64,000 nt of DNA, from contig NZ_KV917376.1 of assembly GCF_002019695.1 (NCBI RefSeq), positions 2,410,670 through 2,474,669 on the forward strand. Reading direction: 5' to 3'. This document shows, piece after piece, positions 1 to 64,000 of the stretch. The stretch comes from Evansella clarkii. GTDB lineage: Bacteria > Bacillota > Bacilli > Bacillales > Salisediminibacteriaceae. Both the position numbers and the translations under genes were made by a program. Below the pieces are notes generated by a model. That model saw only the letters and a list, made by a program, of their open reading frames with translations, was not told the origin of the DNA and made no database searches. How positions within the stretch are numbered: the stretch's first letter is position 1; each line of letters begins with the position of its first letter.

Positions 1-68
1 ACGATGCGAAATAGTTTTCCCGGGAGATGTTACCGGAGGACGCACAAAGAAACAGAAGGTGAAAAGCT

Positions 69-896
69 ATGCCTGAACTGCCAGAAGTAGAAACAGTCAG
101 AAGAACACTGAAAGAACTTATACTGGGCGAAAAAATTAAAGATGTAATCGTCACATGGCCGAAGATGGTTAAACATCCGGATGATGTGGAGGAATTCCGG
201 CTTCGTTTGACAGGCCAATCTTTCCGGGACATAAACAGAAGAGGGAAATTCCTCATTTTTGAACTGGATGATGATGCTCTCGTCTCCCACTTGCGAATGG
301 AGGGGCGGTACGGTCTGTTTCCTGCAGAGGAAGATCCTGACAAACATACACATGTCCGTTTTCTTTTTGAGAACGGAAAAGAGCTGAGATACCGTGATGT
401 AAGGAAGTTTGGCACCATGCACTTATATCCAAAAGAAGAAGTATTTAACCATCTTCCTTTATCCCAGCTCGGGATTGAACCGTTTTCCGATGAGTTTACA
501 GCCGGGAATCTCAGGACTGTGCTCGGAAAAACAACCCGGAAAGTTAAACCTGCTTTACTTGACCAGTGCCTTGTTGTAGGGTTAGGAAATATTTATGTGG
601 ACGAAGCATTGTTCCGTGCAGGTATACACCCGGAAAAAAAGAGTGACGAACTCTCTGAAAAAGAAATCACCCGGCTTCATAACAGTATTATTGAAACACT
701 TACAGAAGCAGTGAAAATGGGTGGTTCCTCGATAAAAACGTACGTGAACGGACAGGGTGAGATGGGGATGTTCCAACAGACCCTGTTTGTATACGGAAGA
801 CAGGGAGAAGCCTGCAGAAGATGCGGTTCTGAGATAGTCCGTACAGTAGTTGGAGGCAGAGGAACTCATACATGCCCCGAATGTCAGGACAGCTGA
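69..896 (+). CDS. mutM: Formamidopyrimidine-DNA glycosylase (Fpg/MutM)
   Basis: Bifunctional base-excision repair enzyme that removes oxidised purines such as 8-oxoguanine and nicks the abasic site. The 275-residue protein starts with the invariant MPELPEVETVRR segment; after Met removal Pro is the Schiff-base nucleophile and Glu the acid. The C-terminus carries the zinc finger (CRRCG...CPEC) that closes the H2TH/zinc-finger DNA-binding half. Full length for the family. An AGGTG ribosome site lies just upstream of the ATG. In B. subtilis the gene follows polA and precedes ytaF and coaE; the last two are conserved here, and the first 68 bases are too short to show polA. Identification is secure from the motifs and the neighbourhood. 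Confidence 0.97.
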   Translation: MPELPEVETVRRTLKELILGEKIKDVIVTWPKMVKHPDDVEEFRLRLTGQSFRDINRRGKFLIFELDDDALVSHLRMEGRYGLFPAEEDPDKHTHVRFLFENGKELRYRDVRKFGTMHLYPKEEVFNHLPLSQLGIEPFSDEFTAGNLRTVLGKTTRKVKPALLDQCLVVGLGNIYVDEALFRAGIHPEKKSDELSEKEITRLHNSIIETLTEAVKMGGSSIKTYVNGQGEMGMFQQTLFVYGRQGEACRRCGSEIVRTVVGGRGTHTCPECQDS

Positions 897-948
897 GGCT
901 TTCTGAACAAAATTAGGCATACAACCATAAATTACGTACATTGGCCGG

Positions 949-990
949 GCCCCTCCCATATAATATCTTATCATCAAGAATGGAAGGGGC
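949..990 (+). promoter_or_regulatory. Inverted repeat covering the ytaF ribosome binding site
   Basis: GCCCCTCCCAT at 949-959 can pair with ATGGAAGGGGC at 980-990 (10 of 11 positions) across a 20-base AT-rich loop. The right arm is the Shine-Dalgarno sequence of ytaF, whose TTG start follows at 993. Sequestration of the ribosome site is inferred from pairing only. Confidence 0.5.
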
Positions 991-992
991 TC

Positions 993-1637
993 TTGCCTGT
1001 GGCAGCTATCTTTTCACTATTATTATTGGCGTTTGCTGTCAGTATGGACAGTTTTGGGGTCGGTTTGACTTATGGCCTGAGAAAGATGAAGCTACCGTTA
1101 TATTCTCTGCTGTTAATTGCAGGCTTTTCAGCAATATCCATCTTAGTTGCAATGGGGCTTGGAAGTCTTATACTGAACTGGCTGCCTGCTTCAAATGCAG
1201 AAACATTCGGAGGAATTATTCTTATCGGAATTGGAAGCTGGGCAATCTACCAGGCATACAGACCAGCCAGAACAGAACCAAAAACGGTAAAGGAAAGGGG
1301 AACTATTTTAAATTTAGAAATCAAAAAACTTGGTATTATCATAAAAATTTTGAGAAAACCAATGGTGGCAGACCTTGACAATTCCGGAGCAATCACAGGT
1401 AAGGAGGCTTTTTTATTAGGCTTTGCCCTTTCCCTTGATGCGTTTGGCGCAGGGATCGGCGCTGCTTTAATTGGCTTTTCTCCTTTGCTTATGGCAGTCA
1501 GTGTAGGAGTAATGTGCGGCTTGTTTCTAACTCTTGGAATGAGAAGCGGATTATTTTTTTCGGACACAAAGTGGATAAAACATTTTTCGTTTATACCAGG
1601 TTTACTGCTGATATTAATCGGGGTGTGGAAATTATAA
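993..1637 (+). CDS. ytaF: Sporulation membrane protein YtaF (MntP-like family)
   Basis: Polytopic inner-membrane protein of 214 residues, homologous to B. subtilis YtaF and related to the MntP (putative Mn2+ efflux) fold. Two repeated halves are visible: an N-terminal block ending in a FAVSMDSFGVGLTYG segment and a second block with FALSLDAFGAGIGAAL, each with a membrane-embedded Asp typical of this family. About six hydrophobic segments are present, with a charged loop around residues 85-125. The start is TTG at 993, chosen because GGAAGGGG lies directly upstream and the N-terminus is then immediately hydrophobic. It sits between mutM and coaE as in B. subtilis. The transported ion, if any, cannot be read from the sequence. 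Confidence 0.85.
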   Translation: MPVAAIFSLLLLAFAVSMDSFGVGLTYGLRKMKLPLYSLLLIAGFSAISILVAMGLGSLILNWLPASNAETFGGIILIGIGSWAIYQAYRPARTEPKTVKERGTILNLEIKKLGIIIKILRKPMVADLDNSGAITGKEAFLLGFALSLDAFGAGIGAALIGFSPLLMAVSVGVMCGLFLTLGMRSGLFFSDTKWIKHFSFIPGLLLILIGVWKL

Positions 1638-1690
1638 TTCCGCACCTTATGCTTACATATATTCTGAAAAGTACAGGAGGAGGACGCTAT

Positions 1691-2287
1691 ATGATTATAG
1701 GTCTTACAGGCGGGATAGCAAGCGGGAAATCCACCGTGTCAGCAATGCTGAAGGAAAGAGGATACCCCGTAATTGATGCAGATATTATTGCCCGTGAGGC
1801 AGTGGACCCAGGCCAGGAGGCATACGAAAAAATAGTCCAGGCTTTCGGGGAAGAAATTCTTCATGAAGATAAATCCATCGACCGAAAAAAATTGGGCTCC
1901 GTTATATTTAATGATAAAGCTAAAAGACAAATCTTAAATGAGATTGTCCACCCCGCTGTCCGGAAAGAAATGAAAAGGCAGGCTCACGAATATAAAGAGT
2001 CAGGCTATCAGACAGTAATCATGGATATCCCCCTGCTTATTGAAAGTAATCTCCTGCATATGGTGGATAAAGTTCTCCTCGTATATGTTCCAAGATCCCT
2101 CCAGCTGGAGAGGCTGATGAAGAGGGACGGAAGCCAAAGGGAGGAAGCGGAAAGCAGGATAGCTTCCCAGCTTCCTATTGACGAGAAGAAAAGTTATGCG
2201 GACGCAATTATTTATAATGAAGGGACCATTGAAAAAACGGAGCAGCAGCTGGATGCTCTGCTCGTTCAGCTGGGGGCTTCAAAATAA
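1691..2287 (+). CDS. coaE: Dephospho-CoA kinase
   Basis: Catalyses the last step of coenzyme A synthesis, ATP-dependent 3'-phosphorylation of dephospho-CoA. The 198-residue protein begins MIIGLTGGIASGKSTV, where GGIASGKS is the P-loop, followed by the DAD segment (residues about 31-35) that binds the substrate, and a LID region rich in Arg around 140-150. The ATG at 1691 is preceded by GGAGGAGG and gives the normal family length; upstream in-frame codons have no ribosome site. It overlaps no neighbour and lies between ytaF and a lineage-specific gene. Confidence 0.96.
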   Translation: MIIGLTGGIASGKSTVSAMLKERGYPVIDADIIAREAVDPGQEAYEKIVQAFGEEILHEDKSIDRKKLGSVIFNDKAKRQILNEIVHPAVRKEMKRQAHEYKESGYQTVIMDIPLLIESNLLHMVDKVLLVYVPRSLQLERLMKRDGSQREEAESRIASQLPIDEKKSYADAIIYNEGTIEKTEQQLDALLVQLGASK

Positions 2288-2364
2288 TTTCATGTTTGAA
2301 CACAGCATGTATAAGGGCGGGGGTTTTAAGGCAAAGTAGCTGTAAAAGATAAGGAGGAGCTGCT

Positions 2365-2622
2365 TTGTTTAACGAAGAACTGGAAGCATATGTTAATGAA
2401 GTTAAGGAGACGATCCAGAACGCTCAGGAAGCATTGCTTGAAATAAAGATAACCAGGGAAAATGATCCATCACATTATAGTTTTGCAATGAAAGAACTTC
2501 TGAGGCTTGAAGCTAACTTTCCGGGATACTATGCTAAGGCAGGCCCGGATGAAAAAGAAATACTGCTGGAAGCAAAAGAACAACTGGAGTATACAAAAGA
2601 CGTTATGGATAAAGGAATATGA
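2365..2622 (+). CDS. Hypothetical protein, 85 residues, acidic helical
   Basis: Small acidic protein that I do not recognise. It is predicted to be almost entirely alpha-helical, with heptad-like spacing of Leu/Ala/Ile and many Glu/Lys, no signal peptide and no membrane segment. The TTG start is supported by a strong AAGGAGGAGC site nine bases upstream. It sits between coaE and gapB, a position without a counterpart in B. subtilis, so it appears lineage specific. The good ribosome site, codon use like its neighbours and lack of an overlapping gene support it as real. No function is proposed. Confidence 0.6.
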   Translation: MFNEELEAYVNEVKETIQNAQEALLEIKITRENDPSHYSFAMKELLRLEANFPGYYAKAGPDEKEILLEAKEQLEYTKDVMDKGI

Positions 2623-2870
2623 CATACTCAAGAAAGGACGTATAGTTCTTTCTTTTTTTGTGGGCATGTACAAGACAAAAGTTAATATTAAAGGCTATGA
2701 TAAAGAGAAATGAATCCCTTAATTGCAGTGAAAGGGGCGGGCGGACTGCCCCGTTTCCTTCCGAATCTTGCGGTATTAAAGCAAACTTCCAAACATAAAT
2801 CAGGATGATTTAATTAGTGTGAAAAAATTAATTAAAAAACACGAAGTTTTTTCACCTTATTAACATATTA

Positions 2871-2914
2871 TATGTTATACTAAATGACAGATTAGGGTAT
2901 ATGAGTATAACATA
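2871..2914 (+). promoter_or_regulatory. gapB promoter with two inverted CcpN-like operators
   Basis: TATGTTATACT at 2871-2881 matches the CcpN operator consensus TRTGHYATAYW at every position and contains the likely -10 hexamer TATACT (2876-2881). Its exact reverse complement, AGTATAACATA, lies at 2904-2914, centre-to-centre 33 bases away (about three helical turns). CcpN represses gapB and pckA during glycolytic growth in B. subtilis, so the same control is inferred here. A -35 element is weak (TTCACC at 2851-2856). Confidence 0.7.
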
Positions 2915-2937
2915 TATAGATGGAAGGGGTATCTTTA

Positions 2938-3963
2938 ATGACTAAAATAGGTATTAATGGGTTCGGGAGAATAGGGCGAATGGTTTTCAGAAAGGCAATG
3001 AACGATCCGGAGCTTCAAATCGCTGCTATTAATGCGAGCTACCCTGCGGAAACATTAGCACATTTGATTAAATATGATACAATTCACGGACCGTTTTTCG
3101 GAGATGTCAAAGTAGAAGACGAGAAACTGATTGTGAATGGTAAAACAATTGAGCTCTTTCGAACAAGAGATCCTAAAGAGCTGCCTTGGGGAAAAATTGG
3201 CGTTGAAATCGTCGTGGAGGCGACAGGCAAGTTCAACTCCAGAGATAAAGCTGCTCTCCATCTGGAGTCGGGAGCTAAGAAAGTTGTTATTACTGCCCCT
3301 GGGAAAGACGAAGATATCACAGTTGTGTACGGAGTGAACGAACAGGAATACGACCCTGAAAAGCACCACGTCATTTCCAATGCATCATGTACTACGAACT
3401 GCCTTGCTCCAGTAGCAAAAGTTCTTAACGATAAATTCGGAATTGAATCAGGTCTCATGACTACAGTGCATTCTTATACAAACGACCAGAAAAACATAGA
3501 CAACCCGCATAAAGACCTCCGCCGTGCAAGAGCATGCGGCCAGTCAATCATCCCAACTACCACGGGTGCCGCGAAAGCGCTGTCAAAAGTACTTCCGGAA
3601 ATGGAAGGGAAGCTTAACGGTATGGCATTAAGGGTGCCGACTCCTAATGTTTCATTAGTTGACCTTGTAGTTGACCTTGAAAAGGATGTTACAGCTGAAG
3701 AGGTTAATGAAGTATTAAAGCAAGCGGCTGAAACTGAAATGGCCGGCATCCTGGCTTATACGGAGGAACCTCTTGTATCCATTGATTTCAACGGAAACGA
3801 AAATTCCTCCATTATTGATGGGCAGTCTACAATGGTGATTAATGACCGCCAGGTGAAAGTTCTGGCCTGGTATGACAATGAATGGGGATATTCCTGCCGT
3901 GTGGTAAACCTTATTCAGCTTGTGGCACAAAACTTAAGAAATGAATCTGGTGTCAGGGCATAA
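2938..3963 (+). CDS. gapB: Glyceraldehyde-3-phosphate dehydrogenase, gluconeogenic type
   Basis: Interconverts glyceraldehyde-3-phosphate and 1,3-bisphosphoglycerate; the GapB paralogue works in the gluconeogenic direction with NADP(H) preference. The 341-residue protein starts with the Rossmann motif INGFGRIGR; the catalytic Cys is residue 151 within SNASCTTNCL and the helper His follows in TTVHSYTNDQ. The ATG at 2938 is preceded by GGAAGGGG. Assignment to GapB rather than the glycolytic GapA rests on the position before speD, nrdR and dnaB, the same as in B. subtilis, and on the CcpN-like operators in its promoter. A hairpin terminator follows. Confidence 0.93.
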   Translation: MTKIGINGFGRIGRMVFRKAMNDPELQIAAINASYPAETLAHLIKYDTIHGPFFGDVKVEDEKLIVNGKTIELFRTRDPKELPWGKIGVEIVVEATGKFNSRDKAALHLESGAKKVVITAPGKDEDITVVYGVNEQEYDPEKHHVISNASCTTNCLAPVAKVLNDKFGIESGLMTTVHSYTNDQKNIDNPHKDLRRARACGQSIIPTTTGAAKALSKVLPEMEGKLNGMALRVPTPNVSLVDLVVDLEKDVTAEEVNEVLKQAAETEMAGILAYTEEPLVSIDFNGNENSSIIDGQSTMVINDRQVKVLAWYDNEWGYSCRVVNLIQLVAQNLRNESGVRA

Positions 3964-4035
3964 CTAATCTTCAGGGAATACGCTTTGCCGAATATCAGAT
4001 TTAAGAATAGATACACATTAAGACTAAAAATCATG

Positions 4036-4066
4036 AACGGAGGCTTTCTGTCTCCGTTTTTATTTT
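4036..4066 (+). terminator. Rho-independent terminator after gapB
   Basis: AACGGAG at 4036-4042 pairs with CTCCGTT at 4052-4058, followed by a T-rich run. Confidence 0.8.
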
Positions 4067-4072
4067 TTTATT

Positions 4073-4218
4073 CTGAAGTAACCGTTCGGTAGACTACGCC
4101 GCCAGCCATGAATAAGAGCGAAGGTGTTCAGGAGGGAAATTACAGCCGGCAGCATATTGATTAGTTCAGCTAACAATCAGCGGGGGAGGCGCCTCACTGA
4201 TGGAAGTTTCACTTTATA
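4073..4218 (-). repeat. Dispersed element A, copy 1 (diverged)
   Basis: Read on the minus strand this region has the same order of blocks as the other four copies of element A: a TAAAGTGAAAC end, a hairpin around CACTGAT...ATCAG, a TTAGTTCAGCTAAC-like block, and an outer arm ending in CGGTTAC. It is the most diverged copy, with many substitutions, and lies between the gapB terminator and speD. Confidence 0.6.
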
Positions 4219-4408
4219 TGAAAAAAATATTGCAAAACGCCCATATAGGAAGTATACTAATTTTCGTGAACTTCGATTAAAAGCAAAAGTAGGGATAACC
4301 ATTATGTAAAGGGTTAGGACCTCTCTGGACTAACTTTCCCCCAGTAATGACTATTCCTCCATGCTTTAGAAGGCATGAAATTTAATTGTGGTAAAGGGGG
4401 ATTTTTTA

Positions 4409-4795
4409 ATGGATACTATGGGACGTCACGTAATTGCCGAACTTTGGGATTGTGACATTGACAAACTAAACGACATGGAGTACATTGAGAGACTATTTGT
4501 GGATGCAGCACTTGAAGCAGGTGCCGAGGTGAGAGAAGTAGCTTTTCATAAATTCGCGCCTCATGGTGTAAGCGGAGTTGTAATTATCAGCGAATCACAC
4601 TTAACAATCCATAGTTTTCCGGAGCACGGTTATGCAAGTATTGACGTGTATACGTGCGGAGACCGGATTGATCCGAATGTAGCTTCAAACTTTATAGCAA
4701 AAGCCCTTTGTGCTAAGAAAACCGAAATTGTGGAACTTCCAAGAGGAATGGGCCCAATCAAAGTTGGCCAAAGTAAAATACTGACAAACGCATAA
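4409..4795 (+). CDS. speD: S-adenosylmethionine decarboxylase proenzyme
   Basis: Makes decarboxylated S-adenosylmethionine, the aminopropyl donor for spermidine. The 128-residue proenzyme is the short prokaryotic type. Autocleavage at Glu62-Ser63 within [14 protein letters not shown] converts Ser63 into the pyruvoyl cofactor; the flanking His and Cys residues of the active site ([12 protein letters not shown]) are present. Start ATG at 4409 follows AAAGGGGG; a second ATG three codons on is possible. The position between gapB and nrdR is as in B. subtilis. A strong terminator follows. Confidence 0.95.
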
Positions 4796-4805
4796 TAATA
4801 AATTC

Positions 4806-4834
4806 AAAGGAGGTGAAATTCACCTCCTTTTCTT
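4806..4834 (+). terminator. Terminator after speD
   Basis: AAAGGAGGTGAA and TTCACCTCCTTT form a 12-bp perfect stem followed by TTCTT. Confidence 0.85.
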
Positions 4835-4835
4835 A

Positions 4836-4918
4836 ATGGTTATGTTAAAAATAATGTTGATTTTTATTGAAGACTGAATTGGTTGAAGCGAAAATCAACC
4901 TTGAATTAACATAACCAT
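4836..4918. repeat. 83-bp nested inverted repeat
   Basis: A perfect 13-base inverted repeat, ATGGTTATGTTAA (4836-4848) and TTAACATAACCAT (4906-4918), encloses a second inverted repeat, GTTGATTTT (4856-4864) and AAAATCAAC (4891-4899). It has no T-tract and is separate from the speD terminator. It may be a small miniature element or a structured transcript. Confidence 0.6.
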
Positions 4919-5043
4919 CCTAAGGGAAAATAATAATGTTTGAAGCCAGAAAGGAAACTATCGCCATTTTTGCAGAATCCGTTTTTTAGATTGAAGAAAA
5001 TGCCGTTTCTTGCTATTCTTAATAGTGGTAAGGTGGGATGAAA

Positions 5044-5457
5044 ATGGGATTTAAAGAGACAGTCCAGACAATTATCAGTAAACATACAGAAACAAAAGAA
5101 AATCATACAGATAAAGAATTACGGACGCATTATTATAAATCAACGAAAGATAAAGTAATTAAAGAAATAGAAAGCATGTTAAACCAGCGGCCTGGTTTTT
5201 CCGTATCATCCGTTTCTGAGGAACGGGGCGAAATAATAGTAAATATAAACAAAGGCAAAAAAGCGATGATGGTGGTTACTGTCATAATGGTACGGCCCTT
5301 CAGAACCGCGGTTGATTTTTCGATTGCAACTGATACAATGCTTTTTTCTGACTTTGGATACAGCCGCAAGCTCGCAGCTGAATTATATAAGGAGTTAAAT
5401 AAGCGTTTAACCTTTGTAGGTACCGGTCTCGGGGACGAACTGACAAAGTCGTGGTAG
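5044..5457 (+). CDS. Conserved hypothetical cytosolic protein
   Basis: A protein of about 137 residues that I recognise only as a Bacillaceae cytosolic protein type without assigned function. The N-terminal third is charged and helical; the rest alternates beta-like segments (VIMVRPFRTAVDFSIATD) with a C-terminal helix. No membrane segment or signal peptide. An ATG at 5038 touches the AAGGTGG ribosome site, so the ATG at 5044 with normal spacing is preferred. It lies between speD and nrdR, 32 bases before nrdR, possibly co-transcribed with it. Function unknown. Confidence 0.7.
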   Translation: MGFKETVQTIISKHTETKENHTDKELRTHYYKSTKDKVIKEIESMLNQRPGFSVSSVSEERGEIIVNINKGKKAMMVVTVIMVRPFRTAVDFSIATDTMLFSDFGYSRKLAAELYKELNKRLTFVGTGLGDELTKSW

Positions 5458-5489
5458 CCTGCCAGAAATCCGAATGGAGATGATCGTAA

Positions 5490-5954
5490 ATGATATGCCC
5501 AAACTGCCAGCATAACGGGACCAGAGTTTTAGATTCCAGGCCAAGCGATGAGGGGCGGTCCATTCGCCGTCGCCGTGAGTGTGAAGAATGCGGGTATCGT
5601 TTCACTACGTTCGAACGTGTAGAAAAAACACCGCTTATTGTTGTTAAAAAAGGCGGAAACCGTGAAGAATTCAGCAGAGAAAAACTTCTGCGGGGGATTA
5701 TCCGTGCCTGCGAAAAAAGACCTGTGCCATTAGAAAAGCTGGAAAACATTGTCGAAACGGTGGAGAAAGATATCCGAAGCCAGGGAACTTCCGAAGTGGA
5801 AAGCCATGATATTGGGGAACAGGTAATGGAGCATCTTGCCAGCCTCGATGATGTTGCTTACGTTCGTTTTGCCTCTGTTTATCGTCAGTTTAAAGACCTT
5901 AACGTATTCGTTGATGAACTAAAAGAACTTCTTGACCGGGAAAATAAAAAATAA
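5490..5954 (+). CDS. nrdR: Transcriptional repressor NrdR
   Basis: Zinc- and nucleotide-binding repressor of ribonucleotide reductase operons. The 154-residue protein has the N-terminal zinc ribbon (CPNC at residues 3-6, CEEC at 31-34) followed by an ATP-cone domain from about residue 48 ([17 protein letters not shown]), typical full length. It lies upstream of dnaB and dnaI as in other Bacillaceae, linking dNTP supply with replication initiation. GGAGATGAT precedes the ATG. Its targets (NrdR boxes) were not seen in this window. Confidence 0.96.
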
Positions 5955-6078
5955 TGATTATACATTGTAACGAAGTGGGGCGGTAACCGCTCCATTTTTC
6001 CATATAAAGTATTTTTACTACTGGCTCCATCGTGTCCTTGAGATGGGACAGCCAGACAGAAAGTATAGGTGAAAAGCA

Positions 6079-7485
6079 TTGCACTGGAAAGAAATATTAC
6101 CATCTGACCAATACATTGCGTATATGAACAGGCGGCTTCACGAAACCGACCGGGATGTACTCACATTACTGTACCAGCCGCTTATCGGTGCGACTGCTTA
6201 CAGCCTCTATATGACATTGACGAGTGATGTGAGCCGTCAGCCTGGAAAACGTATTGAGCGTACACACAAAGCCTTAATGGCTTATACAGAAAAACACCTT
6301 GATGAAATTTTTAAAGAACGGAAAAAACTGGAGGCTATTGGGCTGCTGAAAGTGTTCAGAAAAAAACAAGGTGAAGAATATATCCATTATTATGAACTAC
6401 AGTCTCCCTTATCTCCTGAAGAATTTTTTAACGATGACATGCTCAGTGTTTTCTTATACAACAGGCTGGGAAGCAGGGAACACTATTTGCAGTTAAGAAA
6501 CACATTTAAACTTGAACGTGAGAATGGGAATGACAGGGAAAATATTACAAGATCCTTTGATGAAGTGTTCACATCAGTCCATCCTTCGGAGATTACCATT
6601 AATCCGGAAACAGAAGAAGTACTGCTGAATAAAGACAGGCTTGAGGGTGCAGCGGAAAGGGAGAGCGGCTACAAACTGGAAGGCCATGACTTTGATTTTG
6701 AATCAATGCTGGCATTTTTGCCGCCATTCGTACCGAAGGATGAAGTGAAGAAGAAGGAGAACAAGACTCTCATTCAGAGAATGGCGTTCCTCTACAAGCT
6801 TTCCCCTTCAGAAGTAAGTAAAATCATTCAGGATGCCATGATCCATACAGATGAATTAAACGGCAGTATTCTTCGTGAGCAGGCAAAGCGCCGCTACAGA
6901 ATGAATGAAAGTGACCAGCCGCCTCGTCTCCATACGAAAGTTCAGCCTGAAAATCTGAGAGTACAGAAAACAGAGCCAGTAACAGAAGAAGAGATGCAGA
7001 TTCACTATTTCGAAACTACTTCTCCGCTGGAATATTTGCAGGAGCAGGCTAACGGAGCAAAGGTGTATCCTGGTGATCTGGATATAATCGATCAGCTTAT
7101 GTTCGAATACAAGTTAGAGCCAGGCGTCGTTAATGTTCTTCTGGAATATATTTTCATCATGCATGGAAAAAAACTGACGCGGAATTTCACCTTTAAAATT
7201 GCCAGCCACTGGAGCAGGGAAGGTATCAGGACTGTAAAAGAGGCCATGGACTTTACGAGAAAGCAATATGAGCAGACTGAGCAGAATAAACAACAAAAAG
7301 ATACATCGAAGAGTACTAAAAAGGGCGCAGCAAGAAATCAGGCTGTCCGGCAGGAGCCTCTTCCTAAATGGATGGCTGATGAAGAATGGAATAAATCCGG
7401 GGAGAAGCCTGAAGATCTGGAAGAGGCTAGAAAGAAAGCAGCTCAGTTAAAAGAGATGCTGAAGAAGAAAAAACAGGGGGGATAA
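6079..7485 (+). CDS. dnaB: Replication initiation and membrane attachment protein DnaB
   Basis: Firmicute helicase-loading protein (not the helicase) that acts with DnaD and DnaI to load the replicative helicase at oriC and restart sites. The 468-residue protein starts HWKEILPSDQYIAYMNRRLH, with an N-terminal winged-helix-like domain, a central linker, a DnaB/DnaD-type helical domain around residues 310-400 (PGDLDIIDQLMFEYKLEPG) and a Lys-rich C-terminal tail. The start is TTG at 6079, preceded by AGGTG. dnaI starts three bases after the dnaB stop, so the two are translationally close. Confidence 0.93.
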   Translation: MHWKEILPSDQYIAYMNRRLHETDRDVLTLLYQPLIGATAYSLYMTLTSDVSRQPGKRIERTHKALMAYTEKHLDEIFKERKKLEAIGLLKVFRKKQGEEYIHYYELQSPLSPEEFFNDDMLSVFLYNRLGSREHYLQLRNTFKLERENGNDRENITRSFDEVFTSVHPSEITINPETEEVLLNKDRLEGAAERESGYKLEGHDFDFESMLAFLPPFVPKDEVKKKENKTLIQRMAFLYKLSPSEVSKIIQDAMIHTDELNGSILREQAKRRYRMNESDQPPRLHTKVQPENLRVQKTEPVTEEEMQIHYFETTSPLEYLQEQANGAKVYPGDLDIIDQLMFEYKLEPGVVNVLLEYIFIMHGKKLTRNFTFKIASHWSREGIRTVKEAMDFTRKQYEQTEQNKQQKDTSKSTKKGAARNQAVRQEPLPKWMADEEWNKSGEKPEDLEEARKKAAQLKEMLKKKKQGG

Positions 7486-7488
7486 AAG

Positions 7489-8424
7489 GTGGATTCAATA
7501 GATAAGGTTCTCAAAAGCTGGACAAGTGGTAATCTGGAAGATCGTCTTGCTCTTATGACCAGAGAAATATTAAAAGATGACAGAATTCAAGCCATTTTAT
7601 CCGCGCATCCTGAACTTACCCAGGAACAGCTCGAACGTGGAATGAACGAGCTTTACCAGTATAAAAAACAGATGAAAAATTGCGATCTCTGTCCGGGACT
7701 CGATGCCTGTCCTAATTTACTAAAGGGTTACGAGCCAAAGCTTTCCTTATACAGAAATGATTTTCAGCTTGGCTATCAGCCCTGCAGGCTGAAGCGGAAA
7801 GAAGAAGAGAGAAAACGTCATGCTTCACTGGTAAAAAGCCTTTATATTCCAAAGGAAATGACGGAAGCTAACTTCGATGGTTTCCACGAGGATAACACCT
7901 CCAGAATAAATGCGATGGCTAAGGCAATGGAATTTATCGTAAACGTGCAGCCAGGTGAAAATGGCAGGGGATTGTATATTTACGGGCCGTTCGGTGTGGG
8001 GAAAACCTATCTTATGGGGGCAATTGCCAATGAACTTGCTGACAGAAACATAGAAACGATGATTGTTTACACTCCTGACTTTTTCCGGGAACTGAAAAAT
8101 GGTATATCAGACGGCACTTACCAGGCGAAACTGGAGGAGGTCAAGCGGGCTCCGGTTCTTATTCTGGACGACATTGGAGCGGAAACAATGTCAAACTGGG
8201 TTCGTGATGATATACTTGGTGCGTTGCTTCAGTTCAGGATGATGGAGAAACTGCCTACTTTATTTACTTCTAATTTTGACTTAGACGAGCTGGAGTACCA
8301 TCTTTCCTACACGCAGAAAGGCGGAATCGAAAAGATCGACAGCCTTAAGGCGAAACGCATTATGGAAAGGATCCGTCATCTGAGCGCAACTATCGACATG
8401 AAAGGGGATAATAAGCGGGATTAA
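7489..8424 (+). CDS. dnaI: Primosomal protein DnaI (helicase loader)
   Basis: AAA+ ATPase that loads the replicative helicase. The 311-residue protein has an N-terminal helical/zinc region (Cys-rich CDLCPGLDACPNLL around residues 65-80) that contacts helicase, then the ATPase domain with Walker A GPFGVGKT (about residue 165) and Walker B LILDDIGAE. The GTG start at 7489 is preceded by GGGGGGAT inside the dnaB end. Forms an operon with dnaB. Standard length and motifs. Confidence 0.95.
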   Translation: MDSIDKVLKSWTSGNLEDRLALMTREILKDDRIQAILSAHPELTQEQLERGMNELYQYKKQMKNCDLCPGLDACPNLLKGYEPKLSLYRNDFQLGYQPCRLKRKEEERKRHASLVKSLYIPKEMTEANFDGFHEDNTSRINAMAKAMEFIVNVQPGENGRGLYIYGPFGVGKTYLMGAIANELADRNIETMIVYTPDFFRELKNGISDGTYQAKLEEVKRAPVLILDDIGAETMSNWVRDDILGALLQFRMMEKLPTLFTSNFDLDELEYHLSYTQKGGIEKIDSLKAKRIMERIRHLSATIDMKGDNKRD

Positions 8425-8572
8425 CGGAATATCTTCCGCTAATCTGCCGGATTCCCATGTTTTTTACAAGCAAAATTATCTTCTTGTATGTTACGATAGA
8501 ATAAGTTTAAGTTTATTAGTTGTAAGAGTCTGTAAGTTTTCCGATACTAGTTTCAAAAATGGGGGAGAGGCA

Positions 8573-9682
8573 ATGAGTATTGATGCGATTTTAGACCGTG
8601 CCCTTAATGGAGAGCGAATCTCTGTAGAGGATGCCGTTCGTTTATATGAAAGTGATGAAATTGAAAAAATGGGTGCTGTGGCTAATGAAATCATGAAAAA
8701 ATGGCATCCGGAACCAGTGACTACGTTTGTTATAGGCAGAAATGTAAACTACACAAACTTCTGCGATACATACTGTCGTTTCTGTGCTTTTTACCGGCCG
8801 CCGGGACATGAAGAAGGCTATGTACTTGATAATGAAGAGATTTTCAAGAAAATCCAGGAAACAATTGATATAGGCGGAACAGAAATTTTAATGCAGGGCG
8901 GCACAAACCCTGATCTGCCATTCAGCTACTATACTGATCTTCTCAAAGATATTAAAAAACGTTTTCCAAATATAACAATGCATTCATTTTCACCTGCAGA
9001 AATATATAAAATGGCAGAAGTTTCCGGCCTGCCGCTGGAAGAAGTACTTCGCCAGCTTCATGAAGCAGGTCTTGATTCCCTGCCAGGCGGTGGTGCCGAG
9101 ATCCTCGACAACCGTACAAGAAAACGAATCAGCCGCCTCAAAGGCACGTGGGAAGAATGGATTGACTGCATGAAAACAGCTAAAAAAGTAGGCATGCATG
9201 GTACAGCCACGATGGTTATCGGCTTCGGAGAAACTTTCGAAGAGCGTGCCCTGCACTTGCAGCGTGTTCGTGATGCTCAAGATGAAACTGGCTGTTTCCT
9301 TGCATATATTTCCTGGCTCTTCCAGCCGGATAACACAAATATGAAAGCTGAAAAACTTACGCCGGAAGACTATTTGAAGAACGTTGCTATTTCCAGAATA
9401 TTTCTTGATAATATTCCTAACTTCCAGTCTTCATGGGTAACAATGGGACCAGAAGTAGGCAAAAAATCCCTTTCCTTCGGCTGTAACGATTTCGGAAGCA
9501 CCATGATTGAAGAAAACGTTGTTTCCGCTGCCGGGGCAACACACAAGGTTAACACCAACCTTATTCTTCGCCTGCTCCGTGAAGCTGGTAAGGTACCAGC
9601 CCAGCGTGATACAAAATACAACATCATCCGCAAATTCGAGGACGAAGAAACAGCAGAAAAAGACTTCATCATGCAAAACTAG
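8573..9682 (+). CDS. mqnC: Cyclic dehypoxanthinyl futalosine synthase (MqnC), radical SAM
   Basis: Radical SAM enzyme that cyclises dehypoxanthine futalosine in the futalosine route to menaquinone. The 369-residue protein has the cluster-binding CDTYCRFCAFYR motif (Cx3Cx2C) preceded by GRNVNYTNF, which is the signature of the MqnC/MqnE group; length and the C-terminal SFGCNDFGSTMIEENVV segment fit MqnC better than MqnE. B. subtilis makes menaquinone through the chorismate-MenFDHCEB route, so its presence separates this organism from that species. No other mqn gene is in the window. ATG start follows GGGGGAGAGG. A terminator follows. The split between MqnC and its paralogues is by motif memory, not by search. 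Confidence 0.85.
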   Translation: MSIDAILDRALNGERISVEDAVRLYESDEIEKMGAVANEIMKKWHPEPVTTFVIGRNVNYTNFCDTYCRFCAFYRPPGHEEGYVLDNEEIFKKIQETIDIGGTEILMQGGTNPDLPFSYYTDLLKDIKKRFPNITMHSFSPAEIYKMAEVSGLPLEEVLRQLHEAGLDSLPGGGAEILDNRTRKRISRLKGTWEEWIDCMKTAKKVGMHGTATMVIGFGETFEERALHLQRVRDAQDETGCFLAYISWLFQPDNTNMKAEKLTPEDYLKNVAISRIFLDNIPNFQSSWVTMGPEVGKKSLSFGCNDFGSTMIEENVVSAAGATHKVNTNLILRLLREAGKVPAQRDTKYNIIRKFEDEETAEKDFIMQN

Positions 9683-9708
9683 TATTAATACAGTGAAGAA
9701 CCCCCGTG

Positions 9709-9735
9709 CCCCCGTTGGAGGCAACGGGGGTTTTT
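9709..9735 (+). terminator. Terminator after mqnC
   Basis: CCCCCGTTG, loop GAGG, CAACGGGGG, then TTTTT: a 9-bp perfect stem. Confidence 0.9.
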
Positions 9736-9769
9736 ATATACAGGTGGATGTTCGGGTGAATTTGGAAGC

Positions 9770-9838
9770 TTGGGTTTGGTTCATGGAACGGGGGTTCCTG
9801 GAACCGAGGTGCCAGGATAAAAAACGTAGGAAACGGAA
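9770..9838 (+). repeat. Degenerate partial unit ahead of the 101-bp array
   Basis: GGTTCATGGAACG...GGTGCCAGGATAA and a following AAACGGAAGT resemble the second half of the 101-bp unit but with many changes; read as a decayed edge of the array. Confidence 0.5.
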
Positions 9839-10444
9839 GTAAAAAGGAGCCAGCCAACGTGGCACCCGTGAACCGGGTACGAATGAACCCGGTCCATCGG
9901 TGCCAGGTTAAGAGAGCGAGAATAAAAGAGAAAACGGGAGTAAAAAGGAGCCATCCAACGTGGCACTTGTGAACCGGGTCCAAGTGAACCCGGTCCATTG
10001 GTGCCAGGTTAAGAGCACGAGAATAAGCAAGAAAACAGGAGTAAAAAGGAGCCAGCCAACGTGGCACTTGTGAACCGGGTACGAATGAACCCGGTCCATT
10101 GGTGCCAGGTTAAGAGCACGAGAATAAACGAGAAAACGGGAGTAAAAAGGAGCCATCCAACGTGGCACCCGTGAACCGGGTACGAATGAACCCGGTCCAT
10201 CGGTGCCAGGTTAAGAGCACGAGAATTAGCGAGAAAAAGGGAGTAAAAAGGAGCCAGTCAACGTGGCACTTGTGAACCGGGTACGAATGAACCCGGTCCA
10301 TCAGTGCCAGGATAAGCGAGTGAGAATAAGCAAGAAAACAGGAGTAAAAAGGAGCCAGCCAACGTGGCACCCGTGAACCGGGTACGAATGAACCCGGTCC
10401 ATCGGTGCCAGGTTAAGAGAATGAGAATTAGCGAGAAAAACTGA
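9839..10444 (+). repeat. Six tandem 101-bp palindromic (REP/BIME-like) repeats
   Basis: Units begin with GTAAAAAGGAGCCA at 9839, 9940, 10041, 10142, 10243 and 10344, an exact 101-base period. Each carries a palindrome: GGCACY arm, inner ACCGGGT/ACCCGGT stem with a short loop, then RGTGCC. The outer stem keeps pairing across units (C-G in units 1, 4 and 6; T-G in 2 and 3; T-A in 5). There are no spacers, so it is not a CRISPR array. It ends about 100 bases from the end of a RAYT transposase gene. Minus-strand open frames here are artefacts of the repeat. Confidence 0.95.
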
Positions 10445-10548
10445 GAAAGCTGAAACATTTCAACCTGGCATTTCAATTAACCGCCCAGTATTAACCATCA
10501 ACAAGTCTGCTATTTCTAATTATAAAAGAGACTTCCTGAGCTACCTTT

Positions 10549-11097
10549 TTAATACATACACCATTCAACATATTTTTGTTTTTTCTGGTTTTCAGACCCT
10601 GGAAAATAGTTGAGTACCGGATTCATATTCAAAAATGAAGGAGGCGGAGGTGAGTTGAAATGAAAATAATAAGAATAACTGCTCCAAGGGTAGTTTTCAG
10701 GTTTTTTTGTTATGTTAGCGTGGATTGGATTAAAGTGGATGTAGCGGCTTAAATGGAGCATGCTTCGTTGATCCGTAATAGGTTTGGCTGAAAAACGGTT
10801 TTCAAAAACTGGGCCACGAAGATTGTAAGTTTTATTAAAATGAACAGCATATAATCTGTTTAAAAAACTCATAAATTCGGTGATCAGTACTTCTTTAGAC
10901 TGGAGTTGAAAGTGATAGTGGGTTTTCATGAGGCAATAGGAGGTAATGGTGACAGGGTATTTGAGTGAGGAACGTTCGACGAGCTGAATAAAAAACTGAT
11001 AGTCTTCGGGTTTCCTGAATAAGCCTTCTTTTCTGTTTCCCCGGTTGTAAATGTGGTAATAGGTGTGGGGATTCCAGGATCTTTTAATTCTTCCCAT
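10549..11097 (-). CDS. REP-associated tyrosine transposase (RAYT, Y1/HUH family)
   Basis: The 182-residue protein is a Y1-type HUH single-strand transposase related to TnpA of IS200/IS605. Visible signatures: the N-terminal HIYNRGNRKEGLF block, the HUH motif HYHF (about residues 76-79) that binds the metal, and RYIHFNPIHANI near residue 120, whose Tyr is the probable nucleophile. Unlike IS200 it is a solitary single-copy-type gene without its own terminal hairpins, and it stands between two tandem arrays, one of which is palindromic. RAYTs of this type are known to associate with REP sequences. The gene appears intact; GGAGTGACC-type spacing upstream gives a ribosome site. Activity is inferred from intact motifs. 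Confidence 0.88.
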   Translation of the reverse strand: MGRIKRSWNPHTYYHIYNRGNRKEGLFRKPEDYQFFIQLVERSSLKYPVTITSYCLMKTHYHFQLQSKEVLITEFMSFLNRLYAVHFNKTYNLRGPVFENRFSAKPITDQRSMLHLSRYIHFNPIHANITKKPENYPWSSYSYYFHFNSPPPPSFLNMNPVLNYFPGSENQKKQKYVEWCMY

Positions 11098-11214
11098 GTG
11101 GTCACTCCTTTATATTTAATAAACTAAGTATTCCACATGTAATCATGAAACCCTTTATATAAAAAAAATTTTCCTGTAAAGAAGAATCTTATAAATAAAA
11201 CCGTCCGTAAAATC

Positions 11215-11315
11215 CCGCCTCACCTCCGACCTCCCGCACCAGCTTACAGAACTTCAGTCCCCAGGGTCCCAGCCTTCGGAGCCTCAGCTCCCAGAGCCCC
11301 CACCCCCAGTACCTA
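11215..11315. other. C-rich, strand-asymmetric tract
   Basis: The plus strand is strongly pyrimidine and C rich (repeated CCCAG, CCCCAG and GCCCCCACCCCCAG), so the minus strand has several G runs of three or more and could form a quadruplex. No open frame. It lies between the RAYT promoter side and the 42-bp array. Confidence 0.5.
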
Positions 11316-11389
11316 ACTCAAAAACTCCGCCTCACATCAAAGTGCATGCGAAGATATTCGGGCGGGGGGTGTGAATTTCATTACTCTCC

Positions 11390-11575
11390 CCACTGATCGT
11401 TACCTGAACCACCCCGGATATTAGCGCTTCTCCACTGATCGTTACCTGAACTACCCCGGATATTAGCACTTTCCCACTGATCTTTATCTGAACAACTCCC
11501 GGATGTCCCCCCCACTGAGCCTCATACGAACCAACTCAGATATTAACACCCCCAACCAACTGAACTTTCACTTTA
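11390..11575 (+). repeat. Degenerate ~42-bp tandem array resembling element A
   Basis: CCACTGA-containing units start at 11390, 11432, 11474, 11512 and (partial) 11556. The first three share CCACTGATCGTTACCTGAAC and a CGGATATTAGC block with small changes. The unit resembles the CCACTGATTGTTAGTTGAAC...CGGGATGTTAGC part of element A, and the array's right end (ACTTTCACTTTA) resembles an element A terminus. Confidence 0.75.
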
Positions 11576-11704
11576 TTTTAATAGCTAATCATAAATGCAC
11601 AGCTCATCCATATATATGTATTAGATGTTTGCAAAGAGTTGAAGCTTAAGAATCAAGTCTTGCCGAGACTCTCAACTCGACTGCACGATTGGGAGGGGCT
11701 GCCG

Positions 11705-12583
11705 TTGTTAGTTATAGAATTTAAAAATATTTCACTATGTGAGGCCTTCTATTGTCAATTGCTCCGTTCAATGGATACATACGAAGGCGTCAGGAAAAGT
11801 ATATTTACGAAACAGGAAGATGGGGAGACCAGGCTTTTTATTAATATGAATGTGCTGGACGGGGATAAGCCAGATAAAATGAAGGAAGTTGCGCTTATTT
11901 TAACAAATGTAACGATAAAAAATGTACTGCCTCTCTGGATGGAAGAGCTTCTGAGGGAAAGGTTTTATTATGAAGAGCAGTATGAAATCGATGCTATTAT
12001 GGGCCATGCAAGAGATCTTTTTTTTAACCCTCCGGAGGATGTGCCTCTGGAAACTTCATTTCTGGACTGGCAGAAGGAAATGTTTCAGCTCTATCATCAG
12101 TTTATTCAAGCTTCTATCTGCTTTTCCTTTGAGTCGTTTTTAATGTTCCGGTTCAGGAAAAACAAAGAGCAGCTTGGGGAAATTGTTGAAAAAGCAATTG
12201 ATGAATACAAGATGGAGTATGATTATCAGATTATGCTTCAGACATGCCGGGAATTTTTAAAAGATACAGTACCGAGGGTGGATACAGTCCAATTATTTCT
12301 GGAGGAAGAAGTTAAATTAGTGGATGGAAACGGAAGGCTGATCTCCAGTCAGCAAATACTCCGATGGCTCAGTGAAGAGATGTACTTTGATTCCCATCTG
12401 CCTCTTGCCAGGAGAGTTATTGGTCCTCTCGTGAGTATTTCACCCCGGAGGCTGATTATTCACCCGCGGACACATCATGAAGGATTGCTGCATACGCTCT
12501 TATCTATTTTTGAGGAGAGGGTGGAGCTGAAGAAAGAATTGGCGGGGAACAGGGGCATTGATATTCTGGCAGAAAATAATTAG
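11705..12583 (+). CDS. ytxC: Sporulation protein YtxC homologue
   Basis: Homologue of B. subtilis YtxC, a putative sporulation protein of unknown biochemical role, found directly upstream of thrS as here. The protein is soluble, mostly helical, with conserved blocks EAFYCQLLR near the N-terminus, EIDAIMGHARDLF in the middle and LISPRRLIIHP-like residues (SISPRRLIIHP) near the end. The frame is open from a TTG at 11639, but that codon lacks a ribosome site; the TTG at 11705 has GGGAGGGG with good spacing and gives 292 residues, close to the B. subtilis length, so it is preferred. Confidence 0.8.
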   Translation: MLVIEFKNISLCEAFYCQLLRSMDTYEGVRKSIFTKQEDGETRLFINMNVLDGDKPDKMKEVALILTNVTIKNVLPLWMEELLRERFYYEEQYEIDAIMGHARDLFFNPPEDVPLETSFLDWQKEMFQLYHQFIQASICFSFESFLMFRFRKNKEQLGEIVEKAIDEYKMEYDYQIMLQTCREFLKDTVPRVDTVQLFLEEEVKLVDGNGRLISSQQILRWLSEEMYFDSHLPLARRVIGPLVSISPRRLIIHPRTHHEGLLHTLLSIFEERVELKKELAGNRGIDILAENN

Positions 12584-12719
12584 CGAAAAACCCCGGGGGA
12601 TAATCTCAAATGAAATAAAAGCAATAATTTGAAAACGGACAACAGTTCGGTGAAAACCTTCGTAAAAGGAGTTTATTTAAGCAAAGGCTTGATTTTCATC
12701 CGGGGGATTATTATAATAC

Positions 12720-13030
12720 TATCCATAAGGAAATCAAGTAACCAGTGATGATGAGGACATGAGCTTTTTTAACCGGCTTACAGAGAGGGAAGCCACCGGC
12801 TGAAAACTTCCCAGTACGAAAATTTGCTTACCGCCTCTAAACTTCAGTTCGGAATAGGGATAAACCCCTTTAGTATGTACTGACGGCCCCGCCGTTACCG
12901 GGTCAAACGAAGCTGAACAGCCGTCTGGCACTTCTTCTCCAGAAGGTCGATGTACGGAAAATCTGTTCAGGAATTAGGGTGGAACCACGTGTGACACACT
13001 CGTCCCTTGTATAAGGGACGGGTGTTTTTT
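12720..13030 (+). promoter_or_regulatory. T-box leader of thrS
   Basis: tRNA-sensing antitermination leader. The conserved T-box sequence AGGGTGGAACCACG lies at 12976-12989, preceded by a stem I region with the GATGAGGAC motif and an AG-bulge-like AGAGAGGGAAG segment. The terminator hairpin ACACTCGTCCCTT...AAGGGACGGGTGT followed by TTTTTT ends at 13030. Control by uncharged threonine tRNA is inferred from the gene it precedes; I could not place the specifier codon with confidence. Confidence 0.92.
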
Positions 13031-13104
13031 AATGCCTTGAAACCCGCCCGGTAACTTATCATTACGGAAGGTTATTCGATAAAAAGAGAAAAGGAGTGTC
13101 GAAA

Positions 13105-15054
13105 ATGGCAGAAGCTGCTGAAAAAATTCTGATTGCTTTTCCGGACGGTAATAAAAAGGAGTACAGCAAAGGAACGACCACAGAAGAAATAGCTGCTTCT
13201 ATTTCTCCAGGGCTTAAAAAGAACGCCCTTGCAGGTAAATTAAACGGAGAGCTTATTGATCTTCGCAAATCAATAGACGCAGATGGAGATATAGAAATAA
13301 TTACTTATGACTCTGATGAGGGGCTTGAGGTTCTCCGCCACAGTACTGCTCATCTGATGGCTCAGGCTGTAAAACGTCTCTATGAAGATGTGAAGCTGGG
13401 CGTAGGCCCGGTCATTGAAGGGGGCTTTTATTACGACATAGATATGCCTCATTCCCTGACTCCGGAAGACTTAGAGAAAATTGAAAAAGAAATGAAAAGA
13501 ATAGTAGATGAAAACCTTGAAATTAACAGGGTGGAAGTGAGCAGGGAGGAAGCTGTTCAGCGCTATGATGAGATCGGTGATGAACTGAAACTTGAACTTC
13601 TGGAAGATATTCCTGCAGGAGAAACAATCAGCATTTACGAACAAGGCGAATTTTTTGACCTTTGCCGCGGGGTTCATGTCCCGTCAACAAGCAAAATTAA
13701 AAAGTTCAAGCTTATGACTGTAAATGGGGCCTACTGGAGAGGCGACAGCAAAAATAAAATGCTTCAGCGTATTTATGGGACTGCTTTTCCAAAGCAAAGC
13801 CAGCTGGATGACCACCTGAAAATGCTTGAGGAAGCGAAAGAGCGGGATCACCGTAAACTTGGGAAAGAGCTGGGTATTTTTACAATTAACCAGAAAGTGG
13901 GACAAGGCCTCCCGTTATGGCTTCCAAAAGGTGCGACAATCCGCCGTACTATTGAACGTTATATTGTGGATCTGGAAGAACGTCTCGGCTATGACCATGT
14001 TTATACTCCGGTGCTTGGAAGTGTGGAACTTTATAAAACGTCCGGACACTGGGACCACTATCAGGAGGACATGTTCCCGGCAATGGGAATGGATAACGAA
14101 GATCTCGTTCTTCGCCCGATGAACTGTCCGCACCATATGATGATTTATAAAAATCAGCTGCACAGCTACCGTAATCTTCCTGTGCGTATTGCTGAGCTCG
14201 GTATGATGCACAGGCATGAAATGTCTGGTGCTCTTGCAGGATTACAGCGGGTAAGAGCGATGACTCTTAATGACGCGCATATTTTCTGCCGTCCGGATCA
14301 GCTGAAAGATGAGTTTATCCGCGTAGTAGATCTCGTGCAGAATGTTTATAAAGATTTCGGCATTGAAGATTATTACTTCCGCCTCTCTTACCGTGATCCT
14401 GCAGATAAAGAGAAATATGTGGATAACGATGAAATGTGGGAAAAAGCTCAGGCAATGCTTAAGGAAGCAATGGACGACATGGAAGTGGAATATGTGGAAG
14501 CGGAAGGCGAAGCAGCATTCTATGGTCCTAAGCTCGATGTTCAGGTGAAAACAGCGCTTGGAAAAGACGAAACTCTCTCCACTGTCCAGCTTGACTTCCA
14601 CCTGCCGAACCGTTTTGAGCTTACTTATGTTGGAGAAGACGGTAAAGAGCATCGCCCTGTAGTCATCCACCGTGGAGTAGTTTCCACTATGGAACGTTTT
14701 GTAGCCTTCCTACTGGAAGAATACAAAGGTGCTTTCCCAACATGGCTTGCTCCGGTACAGGTTCAGGCTATCCCGGTAAGCGACGTGCATATGGACTATG
14801 TCCGCAAAGTGGAAGATGAACTGAAGCAGGCAGGGGTTCGTGTTAACGTGGATGTCCGTGACGAAAAGCTTGGTTATAAAATTCGGGAAGCACAAATGCA
14901 GAAGATTCCTTATATCCTTGTCCTTGGAGATAAAGAAATCGAGTCAGAAAGTGTCAATGTCCGGCGATATGGCCAAAAAGAAACAGATGTAGTAACACTG
15001 CAGGACTTTAAAGCTCTGATAAAGGAAGAAATAGAAAATCGCTCATCTAATTAA
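13105..15054 (+). CDS. thrS: Threonyl-tRNA synthetase
   Basis: Class II aminoacyl-tRNA synthetase with editing. The 649-residue protein has an N-terminal TGS domain (about 1-65), the second-additional editing domain with the [11 protein letters not shown] and CRGVH motifs that coordinate the hydrolytic site, then the catalytic core with MNCPHHM (zinc-binding Cys) and a C-terminal anticodon-binding domain. ATG at 13105 is chosen over the GTG at 13096, because AAGGAG overlaps the latter. Expression is controlled by the T-box upstream; a terminator follows. Confidence 0.97.
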
Positions 15055-15074
15055 AACACCGTTACGGATAAATG

Positions 15075-15103
15075 GCCGGCAGCTAATAGCTGCCGGCTTT
15101 TTC
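15075..15103 (+). terminator. Terminator after thrS
   Basis: GCCGGCAGCTA and TAGCTGCCGGC form a long perfect stem followed by TTTTTC. The remaining bases to 15377 hold no gene or repeat that I can identify. Confidence 0.9.
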
Positions 15104-15377
15104 TATATGGGTTCGCATCAACTTCCCTGTAATTAGAGTATTTCCCATGTAATAGAGTTAACTGCTTTCTCCATAGAGAAAGAGTCCAGAAAGTACGAGG
15201 GAAAAGTCAGGTTGTTTAACGACAGGAAACAAAGTAAAATGGAGATATTATACTAATTCTGTTTTTTTCGCCAGTTTTCTACAATTCTTACAGTGAATGA
15301 GTTAGAAATTTGTTGAAACAGCACTTCCCGAAAACAGCTTTGACATCGTACAGACTGCAGATAAGGACGTGGATGAA

Positions 15378-17528
15378 ATGTTGGAATCGATTGTTTCAGT
15401 ACATAAATGGACGGAAGAGTTCCACCAGCGGCTGAGAGAAGAGTACGGCAGGCTGTCTGATAATGTGGAAAATATGATCATTCAGCTTCAGGAAATGATA
15501 GAAGCTTTTAATCAGGCGTGTATGGTCGTTGTGACAGAAACGAACGGAAAAGTCATTGAAGTAAATGATGCTTTCTGTGATGTTTCGGGATACAGGAGAG
15601 AAGAACTAATAGGAGCACACCATAATATTCTCAAATCCGGACATTCCTCCTCAACTTTTTATGAAAAGATCTGGAAAGAACTTCAGAATGGCACAACCTG
15701 GACCGGGGAATTAAAACATAAACGGAAAGACGGAACATACTACTGGGTGAAAACTTCTTTTTTTCCGATTCCAGGGGAAGACGGTGTGCCGGAAAAGTTT
15801 ATTTCTATTGGTTCTGAAATCACGGCTTTAAAATCCGAGGAAGAATTACGAACTGCTATTGAGCAGGATTATTCTGCCCTTATTAAAAATCTTCATAACT
15901 TTGTCATTCGCACAATTCAGGGGGATACAAACGGGCCCATTATTACTTTACTGGAAGGAAGGCTCGCAGAAAAAATCGGCATAACTACAGAGACTGTTAA
16001 ATGGAAGCCTGTTTCCACTGTAATTGGAGACGGGAACCAGCAGCCTCTTATCCGGCAGAATTTTAAGAAAGCATATGCCGGGCAGCCGGTTAAATTCGAG
16101 TATAAGCAGGGTAATGGCTTCTTTCATGCCACATTGTCTCCTGTTACAGACAGAGATGGAACAGTAAAAGAAGTAGTAGCTTCAGTGAGTGATATTACGG
16201 AGCTGAAGAATTCGGAGCTTGCTGTAAGGAATATGGCGTTTCACGATCCTTTAACAGGGCTGCCTAATCGCAGGATGCTTGAAGAAGACCTGGCATACAG
16301 GCTGACAGATGCAAAATCGGCGGATAAAAGAGCAGCTATCATTCTTATTGATCTGGATCAGTTCAAAAATATAAATGACACCCTTGGCCACTCTGTTGGC
16401 GACAGATTTATTATGATGGCCGCTGAGCGGCTTCAGCATTTAAACCTTGAAGGATATGCAGATGATTTTCAGCTTTACCATATAGGCGGCGACGAATTTG
16501 TATGGTTTATTTTCGGTTCTGATGAACTGGAGCTGCTAAGAATTGTTGAATCTTCTTTAAAGGTATTTAATGAAAGGTTTCAATACAAACAGACTGAAAT
16601 CCCTCAGAAAGCGAGCATAGGTGTGGCAGTCTTCCCTGATTCTGCAGATCATCCGGAAGAGCTTATGAAACATGCAGATATGGCTTTACTGGATGCAAAA
16701 CACTCAGGAGGGGGGACGTACCGTTTTTTCAGCGCAGATATGAAAGGGGCGTTTCTCTCGAGGATTCGGCTTGAAAGCGACCTGAGGCAGGCAGTAGAAC
16801 AGGAGCAGTTCCGGCTCGTATACCAGCCGGTAGTCCGTGCTGATGATAAAAAAATTATTTCCTGTGAAGCTCTCGTGCGCTGGGTTCATCCTGAAAAAGG
16901 AATGATCTCCCCGGCTGAATTTATCCCTGCGGCAGAAGAATCAGGGCTCATTATCCCCATTGGAGATTTCGTAGTAAAGCAGGCGTGCAGGGACTTGAAG
17001 AAATGGGATGAACTCCTTGGAAATGAGGACCTGATCATATCTGTTAATATATCTGCATCACAGCTTCAGCAGGCCGGATTTGTAAGAAGGCTGAAAAGTA
17101 TTGTACAGGAATATAATGTCCGTCCCGGCAGAATCCAGCTGGAACTAACAGAAAACAGCGTAATGGAGAATACAGTTGATTCTATTAACACGCTGCAGAA
17201 ACTAAGAGATTCAGGATTTACGATCGCAATTGATGACTTTGGTACTGGTTACTCCTCCCTGAGTTATTTAAAACAATTTCCTGTGAACTGTTTAAAGGTT
17301 GACAGGTCGTTTGTTAAAGACCTTCCAGGAGACAGAGCGGACAGAGCCATTGTTTCATCTACTATTAAGCTTGGTAAAGACCTGGGACTTTTTATGGTAG
17401 CTGAAGGAGTGGAGTGCCAGGAAGCATACGAGTATCTGAACTCCATTGGCTGCCCGTACGTACAAGGCTTTTATTTCAGTAAGCCTGTTCCTGCTGATAA
17501 ATTTATCGGTCTGTTAATAAATAATTAA
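15378..17528 (+). CDS. PAS-GGDEF-EAL cyclic di-GMP signalling protein
   Basis: Cytosolic sensor predicted to make and/or degrade cyclic di-GMP. Order of domains: a short coiled N-terminus, a PAS domain (about 45-150: VVVTETNGKVIEVNDAFCDVSG), a second, weaker PAS-like region (about 170-275), a GGDEF domain with intact GGDEF in YHIGGDEFVWF, and a C-terminal EAL domain with CEALVRW and DDFGTGYSSLSYL. Both catalytic signatures are intact, so either activity is possible. No membrane segment is seen. ATG at 15378 is preferred (AAGGA ten bases upstream) to the GTG at 15369. It lies alone between thrS and infC; B. subtilis has no such gene here. Confidence 0.92.
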   Translation: MLESIVSVHKWTEEFHQRLREEYGRLSDNVENMIIQLQEMIEAFNQACMVVVTETNGKVIEVNDAFCDVSGYRREELIGAHHNILKSGHSSSTFYEKIWKELQNGTTWTGELKHKRKDGTYYWVKTSFFPIPGEDGVPEKFISIGSEITALKSEEELRTAIEQDYSALIKNLHNFVIRTIQGDTNGPIITLLEGRLAEKIGITTETVKWKPVSTVIGDGNQQPLIRQNFKKAYAGQPVKFEYKQGNGFFHATLSPVTDRDGTVKEVVASVSDITELKNSELAVRNMAFHDPLTGLPNRRMLEEDLAYRLTDAKSADKRAAIILIDLDQFKNINDTLGHSVGDRFIMMAAERLQHLNLEGYADDFQLYHIGGDEFVWFIFGSDELELLRIVESSLKVFNERFQYKQTEIPQKASIGVAVFPDSADHPEELMKHADMALLDAKHSGGGTYRFFSADMKGAFLSRIRLESDLRQAVEQEQFRLVYQPVVRADDKKIISCEALVRWVHPEKGMISPAEFIPAAEESGLIIPIGDFVVKQACRDLKKWDELLGNEDLIISVNISASQLQQAGFVRRLKSIVQEYNVRPGRIQLELTENSVMENTVDSINTLQKLRDSGFTIAIDDFGTGYSSLSYLKQFPVNCLKVDRSFVKDLPGDRADRAIVSSTIKLGKDLGLFMVAEGVECQEAYEYLNSIGCPYVQGFYFSKPVPADKFIGLLINN

Positions 17529-17587
17529 TCTTCTGCGGCTGTCTGCGCCCCTAATTGCTTAACAGATCGATATTTTTAAAAACTAAT

Positions 17588-17616
17588 TTGACAGAGACGA
17601 AAGCATGTGTTAATCT
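17588..17616 (+). promoter_or_regulatory. Promoter of the infC operon
   Basis: TTGACA at 17588-17593, a 17-base spacer, and TAATCT at 17611-17616: a good sigma-A promoter ahead of the L20 leader. Confidence 0.8.
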
Positions 17617-17639
17617 ATTCTAGTGAACATCATATTGGA

Positions 17640-17759
17640 AACAAAGCAAGAAGAAGCGCCCGCTTCTCACCTGATTGACGCTTAGGCAGTTGACAGGTTA
17701 CTACTGAGAACATACAGACAGGTAGAAGTGTGGGCGATTTATGCACCCATACTTTTTTT
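17640..17759 (+). promoter_or_regulatory. L20 autoregulatory leader of infC-rpmI-rplT
   Basis: Structured leader with a GAAGCGCCCGCTTC hairpin and a terminator hairpin AAGTGTGGG...CCCATACTT (17726-17754) followed by T7. The sequence and position match the r-protein L20 leader, in which L20 binds the transcript and causes early termination. Confidence 0.85.
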
Positions 17760-17785
17760 ATTGTCATCAATACTTCCTGGCAGGT

Positions 17786-17858
17786 TGTGCTGATTGTAGC
17801 GAAAGGTGCGAGACGCCTTCGGGAATCGTCCTGTAGCGAAAATTATAAAACCTGTTTT
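17786..17858 (+). repeat. Fragment of dispersed repeat B
   Basis: TGATTGTAGCGAAAGGTGCG followed by AGACGCCTTCGGGAAT is shared with the full repeat B copy at 23776. It sits between the L20 terminator and infC, so it is part of the infC 5' untranslated region. Confidence 0.75.
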
Positions 17859-17929
17859 TATTAACGGAAGTTTGACGGTGTTACGATAACAGCTTGCTTT
17901 GATCCGTAAAATTATGGAGGTGGCTCAAT

Positions 17930-18445
17930 ATTAGTAAGGATATGATCATTAACGACGCCATTCGCGCTCGCGAAGTGCGCTTGGTCGGAGCTAACGGTGA
18001 CCAGATTGGGGTTAAATCAAAACAAGAGGCACTAGAAATGGCGCAAAATGCCAACCTTGACCTTGTAATGGTTGCGCCAAACGCTAAACCGCCAGTATGC
18101 CGGATCATGGACTACGGAAAATTCCGCTACGAGCAGCAGAAGAAAGATAAAGAAGCTCGTAAAAAGCAGAAGGTTATTAACGTAAAAGAAGTCCGTTTAA
18201 GTCCGAATATTGAAGAGCATGACTTTAACACAAAACTTCGCAATGCAAGAAAGTTCTTAACTAAGGGTGACAAAGTGAAAGCTGCAATCCGTTTCCGCGG
18301 ACGCGCCATCACTCACTCTCAAATAGGTAAAGATGTTCTCGAGCGCCTGGCAAAAGAATGCGAGGATATCGCTACTGTAGAACAAAAGCCTAAAATGGAA
18401 GGACGCAGCATGTTCCTCGTCCTTGCGCCACAAGCTGAAAAATAA
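17930..18445 (+). CDS. infC: Translation initiation factor IF-3
   Basis: IF-3 binds the 30S subunit and checks the start codon. The 171-residue protein reads (M)[15 protein letters not shown]; the N-domain ends near residue 75, a Lys-rich linker ([14 protein letters not shown]) follows, and the C-domain contains VRFRGR-like FRGRAITH. The start is the rare ATT at 17930, chosen because TGGAGGTGG stands seven bases upstream and IF-3 genes conserve an AUU start for autogenous control; an ATG at 17942 lacks its own ribosome site. First gene of infC-rpmI-rplT. Confidence 0.95.
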
Positions 18446-18557
18446 GCCTTTTTTCTATAAGACAACAACAACCGGCCATAAATTGCAGATGCTCAGGCAT
18501 TTGTTAAAAGATTCACCATAACAGACAACGAATATGCAGATAGGGAGGAAACCCAAG

Positions 18558-18746
18558 ATGCCAAAAATGAAAACTCACAGCGGCGCTGCAAAGCGTTTTA
18601 AAAAGACAGGAAGCGGCAAATTGAAGCGTTCCCATGCTTACACTAGCCACTTAGCTGCTAATAAATCACAAAAGCAGAAAAGAAAGCTTCGTAAAGGTGC
18701 ACTGGTAAGCAAGAGCGATCAGAAGCGCATTGGAGAAATGATCTAA
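18558..18746 (+). CDS. rpmI: Ribosomal protein L35
   Basis: Basic 62-residue 50S protein starting [20 protein letters not shown], the family signature. The ATG at 18558 follows GGGAGGAAA. Middle gene of the IF-3/L35/L20 operon, controlled by the L20 leader upstream. The C-terminus is slightly shorter than the usual 65-66 residues, but nothing essential is missing. Confidence 0.97.
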
Positions 18747-18846
18747 TTTCAGATTGACTTAACATCGGCTGAAGAATGAGGGATATTCCCTGTCGGACAG
18801 CACGGTATTTATACTACACAGAATTGATTGAGAAGGAGGGATTACG

Positions 18847-19203
18847 ATGGCTAGAGTAAAAGGCGGATTTGTTTCCCGTCGTCGTCGTAAAAAAGTATTA
18901 AAGCTTGCAAAAGGTTATGTAGGTTCAAAGCATAGATTATTTAAAACAGCCCAGGGACAGGTAATGAAATCTCACCTGTACGCATACCGTGACCGCAGAC
19001 AGAAAAAGCGTGATTTCCGCAAACTCTGGATTGCACGTATTAACGCTGCAGCACGTATGAACGGCCTTTCTTACAACCGTTTCATGTTCGGTCTTAAGCA
19101 GGCTGGCGTGGAAATGAACCGTAAAATGCTTGCAGATATCGCTATCCATGACGAAAAAGCATTCTCTGATCTTGCTTCAAAAGCAAAAGAGAACTTAAAA
19201 TAA
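18847..19203 (+). CDS. rplT: Ribosomal protein L20
   Basis: Assembly-initiating 50S protein of 118 residues with the basic N-terminal extension ([14 protein letters not shown]) that threads into 23S rRNA and the globular C-domain ([21 protein letters not shown]). It also represses its own operon by binding the leader. AGAAGGAGGG precedes the ATG. A hairpin terminator follows. Confidence 0.98.
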
Positions 19204-19211
19204 TCAAACTG

Positions 19212-19246
19212 AAAAGGCCGCTCTCATCCGGGAGTGGCTTTTCTTT
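19212..19246 (+). terminator. Terminator after rplT
   Basis: AAAAGGCCGCTCTC, short loop, GGGAGTGGCTTTT then CTTT; the stem has wobble and one bulge. Confidence 0.7.
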
Positions 19247-19339
19247 ATGAAGCGGTCTGTAATGTCCTGAGGTGTATACTAAAAATGTTATTGAACACTA
19301 ATTCAAAAACAGTGAATATAATTTAGGAAAGGACAGAGT

Positions 19340-19612
19340 ATGCGACCTGATTTTCTGATATATTATTTATTAATAATAAACATAATTGCTTATATAATCA
19401 TGGCTCTGGATAAAAAAAGAGCGGTTTTGGGCAATAGGAGGATTCCGGAAAAAACACTAATGAAATGGGCTCTGTTCGGAGGGGCCGCCGGGATGCTGAT
19501 TTCCTCCAGAGTTTTCAGGCACAAAACAAAGAAAAGATTGTTCAGTGCCGGACTGCCGGCAATTATTTTTTTGCATATATTAATCATTTCAGCTGCCTTT
19601 ATATACTTGTGA
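19340..19612 (+). CDS. ysdA: DUF1294 membrane protein YsdA
   Basis: Small membrane protein of 90 residues of the DUF1294 family, function unknown. Two to three hydrophobic segments are visible (residues 5-22, 40-57, 70-89), separated by a conserved basic loop, DKKRAV...RRIPEKTLMKWALFGGAAG and FRHKTKK. It follows rplT exactly as ysdA does in B. subtilis. AGGAAAGGAC precedes the ATG. Confidence 0.88.
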   Translation: MRPDFLIYYLLIINIIAYIIMALDKKRAVLGNRRIPEKTLMKWALFGGAAGMLISSRVFRHKTKKRLFSAGLPAIIFLHILIISAAFIYL

Positions 19613-19737
19613 TGCACATTCAAGCACAGGTAAAAAAAGATTGCATGCTTAAATATGGTTAGTAAACACAATACAGCATAAAGAATAGATTGTTTAAATT
19701 CACATAGACATGATAGGAGAGAGGAGGATTCAGCAAC

Positions 19738-20319
19738 ATGGACGTATTCAGCGAAGCAATTCCTCGTGTCATTGAAGAAGCTGGCTGGCTTGCACCGGTT
19801 ATATTTATTATTATTCATTTGATCAGGCCGTTTTTATTTCTTCCTGTAATTGTTATTTGTATTGCAGGCGGCTATTTATTTGGGTTTCTTCATGGTACTC
19901 TCTATTCTGTAATTGGCCTGTCTCTGATGAGTTTTTTCTTTTATAAGGTCGTTGATATTTTTCCTTCATTGAGGAACAGAATCACGAAACTGAAAGAGAA
20001 GATATTTAAAGACAGAATACTAACTCTTGGACAAGTGATGATTTTAAGAATGATGCCCTTTGTCCATTTTCACTTGTTATCCCTTTACTTGATGGAGATG
20101 ACAAATTCATTTAAAGAATATATGCGTTATTCAGTAATGGGAGTTATACTTCCATCTGCTATTTATACAGCATTTGGCCAGGCAATAACGGAAATGCCTC
20201 TCTATCTTTCCCTTCTGTTTCTTGTTATGTTAACCGCACTTTTTTCTTATCTCGGAAAAAAAGGTACAGCTACCTACAAATGGGATCGGTTTTTCCCGCG
20301 AAAGCTGCCTTCTGAATAG
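19738..20319 (+). CDS. ytxB: VTT-domain (TVP38/TMEM64, DedA-like) membrane protein
   Basis: A 193-residue polytopic protein of the VTT/SNARE-associated family, similar to B. subtilis YtxB. Hydrophobic segments at about 18-70 and 130-175 flank a cytosolic region with the family's Arg-Pro motif (HLIRPFLFLPVIVICIAGG, in which the FLPxxxxxxxGG pattern is typical) and MILRMMPFVHFHLLS. Related DedA proteins act as lipid scramblases or flippases; that function is only inferred. AGAGAGGAGG precedes the ATG. Confidence 0.78.
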   Translation: MDVFSEAIPRVIEEAGWLAPVIFIIIHLIRPFLFLPVIVICIAGGYLFGFLHGTLYSVIGLSLMSFFFYKVVDIFPSLRNRITKLKEKIFKDRILTLGQVMILRMMPFVHFHLLSLYLMEMTNSFKEYMRYSVMGVILPSAIYTAFGQAITEMPLYLSLLFLVMLTALFSYLGKKGTATYKWDRFFPRKLPSE

Positions 20320-20325
20320 ATAATT

Positions 20326-20356
20326 AAAGCATGCTTGTTATAAGCATGCTTTTTTG
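20326..20356 (+). terminator. Terminator after ytxB
   Basis: AAAGCATGCTT and AAGCATGCTTT form an 11-bp stem with a short loop, then TTTT. Confidence 0.88.
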
Positions 20357-20498
20357 TACTATAAGTAAGTATAAAATTTTAGCAAAGTAGCCGTCTCGAC
20401 GCTGATAAAATTTTAAGGATTATAGTATAAGTGCAACTAAGGCAATCCTTCGCCTCTTTTAAGGCTTGGCTTGCCAAGTTTTCTTTACGACTGAAAAA

Positions 20499-21755
20499 TC
20501 ATGGGCTTTGTTTTTTTAATGAATCAATGACAGCCTTTAAAGCGGTATTTTCCTCGCCGAAGTACTTTTTGAAAGGACAGGGCTGTTTTTTCAGGCGCTC
20601 CCTCACTGTAAAAACAGAATAGTTTTCAGGCAGGAGTTCGTCGTTTATTTCTTCCCAGTGCAGAGGGGCAGCGACGGTGGCTCCCTTTCTCCCTCTTGAT
20701 GAGTAAGGGGCGATAATAGTTTTCCCTCTCCAGTGCTGTACATAATCAATGTAGAGTTTATTCCCGCGTTTTTTTTTCATCCGCTCAACTGTGAAATCGT
20801 CTGGAAATAACTCAGTGAGATATTTTGCAATAAATTCAGTGAATAGACGTGTTTCTTCATACGTATAAGGGGAACCGGCAACAGGTATATGAATTTGCAA
20901 ACCTTTTCCGCCGGACAGTTTAGGAAAGCTTTTAACTGCGAATTTATCAAACAGTTTTTTCATCTCTCTGGCCGCCTTTATTGCCAGAGGAAAATAGTCT
21001 TTACCTGGAGGGTCCAGGTCGAATACTATTTCTGATGGATTGTTTTCTCCGATAAAATTAAATGGAACGTGGAGCTCCAGAGCAGCCTGGTTGCCAAGCC
21101 AGAGAAGCGAAGATAAATTATCACAGACGATATAGTTAATATCTTCATCAAAATAGGAATGAATAAAGTCCGGAGTGTAATCAGGACGATTTTTTTGGTA
21201 GAAAGCTTCTTTTGTTATGCCATCCGGATAGCGGATTACGGTAACTGTTCTATTCTCCAGAAACGGGAGTATATGTGGTGCCGCCTCAAAAAGGTATGCT
21301 ATATATTCATCCTTTGAAACAGGCGGTTCATCCCAAATAATTTTGTCAGGGTTGGTAATATTAACTCCATCGTCCACCGCACTGTTACGCAGCATTAAGT
21401 TAGCCAGAGTGCAGTCTTTCCAGTTGTATTTAAACTGGAATTGCAGGAAAACGGGCTTCACGAGTTTTCCGTTCTTAATACTGCTGAATTCCAATTCAAC
21501 ACATATCCCTGGTTCAACGGCTAAGAACATATTATCCCCAGGATCCGATGTCTTCTTTAAAGTCTCAAGAAGCGCAGTTTTTTCTTCCGCAGTCATCCCC
21601 TGAGAAAAAGCCCCCACAGTAATGGCATCATTGTTTCTGATCAGACCGGCGGAAAAAGTTTTTTTCTTCAGATCTGCTCCTGTAATGAAGAAGATTCCTA
21701 TGAAATTTTTTTGTCTTTTTTTAAAGAATAATATATCCTGAATAGTTGATGTCAT
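20499..21755 (-). CDS. ligD (polymerase part): LigD-type polymerase/primase with N-terminal OB-like region
   Basis: End-joining polymerase of the archaeo-eukaryotic primase superfamily. The 418-residue protein has the catalytic FDLDPPG (metal-binding Asp pair), SGGKGLQIHIP and YIDYVQHWRGKTIIAPYSSR motifs in the C-terminal ~290 residues. The first ~120 residues (VGAFSQGMTAEEK, FLAVEPGICVELEF, KPVFLQFQ) resemble the OB-fold end of an ATP-dependent ligase rather than polymerase. Start ATG at 21755 is preceded by AAAGGATG, 15 bases after the ligase stop, and in another frame. In B. subtilis ligase and polymerase are one protein (LigD/YkoU); here they are two genes. Confidence 0.88.
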   Translation of the reverse strand: MTSTIQDILFFKKRQKNFIGIFFITGADLKKKTFSAGLIRNNDAITVGAFSQGMTAEEKTALLETLKKTSDPGDNMFLAVEPGICVELEFSSIKNGKLVKPVFLQFQFKYNWKDCTLANLMLRNSAVDDGVNITNPDKIIWDEPPVSKDEYIAYLFEAAPHILPFLENRTVTVIRYPDGITKEAFYQKNRPDYTPDFIHSYFDEDINYIVCDNLSSLLWLGNQAALELHVPFNFIGENNPSEIVFDLDPPGKDYFPLAIKAAREMKKLFDKFAVKSFPKLSGGKGLQIHIPVAGSPYTYEETRLFTEFIAKYLTELFPDDFTVERMKKKRGNKLYIDYVQHWRGKTIIAPYSSRGRKGATVAAPLHWEEINDELLPENYSVFTVRERLKKQPCPFKKYFGEENTALKAVIDSLKKQSP

Positions 21756-21769
21756 TAGCTGAACATCCT

Positions 21770-22753
21770 TTACAGTTTCTGTTTCTCCGGAATTTGCTCC
21801 TCCGGCAAAATGCATTCTTCCGGCGGGATATTCATGAAGCTCTGAATGCTTGGCTGTCGTACGGATCTTCCTTGAGGCCATTCAATATACTGTATTTTAA
21901 CGGTGAGTTCTGGTTTAAGCCACTGTGTCTGTTTAATTCTCTCCGGCTTGTTGGAAAAAGGGGAAGCTTCTCTTTTCAGAGGCTCCACCAGTTTAGTTAA
22001 TGAGACCCACTCTCCCCGTTTTAATTTTCCTGTTCCGGCGTGGCCGATATAGATGAAATTCCCCTCAGTGTCATACATGCCGAGAAGCAATGAATTAACG
22101 ACATTATTCCGGTAAGTAACGCCGCCGACTGCTGCTATAATGTCCTGCATATTCTTTACCTTCTGCCAGTTGTTGTCTTTCCCTTCGATTTTATACTTGC
22201 TGTGTAAGTTCTTGACTACTATGCCTTCCATCCCTTGGTCTCTGGTCACTTCAAATAATGTGTCACCGTCTCCTTTTGACGTTGTCAGCTGTATTTGTTT
22301 ACTTGGAACGATAATCTCTTCTAATAAAGAGATTCTCTCCTTTAACGGGAGTTCGTTTACCCATTTGCCGTTACAGTACACAATGTCAAAAATCATATAG
22401 TAAACAGGGACAGAAGTTCTCATATGCTCCACCCGGTCAAGACGGCGCAGTGCATCCCGGCGCATAACCTGGCGAAAAGATGGCCGTCCGTTTTCACCAA
22501 GGGCGATGACTTCTCCATCAAGAATGACAGATTCTGCTTTGCAGTAGGAAGAGACATCTGCTATTTCAGGGAAATGATTCGTCCGTTCGTTTTTCCGGCG
22601 GTTATACAACTTTGTTTCCTTTCCGTCATAATATACAAGAATGCGCACGCCGTCCCATTTTATCTGGGAGATCCATTCTTCACCTTCGGGGATGGACTCT
22701 GTGCTGACTGGTTCAAAAGGTTTAATTGGCTTCAGAATCATATCCATGCACAT
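21770..22753 (-). CDS. ligD (ligase part): ATP-dependent DNA ligase for end joining (LigD ligase part)
   Basis: Seals double-strand breaks held by Ku. The 327-residue protein has the nucleotidyl-lysine motif I (IKWDGVR, Lys about residue 32), motif III (YYMIFDIVY), motif IV (EGIVVKN) and motif V (NWQKVKN), followed by an OB-fold domain (GHAGTGKLKRGEWVSL, KPELTVKIQYIEW). It overlaps the ku stop codon by one base (TAATG), so the two genes are translationally coupled; the polymerase follows 15 bases later. Other in-frame Met codons 2 and 4 residues on are equally possible starts. Confidence 0.92.
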   Translation of the reverse strand: MCMDMILKPIKPFEPVSTESIPEGEEWISQIKWDGVRILVYYDGKETKLYNRRKNERTNHFPEIADVSSYCKAESVILDGEVIALGENGRPSFRQVMRRDALRRLDRVEHMRTSVPVYYMIFDIVYCNGKWVNELPLKERISLLEEIIVPSKQIQLTTSKGDGDTLFEVTRDQGMEGIVVKNLHSKYKIEGKDNNWQKVKNMQDIIAAVGGVTYRNNVVNSLLLGMYDTEGNFIYIGHAGTGKLKRGEWVSLTKLVEPLKREASPFSNKPERIKQTQWLKPELTVKIQYIEWPQGRSVRQPSIQSFMNIPPEECILPEEQIPEKQKL

Positions 22754-23634
22754 TAGGCTTCTTTCGCTGTTTTCTTCGTTTTCTTAGGTGTTTTTACCTT
22801 TTCTCCTGCAGTCTTTCCAGTTTTCTTAGCTGCTGTTTCTTTGCTTTTCGCCGCCCGTTTTGTTTTCTTCGGTTTCGCTTTTTCGATGCTCTTTTCAAGT
22901 GCTTCCATTAAATCGATAACATTTGTCTGTTCCTGTCTTGTAACACCTTTATCTTCTTCTACTTTCCCGCGAATCAGTTCCAATAGTTCCAGCCTGTAAT
23001 CATCCGTGTACTTTTCAGGATCAAACTCTGCTGTCAGGTGCTCAATTAATGTTTTAGCAGTCGCAAGTTCTTTTTCCTGAATCTTCGTTTCGTCAGGCAC
23101 GTTTGGAACCCCCTTAGCATCTCTTACCTCATCAGGAAAATGAAGTGTTTCCATAACGATTGTGTCCCCATAAACTCTTATAGCTGCAAGACTTTCCTTA
23201 GCTCTGATCGTAATTTTGGCAAGGCCGATTTTGTCAGTGTCCTTTAATGCTTTTCTGAGCAGAGCGTATGCCTTGGATCCACCTTCATTAGGGCTCATAT
23301 AATAGGTCCGGTCGAAATAGATGGGATCGATTTCTTCCAGCATCACAAAATCGATGATCTCGACAGACTTGTCCTCCTGCTCTTTTTTCAGCTTTTCAAG
23401 TTCGTCATCATCAAGCACTACGTATTTTCCTTCGGTGTACTCATAGGCCTTAACAATATCATCTCCGGAAACTTCCGCACCGCATTCGGAACAAGTACGC
23501 TCGTATTTTATCGGAGCGTGGCAGTCTTTATGAAGATTACGGAGTTTTACATCTTTATTCTCCGTAGCAGCATGGAGTTTTATCGGGATGTTAACAAGGC
23601 CGAAAGATATGGTCCCTTTCCAGATTGTGTGCAT
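22753..23634 (-). CDS. ku: Non-homologous end-joining protein Ku
   Basis: Homodimeric DNA-end binding ring that recruits LigD. The 293-residue protein starts MHTIWKGTISFGLVNIPIKL, the bacterial Ku signature, and contains CPSC-like zinc residues only partly (CHAPIKYERTCSECG). The core ends near residue 245; the C-terminal ~45 residues are an unusually Lys/Ala/Thr-rich tail (KPKKTKRAAK, KTPKKTKKTAKEA), of the kind known to enhance DNA binding and threading in other Ku proteins. AAGGAGAG precedes the ATG. First gene of a ku-ligase-polymerase operon; in B. subtilis the equivalent is expressed in spores, but I see no sigma-G promoter with confidence. Confidence 0.96.
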   Translation of the reverse strand: MHTIWKGTISFGLVNIPIKLHAATENKDVKLRNLHKDCHAPIKYERTCSECGAEVSGDDIVKAYEYTEGKYVVLDDDELEKLKKEQEDKSVEIIDFVMLEEIDPIYFDRTYYMSPNEGGSKAYALLRKALKDTDKIGLAKITIRAKESLAAIRVYGDTIVMETLHFPDEVRDAKGVPNVPDETKIQEKELATAKTLIEHLTAEFDPEKYTDDYRLELLELIRGKVEEDKGVTRQEQTNVIDLMEALEKSIEKAKPKKTKRAAKSKETAAKKTGKTAGEKVKTPKKTKKTAKEA

Positions 23635-23775
23635 AATTGGCTCTCCTTTTTCCTTGTCAGTTTTACGTTAGTATGCCCCGGGACATCTGGAAAATAAGAA
23701 AACATTTCAACAAAGCGTGATCCGGTTGTTTTTGTTTTAGATATAAGGCTTTGTAAAAGACGAATATGGGTTATT

Positions 23776-23998
23776 AAAGCATGTTGATTGTAGATAAAAG
23801 TGCGAGACGCCTTCGGGAATAACATTCGGCGAAGATCCCGCAGGGACGAGCGGCACCTCATGAATCCGCTGCGAGTTGTCTCGACGGATACACTTCAAAG
23901 GGATGCTCGCAGAGGAAGAGACGCTCTTTTTCCCGAGGAAGCTGAGGCAATGCCCGAGGCAAGTGAGCGTCTTTTATCGGAAATCAACACAGTATAAT
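23776..23998 (+). repeat. Dispersed repeat B, copy 2
   Basis: Starts TGTTGATTGTAGATAAAAGTG and ends GAAATCAACACAG, so the outer ends are inverted (TGTTGATT/AATCAACA). It contains GAAGATCCCGCAGGGACGAG, CTGCGAGTTGTCTCGACG, GCTCGCAGAGGAAGAGAC and CCGAGGAAGCTGAGGCAATG, all present in copy 3 at 52918-53226 on the other strand. This type of repeat is widespread in Bacillaceae genomes. Confidence 0.9.
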
Positions 23999-24029
23999 TT
24001 AACAAAGGTTAGTAATGAAAATTCCAACA

Positions 24030-24063
24030 AAAGAAAAACCAGCAAGCGGGTGCTTTGCTGGTT
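24030..24063 (-). terminator. Terminator of ysdB (minus strand)
   Basis: AACCAGCAAGC and GCTTTGCTGGTT form the stem just beyond the ysdB stop; on the minus strand it is followed by TTTTCTTTT. Confidence 0.85.
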
Positions 24064-24065
24064 CA

Positions 24066-24461
24066 TTAGCTTTTATTCATTTTTCTCAAAAGTTCTTTAA
24101 TCGGGCTTTTCCATTCGATAACAGCTTTAGGATAGTTAATTAAGATTTCTTTTTCAATGAAGTGAAAGTCTTTTTTACTTAATCCTTTCAGGCCGTCTGT
24201 TTCTTCTGTCCAAACCATAATAGAAGTGACCTCAAATGAATCCTCAGCAGGCCCCAGGAATTTTTCTCCTTCAAACATAACTTTGCGATAAGTAAACAAT
24301 AGGTTTTTACGAACATTTTCCGGTTCATCCAGAAGGAAGAATTCCCCTTGATTATGGGCACGCTCCAGCTTACGTCGGGGATCCAGCAAGTATTTTATAA
24401 TACTGTAAATGATGATTCCTACAGCTAATAGGAGGAACAAACGAAATACGATCACTGTCAT
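24066..24461 (-). CDS. ysdB: Sigma-W-regulon type protein YsdB
   Basis: A 131-residue protein similar to B. subtilis YsdB, a sigma-W-controlled protein of unknown function. One N-terminal membrane segment (residues about 4-24) is followed by a cytosolic domain with RRKLERAHNQGEFFLLDEPENVRKNLLFTY, the conserved block, and a C-terminal VIEWKSPIKELLRKM helix. As in B. subtilis it neighbours ysdA and ysdC, but here it is on the opposite strand to both, with the NHEJ operon and a repeat between. AAGGAGAGATTGG precedes the start. No sigma-W promoter was identified. Confidence 0.85.
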   Translation of the reverse strand: MTVIVFRLFLLLAVGIIIYSIIKYLLDPRRKLERAHNQGEFFLLDEPENVRKNLLFTYRKVMFEGEKFLGPAEDSFEVTSIMVWTEETDGLKGLSKKDFHFIEKEILINYPKAVIEWKSPIKELLRKMNKS

Positions 24462-24605
24462 GATCCAATCTCTCCTTCAATGCCATTCTGCTACACTTTT
24501 CCCCAGATCTATATCATTTAAGCGGAAAATGGCTGTTTACTTTAGTATTTAATTAAGTATACGAGTGAAATTAAGGAAGGTTTCAAAACAAACGTATTCC
24601 TTTGT

Positions 24606-24611
24606 TATAAT
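24606..24611 (+). promoter_or_regulatory. Probable -10 element upstream of the dUTPase-like gene
   Basis: TATAAT within TTTGTTATAATA; the -35 is weak (TTTCAA at 24581). It could drive the small frame at 24649 and the gene at 24767. Confidence 0.45.
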
Positions 24612-24648
24612 ATTTGTTGGAATGGTATGTTATATGGGAGTGGATTTG

Positions 24649-24705
24649 ATGTTTTTACAGCTTACCTGGCAGAATACTGCAGCAGCAACTGTTTTGTCTG
24701 CTTAA
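24649..24705 (+). CDS. Possible 18-residue leader peptide
   Basis: ATG at 24649 follows GGGAGTGG with suitable spacing and opens a short frame (MFLQLTWQNTAAATVLSA) ending 61 bases before the dUTPase-like gene. It may be a leader peptide or chance; there is no comparative support. Low confidence. Confidence 0.25.
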   Translation: MFLQLTWQNTAAATVLSA

Positions 24706-24766
24706 AAAACAATAGTGAGCCGTAATACGGAAAGAAAAAAAGAAATTATGGAGAAGGTGTTGTTAA

Positions 24767-25267
24767 TTGGATTTTTCAGAGCTTTTTACAATGCAGAAAA
24801 AACTGGATGACTATATTGAAACAAAACATGGGCTTCAAAATGAACAGCTGCTGGAGAGAAAACTTCTTGCTTTCCATGTGGAGCTTGCTGAACTGGCGAA
24901 TGAAACGCGATGTTTCAAATTCTGGAGTGAAAAAGGTCCTTCACCTGAAGATGTAATTCTTGAGGAATATGTGGACGGTATACACTTTATTTTATCTGTC
25001 GGTCTCGAGCAAGGGTTTCAGGAAGAGAATAATTACAACTTTCCAATTATAGAGAAGAAAGAGGGTGCTGAGCTTGTCCAGTATTTTTACAAGGTAATTG
25101 ATGCAGTGTCCCGCCATCAGAAAGAGGCAACACGGCTGAGTTTTCGGGAATTATTTGATGCTTACCTGCATACAGGTGCTGCGCTTGGTTTTACAGAGGA
25201 GCAGATTCTTGCTGCCTATTATAATAAAAATGAGGTGAATCACGAGCGGCAGAATCAGGGATATTAA
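24767..25267 (+). CDS. Dimeric all-alpha dUTPase-like protein
   Basis: A 166-residue member of the dimeric dUTPase (dUTPase_2/MazG-like all-alpha NTP pyrophosphatase) group, which hydrolyses dUTP/dUDP and keeps uracil out of DNA. The metal-binding ELAELANETRCFKFW (ExxE) and EEYVDGIHF (ExxD) motifs are present in the right order. The start is TTG at 24767, preceded by GGAGAAGG. It lies upstream of ysdC, where B. subtilis has no such gene. Substrate preference is family inference. Confidence 0.85.
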   Translation: MDFSELFTMQKKLDDYIETKHGLQNEQLLERKLLAFHVELAELANETRCFKFWSEKGPSPEDVILEEYVDGIHFILSVGLEQGFQEENNYNFPIIEKKEGAELVQYFYKVIDAVSRHQKEATRLSFRELFDAYLHTGAALGFTEEQILAAYYNKNEVNHERQNQGY

Positions 25268-25384
25268 CATTGCGGCTATGGTGGAAACCAGCCTTTTCTT
25301 TGAGTGGGACCAATTTTTTAGGTATAATAGATGAAGTGACATAATTTTTTTACTTTTCTATAAACCAAGGAGGTACATACTTAT

Positions 25385-26461
25385 ATGGATGATATGTTAC
25401 GTATGCTCAAAGAGCTTACCGATGCAAACGGCATCCCGGGAAACGAACGTGAAGCAAGAGAGGTTATGAAAAAGCATATTGAACCTTTCGCTGATGAGAT
25501 TGAAACGGACAATCTTGGCAGTTTGATTGCAAAGAAGGTTGGCGAGGAAAACGGGCCAAAAATTATGGTCGCCGGTCACCTGGACGAGATCGGATTTATG
25601 GTTACTCATATAGATGAGCGCGGCTTTATTAAATTTCAGCCTGTAGGCGGCTGGTGGGAGCAGGTAATGCTGGCACAGCGGGTGACCATTATGACAAGAA
25701 AGGGAGATATCCCTGGAGTAATTGGTTCCAAACCGCCGCATATTCTTCCTCCGGAAGCAAGGAAAAAGCCTGTTGATAAGAAAGATATGTTTATTGATAT
25801 TGGAGCATCAAGCAGAGAAGAAGCAGAGGAGTTTGGTGTCCGTCCTGGAGATTCCATTGTTCCTGTATGTGAATTCACAGTAATGAAAAATGAAAAGATG
25901 CTCATGGCTAAAGCGTGGGATAACCGTATTGGCTGTGCCATTGCTATCGAAGTTCTCCGACGCCTGAAAGACGAAAAGCATCCGAACATCGTATATGGTG
26001 TTGGGACTGTCCAGGAGGAGGTTGGGCTGAGAGGTGCGAGAACTTCTGCTCACCAAATTCAGCCTGATATTGGCTTTGGTGTGGATGTGGGAATCGCTGG
26101 AGATACTCCGGGAGTCACTCCTAAAGATGCCCTTGCAAAAATGGGAGAAGGCCCGCAGATCCTTGTGTATGATGCATCTATGATTTCCCATAAAGGACTC
26201 CGTGATTTCGTAACAGATACAGCTGATGAAAAGGAAATTCCTTATCAGTTTGATTCCGTAGCTGCAGGAGGAACCGATTCCGGTGCAATCCACCTGACTG
26301 CAAACGGGGTTCCGGCACTGTCAATTACAATTGCTACACGCTATATTCACACACATGCTGCGATCCTTCACCGTGATGACTTTGAAAATGCGGTTAAACT
26401 GATCGTTGAAGTTATTAAGAAATTGGACAGCAAGACTGTAGAGGATATTACTTACCGTTAA
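25385..26461 (+). CDS. ysdC: M42-family aminopeptidase YsdC
   Basis: Zinc/cobalt metallo-aminopeptidase of the M42 (glutamyl aminopeptidase/tetrahedral TET) group. The 358-residue protein has the metal ligands in [11 protein letters not shown] (His, Asp), [10 protein letters not shown] (bridging Asp), [11 protein letters not shown] (catalytic Glu pair), DVGIAGD and the last His in [11 protein letters not shown] strong AAGGAGGTACATACTTAT leader precedes the ATG. Same position as ysdC in B. subtilis, between ysdB and sspI. A long terminator follows. Confidence 0.93.
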
Positions 26462-26471
26462 GCTGATTTAT

Positions 26472-26539
26472 GCCTCCCTGAGAAAGCCCGATTTTCCGGT
26501 TTAACCGGCAGATCAGGGATACCTCAGGGAGGCTTTTTT
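26472..26539 (+). terminator. Large terminator after ysdC
   Basis: GCCTCCCTGAG at 26472 pairs with CTCAGGGAGGC at 26523, with a second hairpin (CCGGTTTAACCGG) inside the loop, followed by TTTTTT. Confidence 0.85.
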
Positions 26540-26631
26540 GCAGTTGCTGCAATGTGTTTCATTCCTTTTCCTCCTCTGCTTTATAACTCCCATCATTGCA
26601 AAACGTAATTTTGGGATTATCAGGGAGGAGA

Positions 26632-26762
26632 GTTGCGTTAACCCAACTGTCACTATGACATGTGTCATAGTGACATCAGGTGAATTTATAAAAAATAAAA
26701 GACGGAAGTGTTGGCCCGAAAGGCTTTATGGAGTGTTGCCCTAACGCAACTGTCACTATGAC
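26632..26762 (+). repeat. Direct repeat pair of 28 bp, 103 bp apart, with a palindrome
   Basis: Positions 26632-26659 and 26735-26762 share AACTGTCACTATGAC preceded by a GTTGC...AAC segment (25 of 28 similar). Right after the first, TGTCATAGTGACA forms a palindrome with TGTCACTATGACA (26649-26675). No gene covers them. Confidence 0.65.
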
Positions 26763-26823
26763 GCAACAACAAGAAAAGCTCCGGAAAGAAAATTCTTTTC
26801 GAAGCTTTCGGGGGTGAGAATCG

Positions 26824-26981
26824 TTTATCCCGATGTAACCGTCCGTAATACTCCCACCTCAAAACATGAGTTGAACCGGTGATGTTTAGGCGGGAGATAA
26901 CGGACGCTAACATCCCGATTGGTTCAACTAACCATCAGTGGGGGATGAACAAAACCCCCACTGATTGAAGGTTCACTTTAT
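26824..26981 (-). repeat. Dispersed element A, copy 2
   Basis: Full-length copy on the minus strand. Its first bases, TAAAGTGAACCTTCAATCAG, begin with the TAA that ends sspI. The outer arms CGTCCGT...CTCCC and GGGAG...ACGGACG and the left hairpin ATCAGTGGGGG...CCCCCACTGAT are intact. Confidence 0.9.
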
Positions 26982-27184
26982 TGCAGGCCCTGGGAAATTT
27001 GATTAATCATTTCCTTTTTGTCCTGTTCGCTTGCATTTTGCCAGTAGACTTCAAATAAAACTCCTAATCCAGGCAGCATTTTTTCCTCGCCGCTCTGCAT
27101 AGCATCTGTAATAGTTGCTTCCACATCTTCAGCACTGCTGCCGGAGATATTGTCCATAATAGCTCCACGAAGATTAAAACTCAT
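26978..27184 (-). CDS. sspI: Small acid-soluble spore protein SspI
   Basis: Minor spore-core protein SspI, made in the forespore. The 68-residue protein ([17 protein letters not shown]... [20 protein letters not shown]) contains the highly conserved [15 protein letters not shown] block. The ATG at 27184 is preferred to upstream in-frame codons because it gives the family length and has AAGGGATGG upstream. The stop codon TAA is also the first trinucleotide of element A copy 2. Located between ysdC and ysgA as in B. subtilis. Confidence 0.95.
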
Positions 27185-27318
27185 GCTGATCCATCCCTTC
27201 TTCACATTGTTTTTATTAAGAAAGAGCCAGTCTCCAGGTTTGTCTGGCAATTGATTCTGTTATAGTATGAGTGAGACAGGGTATGAATATGTGAAAAGGA
27301 CAAAAAAACTTACAATAA

Positions 27319-27473
27319 TATTAAGTGAAACTTCAATCAATGGATTCATCCCCCATTGATTGTTAGTTGAACTAATCGTGATGTTAGCGTCCGTTATCTC
27401 CCACCTAAACATCATCTTAGCCTCTCCACATGTTCTGAGGCGGGAGTTATACGGACGGTTGTATCGGGATAAA
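27319..27473 (+). repeat. Dispersed element A, copy 3
   Basis: Plus-strand copy running from TTAAGTGAAACTTCAATCAA to TTGTATCGGGATAAA, just upstream of ysgA. With copy 2 it flanks sspI in inverted orientation (outward from sspI on both sides). Confidence 0.9.
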
Positions 27474-27512
27474 AAAGACAAGCAGATAAATATTCGGAAG
27501 AAGGGAAGACGT

Positions 27513-28265
27513 ATGGAAATAATTGAATCCGTTAATAATCCTAAAGTAAAGGCGTGGAAAAAACTTCATTCCAGAAAAGGCAGGGAAAAATCCGGCCTGT
27601 TTTTTATCGAGGGAATTCATTTAATCGAGGAAGCTCTTAAGGGCGAACTGATGATTAATGAAATTATTGCTCAGGAAGACAGAGAAATACCTGCAGAATG
27701 GAGAGTAACGGACGTATCAACCGTTCATGTAACAAGCAAAGTAATGAATGAAATTTGTGAAACTGAAACTCCCCAGGGATTTGCGGCGGTTTGCAAACTT
27801 CCTGATAATGAAAATCTCCCGCTTGAGGAAGGAAAATTTTTATTTATAGATGAAGTTCAGGATCCTGGAAACCTGGGTGCTATGATCCGGACAGCGGATG
27901 CAGCGGGTATGACGGGGGTGATTATTGGAGAAGGTACAGTGGATCCTTATAATGGTAAGGTAATCCGTTCAGCGCAGGGATCATTATTCCATATACCTGT
28001 CCAGAAAATGGATCTCGAGGAAGCGCTGGAAATCTGCCAGGAAAACGGTGTTCCAGTATTTGGAACTTCATTAAAAGGTAGCACATATACAGCTATTGAG
28101 CCGCAGGAAAACTTTGCCTTGATAGCCGGAAATGAAGGGAATGGGGTAAAAGAATTTCTTTTGAACAAATGTGACCAGAATCTGTACATTCCCATATATG
28201 GAAAAGCAGAGTCGCTGAACGTAAGTATTGCATCGGGCATTTTGATGTATCACTTGCGAGGGTAG
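27513..28265 (+). CDS. ysgA: SpoU-family RNA 2'-O-methyltransferase YsgA
   Basis: SPOUT-fold rRNA/tRNA 2'-O-ribose methyltransferase of the TrmH group. The 250-residue protein has an N-terminal substrate-binding part (NPKVKAWKKLHSRKGREKSGLFFIEG, L30e-like) and the knotted methyltransferase domain with motif 1 QDPGNLGAMIRTADAAG, motif 2 LIAGNEGNGV and motif 3 LNVSIASGILMY. ATG at 27513 follows GAAGGGAAG; the frame is open further upstream through element A copy 3, but that is not coding. Target nucleotide unknown. Confidence 0.92.
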   Translation: MEIIESVNNPKVKAWKKLHSRKGREKSGLFFIEGIHLIEEALKGELMINEIIAQEDREIPAEWRVTDVSTVHVTSKVMNEICETETPQGFAAVCKLPDNENLPLEEGKFLFIDEVQDPGNLGAMIRTADAAGMTGVIIGEGTVDPYNGKVIRSAQGSLFHIPVQKMDLEEALEICQENGVPVFGTSLKGSTYTAIEPQENFALIAGNEGNGVKEFLLNKCDQNLYIPIYGKAESLNVSIASGILMYHLRG

Positions 28266-28339
28266 CATGTGCGGATTGGAAGTTGTCATGATTTCTTTAA
28301 TAAACAAAGAATGCATTTGCGAAAAAAATCAATTGCTTA

Positions 28340-28641
28340 TATAATGATGTAGATAATAACAAGCAATGAAATAATTTAAAGACTGTGAAGGAGAGTAGTA
28401 CGCTGGGAAGTTCTCATGCAGGGAGGAAATGCCGCAGACTGAAAGCATTTCTATGCAGAACGCAGCCGAATTCACTCCGGAGTCGACACCGGACCACAAG
28501 TATACATATCTAAACCAGCTTGTGAAGGTGCTCCGGCGAAAAGGCCGTTACCTTTTTATGAGTGAATGCCTGTATTTTTTCGGGCATTAACAAGGGTGGT
28601 ACCGCGAGCTTTCGTCCCTTACCGGGAAGAAGGCTTTTTTT
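28340..28641 (+). promoter_or_regulatory. T-box leader of pheST
   Basis: The T-box AGGGTGGTACCGCG lies at 28593-28606, followed by a terminator hairpin (AGCTTTCGTCCC...GGGAAGAAGGCT) and T7. Upstream, AAGGAGAGTAG and GGGAGGAAATGCCGCAGACTG match stem I features. A TTC at 28471-28473 (GAATTCACT) is a plausible phenylalanine specifier codon. Confidence 0.92.
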
Positions 28642-28787
28642 GTTTGTCCCGTTTCTTTCGGACCGATACGTTTTTAGTTCACGGTTTAAACAATGTCCGT
28701 CCAGCTTATTAAATGGTTATCAGACTCCTGAGCAGAAGCAAGTATGGAGGTCAGGAAACGAATAGAATTTAAAGGAGGAAAATATTT

Positions 28788-29822
28788 ATGTTAGATCGCC
28801 TGCAGGAATTGAAAGAAGAAGCACTGAAAAAAGCAGAGGAAGCATCTTCTCTGAAAGAATTGAGAGAACTGAAGGTGGCTTACTTAGGTAAAAAAGGGCC
28901 AATAACAGAAGTACTAAAGGGGATGGGGAAACTCTCCAAGGAAGAGCGGCCTAAGGTAGGCCAGATGGCAAACGAAGTTCGTGAGGCTGTAAGCACGAGA
29001 ATTGAGGAAAAAGAGGGCAGGCTTGAAGCAGAGGCTATGGAGGCCAAGCTTAAAGAAGAGAGCATTGATGTTACGCTCCCAGGAAGAGGGATTAATAAAG
29101 GGAGCCGCCATCCGCTGACTTCAGTAATAGAAACTATCGAAGATGTATTTATCGGCATGGGCTTCTCAGTTGCCGAGGGTCCTGAAGTAGAAACGGATTA
29201 TTATAACTTTGAGTCCCTGAACCTTCCGAAGCATCATCCGGCCCGGGATATGCAGGATACATTCTTTGTCACACAGGACTTGCTCCTTCGTACGCAAACA
29301 TCTCCTGTTCAGACACGGACTATGGAAAAGCATAAAGGAAAAGGCCCGGTAAAAATAATCGTTCCCGGGAAAGTATACAGACGGGATGAAGATGACGCTA
29401 CTCACTCGCACCAATTCATGCAAATTGAAGGGCTAATGGTAGACGAAGGAATCCGAATGAGTGATTTGAAAGGTATTTTTGAAGTATTTGTAAAACAGTA
29501 TTTTGGCGAAGACAGAGAAATACGACTACGTCCAAGCTTTTTCCCGTTTACGGAACCTTCTGCAGAGCTGGACATTTCCTGTGCGTTATGTGAAGGAAAA
29601 GGCTGCCGCACATGTAAGCATACAGGCTGGATAGAGGTGCTGGGTTCCGGGATGGTTCACCCGAATGTTCTCCGTATGGGAGGATTCGACCCGGAGAAAT
29701 ATTCCGGATTTGCGTTTGGTATGGGAGTGGAGCGCTTTGCCATGCTGAAATACGGTGTTGATGACATCCGCCATTTCTATGCTAACGACGTTCGTTTTCT
29801 GTCCCAGTTCAATCGCGTATAA
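28788..29822 (+). CDS. pheS: Phenylalanyl-tRNA synthetase alpha subunit
   Basis: Catalytic alpha subunit of the alpha2-beta2 class II enzyme. The 344-residue protein has an N-terminal coiled coil (about 1-90) for tRNA contact, then the catalytic core with motif 2 [11 protein letters not shown] and motif 3 [14 protein letters not shown]; an [18 protein letters not shown] segment shapes the Phe pocket. AAAGGAGG precedes the ATG. Followed 36 bases later by pheT; the operon is controlled by the T-box. Confidence 0.97.
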
Positions 29823-29858
29823 CTGAAAGCTACTGTTAAATATAAAGGAGGAATCACT

Positions 29859-32279
29859 GTGCTTGTATCATATCAATGGTTAAAACAATATATAGACATA
29901 GATGATCTTACACCGCAGGAAATAGCGGAAAAGCTTACACGAAGCGGTGTGGAGGTGGATATTGTCCACTCTATGAATAAAGGTGTTAAAAACCTTGTAA
30001 CAGGAAAGGTTCTGGCGTGTGAGAAACACCCTGAAGCGGATAAACTTAATTTGTGCCAGGTTGATATAGGGGAAGAGGAACCAGTGCAAATTGTCTGTGG
30101 AGCCGCAAACGTAGGAAAAGGCCAATATGTAGCTGTTGCGAAGGTAGGCGCAAGACTGCCGGGAGGAATGAAAATAAAACGGGCGAAACTGAGAGGACAG
30201 GTATCTGAGGGAATGATTTGCTCATTGCAGGAACTGGGGTTTGAAGGAAAGATCGTTTCCAAAGAGTACGCTGAAGGGATCTATAACTTCCCTGTTGAAG
30301 TGCCTCCAGGGAATGATGCTGCAGAGCAATTAGGTTTAAATGATGAAGTGCTCGAGCTTGATTTAACACCAAACCGTGCCGACTGCCTCAGCATGCTTGG
30401 AGTTGCCTATGAAGTTGGCGCTATCCTTGGAAGAGATGTAAAGCTACCGGATACAGAGATGGAAACAGACGCTGAAAATGCATCTGACTACATAACAGTA
30501 AATGTAGATGCAAAAGAAGATAACCCATATTACGGAGCGTTTATTATTAAAGACGTGAAAATCGGACCGTCGCCCCTCTGGCTGCAAAACACGTTAATGG
30601 CTTCTGGAATCCGTCCTGTCAATAACGTAGTTGACGTAACGAACTATGTTCTACTGGAGTATGGACAGCCGCTTCATGCCTTTGATTACGACCGGTTTGG
30701 CTCAAAAGAAGTGCTTGTAAGAAAAGCGCAGGAAGGGGAAAAAATAGTTACGCTGGATAACACAGAGCGCACACTAACAGCAGACCACCTTGTGATAACT
30801 AATGGATCTGAACCAGTAGCTCTTGCTGGTGTAATGGGAGGCGCCACTTCTGAAGTTGAAAACGACACGACAAATATTCTTCTTGAAGCTGCTTACTTTA
30901 CTCCTGGTACTGTGAGAAAAGCTTCCCGTGACCATGGTCTGAGAAGTGATGCAAGTACTCGTTACGAAAAAGGTGTGGATCCAAATCGCGTAAGGGAAGC
31001 AGGAGAGCGTGCTGCCAAACTTATTGCAGAACTTGCTGGGGGAACTATCCTGTCAGGTGTGCAGGAATTCGATCAGCTGGACAGAGAGCCTAAAAAAGTT
31101 ACTATAACATTGGAAAAAATAAATAACGTACTGGGGACTTCTATTGACACTGAAGAAGTTAACGGTATTTTTGACCGGCTGAAATTCCCTTCTGAAGAAG
31201 ACAGCGGTACATTTATTATCAGTGCTCCTACGAGAAGGCAGGATATCCAGATTGAAGCGGATATTGTAGAAGAAGTGGCGAGAATGTACGGGTATGATAA
31301 TATTCCAGTTACTCTTCCAAGCACTCCTGCAACACCAGGGGGGCTGACAGCAATACAGAAGAAAAAGCGGAAAGTCAGGAGATTCCTTGAGAATGCGGGT
31401 ATCAACGAGGCAATCAGCTATTCCTTAACGACTGCTCAGAAAGAATCGCATTTCACAGAAGAAGACCGTCTCCGAGTAAATGTTGCCCTGCCTATGAGTG
31501 AAGAAAGAAGTACTTTGCGTACTACCCTCCTTCCTCATCTCCTGGATGCGGTAAGCCATAATAAAAACAGAAGCAGCCTTAACGTGCAACTTTATGAAAT
31601 TGGCTCTGTTTTCCGTACAGAGGAAGAAAACGTAACAAAGCAGCCTGAGGAAACAACGTTCCTTGCAGCAGCATTTATGGGACTGTGGCATGAGCATCTC
31701 TGGCAGGGAGAAAAGAAGCCAGTGGACTTCTTTGTTGTAAAAGGCGTATTGGAAGGTATTCTTGAAGAATTAAATGTTACCGGTGAAATTGAATTTGTCC
31801 AGACTGAAAAACCAGGCTTCCACCCTGGCAGAACGGCAATACTGAAAGTAAATGGAGAAGAGGCTGCTGTTCTTGGACAGCTTCATCCAGCTACGGCGAA
31901 AGAATGGTCTCTCCCTGAAACATACTTGCTGGAGGCGGATCTGCAAAAGCTGATGGAGCTTGAGACAGAAGAGCTTCGATATACTCCGATTCCTCGTTAT
32001 CCAGCTGTCGACCGTGATATAGCCCTCGTTGTTGACGAGTCTGTACAGGCAGGAGAAGTGGAAAAGGCAATTAGAGAACTTGGCGGGGAACTTCTGAAGC
32101 ATACGGGTTTGTTTGATGTTTACCAGGGTGAACATCTGGAAGCAGGCAAGAAATCCCTCGCGTTTTCTATCCGTTACCAGGATCCTGAAAAGACATTAAC
32201 AGATGAAGAAGTTGCTAAGGTCCATGACAAAGTTGTCTCCGGGCTGGAAGAAAAGTTAGGCGCGTACCTTCGAGTGTAA
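29859..32279 (+). CDS. pheT: Phenylalanyl-tRNA synthetase beta subunit
   Basis: Beta subunit of 806 residues: an N-terminal tRNA-binding OB domain (about 40-150), the B3/B4 editing domain (around 200-400, with NRADCLSMLGVAYE preceding it), a B5 domain and a C-terminal anticodon-binding ferredoxin-like fold (YPAVDRDIALVVDE). The start is GTG at 29859, with AAAGGAGG upstream. Usual length. A terminator follows. Confidence 0.97.
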   Translation: MLVSYQWLKQYIDIDDLTPQEIAEKLTRSGVEVDIVHSMNKGVKNLVTGKVLACEKHPEADKLNLCQVDIGEEEPVQIVCGAANVGKGQYVAVAKVGARLPGGMKIKRAKLRGQVSEGMICSLQELGFEGKIVSKEYAEGIYNFPVEVPPGNDAAEQLGLNDEVLELDLTPNRADCLSMLGVAYEVGAILGRDVKLPDTEMETDAENASDYITVNVDAKEDNPYYGAFIIKDVKIGPSPLWLQNTLMASGIRPVNNVVDVTNYVLLEYGQPLHAFDYDRFGSKEVLVRKAQEGEKIVTLDNTERTLTADHLVITNGSEPVALAGVMGGATSEVENDTTNILLEAAYFTPGTVRKASRDHGLRSDASTRYEKGVDPNRVREAGERAAKLIAELAGGTILSGVQEFDQLDREPKKVTITLEKINNVLGTSIDTEEVNGIFDRLKFPSEEDSGTFIISAPTRRQDIQIEADIVEEVARMYGYDNIPVTLPSTPATPGGLTAIQKKKRKVRRFLENAGINEAISYSLTTAQKESHFTEEDRLRVNVALPMSEERSTLRTTLLPHLLDAVSHNKNRSSLNVQLYEIGSVFRTEEENVTKQPEETTFLAAAFMGLWHEHLWQGEKKPVDFFVVKGVLEGILEELNVTGEIEFVQTEKPGFHPGRTAILKVNGEEAAVLGQLHPATAKEWSLPETYLLEADLQKLMELETEELRYTPIPRYPAVDRDIALVVDESVQAGEVEKAIRELGGELLKHTGLFDVYQGEHLEAGKKSLAFSIRYQDPEKTLTDEEVAKVHDKVVSGLEEKLGAYLRV

Positions 32280-32323
32280 CTGCAGGTATGAAATAGCCGC
32301 AGGTATGTAAAGTTAAATGAACG

Positions 32324-32351
32324 AAAACCGGTCATATTGGCCGGTTTTTTT
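32324..32351 (+). terminator. Terminator after pheT
   Basis: AAAACCGG...CCGGTTTT stem with loop around TCATATTGG followed by a T run. Confidence 0.85.
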
Positions 32352-32529
32352 AAATACTCAAAAAAAATAAGACTAATCGTGTTAGCGATTGTTTTTGGCA
32401 CTCGTTAAATTTCCTGTTGTCACAAGAAGTGACATAGTGCAAGAGGCCCTGAAAAAAAGGCGTCTGCGAAATAATATAGGGCTAATAAACCAAAGTTTTA
32501 TAAATATTCCTAATTTTTTAAAAACTATA

Positions 32530-32559
32530 TTGACACCTTTTATTGGAAGCGGTTACAAT
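32530..32559 (+). promoter_or_regulatory. Promoter with overlapping cre site
   Basis: TTGACA (32530-32535), 18-base spacer, TACAAT (32554-32559). TTGGAAGCGGTTACA at 32543-32557 fits the catabolite-responsive consensus WTGNAANCGNWNNCW at every position and overlaps the -10, so CcpA repression of the symporter operon is inferred. Confidence 0.75.
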
Positions 32560-32697
32560 CTTGAAATATCAGAGATTCTTTCAGGTGAAAAAACGGGAGA
32601 TAAAGGCCCTCTATTTCAAAAAATATGGTGACTTCTCTGAAAGGATTACCGACTGAGCAATCAGTCAGAAAAATCTTAAACAAAGAGGAGAGAGATT

Positions 32698-32979
32698 ATG
32701 AAAGCTTACAAATTTGAAGTGCGGATCACTATTTTATTAACAGTTTTATTTTTGCTTGCCGGAAATGTCGCATTAATATTTTCTATTTTTCCTGTAGAAG
32801 GATATCTGTTTGGTTTCCCGATTATGTACATCGTTCCTATTCTTTCCGGCTGGTTCGGGATATTTATTCTGACCATTGTAGCAAGCAGGCTCGGTAACAG
32901 AATCGACGAGGAAATTGAGAAAGAAAACAAACACCAGAAAACTCTCGGAAAAGAGAAAAACAGCGAGGAAGGGGCGTAA
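32698..32979 (+). CDS. Small two-TM accessory protein of a sodium/solute symporter
   Basis: A 93-residue protein with two hydrophobic segments (about 9-32 and 42-66) and a charged, Lys/Glu-rich C-terminal tail. It is like the short membrane proteins (DUF485/DUF4212 kind) encoded directly before sodium:solute symporters of the acetate type, which are thought to be small subunits. It overlaps in operon with the next gene (five bases between). AAGAGGAGAGAG precedes the ATG. Exact family not determined. Confidence 0.75.
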   Translation: MKAYKFEVRITILLTVLFLLAGNVALIFSIFPVEGYLFGFPIMYIVPILSGWFGIFILTIVASRLGNRIDEEIEKENKHQKTLGKEKNSEEGA

Positions 32980-32984
32980 GGAAA

Positions 32985-34631
32985 ATGGGAGAAGAAGCAT
33001 GGCAGTTATCGAATCCTCTGTTAGGAATCGCGGCAATAGTAGTTACCTTTCTTTTATTTTACGTAGTAGGATACATATCCAACCGGAAAAGCACCTCTGT
33101 AACTGATCTGTATGTAGCAGGGGCAAGTATCGGCCCATTGACAAATGGTCTGGCTATGGCGGCGACTTATATGAGTCTTGCAACGTTTCTTGGTATTACG
33201 GCATTGATTTTACAGCTTCAAGTTCCGTTTATTATGCTCTGGATACAGCTTATCTTATCTATTCCTCTCATCACAATTATTTACGGGACAAGCTTAAGGC
33301 GTATGGGAGCATTCTCTCCGACTCATTTTATAAGGGAAAGATACGGATTAAGTGCTTCAATTATTGCTGCGCTGTTTATGATTCTCGTTTCTATCATGTA
33401 TTCCCTTGGCCAGATGATCGGGATTGCTCTTGCTTTTGAAACTGTTCTGGGAATTCCTTACCTGACCGGCCTTATAGCGGGAGGGTTAATAATAGTAGGT
33501 TATATTACTATCGGGGGAATGGCTGGTGCATCAAATAACGCAGCTATTCAGATGGTTATTATAGCTTTAATGTTTATCGTGCCTTTAGGCGCTATTATGA
33601 AAGCCGTAGGCGGCAGTGGATGGTTTTTTCCTCCTCTGCTGTATGCCGATATGGTCCCGGCTATGCTTGAGGCTATGCCTAATTTCTTTGATTATCAGTT
33701 CTCGCCGAAATGGTATGTGTCGCTTATTGGATTAACTATCGGGTCACTCGGGCTGCCCCATCTTGCCATGCGGATATATACAGCATCCAGCTTAAAGAGT
33801 GCCCGTTCGGCAATGGTCTGGTTTGCTTTTATTATCGGTCTTGTATTTTCTGCAACGTATGCAATGGGTTTCGTTGGTGTTTATGCTACAGAAACACAAG
33901 GTGTGGCGATCTCACCGGGAGATGCTGATAAGCTCACTTTAATACTGAACCTTGTTTATAACCCTGAATGGGTAACCGCTCTTGTAATTGCAGGGGCTAT
34001 CTCGGCAGGTCTTTCTACATTAAGTGGAAATCTGCTAGCTATCGGCGCTCTCCTGTCCCAGGATATTGTTACTACATTAAAGCCGGGGCTTAAGCAGAAA
34101 ACCAAAATGAAGCTTGGATATGCTGCTATCTTTGCAGGAGGTATTATTAGTATCCTGCTTGCCATTAATCCTCCAGCCTTCCTGGTTGTTAGTATACTAT
34201 GGGCATTCGGCCTTGCAGGGGTAACAAATGCTCCTTTGATTATCGTAGGGGTATGGTGGAAAGAAGCCAACAAATTTGGCGCAATTGCAGCTTCTGTTAT
34301 TGGCGGAGCAGTATATATTATTGTATCGCCGTTTGTGTTCCCGAATATAGTACTTACAGGCCACAGTGTGACGGATGGAATGGGCCTCTCCGGTGCAATG
34401 CTTGCCATTCCGCTGAGCTTCATATTGCTAATTATAGTTTCGTATATAACGAACAGAATACCGCAGCTTTCTGCGAAGCTGACAACCAAAGAAGACCATG
34501 CCCTTATTGAAAGGATTCATGGATGGAAAGATATTCATCCTAAACGGTACAACAGTACGGCGGGCGCAGCAATCACAGTGATCTTCTTTGCTGTCATTGC
34601 AATATGGGCGATTATGCCCTGGAATATGTAG
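32985..34631 (+). CDS. Sodium:solute symporter (SSS family, acetate permease-like)
   Basis: Secondary transporter with about 13 membrane segments over 548 residues. SSS-family features: a YxxxGR-like YVAGASIGPLTNGLAMAATYMSLATFLG segment in the first repeat, the sodium-binding region with LIAGGLIIVGYITIGGMAGASNNAAIQ, and TALVIAGAISAGLSTLSGNLLAIGALLSQDI, which matches the conserved SSS signature. It is most like cation/acetate symporters (ActP/YwcA). The cre site upstream is consistent with an acetate or other secondary-carbon uptake role. Substrate is inferred, not shown. Confidence 0.85.
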   Translation: MGEEAWQLSNPLLGIAAIVVTFLLFYVVGYISNRKSTSVTDLYVAGASIGPLTNGLAMAATYMSLATFLGITALILQLQVPFIMLWIQLILSIPLITIIYGTSLRRMGAFSPTHFIRERYGLSASIIAALFMILVSIMYSLGQMIGIALAFETVLGIPYLTGLIAGGLIIVGYITIGGMAGASNNAAIQMVIIALMFIVPLGAIMKAVGGSGWFFPPLLYADMVPAMLEAMPNFFDYQFSPKWYVSLIGLTIGSLGLPHLAMRIYTASSLKSARSAMVWFAFIIGLVFSATYAMGFVGVYATETQGVAISPGDADKLTLILNLVYNPEWVTALVIAGAISAGLSTLSGNLLAIGALLSQDIVTTLKPGLKQKTKMKLGYAAIFAGGIISILLAINPPAFLVVSILWAFGLAGVTNAPLIIVGVWWKEANKFGAIAASVIGGAVYIIVSPFVFPNIVLTGHSVTDGMGLSGAMLAIPLSFILLIIVSYITNRIPQLSAKLTTKEDHALIERIHGWKDIHPKRYNSTAGAAITVIFFAVIAIWAIMPWNM

Positions 34632-34651
34632 GCATGAAGGAGGTCTTCCTG

Positions 34652-35197
34652 GTGATTGGAAAAATGATTTGTCTTCGATCTTCCTCCTACACGGAGTTTC
34701 TGGCTGAAAAAAAGGCGCCGCTTTACAGCAGAATGATTGTAATTATGGCGGGAGTAATATATGGAATAATGGGGATTTATGCAAATGCAGGTTTTATTGC
34801 AAGCTTTGAATCGGAGTTACTGCGCAATGTTGCTGTACCATTTATATTTATCTTATTTGGTTTATTTTCAGTCTGGCTGACAAGGCTGGGTCTGACAATA
34901 CTGCTCTGGGCGGGAGCAAGAGGGTTTGGGGGGCCGGGGAATATCGGTGACCTTAACCGGGGGGCTGCTGTAGCGCTGATTCCAGGACTGCTGGCTATAC
35001 CTGGGCTAACAGGTGCCGGTGGCGGGCTGCTCACGTGGGCCGGTATAATAGCGGCGTTAATCTGGATGTATTTTATCTGTGTAAAAATACATGAGACCAC
35101 TCAAGGCTTTCGAGGATGGAAAGCATACACCTCAGTATTTGCTGTGTTTGTCTTTTTTGCCAGCATCTATTATATCCTCGCCCCCCCTGGACTATAA
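34652..35197 (+). CDS. Yip1-like polytopic membrane protein of unknown function
   Basis: A 181-residue membrane protein with about five hydrophobic segments and no recognised catalytic motif; overall layout is Yip1-like. The GTG start at 34652 follows AAGGAGG; longer readings start inside the previous gene. It is the third gene of the symporter operon, 20 bases after it. Its stop codon TAA forms the first bases of element A copy 4, so the C-terminus may have been set by that element. No function is proposed. Confidence 0.65.
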   Translation: MIGKMICLRSSSYTEFLAEKKAPLYSRMIVIMAGVIYGIMGIYANAGFIASFESELLRNVAVPFIFILFGLFSVWLTRLGLTILLWAGARGFGGPGNIGDLNRGAAVALIPGLLAIPGLTGAGGGLLTWAGIIAALIWMYFICVKIHETTQGFRGWKAYTSVFAVFVFFASIYYILAPPGL

Positions 35198-35297
35198 AGT
35201 GAACCTTCAATCAGTGGTCAGTTATCTCCCACCTAAACATCACCGGTTCAACTCATGTTTTGAGGTGGGAGTTTTACGGACGATTTCATCTGATAAA
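35195..35297 (+). repeat. Dispersed element A, copy 4 (internally deleted)
   Basis: Starts TAAAGTGAACCTTCAATCAG and ends in the ACGGACGATTTCATC arm, but lacks the ~50 bases between the left hairpin and the CTCCC arm. The TTATCTCCCACC arm and its partner GGTGGGAG remain paired. The loop is nearly identical to copy 2, so these two are close relatives. Confidence 0.88.
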
Positions 35298-35317
35298 AAT
35301 AAATAACCAAGAAGAGA

Positions 35318-35347
35318 ACCTGTCGGAAATATCCGGCAGGTTTTTTC
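35318..35347 (+). terminator. Terminator before proB
   Basis: AACCTGTCGGA and TCCGGCAGGTT stem followed by TTTTT; ends the symporter operon beyond element A. Confidence 0.8.
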
Positions 35348-35380
35348 TATCAGTTTGAAAATAAAAGGTAAGAAATACTG

Positions 35381-35409
35381 TTGACAGAATATTTATTCAT
35401 GTATAATAA
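35381..35409 (+). promoter_or_regulatory. Promoter of proBA
   Basis: TTGACA at 35381-35386 and TAATAA at 35404-35409 (17-base spacing), with TATAAT overlapping two bases earlier. Confidence 0.65.
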
Positions 35410-35495
35410 TAAATATACGGTAATGATGATACAATCAATCGGAATAATTCAGTCCGGATATTTTTCCTGCATTACAAGAGAAGGAGGCTGTACGT

Positions 35496-36581
35496 GTGAA
35501 GAAACAAAGGCTGGTAATAAAAATTGGCAGCAGTTCACTAACGAAAGAAGACGGAAGTTTAAGTTTTGAAAAGTTAATCGATCATGTGCAGGCTATTTCG
35601 GAATTAGTTCATCAAGGGCACGAAGTGATTTTTATTTCCTCTGGTGCTGTAGCAGCAGGGTTTAAAGAAATAGGGTATCCAGTCCGGCCCAATACACTGG
35701 AAGGAAGACAGGCTTCCGCCGCGGTAGGGCAGGGGATGCTGATGCAGGCTTATGCAGAAGCATTCCGGTTCCACAGCATTAAGACAGGTCAGATGCTGCT
35801 TACAAGGCAGAATTTCTCAGCCCATGAAGATTATAAAAACGTTCATGCGGTTTTAGAGGAATTGCTTAAAAGACAAGTACTTCCGATTATTAATGAAAAT
35901 GATTCTGTTTCTGTTAAGGGGCTGACGTTTGGTGATAATGATATGCTGTCTGCTCTTGTAAGCGGTATGGTACATGCAGATCTTCTGATTATGCTCACTG
36001 ATATTAACGGTTTATATGCCACTAATCCGGTACTTGATCCTCTCGCAAAGAAGTATGATCTCCTGAGTGACATAGACGATGAGCTTTTATCTACTGTACC
36101 TGCCTCCACCTCCAAGTTTGGCACCGGTGGAATGCATTCGAAGCTCCAGGCTGCAAAAACAGCTTTATCACTAGGTGTACGCGTTTTTGTGGGGAATGGG
36201 AGCGGAAGGGATAAATTAACTAAAATTATCGAGGGATATGGAGATGGCACATATATCGGCACAGATAAACCGCCGGTCATGAAGTGTAAAAAACAATGGA
36301 TTAATCTTCATTCCAGCTGTGCGGGAGTAATTACTATAGATGATGGGGCAAAGGAAGCCCTTCTTGACAAAGGCAGAAGCCTTCTGGCAGCCGGCATTAC
36401 GAAGATAGAAGGAACATTCTCTGCAAAAGAAGTTGTGGAAGTGCATGGCCTTTCAGGAGAGAACTTAGGAAAAGGCCAGGTAAACTACAGTCATTCTGAA
36501 TTAACGTCCCTTTCAGTTCCACCGCAGCAATCTTTAACAGTCATACACCGGGACAACTGGGTGGCTCTTGCAAAAAAGTAA
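35496..36581 (+). CDS. proB: Glutamate 5-kinase
   Basis: First enzyme of proline synthesis from glutamate. The 361-residue protein has the amino-acid kinase fold ([37 protein letters not shown]) over residues 1-255, with a C-terminal PUA domain for regulation. The start is GTG at 35496 after GAAGGAGG. Forms an operon with proA, whose start follows 21 bases after its stop. Proline is a major osmolyte in halotolerant Bacillaceae; no T-box was seen upstream, so this could be an osmoprotection or a biosynthetic copy. Confidence 0.96.
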
Positions 36582-36601
36582 TCAGAGGGGTGAAGGCAAA
36601 A

Positions 36602-37870
36602 ATGAGTGAAGTTAAGCTAAAGGCATCTGAAGTCAGTGTAAAGGCAGCAATTGCCAGGGAAATATCGGCTTTCCTTGGGGGATTATCAGCAAACGAGAAA
36701 AATAATGCGCTGCACCAGATAAAAAACGAGCTGTTAGAGAACTGTGATTACCTGTTGGAGGAAAATAAGAAGGATATTAGCAAGGGGGAAGAAAAAGGTC
36801 TTTCGAAGGCTGTTCTGGACAGAATAATTTTGACTGAAGAAAGAATAAAGGGGATGGCTGAAGGAATCAGTCAACTAACGGAAATGGACGATCCTGTCGG
36901 GAAAATAACGGAGAAATGGGAGCGGCCAAATGGGCTTGTTATCAAGAAAATAAAGGTTCCCCTTGGAGTTATTGGCTTGATATATGAAGCAAGGCCGAAT
37001 GTTACTGTGGATGCTTCAACACTCTGTCTGAAAACGGGAAACGCTGTTATTTTACGAGGAAGCTCTTCAGCGCTGCATTCTAATATAGCTCTTGTAAAAG
37101 TTATACAGAATGCATTAAAGAGCTCAGGGTTACCGGAAAAATCTGTCCAGCTGATTGAAGATACAAGTTATGAAGCTGCGGAAGAACTATTTAAAATGAA
37201 AGAGCATATAGACGTATTAATCCCCCGGGGCGGAAAAGAGCTCATTAAGACTGTAGTAGAAAAAGCAACCGTGCCTGTTCTGGAAACCGGCGCCGGGAAC
37301 TGCCATATATATATTGATAAATCTGCTGACCCTGATACAGCTGTTAAGATTGCTGTAAATGCAAAGACTCAGCGTCCCTCCGTCTGTAATGCAGCTGAAT
37401 CGATATTAATTCATTCAGAATTTCCAAGGGAGCAGGTGGCCCGCCTTATTACCTCACTCCAGAACAAAGGGGTGGAAGTAAGAGGAGATGAAAAAGTTTC
37501 TGCAGCAGTTCCGTCTGTCGTTCCTGCAACAGAGGAGGATTGGGCGAAGGAATACCTGGATTTAGTTGTTTCAGTAAAAATAAGTGAAAGTATAGATGAA
37601 GCTATTGAACATATTCAAACATATGGTTCCAGGCATTCTGAAGCAATAATCTCGGAGGACGATAGTCAGGTTCAGAAATTTTTTACTTTTGTTGATGCTT
37701 CAGCTTTATACCATAATGCTTCTACCCGTTTCACAGATGGTTTTGAATTCGGTTTCGGAGCTGAAATTGGAATAAGCACACAAAAACTTCATGCCCGCGG
37801 CCCCATGGGGCTGGACGCCCTGACTTCTGAAAAGTACATTATCCTGGGGAATGGGCAAATTAAAGAATAG
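36602..37870 (+). CDS. proA: Glutamate-5-semialdehyde dehydrogenase
   Basis: Reduces gamma-glutamyl phosphate made by ProB. The 422-residue protein has the aldehyde dehydrogenase superfamily fold; [20 protein letters not shown] is the NADP-site block and the catalytic Cys lies in [13 protein letters not shown]. The ATG at 36602 is preferred to a GTG at 36590, which overlaps the AGAGGGG ribosome site. Second gene of proBA. Confidence 0.96.
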
Positions 37871-38005
37871 CCTTGCAGCAGCAAGTTGTTAGATCGGAAC
37901 CTAAAACGAGCTTGATTAGCTTCTTGACGGCATTAATAAAGAGCTTACTGCATTTTTCTAAAGGGTACGGTTATGGGGTGCTTCCTTATTAAAGAGACAA
38001 GAATT

Positions 38006-38033
38006 GACGTATGGATTAACATGCGTCTTTTTC
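38006..38033 (+). terminator. Terminator region after proA
   Basis: GACGTATG, loop GATTAA, CATGCGTC, then TTTTTC. The distance from proA is about 135 bases. Confidence 0.7.
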
Positions 38034-38190
38034 TTTATTAATCAAGTTTTTCTGGAAATCCCATTAACTTTGGCAGAGCAATTGACATTTATTATTACTA
38101 TTACTAGGAGGGACAATAAGTGTTTTCCTTTTAAGGATCAAGAGGGTATGCACTAGTGGTTTGGGGCTCAGGTTAAGCAGCCGATAAAAT

Positions 38191-38380
38191 AAATAGACGG
38201 AAAAATTCCGCTTCATTCGTAATTATTATTAAATAACACTGGAATAGACGGAGAGGTTCCGCCTATTAACTGGAAAATTCCAAAAATAGTTGATTTTGCT
38301 TCGCATAACCGGAGAACCTTCCCTTATATTCACTAAAATGAGCTCCAATCTGCAAATAAACGGAGAATCTCCGTTTATTT
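38191..38380. repeat. Cluster of three related ACGGA...TCCG hairpins
   Basis: ATAGACGGAAAAATTCCGCTT (38192-38212), AATAGACGGAGAGGTTCCGCCTATT arms (38243-38267) and AAATAAACGGAGA/TCTCCGTTTATTT (38354-38380) share the same A/T-flanked CGGA stem with compensating changes. The last is followed by TTTTCTT, so it may also terminate. No gene in 37871-38478. Confidence 0.7.
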
Positions 38381-38442
38381 TTTCTTCGCTGATTACCCTT
38401 TGAAGCCAAGACATCTTCTAGATATTAAACTCCTAATGAAGA

Positions 38443-38470
38443 ACCTCGCCAATCACTCTGGCGAGGTTTG
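38443..38470 (-). terminator. Hairpin downstream of rnhC
   Basis: AACCTCGCCA...TGGCGAGGTT, a perfect 10-bp stem next to the rnhC stop, but with a weak T-tract on the minus strand (TCTTCATT). Confidence 0.6.
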
Positions 38471-38478
38471 AAATAATA

Positions 38479-39435
38479 TTATTTAAATGCTTTACCTGTG
38501 TTTGCGAAGTGCCATTTTGTGCAGCTGTAAAGAGTGTCTTGTCCTTTTTCTTTAAGTATTCTTCGGGCAGCTGCGTCAACTCCCGGGCCAGCGCCCTTTG
38601 GTAATGGAAGTCCGATTTTCTTCTCCAGTTCAGCCATTTGCTTCAGAAACGAATAACGGGCAAGAACGGAGGCCGCAGCTACAGCAGGATGAAGATTTTC
38701 CGCTTTTGTTGCAAAATAAAGCGGCTTTTCAGAAGACCACATTTGGTTTCTTGATTTTAAATAGTCAAAATACCGTGCCGGCTGAACGAACTGATCAATT
38801 AAAACTCCATCATAATCCAGACCTTCAGCGGCACATTTTTTCATCACATTTGTAATAGCCTGATGATGGAGGAGTGCTTTCATCTGCCCCTGATTCATCC
38901 CTTTTTCCTGAAGATCGTTGTATTTTTCGTTATGCAGTACAAGCAGGCTGTATGTACATTCTTTCGAAAGCTTAGGGGCAATTTCCCGGATCGTTGTATC
39001 ATTTATCATTTTTGAATCACGAATACCCCAGCTTTCCACGGTTTTCAGCTGCTCTTTACTCAGATGAGCACAAACGACTGTCATCGGGCCGAAATAATCA
39101 CCTGTCCCTGTTTCATCACTGCCAAGAAGAACGAGGCCAGGTAGGTTTGCCGGAGGCTGATACGAATGGTTGTCCACCGCCTTCCTGGAAGCTGGCTTGG
39201 CGGTCTTTTTTGCAGATGAGACGGCACCCTTCTGCCATTTTCCTGCTTCTGCAGCGGCATCTTTCCCCTGGAACAGAATTTTGCCGGATTTATATGCAGT
39301 AATTGTACAGCCGCTCGTTTTAGCAGAGAACACAGCACCCTGCGGCGGATTTTCTTTTAAAGAGGATATATAATGGTACTTTATTTTTTCAAGAGTTCCT
39401 TTATTTACCTGAATGACTTCATAACTCAATGTCAC
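38479..39435 (-). CDS. rnhC: Ribonuclease HIII
   Basis: Degrades the RNA strand of RNA/DNA hybrids. The 318-residue protein has an N-terminal TBP-like substrate-binding domain (about 1-85), a linker, and the RNase HII-type catalytic domain beginning GSDETGTGDYFGP (Asp-Glu of the active site), with RDSKM, VLIDQF and AVAAASVLAR conserved. The start is GTG at 39435, with AAAGGAATGAT upstream. On the minus strand between proBA and zapA; B. subtilis rnhC is next to zapA too. Confidence 0.94.
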   Translation of the reverse strand: MTLSYEVIQVNKGTLEKIKYHYISSLKENPPQGAVFSAKTSGCTITAYKSGKILFQGKDAAAEAGKWQKGAVSSAKKTAKPASRKAVDNHSYQPPANLPGLVLLGSDETGTGDYFGPMTVVCAHLSKEQLKTVESWGIRDSKMINDTTIREIAPKLSKECTYSLLVLHNEKYNDLQEKGMNQGQMKALLHHQAITNVMKKCAAEGLDYDGVLIDQFVQPARYFDYLKSRNQMWSSEKPLYFATKAENLHPAVAAASVLARYSFLKQMAELEKKIGLPLPKGAGPGVDAAARRILKEKGQDTLYSCTKWHFANTGKAFK

Positions 39436-39654
39436 ATCATTCCTTTCTGATAAGTTTTGCCTCCCGCGCCGCTTCTTTTACCAATACAGGTAAACTTACT
39501 GCCTCTTTTCTTTATACCTAAGCTTTCCTAAGTATAGTCAACCTTTTGTTTAACGTCACCATTTTTTTGGGTAATAAATACTTTATATTTTCATCAACAT
39601 ATCAACATGTTATGATATAAACTAGGATTTCTATTGACGAATGGAGGCTTATGA

Positions 39655-39909
39655 GTGGAACAGGGACACGAAAAGCGTCGAACTAATGTTAGTATTTACG
39701 GGCAGCAATACAAGATCGTCGGCTCGGAAAATCCGGACCATATCAGACAGGTAGCCTCATTAGTTGATAAAAAAATGAGGGAAATAAAAGGGAAGAACCC
39801 TTATTTAGACTCCAGTCAGCTAGCTGTTTTAACAGCTGTAAATATAGGGAATGATTATTTAAGCCTGATTAAAAAACTGGATAATGATCAGAAAGATGGG
39901 GATTCGTAA
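39655..39909 (+). CDS. zapA: Cell division protein ZapA
   Basis: FtsZ-ring stabiliser. The 84-residue protein has the beta-hairpin start ([16 protein letters not shown]), then a coiled-coil helix, [17 protein letters not shown] and [16 protein letters not shown], typical of ZapA/YshA. The GTG start at 39655 follows ATGGAGGC. The cvpA start follows within three bases, so the pair is an operon. Confidence 0.93.
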
Positions 39910-39911
39910 AG

Positions 39912-40442
39912 ATGCTGAGTTTTATATTGTTTTTAGTATTAATCATTAGTTTTTTCGTAGGATTCAGGCGTGGATTAGTCCTTCAGGTCATCCATCTGCT
40001 TGGTCTCGCGGCCGCTTTTATAGTTGCTTATTTATATTATCAGGATGTAGCTCATTACATAAGATTATGGATTCCATTTCCACAGCTTTCCTCTGATTTT
40101 TCTCTGCTGGTTGATGCATTCCGTCTCGAGAATGTTTACTATAATGGTATCGCATTTGCCATCCTCTTTTTTGCTGTGAAAATACTGATGCAGATCATTG
40201 GCTCGATGTTTGATTTCCTTGCCCATCTGCCAATATTGAATATTATAAACCGCTGGCTTGGCGGCATCCTGGGCTTTCTCGAAGCACTGATAGTAATCGT
40301 GGTGTTCCTTCATTTAGCCGCGCTCATTCAGATTGAACTTGTACAGGAGATTCTTCAAGGTTCTTCATTTGCACAGATGATTTTTGATTATACTCCGGTA
40401 TTGTCAAACCAGATTAAAGAATGGTGGCTGGATACTCAGTGA
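39912..40442 (+). CDS. yshB: CvpA-family membrane protein
   Basis: A 176-residue polytopic protein of the CvpA family (B. subtilis YshB), with four or so membrane segments: about 1-20, 25-45, 75-100 and 115-145. Family members affect membrane stress tolerance and colicin V export in other bacteria, but the role in Bacillus is unknown. The conserved RRGLVLQVIHLLGLAAAFIVAY start is present. Directly follows zapA. A terminator follows. Confidence 0.87.
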   Translation: MLSFILFLVLIISFFVGFRRGLVLQVIHLLGLAAAFIVAYLYYQDVAHYIRLWIPFPQLSSDFSLLVDAFRLENVYYNGIAFAILFFAVKILMQIIGSMFDFLAHLPILNIINRWLGGILGFLEALIVIVVFLHLAALIQIELVQEILQGSSFAQMIFDYTPVLSNQIKEWWLDTQ

Positions 40443-40486
40443 TATTCACTGCTCTCTGGCAAATGAAAGGGCCTGTTCCAGCCAGG

Positions 40487-40519
40487 ATAGCTTTCCGTTA
40501 AAAGCGGGAAGCTATTTTT
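40487..40519 (+). terminator. Terminator after cvpA
   Basis: ATAGCTTTCCG and CGGGAAGCTAT form a long stem with loop TTAAAAG, then TTTTA. Confidence 0.85.
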
Positions 40520-40546
40520 ACAATATAAGAAAGTATAAATCCCAAC

Positions 40547-40704
40547 GAAAGCTGTCTAGCTCCAGCGCCTACGAGCTCGAGGTCACTTCAGGCCTTTCCG
40601 GTAGCCGGAGAGCGGCTTCCGAAAAGGCCTTCCAGTGCTTGCTCCTGCGGTTACTCGTCGCAAGTAAAGAGTGTCACTCGTGACCAAGGTGCTTCCGCTT
40701 TTCT
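40547..40704 (+). repeat. Dispersed repeat C (GCTGTCTAGCTCCAGCGCC type)
   Basis: Begins GCTGTCTAGCTCCAGCGCCT and ends GGTGCTTCCGCTTTTC, the boundaries of a repeat found in many Bacillaceae genomes. Internally AGGCCTTTCCGG pairs with a CCGAAAAGGCCT stretch, so it can fold into a long hairpin. No coding content. Confidence 0.85.
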
Positions 40705-40734
40705 TTATACAAAATTACCTTATGGGGTGATAAC

Positions 40735-42459
40735 ATGTCAGAAGTGAACAAAAAAGATGTAATAAAAACTCTTGAAACGATAGCCGTGTATCTGGAAATT
40801 AAAGGGGAGAATACCTTTAAAGTATCTGCCTACCGCAAAGCAGCCGGTGCACTAGAGCGGGACGAACGGACGATGGAGGAAATAGATGACCCGGCGAGCC
40901 TCCAGGGGATTGGCAAAGGGACAGCCTCCGTTATTACAGAGCTGATGGAGACGGGGGAATCGTCCCTTCTCAATGAACTTTTAGAGGAACTGCCGGCAGG
41001 ATTAATACCTCTCCTGAAGCTACCTGGACTGGGCGGCAAAAAAATAGGTAAACTTTATCAGGAGCTGAACGTTATTGACGTGGATTCTCTCAGAAAAGCC
41101 TGTGAAGACAAGAAAGTTCAGAAGCTTCCGGGGTTTGGGGAGAAAACGGAAGAGAAAATTCTTGATGCACTGAAAGACTTTGGGAAGCGCCCTGAAAGGC
41201 TTACGATTGCGGAAGTTATGCCTGCAGCGGAATTAATTAAAGAGCAGCTGGAGGAAATGGATGGTGTAAATCGCTTTGAACTTGCGGGAAGCTACCGAAG
41301 AGGCAGGGAAACGATTAAGGATCTGGATTTTATTATTTCCACTGAGGATCCTGCTAAAGTGGGGGAACAAATAGTTTCTCTGAAAAATATTACAGAAATC
41401 GTTGCCCATGGCGAGACGAAGATAAGCCTTGAGCTCGAATTCGGAGATTTGATCGTCCCTGTGGACTTCAGAATGATTAAAGACGAGGCTTTTGCTTCGA
41501 CTCTTCATCACTTTACCGGCTCTAAAGACCATAATGTCATGATGAGGCAGCTTGCGAAGGAAAACGGGGAAAAAATTAGTGAGTACGGTATTGAAAATGA
41601 AGAAACAGGCGAAATAAAAACATTTGAATCCGAAGAAGAATTTTTCGCCCACTTCGGTTTTTCCTATATTCCTCCAGAAGTGAGAGAAGGCAAAAAGGAA
41701 CTGGAAGTATATAAAAATGAATATCCTCTGATAAGGTATGATGATATAAAAGGGGATCTTCACATGCACACCACCTGGAGTGATGGGGCTCATTCCCTTG
41801 AAGAGATGGTGGAGGCCTGCCGTGAGCGGGGTTACAGCTTCATTGCTATAACAGACCATTCAAAGTTCCTCCGTGTTGCAAACGGGTTAACTGTGGAGAG
41901 GCTGAAACGCCAGCATGAGGAAGTACGTACATTAAATGAGAAGTATAAGGATTTTACTATTTTTACAGGTACGGAAATGGATATACTTCCGGACGGATCC
42001 CTCGACTTTGAAGATGACGTACTTGAAAACGTGGACTTTGTCATCGCGTCGATCCACTCAGCCTTCAGCCAGGATGAAGAAACTATTATGAAGCGACTGA
42101 AGACGGCAATGGAGAACCCACATGTCAATATGATTGCCCACCCTACCGGAAGAGTTATCGGCAGACGGGAAGGCTATCCTGTCGATTTCGAAAAACTGAT
42201 AGAGATGGCTGTGGAGACAGGAACGATTCTGGAGTTAAATGCAAATCCGAACCGTCTTGATCTTTCTGCAGAATGGGTAAGGAAAGCCCAGGAAGCAGGG
42301 GCGAAAATAGCTGTGAATACAGATGCCCACAGGTGGGAAATGCTGGATCACATGCTTGTGGGGGTCAAGACAGCGAGAAGAGGCTGGCTTAAGAAAGAGA
42401 CGGTTGTCAATACGTGGTCAGCAGAAGAAGTTACAAAGTACCTTAACAGGAACAGGTAA
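40735..42459 (+). CDS. polX: DNA polymerase/3'-5' exonuclease PolX
   Basis: Family X repair polymerase of 574 residues. N-terminal helix-hairpin-helix/8-kDa and polymerase parts ([11 protein letters not shown]; catalytic [17 protein letters not shown] with the Asp pair), then a C-terminal PHP domain with metal ligands [18 protein letters not shown] and [10 protein letters not shown] that gives the exonuclease/AP activities. ATG at 40735 is preceded by GGGGTG. Lies between cvpA and mutS2 as yshC does in B. subtilis; mutS2 starts within 21 bases of the stop, so these repair genes are co-transcribed. Confidence 0.95.
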
Positions 42460-42479
42460 AATACATGGAGGTGGCCCTT

Positions 42480-44843
42480 GTGTCAGACAGGGTTAGTCGC
42501 ATATTAGAGTATGACAAGATGAAGGAGCAGCTGATAAAGCATGCCAGCAGTTCTTTAGGAAAACAGCGTGTGGAAGAGCTTACTCCTTCTTACGATATAA
42601 ATGAAATTCAAAGGAATCAGGACAGTACCTTTGAGGGCACTAAAGTTATAAGGCTAAAGGGACAGGCTCCCCTTGGAGGAATCAGGGATATTCGTGCAGC
42701 AGTTAAACGTGCAGCGATTGGCGGCATGCTGAATGAGATGGAGCTCCTTGATATTTCTTCTACAATTTATGGGAGCCGCCGGTTTAAAAGCTTCATAGAA
42801 GATATGGTGGAAGATGAGGTTGAACTTACTATTCTCCCTGAACTTGCTGGAAGAATGGTTCCTCTTACAGATTTGGAAAGAGAGATTAAACAGGCCATTG
42901 ATGAAAACGGCGATGTCCTTGATTCAGCATCCCCTGCTCTTCGTTCCGTCCGCCAGCAGATCCGTTCCCATGAATCAGGGATTAGATCTAAACTTGAGAG
43001 TATTACCAGATCTTCAAGCGGAAGAAAAATGCTATCAGATGCGATTATTACGATAAGGAATGACCGGTATGTTATCCCGGTAAAGCAGGAATACAGAGGG
43101 CATTTTGGCGGAATGGTCCATGACCAGTCAGCGTCAGGAGCCACGTTATTTATCGAGCCAGGCTCTGTCGTTCAGATTAATAACCAGCTTCGGGAAGCAA
43201 GGATGAAAGAAAAACAGGAAATCAACAGAATTCTTCAGGAGTTATCTGCCCGAACTGCGGAAGATGCGGATGAACTTTTAATCGTGGTGGAAGTGATGGC
43301 AGAGGCCGACTTTATTTTTGCAAAAGCCCTGTACAGTGGTGAACTCAAAGGGACACAGCCGAAGCTTAACGAAGAAGGCTTTATAGAAATGGCTAAAGCG
43401 AGACATCCGCTGATTAATGAGGACGAGGTAGTGCCAATCGATATTGAGATTGGCAGAGAGTATTCTTCCCTTGTGATTACCGGGCCGAACACAGGAGGAA
43501 AGACGGTAACTTTAAAAACGGTTGGTCTCCTCACACTTATGGTACAGTCTGGTCTGCAGATACCTTGTGAGGAAGGATCCAATGCAGCTGTCTTCCAGAA
43601 CATTTTCGCCGATATTGGTGATGAACAGTCTATCGAGCAATCATTAAGTACATTCTCCTCTCATATGACAAATATAGTAGATATACTGGAGAAGGTTGAC
43701 CACCAGTCCCTTGTTCTGTTCGATGAGCTAGGAGCAGGGACTGACCCTACGGAAGGGGCGGCTCTCGCGATAGCTATTCTGGACTATGTTTATAATGCAG
43801 GAGCTAAAGTTATTGCCACAACTCATTACAGCGAACTGAAAGGCTATGCATACAACAGAGATGGTGTAATGAATGCAAGTGTGGAATTCGATGTAGAGAC
43901 ATTAAGGCCTACCTACCGGTTGTTAATAGGGGTGCCAGGGCGGAGTAATGCTTTCGCCATCAGCAGCAGATTAGGCCTGGATGAATCGATCATCAACGAT
44001 GCAAAAAGCCAGATCGGCGCCGATACAAATAAAATTGAAAATATGATTGCATCTCTGGAGGACAGCAGAAAACAGGCCGAAAAGGAGATGGATGCTGCTG
44101 AAGAGCATCGCCAGGAAGCTGAGCGTCTCCACAGGGAACTGGAGAAAGAATTCAGCACCCTTGAAAGTGAAAAAGAAAAGATTTTGAAAGAGGCGGAAGA
44201 TAAAGCAGCTGCTGCGCTAAGTAAAGCGAGAAAAGAAGCTGAAAATATTATCGCCGAACTAAGAGAAGTTCAGAAAAACAACCCTAATATAAAGGATCAT
44301 GAGCTCATTGATGCAAGGAAGCGCCTTGAACAGGCGGAACCTGAGCTGGTGGATAAACGTAAAGATAAACAACAGGAAAAATCAAATATTAAAAAGCAGA
44401 AGCTGCTGCCTGGCGATGAAGTGAAAGTGATCAGTTTTAATCAAAAGGGCCATATAGTGGAGCAAGTAAACGATAAAGAATATTTTGTTCAGCTTGGGAT
44501 GATGAAGATGAAGGTGAAATCCGGTGATCTTCTTTATATAGACCGTCCGAAGCAAGTGGAAAAAAGTCCACTGTCTACGGTCCGGGGAAAGGATTCCCAC
44601 GTAAAAACCGAGCTGGACCTTCGTGGTGAGCGTTTTGAAGACGCCATGCTGGAAGTGGAAAAATATCTCGATGACGCTGTCCTTGCAGGATATAATCAAG
44701 TCTCCATAATCCATGGTAAAGGTACCGGGGCATTGAGAAAAGGTGTCCAGGAATTGTTAAAGACCCACAGGAACGTAAAAGGTGTGAGGATGGGCGGTAT
44801 GAATGAAGGCGGATCAGGCGTTACAGTAGTTTCTTTAAAATAG
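42480..44843 (+). CDS. mutS2: Endonuclease MutS2
   Basis: MutS-homologue ATPase without the mismatch-binding domain, acting in recombination control and ribosome rescue. The 787-residue protein has core/clamp domains, the ATPase with Walker [10 protein letters not shown] and Walker [21 protein letters not shown], a KOW-like region (about 640-690) and a C-terminal Smr nuclease domain ([25 protein letters not shown]). Start GTG at 42480 is preferred to the ATG at 42465 because GGAGGTGG overlaps the latter; this gives the usual length. Confidence 0.95.
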
Positions 44844-44855
44844 GAGGACAAGCTG

Positions 44856-45263
44856 ATGGATGGCTTTTTCCAGCACGAGTATATTTATACGGCGGGGCTT
44901 TACAGTATAGTGGTGGTTGCTATTGTAGTGTCTCTGGCCGTTTTCGAACTCGTTACTAAATACAGTACCTGGACAGAAATAAAAAAAGGGAATATTGCAG
45001 TAGCACTTGCTACCGGGGGAAAGATCTTTGGCGTGGCGAATATTTTCCGTTATTCTATTCTGGAAAATCATTCTGTAATAAGTATGCTCGGCTGGGGAAT
45101 CTATGGTTTTGTTCTTCTTATCTTTGTTTATTTTATCTTTGAGTTTTTAACTCCAGGTTTTAAAGTGGACGAAGAACTAAGGCGGGATAACCGGGCTGTT
45201 GGTTTAATTTCGTTTATACTGTCTGTTGCTCTTTCTTATATTATCGGTGCGAGCATAATTTAA
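44856..45263 (+). CDS. yshE: DUF350 membrane protein YshE
   Basis: A 135-residue protein of the DUF350 family, with four hydrophobic segments (about 12-32, 48-68, 74-98, 112-132). Family members show conserved NIAVALATGGKIFGVANI and DNRAVGLISF blocks. Function unknown. GGAGGACAAGCTG precedes the ATG; 13 bases separate it from mutS2, so likely an operon as in B. subtilis. Confidence 0.85.
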   Translation: MDGFFQHEYIYTAGLYSIVVVAIVVSLAVFELVTKYSTWTEIKKGNIAVALATGGKIFGVANIFRYSILENHSVISMLGWGIYGFVLLIFVYFIFEFLTPGFKVDEELRRDNRAVGLISFILSVALSYIIGASII

Positions 45264-45345
45264 CATTATTTACTCCATATGCAGACAGTGGTTCATTATT
45301 AGGCGTCTGCAGGCGGATAAAAAATATTAAAAGGTGATACAATGT

Positions 45346-45426
45346 ATGGAAACTCTGGCTAAAGTTCTTATTGTTTTTTGTGCTGTGTTCATTATCGGCG
45401 GGCTGTTATATTGGTTTTTTGCCTGA
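45346..45426 (+). CDS. 26-residue single-TM microprotein
   Basis: Short frame METLAKVLIVFCAVFIIGGL followed by LYWFFA, one hydrophobic segment covering almost the whole peptide. AAGGTGAT stands seven bases upstream of the ATG and a strong terminator follows its stop directly, so it looks like a real transcription unit end. It lies between yshE and lcfA. I do not recognise the family. Confidence 0.55.
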   Translation: METLAKVLIVFCAVFIIGGLLYWFFA

Positions 45427-45458
45427 AAACCTTCAGATAAAAGAAAAAATATGCATTA

Positions 45459-45489
45459 TTCCCTGGGTAAAGCTTCCAGGGAATTTTTT
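45459..45489 (+). terminator. Terminator after the microprotein
   Basis: TTCCCTGG, loop GTAAAGCTT, CCAGGGAA, then TTTTTTA. Beyond it lies an AT-rich promoter region. Confidence 0.85.
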
Positions 45490-45602
45490 ATTTAAATTTC
45501 CGTTTTCACAGTGTTTCCGGGACTTAGGAAGGGGAAACAAGAGAATAAATAACTGAAATTATAGTAAAAAATTCTAAAAATTATAACAAATTACTTTTAT
45601 TT

Positions 45603-45623
45603 TGTATGCGTTTTCAATACAAT
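45603..45623 (+). promoter_or_regulatory. cre-like site and -10 of the first lcfA
   Basis: TGTATGCGTTTTCA (45603-45616) is the reverse complement of TGAAAACGCATACA, 13 of 14 matches to the cre consensus, followed by TACAAT (45618-45623). The same arrangement is seen before the second lcfA. Confidence 0.6.
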
Positions 45624-45751
45624 AGAATATAGAGAGGGGAATGCCTATCGATGCAAAGGGCACTCATTCTGAACAAGCGTTCATGATGGGTACACTTTTC
45701 ATCGAAGAATCTTTTAAAAAGGAGAGATCATTTTAAAAGGGAGGAGAAAGT

Positions 45752-47470
45752 ATGGAAACAGTAACAGCGAAACCGTGGTTCAAACATTATCCCGAGGAAA
45801 TTCCTAAGTCTGTTGAGTATGAAACAGAGACATTACAATATTACCTGAAGAGGGCGGCGGAAAGATTTCCGGATAAATCCGCACTAAATTTCATGGGGAA
45901 AGAAATGACTTATAGTGAAGTATACGAAGCTTCTTTAAAGCTTGCTAATCAGCTTCGTTCACTCGGGGTGGAAGAAGGGGACAGAGTAGCTATTATGCTT
46001 GCAAACTCACCCCAGTCGGTAGTGTCTTATTACGCAGCCCTGTTTGCCGGCGCTATTGTCGTGCAGACGAATCCCTTGTATGTGGAAAGGGAAATAGAAC
46101 ATCAGATGAATGATTCCGGGGCGAAAGTAATGATTTGTCTTGACCTGGTTTATCCACGGGTGGCTAAAGTTAAGGAAAAAACACCGCTTGAGCACATCAT
46201 CGTAACAGGTATTAAAGACTTTTTACCTTTCCCTAAAAATCTGATCTATCCTTTTATCCAGAAGAAAAACACAGGAATTTCGGTCAATCTTCAGTATGGC
46301 GCGAAGCTTCATTCTTTTGTTGAATTGCTCCAGAAGGGCAGTGCGGAGGAAATTGTTCTCAAGCACGAAATTGACCCTAAAGAAGATCTCGCACTTCTGC
46401 AATACACGGGAGGAACAACAGGTCCTGCAAAAGGAGTTATGCTTACACATTATAACCTGGTCGTTAACACCCAGCAGTGTGAACAGTGGATGTATAAATT
46501 AAAACCAGGAGAAGAAGTTGTTCTTGCGGCACTTCCGTTTTTCCACGTGTACGGCATGACTACCGTAATGAACCTGTCAATCAGAATGGGCTTTAAAATG
46601 ATCATTATGCCTAAATTTGAACCGAAGGATATTTTGAAGGCTATTGAAAAACATAAAGCCACCTTATATCCAGGGGCGCCTACTATGTATATCGGCCTTC
46701 TGAACCATCCGAATATTAAGAATCACGACCTGTCCTCCATTAAGGCGTGTATCAGCGGGTCAGCCCCGCTTCCGGTAGAGGTGCAGACGAAGTTTGAAGA
46801 AGTTACTAATGGCCGGCTTGTGGAAGGCTATGGTTTGACGGAAACGTCGCCTGTAGCAGTAGCAAATCTGCTTTGGGAGCACAGAAAAACAGGAAGTATC
46901 GGCCTTCCATGGCCTGATACAGACGTGGCGATTCTTTCTGCGGAAACTGGAGAACCGGCTGGTCCTAATGAGATTGGTGAAATTATGATTAAAGGACCTC
47001 AGGTAATGAAAGGCTACTGGAACCGCCCTGAGGAAACACAGGCAGTCTTTAAAGATGACTGGTTCCTTTCAGGTGATATGGGCTATATGGATGAAGATGG
47101 CTTCTTCTATATAGTGGACCGTAAAAAAGATATGATTATTGCCGGCGGATTTAACATTTATCCTAGGGAAATCGAAGAAGTCCTTTATGAACATGAAGAT
47201 GTACAGGAAGTATGTGTAATTGGAGTTCCTGACCCTTACCGTGGGGAGACGGTAAAAGCATTTATTGTTCCTAAAGAAGGACGGAAGATTGACGAAAAGG
47301 ATCTTGAAGAGTTTTCACGTGAACATCTGGCCTCGTATAAGATTCCGAGAATTTATGAGTTCAGAAATGAACTGCCGAAAACTATGGTAGGAAAAATCCT
47401 TCGCCGGGTATTAGTTGAGGAAGAAAAGAAGAAAATTAAAGAATCAGCAATACCTAAAGATGAGCAATAA
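45752..47470 (+). CDS. lcfA: Long-chain fatty acid-CoA ligase, first paralogue
   Basis: Activates long-chain fatty acids to acyl-CoA, the entry step of beta-oxidation. The 572-residue protein has the AMP-binding P-loop QYTGGTTGPAKG, the YGLTETSP motif, FYIVDRKKDMI and the GGFNIYPREIEEV adenylation block with the C-terminal Lys (PKTMVGKILRR). GGGAGGAG precedes the ATG. A second, closely similar copy lies 1.9 kb downstream beyond an IS3-family element. The following FadR/FadB/Etf genes make up the rest of the oxidation module. Confidence 0.96.
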   Translation: METVTAKPWFKHYPEEIPKSVEYETETLQYYLKRAAERFPDKSALNFMGKEMTYSEVYEASLKLANQLRSLGVEEGDRVAIMLANSPQSVVSYYAALFAGAIVVQTNPLYVEREIEHQMNDSGAKVMICLDLVYPRVAKVKEKTPLEHIIVTGIKDFLPFPKNLIYPFIQKKNTGISVNLQYGAKLHSFVELLQKGSAEEIVLKHEIDPKEDLALLQYTGGTTGPAKGVMLTHYNLVVNTQQCEQWMYKLKPGEEVVLAALPFFHVYGMTTVMNLSIRMGFKMIIMPKFEPKDILKAIEKHKATLYPGAPTMYIGLLNHPNIKNHDLSSIKACISGSAPLPVEVQTKFEEVTNGRLVEGYGLTETSPVAVANLLWEHRKTGSIGLPWPDTDVAILSAETGEPAGPNEIGEIMIKGPQVMKGYWNRPEETQAVFKDDWFLSGDMGYMDEDGFFYIVDRKKDMIIAGGFNIYPREIEEVLYEHEDVQEVCVIGVPDPYRGETVKAFIVPKEGRKIDEKDLEEFSREHLASYKIPRIYEFRNELPKTMVGKILRRVLVEEEKKKIKESAIPKDEQ

Positions 47471-47503
47471 AAAGAAGGCATCCCCGGATGCCTTCTTTTT
47501 TTT
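47471..47503 (+). terminator. Terminator after the first lcfA
   Basis: AAAGAAGGCATCC and GGATGCCTTCTTT with a CC loop, then T8. Confidence 0.9.
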
Positions 47504-47688
47504 GATTATCACGCAAATAATAAACTTTGTGGGCATAGCTTTTTTGGCTGTTCGCCAATAAACTGCTGAGTTTAGCCAATAAAAATAAAATTCCTTTTAA
47601 GCCCCCTTAATCATTTAGACACCATATACAGGTTATGAAAACACCTAGATGATGGCAAAAATGATTTAAAAAAGGGAGAAAGTACAGA

Positions 47689-47997
47689 ATGGCTAAGAGA
47701 ATTGATGTTATTGAAGATGTAAAAAAGAAATACGTTCGCATGGCCTTGGAGACTGGGAATTATACCTCTATCGCCAGAAAGGCTGGAATATCCAGAGAAA
47801 CTCTTAGGAATTGGTTCAAACTTTACGAAGATGAAGTTCGTGACGTGATGGAAACCGAAGGATCAACGGGTTTATCCGATAACCCCACAAAGGAGGAACT
47901 TCAAAAGAAATATGAGCAGGCGATGCTTCTATTAGGCGAAAAAGAGTTGGAAGTTGCCATGCTCAAGAATGTTATAAAAAAAAACGAGTTCCTCTAA
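47689..47997 (+). CDS. IS3-family transposase OrfA
   Basis: A 102-residue protein: helix-turn-helix DNA-binding part (YTSIARKAGISRETLRNWFKLY) and a C-terminal leucine-zipper-like coiled coil (KYEQAMLLLGEKELEVAMLKNVI). GGGAGAAAG precedes the ATG. Its end contains A9 followed by C (47976-47985), where a -1 slip enters the orfB frame, which is open through this site, so an OrfAB fusion transposase is expected. Confidence 0.92.
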   Translation: MAKRIDVIEDVKKKYVRMALETGNYTSIARKAGISRETLRNWFKLYEDEVRDVMETEGSTGLSDNPTKEELQKKYEQAMLLLGEKELEVAMLKNVIKKNEFL

Positions 47998-48026
47998 TCC
48001 TCCTGCTAAAAGAAATCGAGGAGTGG

Positions 48027-48935
48027 GTGAAAGACGGTTTTCCAGTAACTAGAACTACAAGAGCATTAAACGTGGAACGTTCGTTGTATTATTACCATCA
48101 AAAAAATAAACAGGTCACAGAAGAGTCCTTCCAGGGCCGGCCAGTACCAGGATTTTCCTTGGCTCAGACTGGTATAAAAATATCTGATGAGCAGATTGAA
48201 GAATTCCTAATGGAAGCTGTAGAGGGTGAGGAAGGTATCTACGGATACCGAAAACTCACCAACTACCTTAAAGACCAACATAAGTTGGTAATAAACCCTA
48301 AAAAGGTCTATCGCCTCTGTGAAAAGTTAAATATTCTGTTACCTCAGCGAAGAAAATCTAAGTATCCTCGAAGGTTGGCGAAGCAGCACACGATAACAGC
48401 TTCTAACCAGCTTTGGCAAGTGGATATAAAGTATGGCTCGATTGAAGGTAGTGGACGATTCGTTTTTCTAGCTAGTGCTATTGATGTATATGACCGGTGT
48501 ATCGTTGGATACTATCGCGGTCCAGAATGTAAAGCAACAAACATTACGAAAATGCTTCAAGGGGCGTTATTGAGACGCGGTATTCACTATGAAAGTGAGA
48601 CTTCTTCGAAGTTGATTATTCGTACAGATAACGGCCCACAATTTGTCAGTGAACATTTTGGCAGATTTTGTGAGCATCAACACCTATATCATGAACGCAT
48701 ACCAAGCAAATCACCGGATTTAAACGCCTATATTGAATCGTTCCATAGCGTCATCGAAAGGGAGTGTTACCAACGTTACCGTTTTGAATGCTTCGAAGAA
48801 GCCTATTACAGGATTGATGAGTATATGGATTTTTATAATAACCGGCGCTACCATGGAAGCCTAAAATATTTATCGCCGGCAAAGTTCTATAAATTATATA
48901 GCAAAGGAAACTGTCCACAAATAATTAACTTATAG
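48027..48935 (+). CDS. IS3-family transposase OrfB (DDE integrase core)
   Basis: A 302-residue DDE transposase. WQVDIKYG (first Asp), RTDNGPQFVSEHF (second Asp) and NAYIESFHSVIEREC (Glu) make up the catalytic triad; a helix-turn-helix GIYGYRKLTNYLKDQ precedes it. The GTG at 48027 is the nearest own start, but the frame is open upstream to the A9C slip site, so most product is probably the fusion. No stop or frameshift is visible, so the element looks intact. Confidence 0.92.
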   Translation: MKDGFPVTRTTRALNVERSLYYYHQKNKQVTEESFQGRPVPGFSLAQTGIKISDEQIEEFLMEAVEGEEGIYGYRKLTNYLKDQHKLVINPKKVYRLCEKLNILLPQRRKSKYPRRLAKQHTITASNQLWQVDIKYGSIEGSGRFVFLASAIDVYDRCIVGYYRGPECKATNITKMLQGALLRRGIHYESETSSKLIIRTDNGPQFVSEHFGRFCEHQHLYHERIPSKSPDLNAYIESFHSVIERECYQRYRFECFEEAYYRIDEYMDFYNNRRYHGSLKYLSPAKFYKLYSKGNCPQIINL

Positions 48936-48957
48936 AACCAAGGGGAGTGATTTTCCT

Positions 48958-49057
48958 CTTCTTCACCTAACTACCCAGCAGTTGATTAAGCGTAAGGGTC
49001 AAGCGGTGTTGGCTTGATGCTTGCGCGCAATCAACTATCCTTCGAAAGGTGAAGAAG
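48958..49057 (+). repeat. Branched hairpin at the 3' end of the IS element
   Basis: CTTCTTCACCT (48958-48968) pairs with AGGTGAAGAAG (49047-49057); inside, AGTTGATT pairs with AATCAACT (49029-49036), and within that TCAAGC with GCTTGA. Probably a structural part of the IS or a transcript terminator-like fold. Confidence 0.65.
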
Positions 49058-49307
49058 TGACTACCTAAAAGTGAGCAGTAGGTGTCTAAATTGAAGGGGC
49101 CAAACCGATTCCGCCAATATAATCTCGATTAAGCCAATAAAATGATTTTTTCGCCAATATATTAAACTGCAGGGAAATAAAAGGCCAAATCTCTAGTAAA
49201 ATCAATAAAAAATGAGCATGTAAAGGGATTGCGAGGTACAAAACTGCCAAAAAAGTTTTGTGTAAAAAGAAAAAAATTTAAAAAATTGTCACTAAACCAT
49301 TTATTTT

Positions 49308-49328
49308 TGTAATCGGTTTCATTACAAT
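49308..49328 (+). promoter_or_regulatory. cre site and -10 of the second lcfA
   Basis: The minus-strand reading TGAAACCGATTACA (plus 49308-49321) matches the cre consensus TGWAANCGNTNWCA at all 14 positions; TACAAT follows at 49323-49328. CcpA control of fatty-acid activation is inferred. Confidence 0.7.
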
Positions 49329-49389
49329 GGAAAAGAGAGAGGGTTGAATGCTTCACCGGAAAGAAAGGAGAAGCAAAGGAGGACGTTTC

Positions 49390-51105
49390 ATGGAGGAGAA
49401 ATTACAAAGACCTTGGCTTGCTCACTACCCTGAAGATATTCCGAAAACTATAAATTATGAGGAAAAACCTCTGCAGCACTATCTTGCAGCAGGTGCAAAA
49501 GAAGAGCCGGAGAAGACATTACTTCATTTCATGGGGAAAGAAATGACGTTTAAAGAAGTCTATGATTCCGCACTTCGTTTTGCAAACAGCCTCAGAGATC
49601 TGGGAATTCAAAAAGGGGATCGAGTCGCCATTATGCTGGCAAACACTCCGCAATCAGTAATATCCTATTATGGTGCGCTGCTGGCAGGAGCGGTTGTAGT
49701 TCAGACAAACCCTTTGTATGTGGAAAGGGAACTGGAGCATCAAATGGTTGATTCAGGTGCTAAGGTAATTGTCTGTTTAGATCTGGTCTATCCTCGCGTC
49801 ATGAATGTCATTAATAAAACAAAGCTTGAGCACGTTATTGTTACTGGAATAAAGGATTATCTTCCTTTTCCGAAGAACCTGATTTATCCGTTCATTCAAA
49901 AGAAAAACACAGGCGTTAAGGTTGAAGTTACATACAGCTCTAAGGTTCATTCCTTCACAGAACTGCTGAAATCATCCGAGCCTGCAGAAATTCCGCTTGA
50001 AGTAAATACTAAGGAAGACTTAGCTCTGCTTCAGTATACCGGTGGAACAACAGGTGTCGCGAAAGGGGTTAAACTGACGCACTATAACCTGGTGGCAAAC
50101 ACTACCCAGTGTATAAAATGGATGCATAAAATTGACCATGGAAACGAAGTTATTTTATGTGCACTGCCATTTTTCCACGTATACGGAATGACGGTAGGTA
50201 TGAATTTCGCTGTAATGGACCGGTCAAAAATGGTTATTCTGCCTAAGTTTGATACGAAACAGACATTAAAAACTATCGAGAAACAAAAAGCAACCATTTT
50301 TCCTGGAGCGCCAACGATGTATATCGGCCTGATCAACGATCCCGATGTGAAAAAATACAACCTTACCTCTATTGAAGTTTGTATAAGTGGTTCCGCACCG
50401 CTGCCAGTGGAAGTACAGCAAAGGTTTGAAACCTTGACAGGGGGAAAGCTGTCAGAAGGATTCGGCCTGACAGAGGCATCTCCGGTAACACACTTCAATT
50501 TGATGTGGGGTAAGCGTCCATCCGGAAGTATTGGACTTCCCTGGCCGGACACTGATGTGGCGATTCTTTCGGCGGAAACCGGCGAACCAGCCCAGCCAGG
50601 CGAGGTAGGAGAATTAATTATCCGCGGCCCGCAGGTAATGAAAGGTTACTGGAACAGACCTGAGGAAACAGACGCCGTCTTCCATGAAGGGGAATGGCTG
50701 CTGACAGGCGATATGGGCTATATGGATGAAGAAGGCTTCTTCTATATTGTTGACCGCAAGAAAGATATGATAATTGCAGGAGGATTTAATATTTATCCTC
50801 GTGAGATTGAAGAAGTTCTGTACGAGCATGAAGCTGTTCAGGAAGCTGTTGCTGTCGGCGTTCCTGATCCATACCGTGGTGAAACAGTCAAAGCCTTTAT
50901 TGTACTGAAAGACGGAGCTCAGGCAACAGAAGAAGAGCTGAACAAGTACTGCCGTAAACATTTATCGGCATATAAAGCTCCACGTCTCTTTGAATTCCGT
51001 GATGAGCTGCCAAAAACAATGGTAGGTAAAGTTCTCCGGCGTGCACTTCTGGAGGAAGAAAAACAGAAACAGCAGGAGAACAAGGCGAAAGAAAAATCGA
51101 GCTGA
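49390..51105 (+). CDS. lcfA: Long-chain fatty acid-CoA ligase, second paralogue
   Basis: A 571-residue acyl-CoA synthetase similar to the first copy over the full length (HFMGKEMT, DRVAIMLANTPQSVISYYGALLAGA, QYTGGTTGVAKG, FGLTEASP, PREIEEVLYEHE). The ATG at 49390 with AAAGGAGGAC upstream is preferred to one at 49348. The gene sits next to fadR, where B. subtilis has its single lcfA, so this copy may be the syntenic one. Differences in the FadR-binding and promoter regions could allow separate control. No truncation. Confidence 0.96.
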   Translation: MEEKLQRPWLAHYPEDIPKTINYEEKPLQHYLAAGAKEEPEKTLLHFMGKEMTFKEVYDSALRFANSLRDLGIQKGDRVAIMLANTPQSVISYYGALLAGAVVVQTNPLYVERELEHQMVDSGAKVIVCLDLVYPRVMNVINKTKLEHVIVTGIKDYLPFPKNLIYPFIQKKNTGVKVEVTYSSKVHSFTELLKSSEPAEIPLEVNTKEDLALLQYTGGTTGVAKGVKLTHYNLVANTTQCIKWMHKIDHGNEVILCALPFFHVYGMTVGMNFAVMDRSKMVILPKFDTKQTLKTIEKQKATIFPGAPTMYIGLINDPDVKKYNLTSIEVCISGSAPLPVEVQQRFETLTGGKLSEGFGLTEASPVTHFNLMWGKRPSGSIGLPWPDTDVAILSAETGEPAQPGEVGELIIRGPQVMKGYWNRPEETDAVFHEGEWLLTGDMGYMDEEGFFYIVDRKKDMIIAGGFNIYPREIEEVLYEHEAVQEAVAVGVPDPYRGETVKAFIVLKDGAQATEEELNKYCRKHLSAYKAPRLFEFRDELPKTMVGKVLRRALLEEEKQKQQENKAKEKSS

Positions 51106-51135
51106 TCATTCTAGCACTGCTAGAATGATTTTTTC
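51105..51135 (+). terminator. Terminator after the second lcfA
   Basis: ATCATTCTAGC and GCTAGAATGAT stem followed by TTTTTT; the stem begins at the stop codon. Confidence 0.85.
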
Positions 51136-51265
51136 TGAAATGCAGACGGGAAATCCTGTTCTTGTGACTAAATTAGTTGCCTGCCGGGAAAATATATAAT
51201 AACCTGTTTACGGTGAGAAAATTTCCTGTTTGACAGAAAAGAAAAGATCATCTAAAATTAATACA

Positions 51266-51283
51266 TGAATGAATGGTCATTCA
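51266..51283 (+). promoter_or_regulatory. FadR operator before fadR
   Basis: TGAATGAATGGTCATTCA matches the B. subtilis FadR consensus TGAATGAMTANTCATTCA at 17 of 18 positions. Its location 31 bases before the fadR start suggests autoregulation. Confidence 0.8.
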
Positions 51284-51313
51284 TTTTTATGGAAGTGTTG
51301 AGGAAGTGATGAA

Positions 51314-51901
51314 ATGGCAAAAAAAAGAGGGCAAAAATACGATCAGATAATCGATGCCGCAGTAAAAGTTATTGCTGAGAACGGCTACCATAATTCCCAG
51401 GTATCCAAGATCGCCAGAGAAGCGGGAGTTGCTGACGGAACCATATATTTATACTTCAAAAATAAAGAGGATATCCTTATCTCTTTATTTGAAAAGAAGA
51501 TGGGGCATTTCGTCCAGAATAGCAAAGAGCGCCTTTCTGAAGAAACATCTATAGAAAAAAAGCTTTTGCTGTTAATCGAAATGCATCTTAAGCAATTTGT
51601 AGCTGATTACGACCTGGCCATTGTCACTCAGCTTGAGCTTCGGCAATCGAATATTGTCCTTCGCTACAGAATTAACGAAATATTAAAAGGATACTTGGAT
51701 TTAATCGACTCCATATTAGCAGAAGGTGTGGAGGCTGGATACTTTCATCAGGACCTCGACCGCCGTATTGCCCGTCAGGTGATTTTTGGCGCTATTGATG
51801 AAGTAGTCACAAACTGGGTGATGAAAGACCATAAATATGACCTCGTTTCGCTGGCTGTCCCGGTACATAAAATGCTGCTTAATGGACTTAAAACAAATTA
51901 A
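51314..51901 (+). CDS. fadR: TetR-family fatty acid degradation regulator FadR
   Basis: Repressor of beta-oxidation genes, released by long-chain acyl-CoA. The 195-residue protein has the N-terminal TetR helix-turn-helix (IIDAAVKVIAENGYHNSQVSKIAREAGVADGTIYLYFKNKEDI) and a helical ligand domain. TGAGGAAGTGATG precedes the ATG. It sits between the second lcfA and fadB as in B. subtilis and has a FadR operator upstream. Confidence 0.95.
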   Translation: MAKKRGQKYDQIIDAAVKVIAENGYHNSQVSKIAREAGVADGTIYLYFKNKEDILISLFEKKMGHFVQNSKERLSEETSIEKKLLLLIEMHLKQFVADYDLAIVTQLELRQSNIVLRYRINEILKGYLDLIDSILAEGVEAGYFHQDLDRRIARQVIFGAIDEVVTNWVMKDHKYDLVSLAVPVHKMLLNGLKTN

Positions 51902-52043
51902 AGCAGTAAAATAAAGGGGTACATGACTTAAAGTGAAGCCGCCGGCCATACGTTTTCCTCCAGACTGGGAGACAGCTCATGGCCGGAAATAACCAGGACA
52001 GTTTTTTCAAAAAACTCTCAGCCTAATGAAAGGAGTGAATGCT

Positions 52044-52832
52044 TTGTCTGAAAATAAGTTGGTACAGTTAAAGAAAGAGGGCTCAATCGCTTATGTGACT
52101 TTAGCTTCTCCGCCAGCAAACGCATTATCACAACATCTCATTCAGGAAATCGGCGGAATTTTTAAAGGTTTGAAAGAGGACACCTCTGTAAAAGTTGTGC
52201 TGCTTCATGGCGAAGGACGTTTTTTTGCAGCCGGAGCAGATATTAAAGAGTTTACCAGAGTTGAAGATGGAAAAGCATTTTCGAAACTGGCAAGGCAGGG
52301 ACAGCTTGTTTTTAATGAGATCGAGTCTTTTCCTAAACCAGTTATTGCGGCAATTCATGGCGCTGCTCTGGGGGGCGGACTTGAACTTGCAATGGCCTGC
52401 CACATCAGAATCGCAGCTGAAAATGCGAAGCTTGGACTGCCGGAACTGCAATTAGGCCTGATCCCTGGCTTTGCAGGAACACTCAGGCTGCCTGCTCTCG
52501 TAGGAAAAGCTAAAGCAGCTGAAATGCTGCTGACTTCAGAGCCGGTAACCGGAACTGAAGCAGCGTCCCTCGGGCTGGTGAATTATGCTGTACCTGAGGA
52601 AAATGTACTGGCTGAAGCTGAGAAACTAGCAGGTAAAATTGCTAAAAAAGGTGCTGTATCTGTCCGGCATGCCCTTCAGCTTCTGCATTTTAATACAAGT
52701 GAAAATCTTGGAACCGATGCAGGTCAAGTGAAGGAAGCTAATTCTTTTGGAGAAGTTTTTGAATCAGAAGATGCAAAAGAAGGAATCCAGGCTTTTCTGG
52801 AAAAAAGAAAGCCTGAATTCAAAGACCGCTGA
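52044..52832 (+). CDS. fadB: Enoyl-CoA hydratase
   Basis: Hydrates trans-2-enoyl-CoA in beta-oxidation. The 262-residue protein has the crotonase signature: oxyanion-hole segments GRFFAAGADIKEF and HGAALGGGLELAM, with the catalytic Glu residues in GLELAM and LPELQLGLIPGFAGT. The start is TTG at 52044, favoured because AAAGGAG lies nine bases upstream; an ATG at 52026 would place that site inside the gene. The gene is between fadR and etfB. Confidence 0.93.
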   Translation: MSENKLVQLKKEGSIAYVTLASPPANALSQHLIQEIGGIFKGLKEDTSVKVVLLHGEGRFFAAGADIKEFTRVEDGKAFSKLARQGQLVFNEIESFPKPVIAAIHGAALGGGLELAMACHIRIAAENAKLGLPELQLGLIPGFAGTLRLPALVGKAKAAEMLLTSEPVTGTEAASLGLVNYAVPEENVLAEAEKLAGKIAKKGAVSVRHALQLLHFNTSENLGTDAGQVKEANSFGEVFESEDAKEGIQAFLEKRKPEFKDR

Positions 52833-52917
52833 TTCCGTTTAGGTAATTAAACCTTTTATTTTTGTTTAAAATAATCGGAACATTCCAAAGAACGGTAACA
52901 GTCTTTATTTTTGGCTT

Positions 52918-53226
52918 TGTTAAACTTTGTTGTTGATTTTCGCTCAAAGAAGCTCTTGTCCTGTGGGCATTGCCTCAGCTTCCTCGGGGAAAAAAGATGT
53001 GTCTCTTCCTCTGCGAGCCTCTCTTCGAAGTGTATACGTCGAGACAACTCGCAGCGGTTTCATGAGGTAATCGCTCGTCCCTGCGGGATCTTCGGCTAAT
53101 GCTATTCCCGCAGGCAAGAGCATATGCTTCGCCGAAAAATCATCGATTTGTCTCGACGGATAATCTGCGAAGCTAAGCTGGCAGAGGAAGAGACAGTCTC
53201 GCTCGCATCTTTCGCGTAAATCAAAA
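52918..53226 (-). repeat. Dispersed repeat B, copy 3
   Basis: Minus-strand copy with the same core blocks as copy 2 (GAAGATCCCGCAGGGACGAG, CTGCGAGTTGTCTCGACG, GAGGAAGCTGAGGCAATG) plus an extra ~90 bases at one end including GGCGAAGCATATGCTCTTGC, another block typical of this repeat in Bacillaceae. Ends are inverted (TTGTTGATTTT/AAATCA). It separates fadB from etfB; open frames across it are artefacts. Confidence 0.9.
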
Positions 53227-53314
53227 ATATAATCAGAAATTAACATCAGCCTTTAAGATTCCTGTTTTTTAAGAAGCACTTATTAATCTTTCTAAAATAT
53301 TGGGAGGGAAATTC

Positions 53315-54085
53315 ATGAACATCTATGTTATTTTGAAGCGCACCTTTGATACAGAGGAAAAGATTCAAATCGAAAATGGTGAGATCGTTGAAGATGGAGC
53401 AGAATTCATCATCAACCCTTACGACGAGTACGCAATTGAAGAGGCAATCCAGATCAGAGATGAGCATGGCGGAGAGGTTACTCTTGTAACTGTTGGTGAC
53501 GAAGAAGCAGAAAAGCAGCTCCGTACAGGTCTTGCAATGGGGGCCGATAAAGCGGTACTTATTGAAGACGAAGATGTAGAAGACGGAGATCAATTCTCTA
53601 CTCAGGCTATCCTTGCTGCTTACCTGCAGGATAAAGATGCTGATATTATCCTCGGAGGAAATGTAGCTGTTGATGGAGGATCCGGGCAGGTTGGTCCAAG
53701 GCTGGCAGAACAACTTGGATTCAACCATGTAACTTCTGTAGTGAAAATAGATATCGCTGACGGAAAAGCTACGATCGAAAAAGATGTGGAAGGTGACCAG
53801 CAAATCGTGGAAGTAAGTCTGCCAGTTGTGGTAACAGCTCAGCAGGGGCTTAACGAGCCACGCTACCCTTCACTTCCGGGAATTATGAAAGCAAAGAAAA
53901 AGCCACTTGAAACACTTGATCTTGATGACCTTGATCTGGATGAAGATGATGTGGAAGGTAAAACAAAAACAGTCGACCGTTATCTCCCGCCGGAAAAAGA
54001 GGCTGGTAAGATTCTTGAAGGCGAACTGGATGATCAGGTGAAAGAACTTGTTTCTTTATTGAAAAACGAAGCGAAAGTGATATAA
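53315..54085 (+). CDS. etfB: Electron transfer flavoprotein beta subunit
   Basis: Beta subunit (256 residues) of the heterodimer that passes electrons from acyl-CoA dehydrogenase to the quinone pool. Visible features: MNIYVILKRTFDTEEKI start, LGGNVAVDGGSGQVGPRLAEQLG, and the PRYPSLPGIMKAKKKP recognition loop. Acidic overall. ATG at 53315 follows GGGAGGG. Followed by etfA after 19 bases. Confidence 0.95.
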   Translation: MNIYVILKRTFDTEEKIQIENGEIVEDGAEFIINPYDEYAIEEAIQIRDEHGGEVTLVTVGDEEAEKQLRTGLAMGADKAVLIEDEDVEDGDQFSTQAILAAYLQDKDADIILGGNVAVDGGSGQVGPRLAEQLGFNHVTSVVKIDIADGKATIEKDVEGDQQIVEVSLPVVVTAQQGLNEPRYPSLPGIMKAKKKPLETLDLDDLDLDEDDVEGKTKTVDRYLPPEKEAGKILEGELDDQVKELVSLLKNEAKVI

Positions 54086-54104
54086 ACAGGAGGGAATGGT
54101 CAAT

Positions 54105-55076
54105 ATGTCTAAAAAAGTACTAGTCATCGGTGAAGTTCGTGACGGAGCATTCCGTAACGTATCGTTTGAAGCAATTGCAGCTGCAAAAGAAATCTCTGCA
54201 GACGGAGAAATTGTCGGTGTTGTTCTTGGCGATAATGTAAGCGGTTTAGCGAATGAAATGATCCACTATGGTGCCGACAAGGTACTTACTGTTGAAAGTG
54301 ACAAGCTTGCTGATTATACACCTGAAGGATACAGCCAGGCTCTGCAGGCTGTAATTGATCAGGAGGATCCAGAAGGAATCGTACTCGGCCATACGGCAAT
54401 CGGTAAAGATGTTTCTCCGAAAATCGCTGCCCGTATTGGATCCGGCCTCGTTTCTGATGCTGTAGGAATCGAAGCGGCTGGTGAAGAAGTTATTTTTACA
54501 AGACCAATTTATTCCGGTAAAGCATTCGAAAAAGTGGTTGTTAAAGACGGTATTGTTTTTGCAACTATCCGTCCAAACAATATCCCGGCGCTTGAGAAGG
54601 ACGATTCAAGAAGCGGCGATGTGCAAAGTGTGGACGTAGATATTAAAGATCTTAATACTATAATTAAGGATGTTGTAAGAAATACAACGTCAGGAGTTGA
54701 TCTTTCAGAGGCTTCTGTCATCGTTGCGGGCGGCCGCGGTATGAAGAGCGAAGAAAATTTCGACATTCTTCAGGAGCTGGCTGACGTTCTCGGTGCTGCA
54801 GTTGGTGCATCCCGTGGAGCTTGTGACGCAGAATACTGTGACTATGCGCTGCAGATCGGGCAGACTGGTAAAGTGGTTACGCCTGACCTTTACATCGCTG
54901 TTGGTATCAGTGGTGCTATCCAGCACGTGGCAGGTATGTCTAACTCGAAAATCATTGTTGCAATCAACAAAGACCCTGAAGCGGAGATCTTCCAGATTGC
55001 TGACTACGGCATTGTAGGAGACCTGTTTGATATAGTGCCTAAATTGACAGAAGAGTTCAAGAAGGTACTCGTGTAA
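54105..55076 (+). CDS. etfA: Electron transfer flavoprotein alpha subunit
   Basis: FAD-binding alpha subunit (323 residues). The C-terminal domain carries the FAD site: [47 protein letters not shown] and [24 protein letters not shown] at 54105 is chosen over 54096 because AGGAGGG touches the latter. Forms the etfBA operon with a strong terminator. Serves the fatty-acid oxidation module upstream. Confidence 0.96.
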
Positions 55077-55090
55077 TACTAAACGTTCAG

Positions 55091-55125
55091 AGTAAAAGAG
55101 AGCCGGCTTCCGGCTCTCTTTTACT
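55091..55125 (+). terminator. Terminator after etfA
   Basis: AGTAAAAGAGAGCCGG and CCGGCTCTCTTTTACT form a 16-bp stem; symmetric A/T flanks allow use from both sides. Confidence 0.88.
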
Positions 55126-55353
55126 CATTACATAACACCCATGTATTTCATAAGGGAACACCTGTAGCTGAAATCAATGACAATGCATTCAGAGACTTCA
55201 GAAACACTTTGAGCAATATTTTTGCTATGAAAGGGTATGTTAGTTAATATAGGAATTGTAATGAAACTAAAGAATACCTGTCGGTGTTTTGCATAGGCAG
55301 GCCTGTCTTTGCACGGGGATAAAAATGGCATGTAATATGAGGGAGGATTTTAA

Positions 55354-55668
55354 ATGGCTATCGTAAATGCAACTGATCAAAACTTTTCAACTGAAACTTC
55401 TGAAGGTGTAGTCCTTGCTGACTTTTGGGCACCATGGTGCGGACCTTGTAAAATGATTGCTCCAGTACTGGAAGAACTTGACGGTGAAATGGGAGACAAA
55501 GTAAAAATCGTTAAGCTTGATGTGGATGAAAACCAGGAAACAGCAAGCAAATACGGTGTGATGAGCATCCCGACACTTCTTGTTTTTAAAGATGGAGAAG
55601 TTGTAGACCAGGTTGTAGGCTTCCAGCCAAAAGAACAATTAGCAAGCTTACTAAACAAACACGTATAA
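55354..55668 (+). CDS. trxA: Thioredoxin
   Basis: General disulfide reductase, 104 residues. The active site WCGPC occupies residues 28-32, with the buried Asp and cis-Pro (MSIPT) conserved. GGGAGG precedes the ATG. Its place between etfA and uvrC is as in B. subtilis. Its own promoter is probably in the 280-base gap upstream, but I could not assign it. Confidence 0.97.
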
Positions 55669-55680
55669 TAGTAATAATTA

Positions 55681-55709
55681 AAACTGAACGGCTGCCGTTC
55701 AGTTTTTTC
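55681..55709 (+). terminator. Terminator after trxA
   Basis: AACTGAACGGC and GCCGTTCAGTT followed by TTTTT. Confidence 0.88.
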
Positions 55710-55917
55710 TTTTGCAGGACAAATTCCGTTTTTTTTCATATACCTGTCCAGTTTTCTGACTGTCCGATTCCCCAGACTAGATTCCTTCCACCGCTGCTCA
55801 GCCTTCCACGCCTTAATTGCTAATACACCTGGGGGATGAACAGAGGACGATCTGGTGATATACTAAACATCAGAGAAGATTTCAATCAATAATAAATTTA
55901 AGAAGCTTCAGCTGTTA

Positions 55918-56071
55918 TAATGTGAACCTTCCATCAGTGGGGGGGATTCATCCACCACTGATTGTTAGTTGAACCAATCGGGATGTTAGCGTCCGTTATC
56001 TCCCGCCTAAACATCTTCGCTTCCACTTATGTTTAGAGACGGGAGTTTACGGACGGTTACATCGGGATAAA
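55918..56071 (+). repeat. Dispersed element A, copy 5
   Basis: Full-length plus-strand copy, from TAATGTGAACCTTCCATCAG to GGTTACATCGGGATAAA. The long imperfect stem GATGTTAGCGTCCGT...ACGGACGGTTACATC and the left hairpin are intact. Its end abuts the AAGGAG ribosome site of uvrC. Confidence 0.92.
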
Positions 56072-56085
56072 GGAGCGACAAATAA

Positions 56086-57870
56086 ATGTCACTTTTAAAA
56101 GAAAAAGTAGCAATTGTCCCTGATCAGCCGGGCTGTTACCTGATGAAGAATAAACATGGAACAGTTATATATGTAGGGAAAGCGAAAGTGTTGAGAAACA
56201 GGGTAAGGTCCTACTTTCGGGCGGCGCATGATATTAAAACGCAGCGCTTAGTCAGTGAGATTGAGGATTTTGAATGGATCGTTACATCCTCTGATATGGA
56301 GGCCCTGATCCTTGAAAGAACTTTAATCAGAAAATACAAACCACGCTACAATATCCTTCTGAAGGATGATAAGAGTTATCCTTATTTAAAGATAACTAAT
56401 GAAAGGCATCCTCGGCTGATCACTACGCGAAAGATTAAGAAGGATGGGGCAAAGTACTTTGGCCCGTATCCTAACGCTTATGCTGCAAATGAAACGAAAA
56501 AACTGCTCGACAGGCTCTATCCCCTGAGAAAGTGCGAGACAATGCCAAACCGGGTTTGCTTGTATTATCATATCGGCCAGTGTCTTGCTCCCTGTGAGTT
56601 TGAGGTAAGTAAAAATGAAAATCAGAAGATTGCAAGTGAAATTTCAAGATTCTTAAATGGCGAGCAAAAAGATATAAAACAGGAAATTACGGAAAAGATG
56701 CACCAGGCTTCTGAAAACCTTGAGTTTGAAAGGGCCAAAGAACTGAGGGATCAGGTGCAGCATATTGAAACGGTGATGGAAAAACAGAAGATGGCTCTCT
56801 CAGATTTAACGGACAAGGATATATTCGGTTGTGCCTACGATAAAGGCTGGATGTGCGTCCAGGTGTTCTTTATCAGGCAGGGGAATCTGATAGAAAGAGA
56901 CGTTTCGCTCTTTCCGATGTATCAGGATGCCGAAGATGACTTCTACACTTTTATCGGACAGTTTTATCTCAATGATCAGCACAAGAAGCCAAAAGAGATT
57001 TTAGTTCCTTCCTCGGTAGATGAAAATATAGTATCTGAGTTTTTAGGTGCAAAAGCACTTCAGCCTAAAAGAGGACAGAAAAAGTCCCTGGTAGATCTTG
57101 CCTGCAAAAATGCTAAACTTGCTCTGAAAGAAAAATTTGCGCTGATCGAGAGAGATGAACAGAAAACCGTTATCGCAGTAGAAAGGCTTGGAGAAGCGCT
57201 GCAAATTGACACTCCCCACCGTATAGAAGCCTTTGATAATTCCAATATTCAAGGTGTCGACCCAGTATCGGCTATGGTTTCTTTCCTTGATGGGAAACCA
57301 GATAAAAATAATTACAGGAAATATAAAATTAAAACGGTTAAAGGTCCTGATGATTACGAATCCATGCGGGAAGTGGTCAGAAGACGATACACAAGGCTTT
57401 TGAGAGAAGAACAGCCTCTTCCGGACCTTATCGTGATTGATGGCGGTAAAGGGCAGATATCGGCGGCCCAAAGTGTTATTGAAGACGAACTGGGTCTTTT
57501 GATTCCTGTCTGTGGTCTGGTAAAGGATGACAAACACCGTACTTCCCAGCTGATGAAAGGGGACCCACCTGAAGTTGTCAATCTTTCAAAAACAAGCCAG
57601 GAGTTTTACCTTCTGCAAAGGATTCAGGACGAGGTTCACCGTTTCGCTATCTCCTTTCACAGAAATACAAGGAAAAAGACGATGTTCTCTTCTATACTTG
57701 ATGAAGTAAGCGGGATTGGAGAAAAGCGGAAGCGGGCTTTGTTAAAGCATTTTGGGTCTTTAAAACGTCTTAAGGAAGCCAGTGTTGAAGAAATCCAAAA
57801 CGCGGGAATACCAGAGCCGGCTGCCTTAGCTTTATATGAAAGAATTCAACAGGAGAAAGAAACCTCCTAA
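56086..57870 (+). CDS. uvrC: Excinuclease ABC subunit C
   Basis: Makes both incisions in nucleotide-excision repair. The 594-residue protein has the N-terminal GIY-YIG nuclease ([26 protein letters not shown]), the UvrB-interacting UVR coiled coil (about 200-235), the C-terminal RNase H-like endonuclease ([28 protein letters not shown]) and a helix-hairpin-helix end ([16 protein letters not shown]). AAGGAG stands ten bases before the ATG, at the edge of element A copy 5. Confidence 0.96.
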
Positions 57871-57949
57871 ATTGTTTGCAAATTAAAGAATACTTTGATA
57901 CACTTCTATACAGGTTGAATATTGATTCGATTCCATAATTAAGCTCTAT

Positions 57950-58196
57950 GGATTGATAGAGGTGCGGAGATCATCAGTAAACTGCATGAGAAGTTTGAGC
58001 TTCAGTGACTGCAGCCGAAAGGGAAATCCGCCGAAGAAAATTAAGCCTCAAATCTTAATTTTTTGGAACTGTGTTGAACAAATGCAGTGCTGTCATACAG
58101 GAAAACTGTATGGAGGACTATCTCACGGAGCGGCTTTTAAGTTGTTAACTATGTTGAAAGTCGTATCGGCAGTGGGTCCTTACCCGCTGCCTTTTT
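57950..58196 (+). promoter_or_regulatory. Lysine riboswitch (L box) of lysC
   Basis: Aptamer core AGAGGTGCGGAGATCATCAG, GCCGAAAGGGAAATCCGCCG, and GGAGGACTATCTCA, with base-closing helix GATAG/CTATC (57955 and 58118), matches the L box. The expression platform is the terminator GGCAGTGGGT...ACCCGCTGCC followed by TTTTT (58168-58196). Lysine binding is expected to end transcription before lysC. Confidence 0.95.
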
Positions 58197-58369
58197 CTGT
58201 TGAAGAAGAATAATATGAGCTTTTTATTTTAACAGTGCTCGTTTTGCCATCGTTTTGGAATGCTAAAAAAAGGTATCTCCGTGAGTTAAGTCTTCATTAA
58301 AGAGCTTAAGCCTTATGGAAGCACACATCATGAGAATTTTTAATAATGGGAAAAATTGAGGAGGCGTTC

Positions 58370-59605
58370 ATGTTGTCAACTGTTGTTCAGAAGTTTGGAG
58401 GAACTTCTGTAGGAGATGTAGAGAAAATTAAAAAGGCCGCTGCTAAAATTAAGCGTGCCAAAGAATCCGGTTCCCGCGTTGTCACTGTTGTGTCCGCAAT
58501 GGGAAAGTCCACAGACGCCCTGGTGCAGCTTGCACAGGATATAACTGACTCCCCAAATAAACGGGAAATGGATATGCTTCTCAGTACAGGGGAACAGGTA
58601 ACCAGTTCACTGATGGTAATGGCTTTGAAAGAAATGGGTATTGAAGCTATTTCCTTTACAGGCTGGCAGGCAGGTATCAGAACAGAAGCTGTGCACCAGA
58701 ATGCAAGAATTACCCATATTGATTCGGAAAGAATTGAGGAGCAGCTCAACTCAGGTAAGGTGGTTATTGTAGCCGGCTTCCAGGGAATGTCTGAAGATGG
58801 TGAAATTACTACGCTTGGCCGCGGAGGATCAGATACAACTGCTGTAGCTCTTGCGGCAGCATTAAAAGCAGATTCATGCTCCATATATACAGACGTAGAC
58901 GGCGTTTATACTTGTGATCCACGAGTGGCGAAAAGAGCCCGGAAACTGCAAAGTATCTCCTATGATGAGATGCTGGAATTAGCTAACCTTGGAGCGGGCG
59001 TGCTTCACCCCCGGGCCGTGGAATTTGCAAAAAATTATGATGTGCCGCTTATTGTACGATCAAGTATTACTGACGAGGAAGGAACTATTGTAGAGGAGGA
59101 AGCATCAGTGGAACAAAACTTAGTGGTAAGAGGACTTGCTTTTGAAGGAGCCGTTACAAAAATAACAGTAGAACGTCTGCCAAACAGATATGATACTATG
59201 TCTAATGTATTTGCTTCTCTGGCAGAAGCCGGAATTAACGTTGATATTATTATCCAGCAGATGACAGGGGAAAATGAAATGAATGTTTCATTCTCCATTC
59301 ATACACAGGCTTTAACAGAAGCACTTCAGGTTTTAGAAAATAAAAAAGAAGTGCTTGGTTATGCAAATATAAGGCATGAAGACCGTCTTGCCAAGGTTTC
59401 CATTGTGGGCTCCGGCATGATTTCCAATCCAGGTGTAGCAGCCGAGATGTTTACTGTACTGTCAGATCAGGAGATTGCTGTGAAAATGGTAAGTACATCA
59501 GAAATTAAAGTATCAGCAGTTGTACCTGAAGAAGATATGGTAAAAGGGGTAGAAGCACTCCATACAGCATTTAAGCTGGATAGCCGTCAGGCGGCAAAAG
59601 TTTAA
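58370..59605 (+). CDS. lysC: Aspartate kinase (lysine-sensitive)
   Basis: First step from aspartate to lysine, methionine, threonine and diaminopimelate. The 411-residue protein has the kinase core (VVQKFGGTSVGD, FQGMSEDGEITTLGRGGSDTTAVALA, YTDVDGVYTCDP) and two C-terminal ACT domains (from about 265) for allosteric control. The ATG at 58370 follows GAGGAGGCG and is preferred to upstream codons. The lysine riboswitch adds transcript control. In B. subtilis an internal start makes a separate beta subunit; I could not fix the site here. Confidence 0.96.
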   Translation: MLSTVVQKFGGTSVGDVEKIKKAAAKIKRAKESGSRVVTVVSAMGKSTDALVQLAQDITDSPNKREMDMLLSTGEQVTSSLMVMALKEMGIEAISFTGWQAGIRTEAVHQNARITHIDSERIEEQLNSGKVVIVAGFQGMSEDGEITTLGRGGSDTTAVALAAALKADSCSIYTDVDGVYTCDPRVAKRARKLQSISYDEMLELANLGAGVLHPRAVEFAKNYDVPLIVRSSITDEEGTIVEEEASVEQNLVVRGLAFEGAVTKITVERLPNRYDTMSNVFASLAEAGINVDIIIQQMTGENEMNVSFSIHTQALTEALQVLENKKEVLGYANIRHEDRLAKVSIVGSGMISNPGVAAEMFTVLSDQEIAVKMVSTSEIKVSAVVPEEDMVKGVEALHTAFKLDSRQAAKV

Positions 59606-59631
59606 TTATTGTGGAGTAATCAGAAGGGGAG

Positions 59632-59664
59632 AAGGAGCATCCAGCGGCGGATGTTCCTTTTTCT
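59632..59664 (+). terminator. Terminator after lysC
   Basis: AAGGAGCATCC, loop, GGATGTTCCTT, TTTC. Confidence 0.8.
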
Positions 59665-59700
59665 ATTTTCAAAAACCAACATTACTTTTAACGGAGCCTT

Positions 59701-59730
59701 AAAAAAACATGGCCGCATCTTCATGCGGCC
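59701..59730 (-). terminator. Terminator of yslB (minus strand)
   Basis: GGCCGCAT, tetraloop, ATGCGGCC; on the minus strand followed by ATG and T7. Located about 80 bases beyond the yslB stop. Confidence 0.75.
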
Positions 59731-59807
59731 TACTCACTTATATTCCAGAACGGACAGTATGCTAAATTCATCAGAAAAGCTCATTGAGGAAGAAGTTCAG
59801 GCTTTAT

Positions 59808-60257
59808 TTAGTCTAAATTAACTTGATCTTTCGGATCCCATTTTACTGTAATTCTGCAGGTGCAAGGGTCCTTTTTAACTACTTCATACGTTGCTTCTGT
59901 AATACAGCCCGTTTCATTTTCATTCCATTCAGAGAGAAATCCTGTTTCGAGAGTGAATGGGCGTCCTTTTTCCATTCGGGGGGCTACAAGCTCGTAGTGA
60001 AGCTCTGTGCGTTTCTCTTTAATAAGTTCAAGGTCTCCCCACCCTGCAGCTGAAAAGAAGCTTGCTTTATCTTCCAGAACTGCCTGTGCAGAAGCGAGTT
60101 TTCTGTACAAAGCTTTTCCTGCCCAGTACAGTATCATTTCTTCTTCCTTCCCAAGAAGTTCAGGAAGAAGGACGTGCCTTAAAATGTGATTGCTAAAAGC
60201 TGGGACAGTTTCATTTACATCCTCTATTTCACGAATCATCTGTGATTTCTTTTTCAT
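59808..60257 (-). CDS. yslB: DUF2507 protein YslB
   Basis: Conserved protein of 149 residues (YslB, DUF2507), function unknown, in the V4R-like/heme NO-binding-like fold family by general annotation. Conserved blocks: HILRHVLLPELLGKEEEMILYWAGKAL and a C-terminal TCRITVKWDP. It is on the minus strand here, between lysC and the potassium channel gene; B. subtilis yslB is next to lysC and sdhC too. AAAGGAATGAT precedes the start. Confidence 0.85.
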   Translation of the reverse strand: MKKKSQMIREIEDVNETVPAFSNHILRHVLLPELLGKEEEMILYWAGKALYRKLASAQAVLEDKASFFSAAGWGDLELIKEKRTELHYELVAPRMEKGRPFTLETGFLSEWNENETGCITEATYEVVKKDPCTCRITVKWDPKDQVNLD

Positions 60258-60423
60258 CTAAATCATTCCTTTATAAGACTGATAATCAAGTATAATTCTG
60301 TTACAATCTTACCACAGCAGCTGCTCAGCCGGATAAATAATCTAAAAAAAAACAACAGCTTATGGTAAGGACATTGAGTAAGTGGTATACTTAAGCCCGT
60401 ATTATATGCGGAGGTATTTTACC

Positions 60424-61773
60424 ATGAAGTTAGGGTTAAGCAAGTTTCTCAGTCCATTCAGGATAGTATTAATTTCATACATAGTAGCCATGTTCGTATT
60501 CAGCGTGCTTCTTTTCCTGCCATTTTCCACCCAGGAGGGTGTCAGCCTCAGTTATTCTGAAGCACTGTTCACAGCTGTGAGTGCTGTCAGTGTTACAGGT
60601 TTAACCGTTGTGAACGTTTCTGAAACATACAGTGCAATAGGTGTATTTTTTCTTGCACTCGCCATACAGCTTGGTGGTATTGGAGTGATGACGATTGGTA
60701 CGTTCGTCTGGATGGTCTTTGGGAGAAAAATTGTCCTGTCCCAGCGGATGCTGATCATGGTCGACCATAATCAGGTGTCTTATGCAGGGATTGTTAATTT
60801 GATGAGGGGAATCCTGATCGTTGCCCTTGGAATCGAGCTTGCAGGCGCACTGGTTCTCGGTACTTATTATCTTAATTATTTCGATACCCCCCTCGAGGCA
60901 TATTACCAGGGTGCTTTCGGAGCACTATCAGCCTTTACCAATGCAGGTTTTGATATAACAGGGGAGTCTCTCATTCCCTTTGCCGACGATTATTTTGTTC
61001 AGCTGGTGACGATTCTGCTTATTTTTGCAGGAGCAATCGGTTTTCCAGTCTTAATTGAACTGAAAGAATATTTTTCAGGAAAGAATCCTAATTTCCGGTT
61101 CAGCCTGTTTACAAAAATAGCAGCGTCCACTTACTTTATCGTCTTTGCTATCGGTGTTGCCGGCTTGTGGATCTTTGAAAAGAATGCCTTTTATGAAGGA
61201 CTTGCCTGGCATCAGCAATTGTTTTACTCATTATTTAATTCTGCAACAGCCCGAAGTGGTGGATTGTCCACTATGGATGTTTCAGAACTGACGCTCGCCA
61301 GCCTGCTCTTTCTGTCCGGACTGATGATTATTGGCGCCAGTCCTTCCAGTGTAGGAGGAGGTATCCGGACCACTACTCTCGCGGTCATGTTTCTGACAAT
61401 ACGAAGTTTTACGATGGGGCGGACAGATGTAAAAGCTTTTGGAAGAGAAATTCATGTGGAAGACAGACAGAAAGCATTTATTGTCCTCTCTGTTTTTGTA
61501 GTTGGCCTGTTTATGGCGATTCTCATGGTGAGCGCTTTTGAGCATGGTAATGAAATAGCACTAATGGCAATAATATTTGAGGTTAGCTCAGCTTTCGGAA
61601 CTTGCGGCCTTTCTATGGGTATTACTTCCGATCTGTCCCTTCCAAGCCAGTTAACCCTCATGCTGTTAATGCTCGTCGGGAGGGTAGGTTTAGTTGCTTT
61701 CCTTTTCTCCATCAGGGGAGAAGAAAAGAAAACGAAGTACAAATATCCTACAGAGCGAATCATTATTGGCTAA
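60424..61773 (+). CDS. TrkH/KtrB-family potassium uptake subunit
   Basis: Ion-conducting subunit of a Ktr/Trk system, 449 residues. Four pore-loop repeats are seen with their filter positions: VTGLTV (about 60), FTNAGFD, NSATARSGG and SSAFGTCGLS, the last Gly-rich filter typical of KtrB/KtrD. About eight membrane segments plus pore helices. The ATG at 60424 follows GCGGAGG; two upstream in-frame Met codons have no ribosome site. The regulatory RCK partner (KtrA/KtrC) is not in the window. B. subtilis has no such gene between yslB and sdhC, so this is a lineage insertion, plausible for an alkaliphile. Confidence 0.9.
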   Translation: MKLGLSKFLSPFRIVLISYIVAMFVFSVLLFLPFSTQEGVSLSYSEALFTAVSAVSVTGLTVVNVSETYSAIGVFFLALAIQLGGIGVMTIGTFVWMVFGRKIVLSQRMLIMVDHNQVSYAGIVNLMRGILIVALGIELAGALVLGTYYLNYFDTPLEAYYQGAFGALSAFTNAGFDITGESLIPFADDYFVQLVTILLIFAGAIGFPVLIELKEYFSGKNPNFRFSLFTKIAASTYFIVFAIGVAGLWIFEKNAFYEGLAWHQQLFYSLFNSATARSGGLSTMDVSELTLASLLFLSGLMIIGASPSSVGGGIRTTTLAVMFLTIRSFTMGRTDVKAFGREIHVEDRQKAFIVLSVFVVGLFMAILMVSAFEHGNEIALMAIIFEVSSAFGTCGLSMGITSDLSLPSQLTLMLLMLVGRVGLVAFLFSIRGEEKKTKYKYPTERIIIG

Positions 61774-61849
61774 AACTAAAACAGTATTGTAATAAAATAC
61801 CTTTATATGCTCCTCTCTTTAAAATGAAAAATAATGGTATTTTCTATTT

Positions 61850-61890
61850 AGTCCTCTTTGTTAAGCAAAGAGGACTTTTCCTTTTATTTT
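61850..61890 (+). terminator. Terminator after the ktrB-like gene
   Basis: AGTCCTCTTTG, loop TTAAG region, CAAAGAGGACT, then TTTTCC and TTTT. Confidence 0.85.
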
Positions 61891-61982
61891 CTATGATATA
61901 ATTCGTTTTTGAAGGGTGTAAAAGCAGAGATTGTGCTGAAGTAAACGCTTTTGTGTAAAAATATAAACCTGTATCCGCTTTC

Positions 61983-62011
61983 TTGACGAGGGCCGGCGAG
62001 AGGGGTAAAAT
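61983..62011 (+). promoter_or_regulatory. Promoter of the sdh operon
   Basis: TTGACG at 61983-61988, 17-base spacer, TAAAAT at 62006-62011. Downstream, TTTATACAA occurs twice (62026 and 62046 regions) around CTTGTGTAAA, a possible operator. About 150 bases of leader precede sdhC. Confidence 0.7.
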
Positions 62012-62162
62012 GGTATTGTCACAATTTATACAAACTTGTGTAAAATTTATACAAGCAATAGTAGAATAATGAAATGAGAGTTTAATAGTAAAAGGAGGGT
62101 AACTTTTTTCTGTTTTCTTTACCATGTTAATACGCAAAATTTGATTACAGGGGGAAAGTTTG

Positions 62163-62771
62163 ATGTCCACGAATCGTGAGTTTTTCTACCGCAGGCTGCA
62201 TTCTTTATTAGGAGTTGTTCCTTTAGGAGCCTATTTAATTGTTCATTTTATGATAAACTATACAGCCACGCGGGGGCCGGAAGCTTATAATCAGGCTGCT
62301 GGTTTTATGGGCAATATGCCGTTTCTGTTATTAATGGAGTTTGTTTTAATTTATATTCCGATCTTATTTCATGGAATTTACGGGTTATATATCGCATTTC
62401 AGGCGAGGCATAACACATCTACATACAGTTATTTCAGGAACTGGATGTTCCGTCTGCAAAGAATTACCGGTGTCATTACGATAATTTTCATTGCATGGCA
62501 TGTGTGGGATACTCGTATTCAAAAAGCGTTTGGCGCTGAAGTTAATTTTGATATGATGGCTGATATAGTCGCAAATCCTATCGCTTTAACTTTGTATATC
62601 ATTTCGATCATCGCCGCTACATTCCACTTTGCGAATGGTTTATGGTCATTTGCTGTGACATGGGGAATAACTGTCTCCCATCGTTCTCAGCGTATCGCTA
62701 CTTATGTAACATTAGCAGTATTCTTAGGAATGTCTTATGTCGGCGTAGCCGCAATATTAGCATTCGTGTAG
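62163..62771 (+). CDS. sdhC: Succinate dehydrogenase cytochrome b558 subunit
   Basis: Heme-binding membrane anchor of complex II, 202 residues, the same as in B. subtilis. Five membrane segments are visible; axial His candidates lie in LIVHFMINY, FHGIYGLY, IAWHVWDTR and TFHFANGLW. The ATG at 62163 follows GGGGGAAAG. First gene of sdhCAB; sdhA starts 28 bases downstream. Confidence 0.95.
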   Translation: MSTNREFFYRRLHSLLGVVPLGAYLIVHFMINYTATRGPEAYNQAAGFMGNMPFLLLMEFVLIYIPILFHGIYGLYIAFQARHNTSTYSYFRNWMFRLQRITGVITIIFIAWHVWDTRIQKAFGAEVNFDMMADIVANPIALTLYIISIIAATFHFANGLWSFAVTWGITVSHRSQRIATYVTLAVFLGMSYVGVAAILAFV

Positions 62772-62799
62772 TCGTAGTATAAATGAAGGAGTGTTTCTG

Positions 62800-64000
62800 A
62801 TGAGCAAAGGGAAAATTATCGTTGTCGGAGGCGGCTTAGCCGGGTTAATGGCAACGATTAAAGCAGCGGAAGCGGGAGTTTCTGTAGATTTATTTTCAGT
62901 CGTACCGGTAAAACGTTCACACTCTGTATGTGCGCAGGGAGGAATAAACGGTGCGTTAAATACAATGGGGGAAGGAGACTCCACGTGGGAGCATTTCGAT
63001 GATTCTGTATACGGTGGAGACTTCCTGGCTAACCAGCCTCCTGTAAAAGCAATGTGTGATGCGGCACCTGGGATCATCCATTTAATGGACCGTATGGGAG
63101 TTATGTTTAACCGTACGGGAGAAGGTCTTCTTGCATTGCGCCGATTCGGTGGAACACAGCATCACCGTACAGCTTTCGCAGGTGCAACGACAGGGCAGCA
63201 GTTATTATACGCTTTAGACGAGCAGGTTCGCCGCCACGAGGTTGCGGGGCTTGTAAATAAATATGAATCATGGGAGTTCCTTCATGCAGTGCTTGATGAT
63301 GATGGTGTCTGCCGTGGAATCACTGCCCAGGATCTTGCAACTTCTGAGATGAAATCCTTCCGTGCAGACGCAGTAATCCTTGCGACAGGCGGACCAGGAA
63401 TTATCTTCGGTAAGTCAACAAACTCCATGATAAATACTGGTTATGCAGCTGCTGCTGTTTATGAGCAGGGTGCTTATTATGCCAACGGTGAATTCATTCA
63501 GATCCACCCGACAGCGATTCCTGGAGACGATAAGCTTCGTCTCATGAGTGAATCTGCCCGTGGAGAAGGTGGACGTGTCTGGACTTATAAAGACGGAAAG
63601 CCTTGGTATTTCCTTGAAGAGAAATATCCAGCGTACGGGAACCTCGTGCCAAGGGATATCGCAACACGCGAGATCTTCCACGTCTGTGTTGACCTGAAAC
63701 TAGGTATTAACGGGGAAAACATGGTTTACCTTGACCTCTCACATAAAGATCCGAAAGAGCTTGATATTAAGCTTGGAGGAATCATGGAAATCTATGAGAA
63801 ATTCATGGGTGACGATCCTCGTAAAGTGCCTATGAAAATCTTCCCTGCCGTTCACTATTCAATGGGTGGTCTCTGGGTAGATTATGATCAGATGACTAAT
63901 ATACCTGGTTTATTTGCAGCAGGGGAATGTGATTATTCACAGCACGGCGCAAACAGGCTTGGAGCTAACTCCCTTCTGTCTGCGATTTACGGCGGAATGG
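62800..64000 (+). CDS. sdhA: Succinate dehydrogenase flavoprotein subunit (partial, runs off the window)
   Basis: FAD-containing catalytic subunit of complex II. The first 400 codons are open with no stop at the window end. The N-terminus MSKGKIIVVGGGLAGLMATIKAAE is the FAD dinucleotide-binding fold; the covalent FAD segment SVCAQGGINGALN, substrate-site GEFIQIHPTAIPG, SARGEGGRVW and the VHYSMGGLW and AAGECDYSQHGANRLGANSLL blocks follow in order. The ATG at 62800 follows GAAGGAGTG. The C-terminal part lies beyond 64000; sdhB is expected next. Confidence 0.97.
   Translation, partial: MSKGKIIVVGGGLAGLMATIKAAEAGVSVDLFSVVPVKRSHSVCAQGGINGALNTMGEGDSTWEHFDDSVYGGDFLANQPPVKAMCDAAPGIIHLMDRMGVMFNRTGEGLLALRRFGGTQHHRTAFAGATTGQQLLYALDEQVRRHEVAGLVNKYESWEFLHAVLDDDGVCRGITAQDLATSEMKSFRADAVILATGGPGIIFGKSTNSMINTGYAAAAVYEQGAYYANGEFIQIHPTAIPGDDKLRLMSESARGEGGRVWTYKDGKPWYFLEEKYPAYGNLVPRDIATREIFHVCVDLKLGINGENMVYLDLSHKDPKELDIKLGGIMEIYEKFMGDDPRKVPMKIFPAVHYSMGGLWVDYDQMTNIPGLFAAGECDYSQHGANRLGANSLLSAIYGGM

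Follow-up and report, generated by a model that had tools for sequence, protein, structure and literature searches.

The tandem array and the RAYT gene

The window, by which we mean the whole 64-kb stretch of DNA that was analyzed and by which all positions are numbered, carries a tandem array of 101-bp units and, 110 bp from the end of the array, the stop codon of an intact gene for a RAYT-type Y1/HUH transposase (Table 1). The initial annotation had described six palindromic units of 101 bases about 100 bases from this stop, at positions 9839 to 11097, which fits the array and the gene as measured: TRF gave a period of 101, 6.0 copies, 89% matches, 0% indels, and a score of 973, and reading of the units showed six copies in direct, head-to-tail order. 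Each unit consists of a 46-nt hairpin and a 55-nt linker, and each contains an interrupted palindrome with outer arms TGGCAC...GTGCCA and inner arms ACCGGGT...ACCCGGT. Compared with dinucleotide-shuffled sequences, the consensus unit folded with a z score of -2.7 for the C/T strand and -2.9 for the purine strand. The degenerate seventh unit has a counterpart at the matching place in the sister species, G003 (the window's own genome being G000). Within the hairpin lies a 15-bp direct repeat; unit spacings of 86 and 131 elsewhere equal 101 plus or minus multiples of 15, and 15-bp repeats also adjoin RAYT genes of the same clade (L034, L040, and L082; for the clade, see below).

Table 1. Coordinates of the features at the RAYT locus
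Feature	Positions	Strand	Basis or location
Tandem array, six 101-bp units	9831..10439	purine-rich strand +, pyrimidine-rich strand - (the RAYT coding strand)	TRF and direct reading
Seventh, degenerate terminal unit, GGTTCC palindrome type	9763..9814		array end far from the RAYT
RAYT-type Y1/HUH transposase gene, 182 aa	10549..11097	minus	intact ORF, motifs, Pfam, fold
42-bp tandem repeat, 2.8 copies	11387-11504		5' of the RAYT gene, within the segment differing from G003
Segment differing from G003 (array, RAYT, and upstream flank), read as a replaced cassette	9843..11506		blastn

Several other identities were rejected for the window repeats. They are not a CRISPR array, as there are no unique spacers and the whole 101-bp unit, linker included, repeats at 89%. 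A coding repeat was discarded because 101 is not divisible by three and the ORFs across the array are 86 to 132 aa long, and a known structured RNA was discarded because the sole Rfam match in window positions 9400 to 11800 had an E value of 0.92 and 19.8 bits against a cut-off of 53. REPINs and BIMEs are likewise dispersed REP-based elements served by a RAYT, but they are built of inverted pairs, whereas the units here are in direct order.

The reading of the neighboring gene as an intact Y1/HUH transposase also held: its 182-aa ORF contains both HYH and RYIHFNP motifs and matches Pfam Y1_Tnp (E value, 9e-9). Residues H60, H62, and Y119 were invariant in a 44-sequence alignment and also among 15 close sequences, which gives the protein an HUH motif and a single catalytic tyrosine. 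The NCBIfam equivalog NF047646 (REP_Tyr_transpos) scored 56.4 bits (E value, 2.9e-15), under its curated cut-off of 80 bits, so that the window RAYT is a relative of this equivalog and not a member. Sequence searches of solved structures returned no relative at an E value of 0.001, and a fold comparison was therefore needed. The AlphaFold2 model (44 sequences; mean pLDDT, 95) had as its best PDB match 4ER8, the Escherichia coli REP-associated transposase (RAYT) bound to a REP hairpin (E value, 5.7e-8; TM, 0.68/0.75), which ranked above the IS608 and ISDra2 chains and identifies a RAYT fold. Together with an array strand that mostly follows replication (see below), this top match suggests that the window RAYT may recognize its hairpin as a single strand.

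Arrays beside related RAYT genes

We surveyed 129 RAYT loci from the best matches in 60 relatives, 35 family genomes, and 397 order genomes, a set that leans to close relatives because it was drawn from best matches. It comprised 38 of the 44 family matches (six were left out), 80 further listed loci, and 11 order loci; L036 was excluded as the same locus as L094. Arrays with a period of at least 40 bp started within 300 bp 3' of the RAYT stop at nine of these loci. The other 120, including the three other RAYTs of the window's own genome (L076 to L078), had no such array within that distance, and the only array of this period ending within 300 bp 5' of a RAYT was the window's own 42-mer (1/129). 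Seven of the nine 3' arrays, in G000, G003, G004, G007, G010, G020, and G033, had periods of 89 to 103 bp and 5.0 to 16.5 copies. In a quick RAYT tree of 127 rows, from which L039 and L156, with internal stops, had been left out, a single clade of 13 rows with an SH-aLRT of 91 (not starred) contained all seven; one clade row, L053, has a very long end branch and an unsure placement. Thus, when RAYT orthologues were checked for arrays, as had been proposed at the outset, same-clade relatives did have them, with 7 of 13 clade rows carrying an array of 89 to 103 bp.

The unit sequences differed among the seven genomes, with an outer stem common to G000 and G003. Across the seven consensus units, eight CTC recurrences were counted at lag 10, where the shuffles averaged 0.45 (0/1000 shuffles), six at lag 20 and four at lag 6 (0/1000 shuffles each), and five at lag 16 (1/1000 shuffles). 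The pyrimidine-rich linker strand was the RAYT coding strand in nine of nine RAYT-adjacent arrays. A linker pattern is thus kept while the palindromes differ.

On the purine strand, six of seven RAYT-adjacent arrays had a GT[AG]G tetramer ahead of the stem in all or part of their units, as counted from stem starts that were picked by eye. In the window, GTGG stood before CAC in 6/6 units on the purine strand and in 0/6 on the other strand (CTGG), as in GTAG-type REPs, although the TGG of this tetramer also pairs. The purine-strand counts were 5/6 units in G003 and 4/7 in G004. Among dispersed units with a whole closing arm, purine-strand GTGG was present in 23/35 (G000) and 14/27 (G003); on the other strand, it was present in 8/58 and 7/79 units, respectively. 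Two findings count against reading the locus as a REP/RAYT system: the G007 array, the longest beside a RAYT, had no GT[AG]G foot, and the G033 and G010 arrays had the tetramer on both strands.

Some further repeats were seen near RAYT genes. In another clade, L098 (G065) carries a 52-bp tandem array at 3167 to 3382 in RAYT orientation, 42 bp past the RAYT stop, with a small hairpin and a pyrimidine-rich linker, perhaps an independent case. At L088 (G020), a 52-bp array of 14.3 copies lies at 878 to 1617 in RAYT orientation, 1.4 kb 5' of a long RAYT. The RAYTs of L033 (G008) and L086 (G024), from two genera, by eye adjoin what appears to be the same ATP-synthase gene, and each has one or two lone palindromes in its 3' flank.

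Dispersed units and their co-occurrence with the RAYT clade

The whole-genome search for the palindrome recommended in the initial annotation turned up dispersed loci: the window unit had 81 matches in its own genome at E values of up to 10, both strands counted, and many of them lay 101 bp apart. Units of the window family were present at 24 of the 25 G000 loci that were fetched and examined, a count that leaves out weak matches at about 14.5, 880.6, 2738.8, and 4982.9 kb, and 16 of these loci were multi-unit, mostly with 101-bp spacing. In G003, 23 of 25 loci examined had units (16 with two or more), and in G007, arrays of its own 91-bp unit were found at 11 of 12; L252, L270, and L277 had no unit, and L258 had no array. 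The palindromes therefore occur both beside the RAYT gene and dispersed in the genome, as expected of a REPtron.

We searched for the units of G000, G003, G007, and G033 across genomes, leaving out those of G004, G010, and G020, and every relative in which one of the four was found also has a RAYT of this clade. Among nine genus genomes, the window unit was confined to G000 and G003, each of which has a clade RAYT; among 397 order genomes, it was seen in G000 alone (the draw was without G003, and two candidates per genome were scored); a palindrome in RAYT-less genomes, which would have spoken against the link, was thus not seen in the genomes searched. The G003 unit was found in the same two of nine genus genomes, while the G007 unit had 91 matches in G007 and 0 in the eight other genus genomes. 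In genus g3 (eight genomes), the G033 unit had 38 matches in G033, 20 in G010, 28 in G020, and 2, only 26 to 28 nt long, in G024, and these are the four genomes of the genus with a clade RAYT. It had 0 matches in G017, G027, G029, and G031, three of which had no RAYT match at E values of up to 0.001, the RAYT of G029 being from another clade. Unit presence in this genus was thus 4/4 with a clade RAYT versus 0/4 without (p = 1/70).

Terminators were considered as a target of the units and judged too weak a candidate. A terminator-like hairpin lay within 200 nt on the 5' side of the purine strand at 8 of the 32 multi-unit arrays of G000 and G003 and on the other side at 2 of 32, compared with a mean of 0.8 and a maximum of 4 in random windows, an enrichment such as gene 3' ends would give. 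Two dispersed array loci of G000 adjoin a 266- to 267-bp tandem repeat of 2.4 copies, at L008 positions 2224 to 2852 (about 1.12 Mb) and L017 positions 1774 to 2402 (about 1.07 Mb), that by eye resembles 5S rRNA with its flanks.

Orientation of the arrays relative to replication

Replication origins were placed from dnaA (1138184 in G000, 1929121 in G003, and 484 in G007). With what we take to be the dif consensus, a dif-like site with three mismatches was found in G003 at 4591128, and none with up to three mismatches was found in G000 or G007; the G000 counterpart of the G003 site, at 3392462, has five. The termini used were the G003 site, the homologous place in G000, and the chromosome midpoint in G007. 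Of 43 multi-unit arrays, 39 had the pyrimidine-rich strand opposed to the fork (G000, 14 of 16; G003, 14 of 16; G007, 11 of 11), and the purine-rich strand therefore lies mostly on the lagging-strand template. The four exceptions represent two orthologous loci, L218/L272 (Y 0.66 to 0.67) and L229/L242, the latter weakly signed because Y is 0.53 to 0.59. In G000 and G003 the array strand was set by base composition, and since leading strands tend to be purine-rich, the counts for these two genomes may lean towards the strand rule; in G007, the same strands were obtained from matches of a 182-base query. The GC skew of the flanks agreed with the assigned fork at 11 of 11 G007 loci and, in sign, at 41 of 47 G000 and G003 loci with units, the six discordant skews all being below 0.04 in size.

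An alternative is that the arrays work as RNA, with the pyrimidine-rich, CTC-phased linkers between hairpins 3' of the RAYT serving as Rho-loading or transcript-stabilizing elements. The eight recurrences of CTC at lag 10 and the constant use of the RAYT sense strand favor it, and in other bacteria REPs are linked with mRNA decay as well as with termination. We nevertheless consider it very improbable, since most dispersed arrays follow replication and the Rfam match is under its cut-off. Moreover, at L220/L249 and L257, where the two adjacent ORFs (called mechanically, minimum 90 aa) are both head-on to the fork, the arrays keep their fork orientation, so that their relation to the genes changes.

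Cassette difference and palindrome type in sister species

The G000 and G003 sequences were 95.2% identical by blastn over window positions 8501 to 9842 and 94.0% identical over 11507 to 12591, while between 9842 and 11507 only the RAYT (71%) or unit pieces of 51 to 65 bp aligned. Likewise, the flanking proteins at this locus, MqnC and YtxC, were 99.7% and 96.8% identical, and the RAYT between them was 64% identical. Third-codon identity was 0.467 for the RAYT versus 0.85 to 0.91 for mqnC, ytxC, dnaI, and part of thrS, and it was 0.81 to 0.85 for the three other RAYT pairs. In G001, G002, G004, G007, and G008, the mqnC and ytxC matches were 209 to 306 bp apart with no RAYT match between them; the G006 stretch had no ytxC match, and the sole mqnC relative in G005 was a distant one. 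Positive selection on the RAYT was set aside, as dS was saturated and not computable, and because of this saturation we prefer replacement by a diverged RAYT allele. RAYT and array differ between the sister species as one cassette.

The palindromes beside the two RAYTs also differ, with 6/7 units of the ACCGGGT type in G000 and 6/6 of the GGTTCC type in G003. For 18 orthologous pairs of dispersed arrays, we took the balance as ACCGGGT minus GGTTCC units, with long and short GGTTCC units merged because their split was unreliable. The balance shifted towards the type of the local RAYT in 10 pairs and against it in 1, with no shift in 7 (sign test, p = 0.012); the ACCGGGT type was commoner in G000 in 6 pairs and rarer in 1, and the GGTTCC type was commoner in G003 in 9 and rarer in 1. 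Apart from the RAYT's own locus, 23 G000 loci have units, and the pairs represent 18 of them (L221, L222, L223, L237, and L276 were left out); L222/L247, with both flanks, would be a tie, and L236/L253 rests on one flank.

Because both palindrome types occur in both genomes, a lineage-specific expansion would need no RAYT, and two unrelated histories could be proposed, the RAYT cassette having been swapped by import and the palindrome types having expanded separately in each species. This explanation seems rather improbable to us, as the type in excess in each lineage is the one that adjoins its RAYT. Alternatively, copy number in the arrays may rise and fall through slippage or unequal recombination, the RAYT having produced the initial copies in the distant past or simply adjoining one array. 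Orthologous loci do differ by whole-unit copy numbers, with the period of 101 kept in most steps, and these processes can likewise alter the number of units without changing the period, which counts against a REP/RAYT reading. So do the nonindependence of orthologous arrays as data, the large number of GGTTCC-type units in G003 overall, the 120 surveyed RAYT loci free of such an array, the four arrays that deviate from the strand rule, and the six flank skews at odds with the assigned fork. However, slippage or recombination does not predict the shift to the RAYT's own type (10 of the 11 changed pairs), the co-presence of unit and clade RAYT (4/4 versus 0/4), or the fork orientation, and we regard it as unlikely.

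A proposed REP/RAYT system in Bacillales

The arrangement, co-occurrence, strand, cassette difference, and allele match are all shown by the sequence data, and they are best explained by a REP/RAYT (REPtron-like) system of Bacillales in which the hairpin cognate to a RAYT is its target in trans, via single-stranded DNA at replication forks, a reading to which we give a probability of about 0.68. The competing readings are not exclusive, and their probabilities overlap. A REPtron-like system had been suggested in the initial annotation, and the suggestion is supported by the array beside the RAYT, the dispersed units, and the arrays of clade relatives; where we searched, neither palindromes in RAYT-less genomes nor orthologues consistently free of repeats were encountered. 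We infer that recognition of single-stranded DNA, cutting, and copying of units in trans are the enzyme's part. The RAYT would bind the cognate hairpin when the purine-rich strand is single stranded on the lagging-strand template and would nick and rejoin it, and in this way whole units could be added or copied in trans at the dispersed arrays. The GT[AG]G tetramer, together with the phased linker, may determine the strand and the register.

In the main text of PMC6006769, REPs and their TnpA_REP (RAYT) enzymes form REPtrons, mostly in Proteobacteria, with subclasses 2.2, 2.4, and 2.5 and GT[AG]G feet. The window locus resembles these in its RAYT fold with 4ER8 as the best match, multicopy palindromes flanking the gene, GT[AG]G at the 5' foot, and one palindrome family per gene. 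It differs in the Bacillales host, in an array 3' of the gene whose units, 89 to 103 bp long and with phased linkers, follow one another directly head to tail, and in the lack of the tetramer in G007. The words Firmicutes and Bacillus are absent from that main text, and Clostridia appears once. IS200/IS605 elements as described there likewise combine an HUH-Y1 enzyme with subterminal hairpins and have the lagging-strand template as target, which would be the target here too. Those elements have left and right end hairpins around the gene; in the TRF output for the window locus, which shows only the 3' array and the 5' 42-mer, no such two-ended element was recognized. The tandem REP arrays of Pseudomonas fluorescens SBW25 (PMC3116915) are ordered and direct, forward on one side of the chromosome and reverse on the other, which provides a precedent for the strand rule. 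Unlike the window array, they show a GI-GIII alternation at 112/72 bp, and the parts of that paper covered here contain no RAYT-allele match or linker pattern. No REP/RAYT array case from Firmicutes was recognizable in the titles and abstract openings of the literature searched, which included few subscription papers.

The effect of RAYTs on REPs has been judged largely from association, in work on Proteobacteria. The present pair of sister species, whose RAYT-array cassettes differ at a single locus and which offer 18 orthologous pairs of dispersed loci, makes specificity in trans directly testable, and the fork-bound orientation gives a strand-specific prediction of where the enzyme acts. 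A further reading, which we regard as possible though doubtful, is that the RAYT allele rewrites arrays in trans: cognate units would be copied into pre-existing arrays at fork passage, with polarity along the array, and a swapped cassette would convert the hairpin population of the genome to the new type. If true, a single-strand nuclease would here be driving a kind of concerted evolution. Of 15 arrays with both types, 13 had their ACCGGGT units on the 5' side as read along the pyrimidine strand, the exceptions being L231 and L242, and many of these arrays are mutually orthologous.
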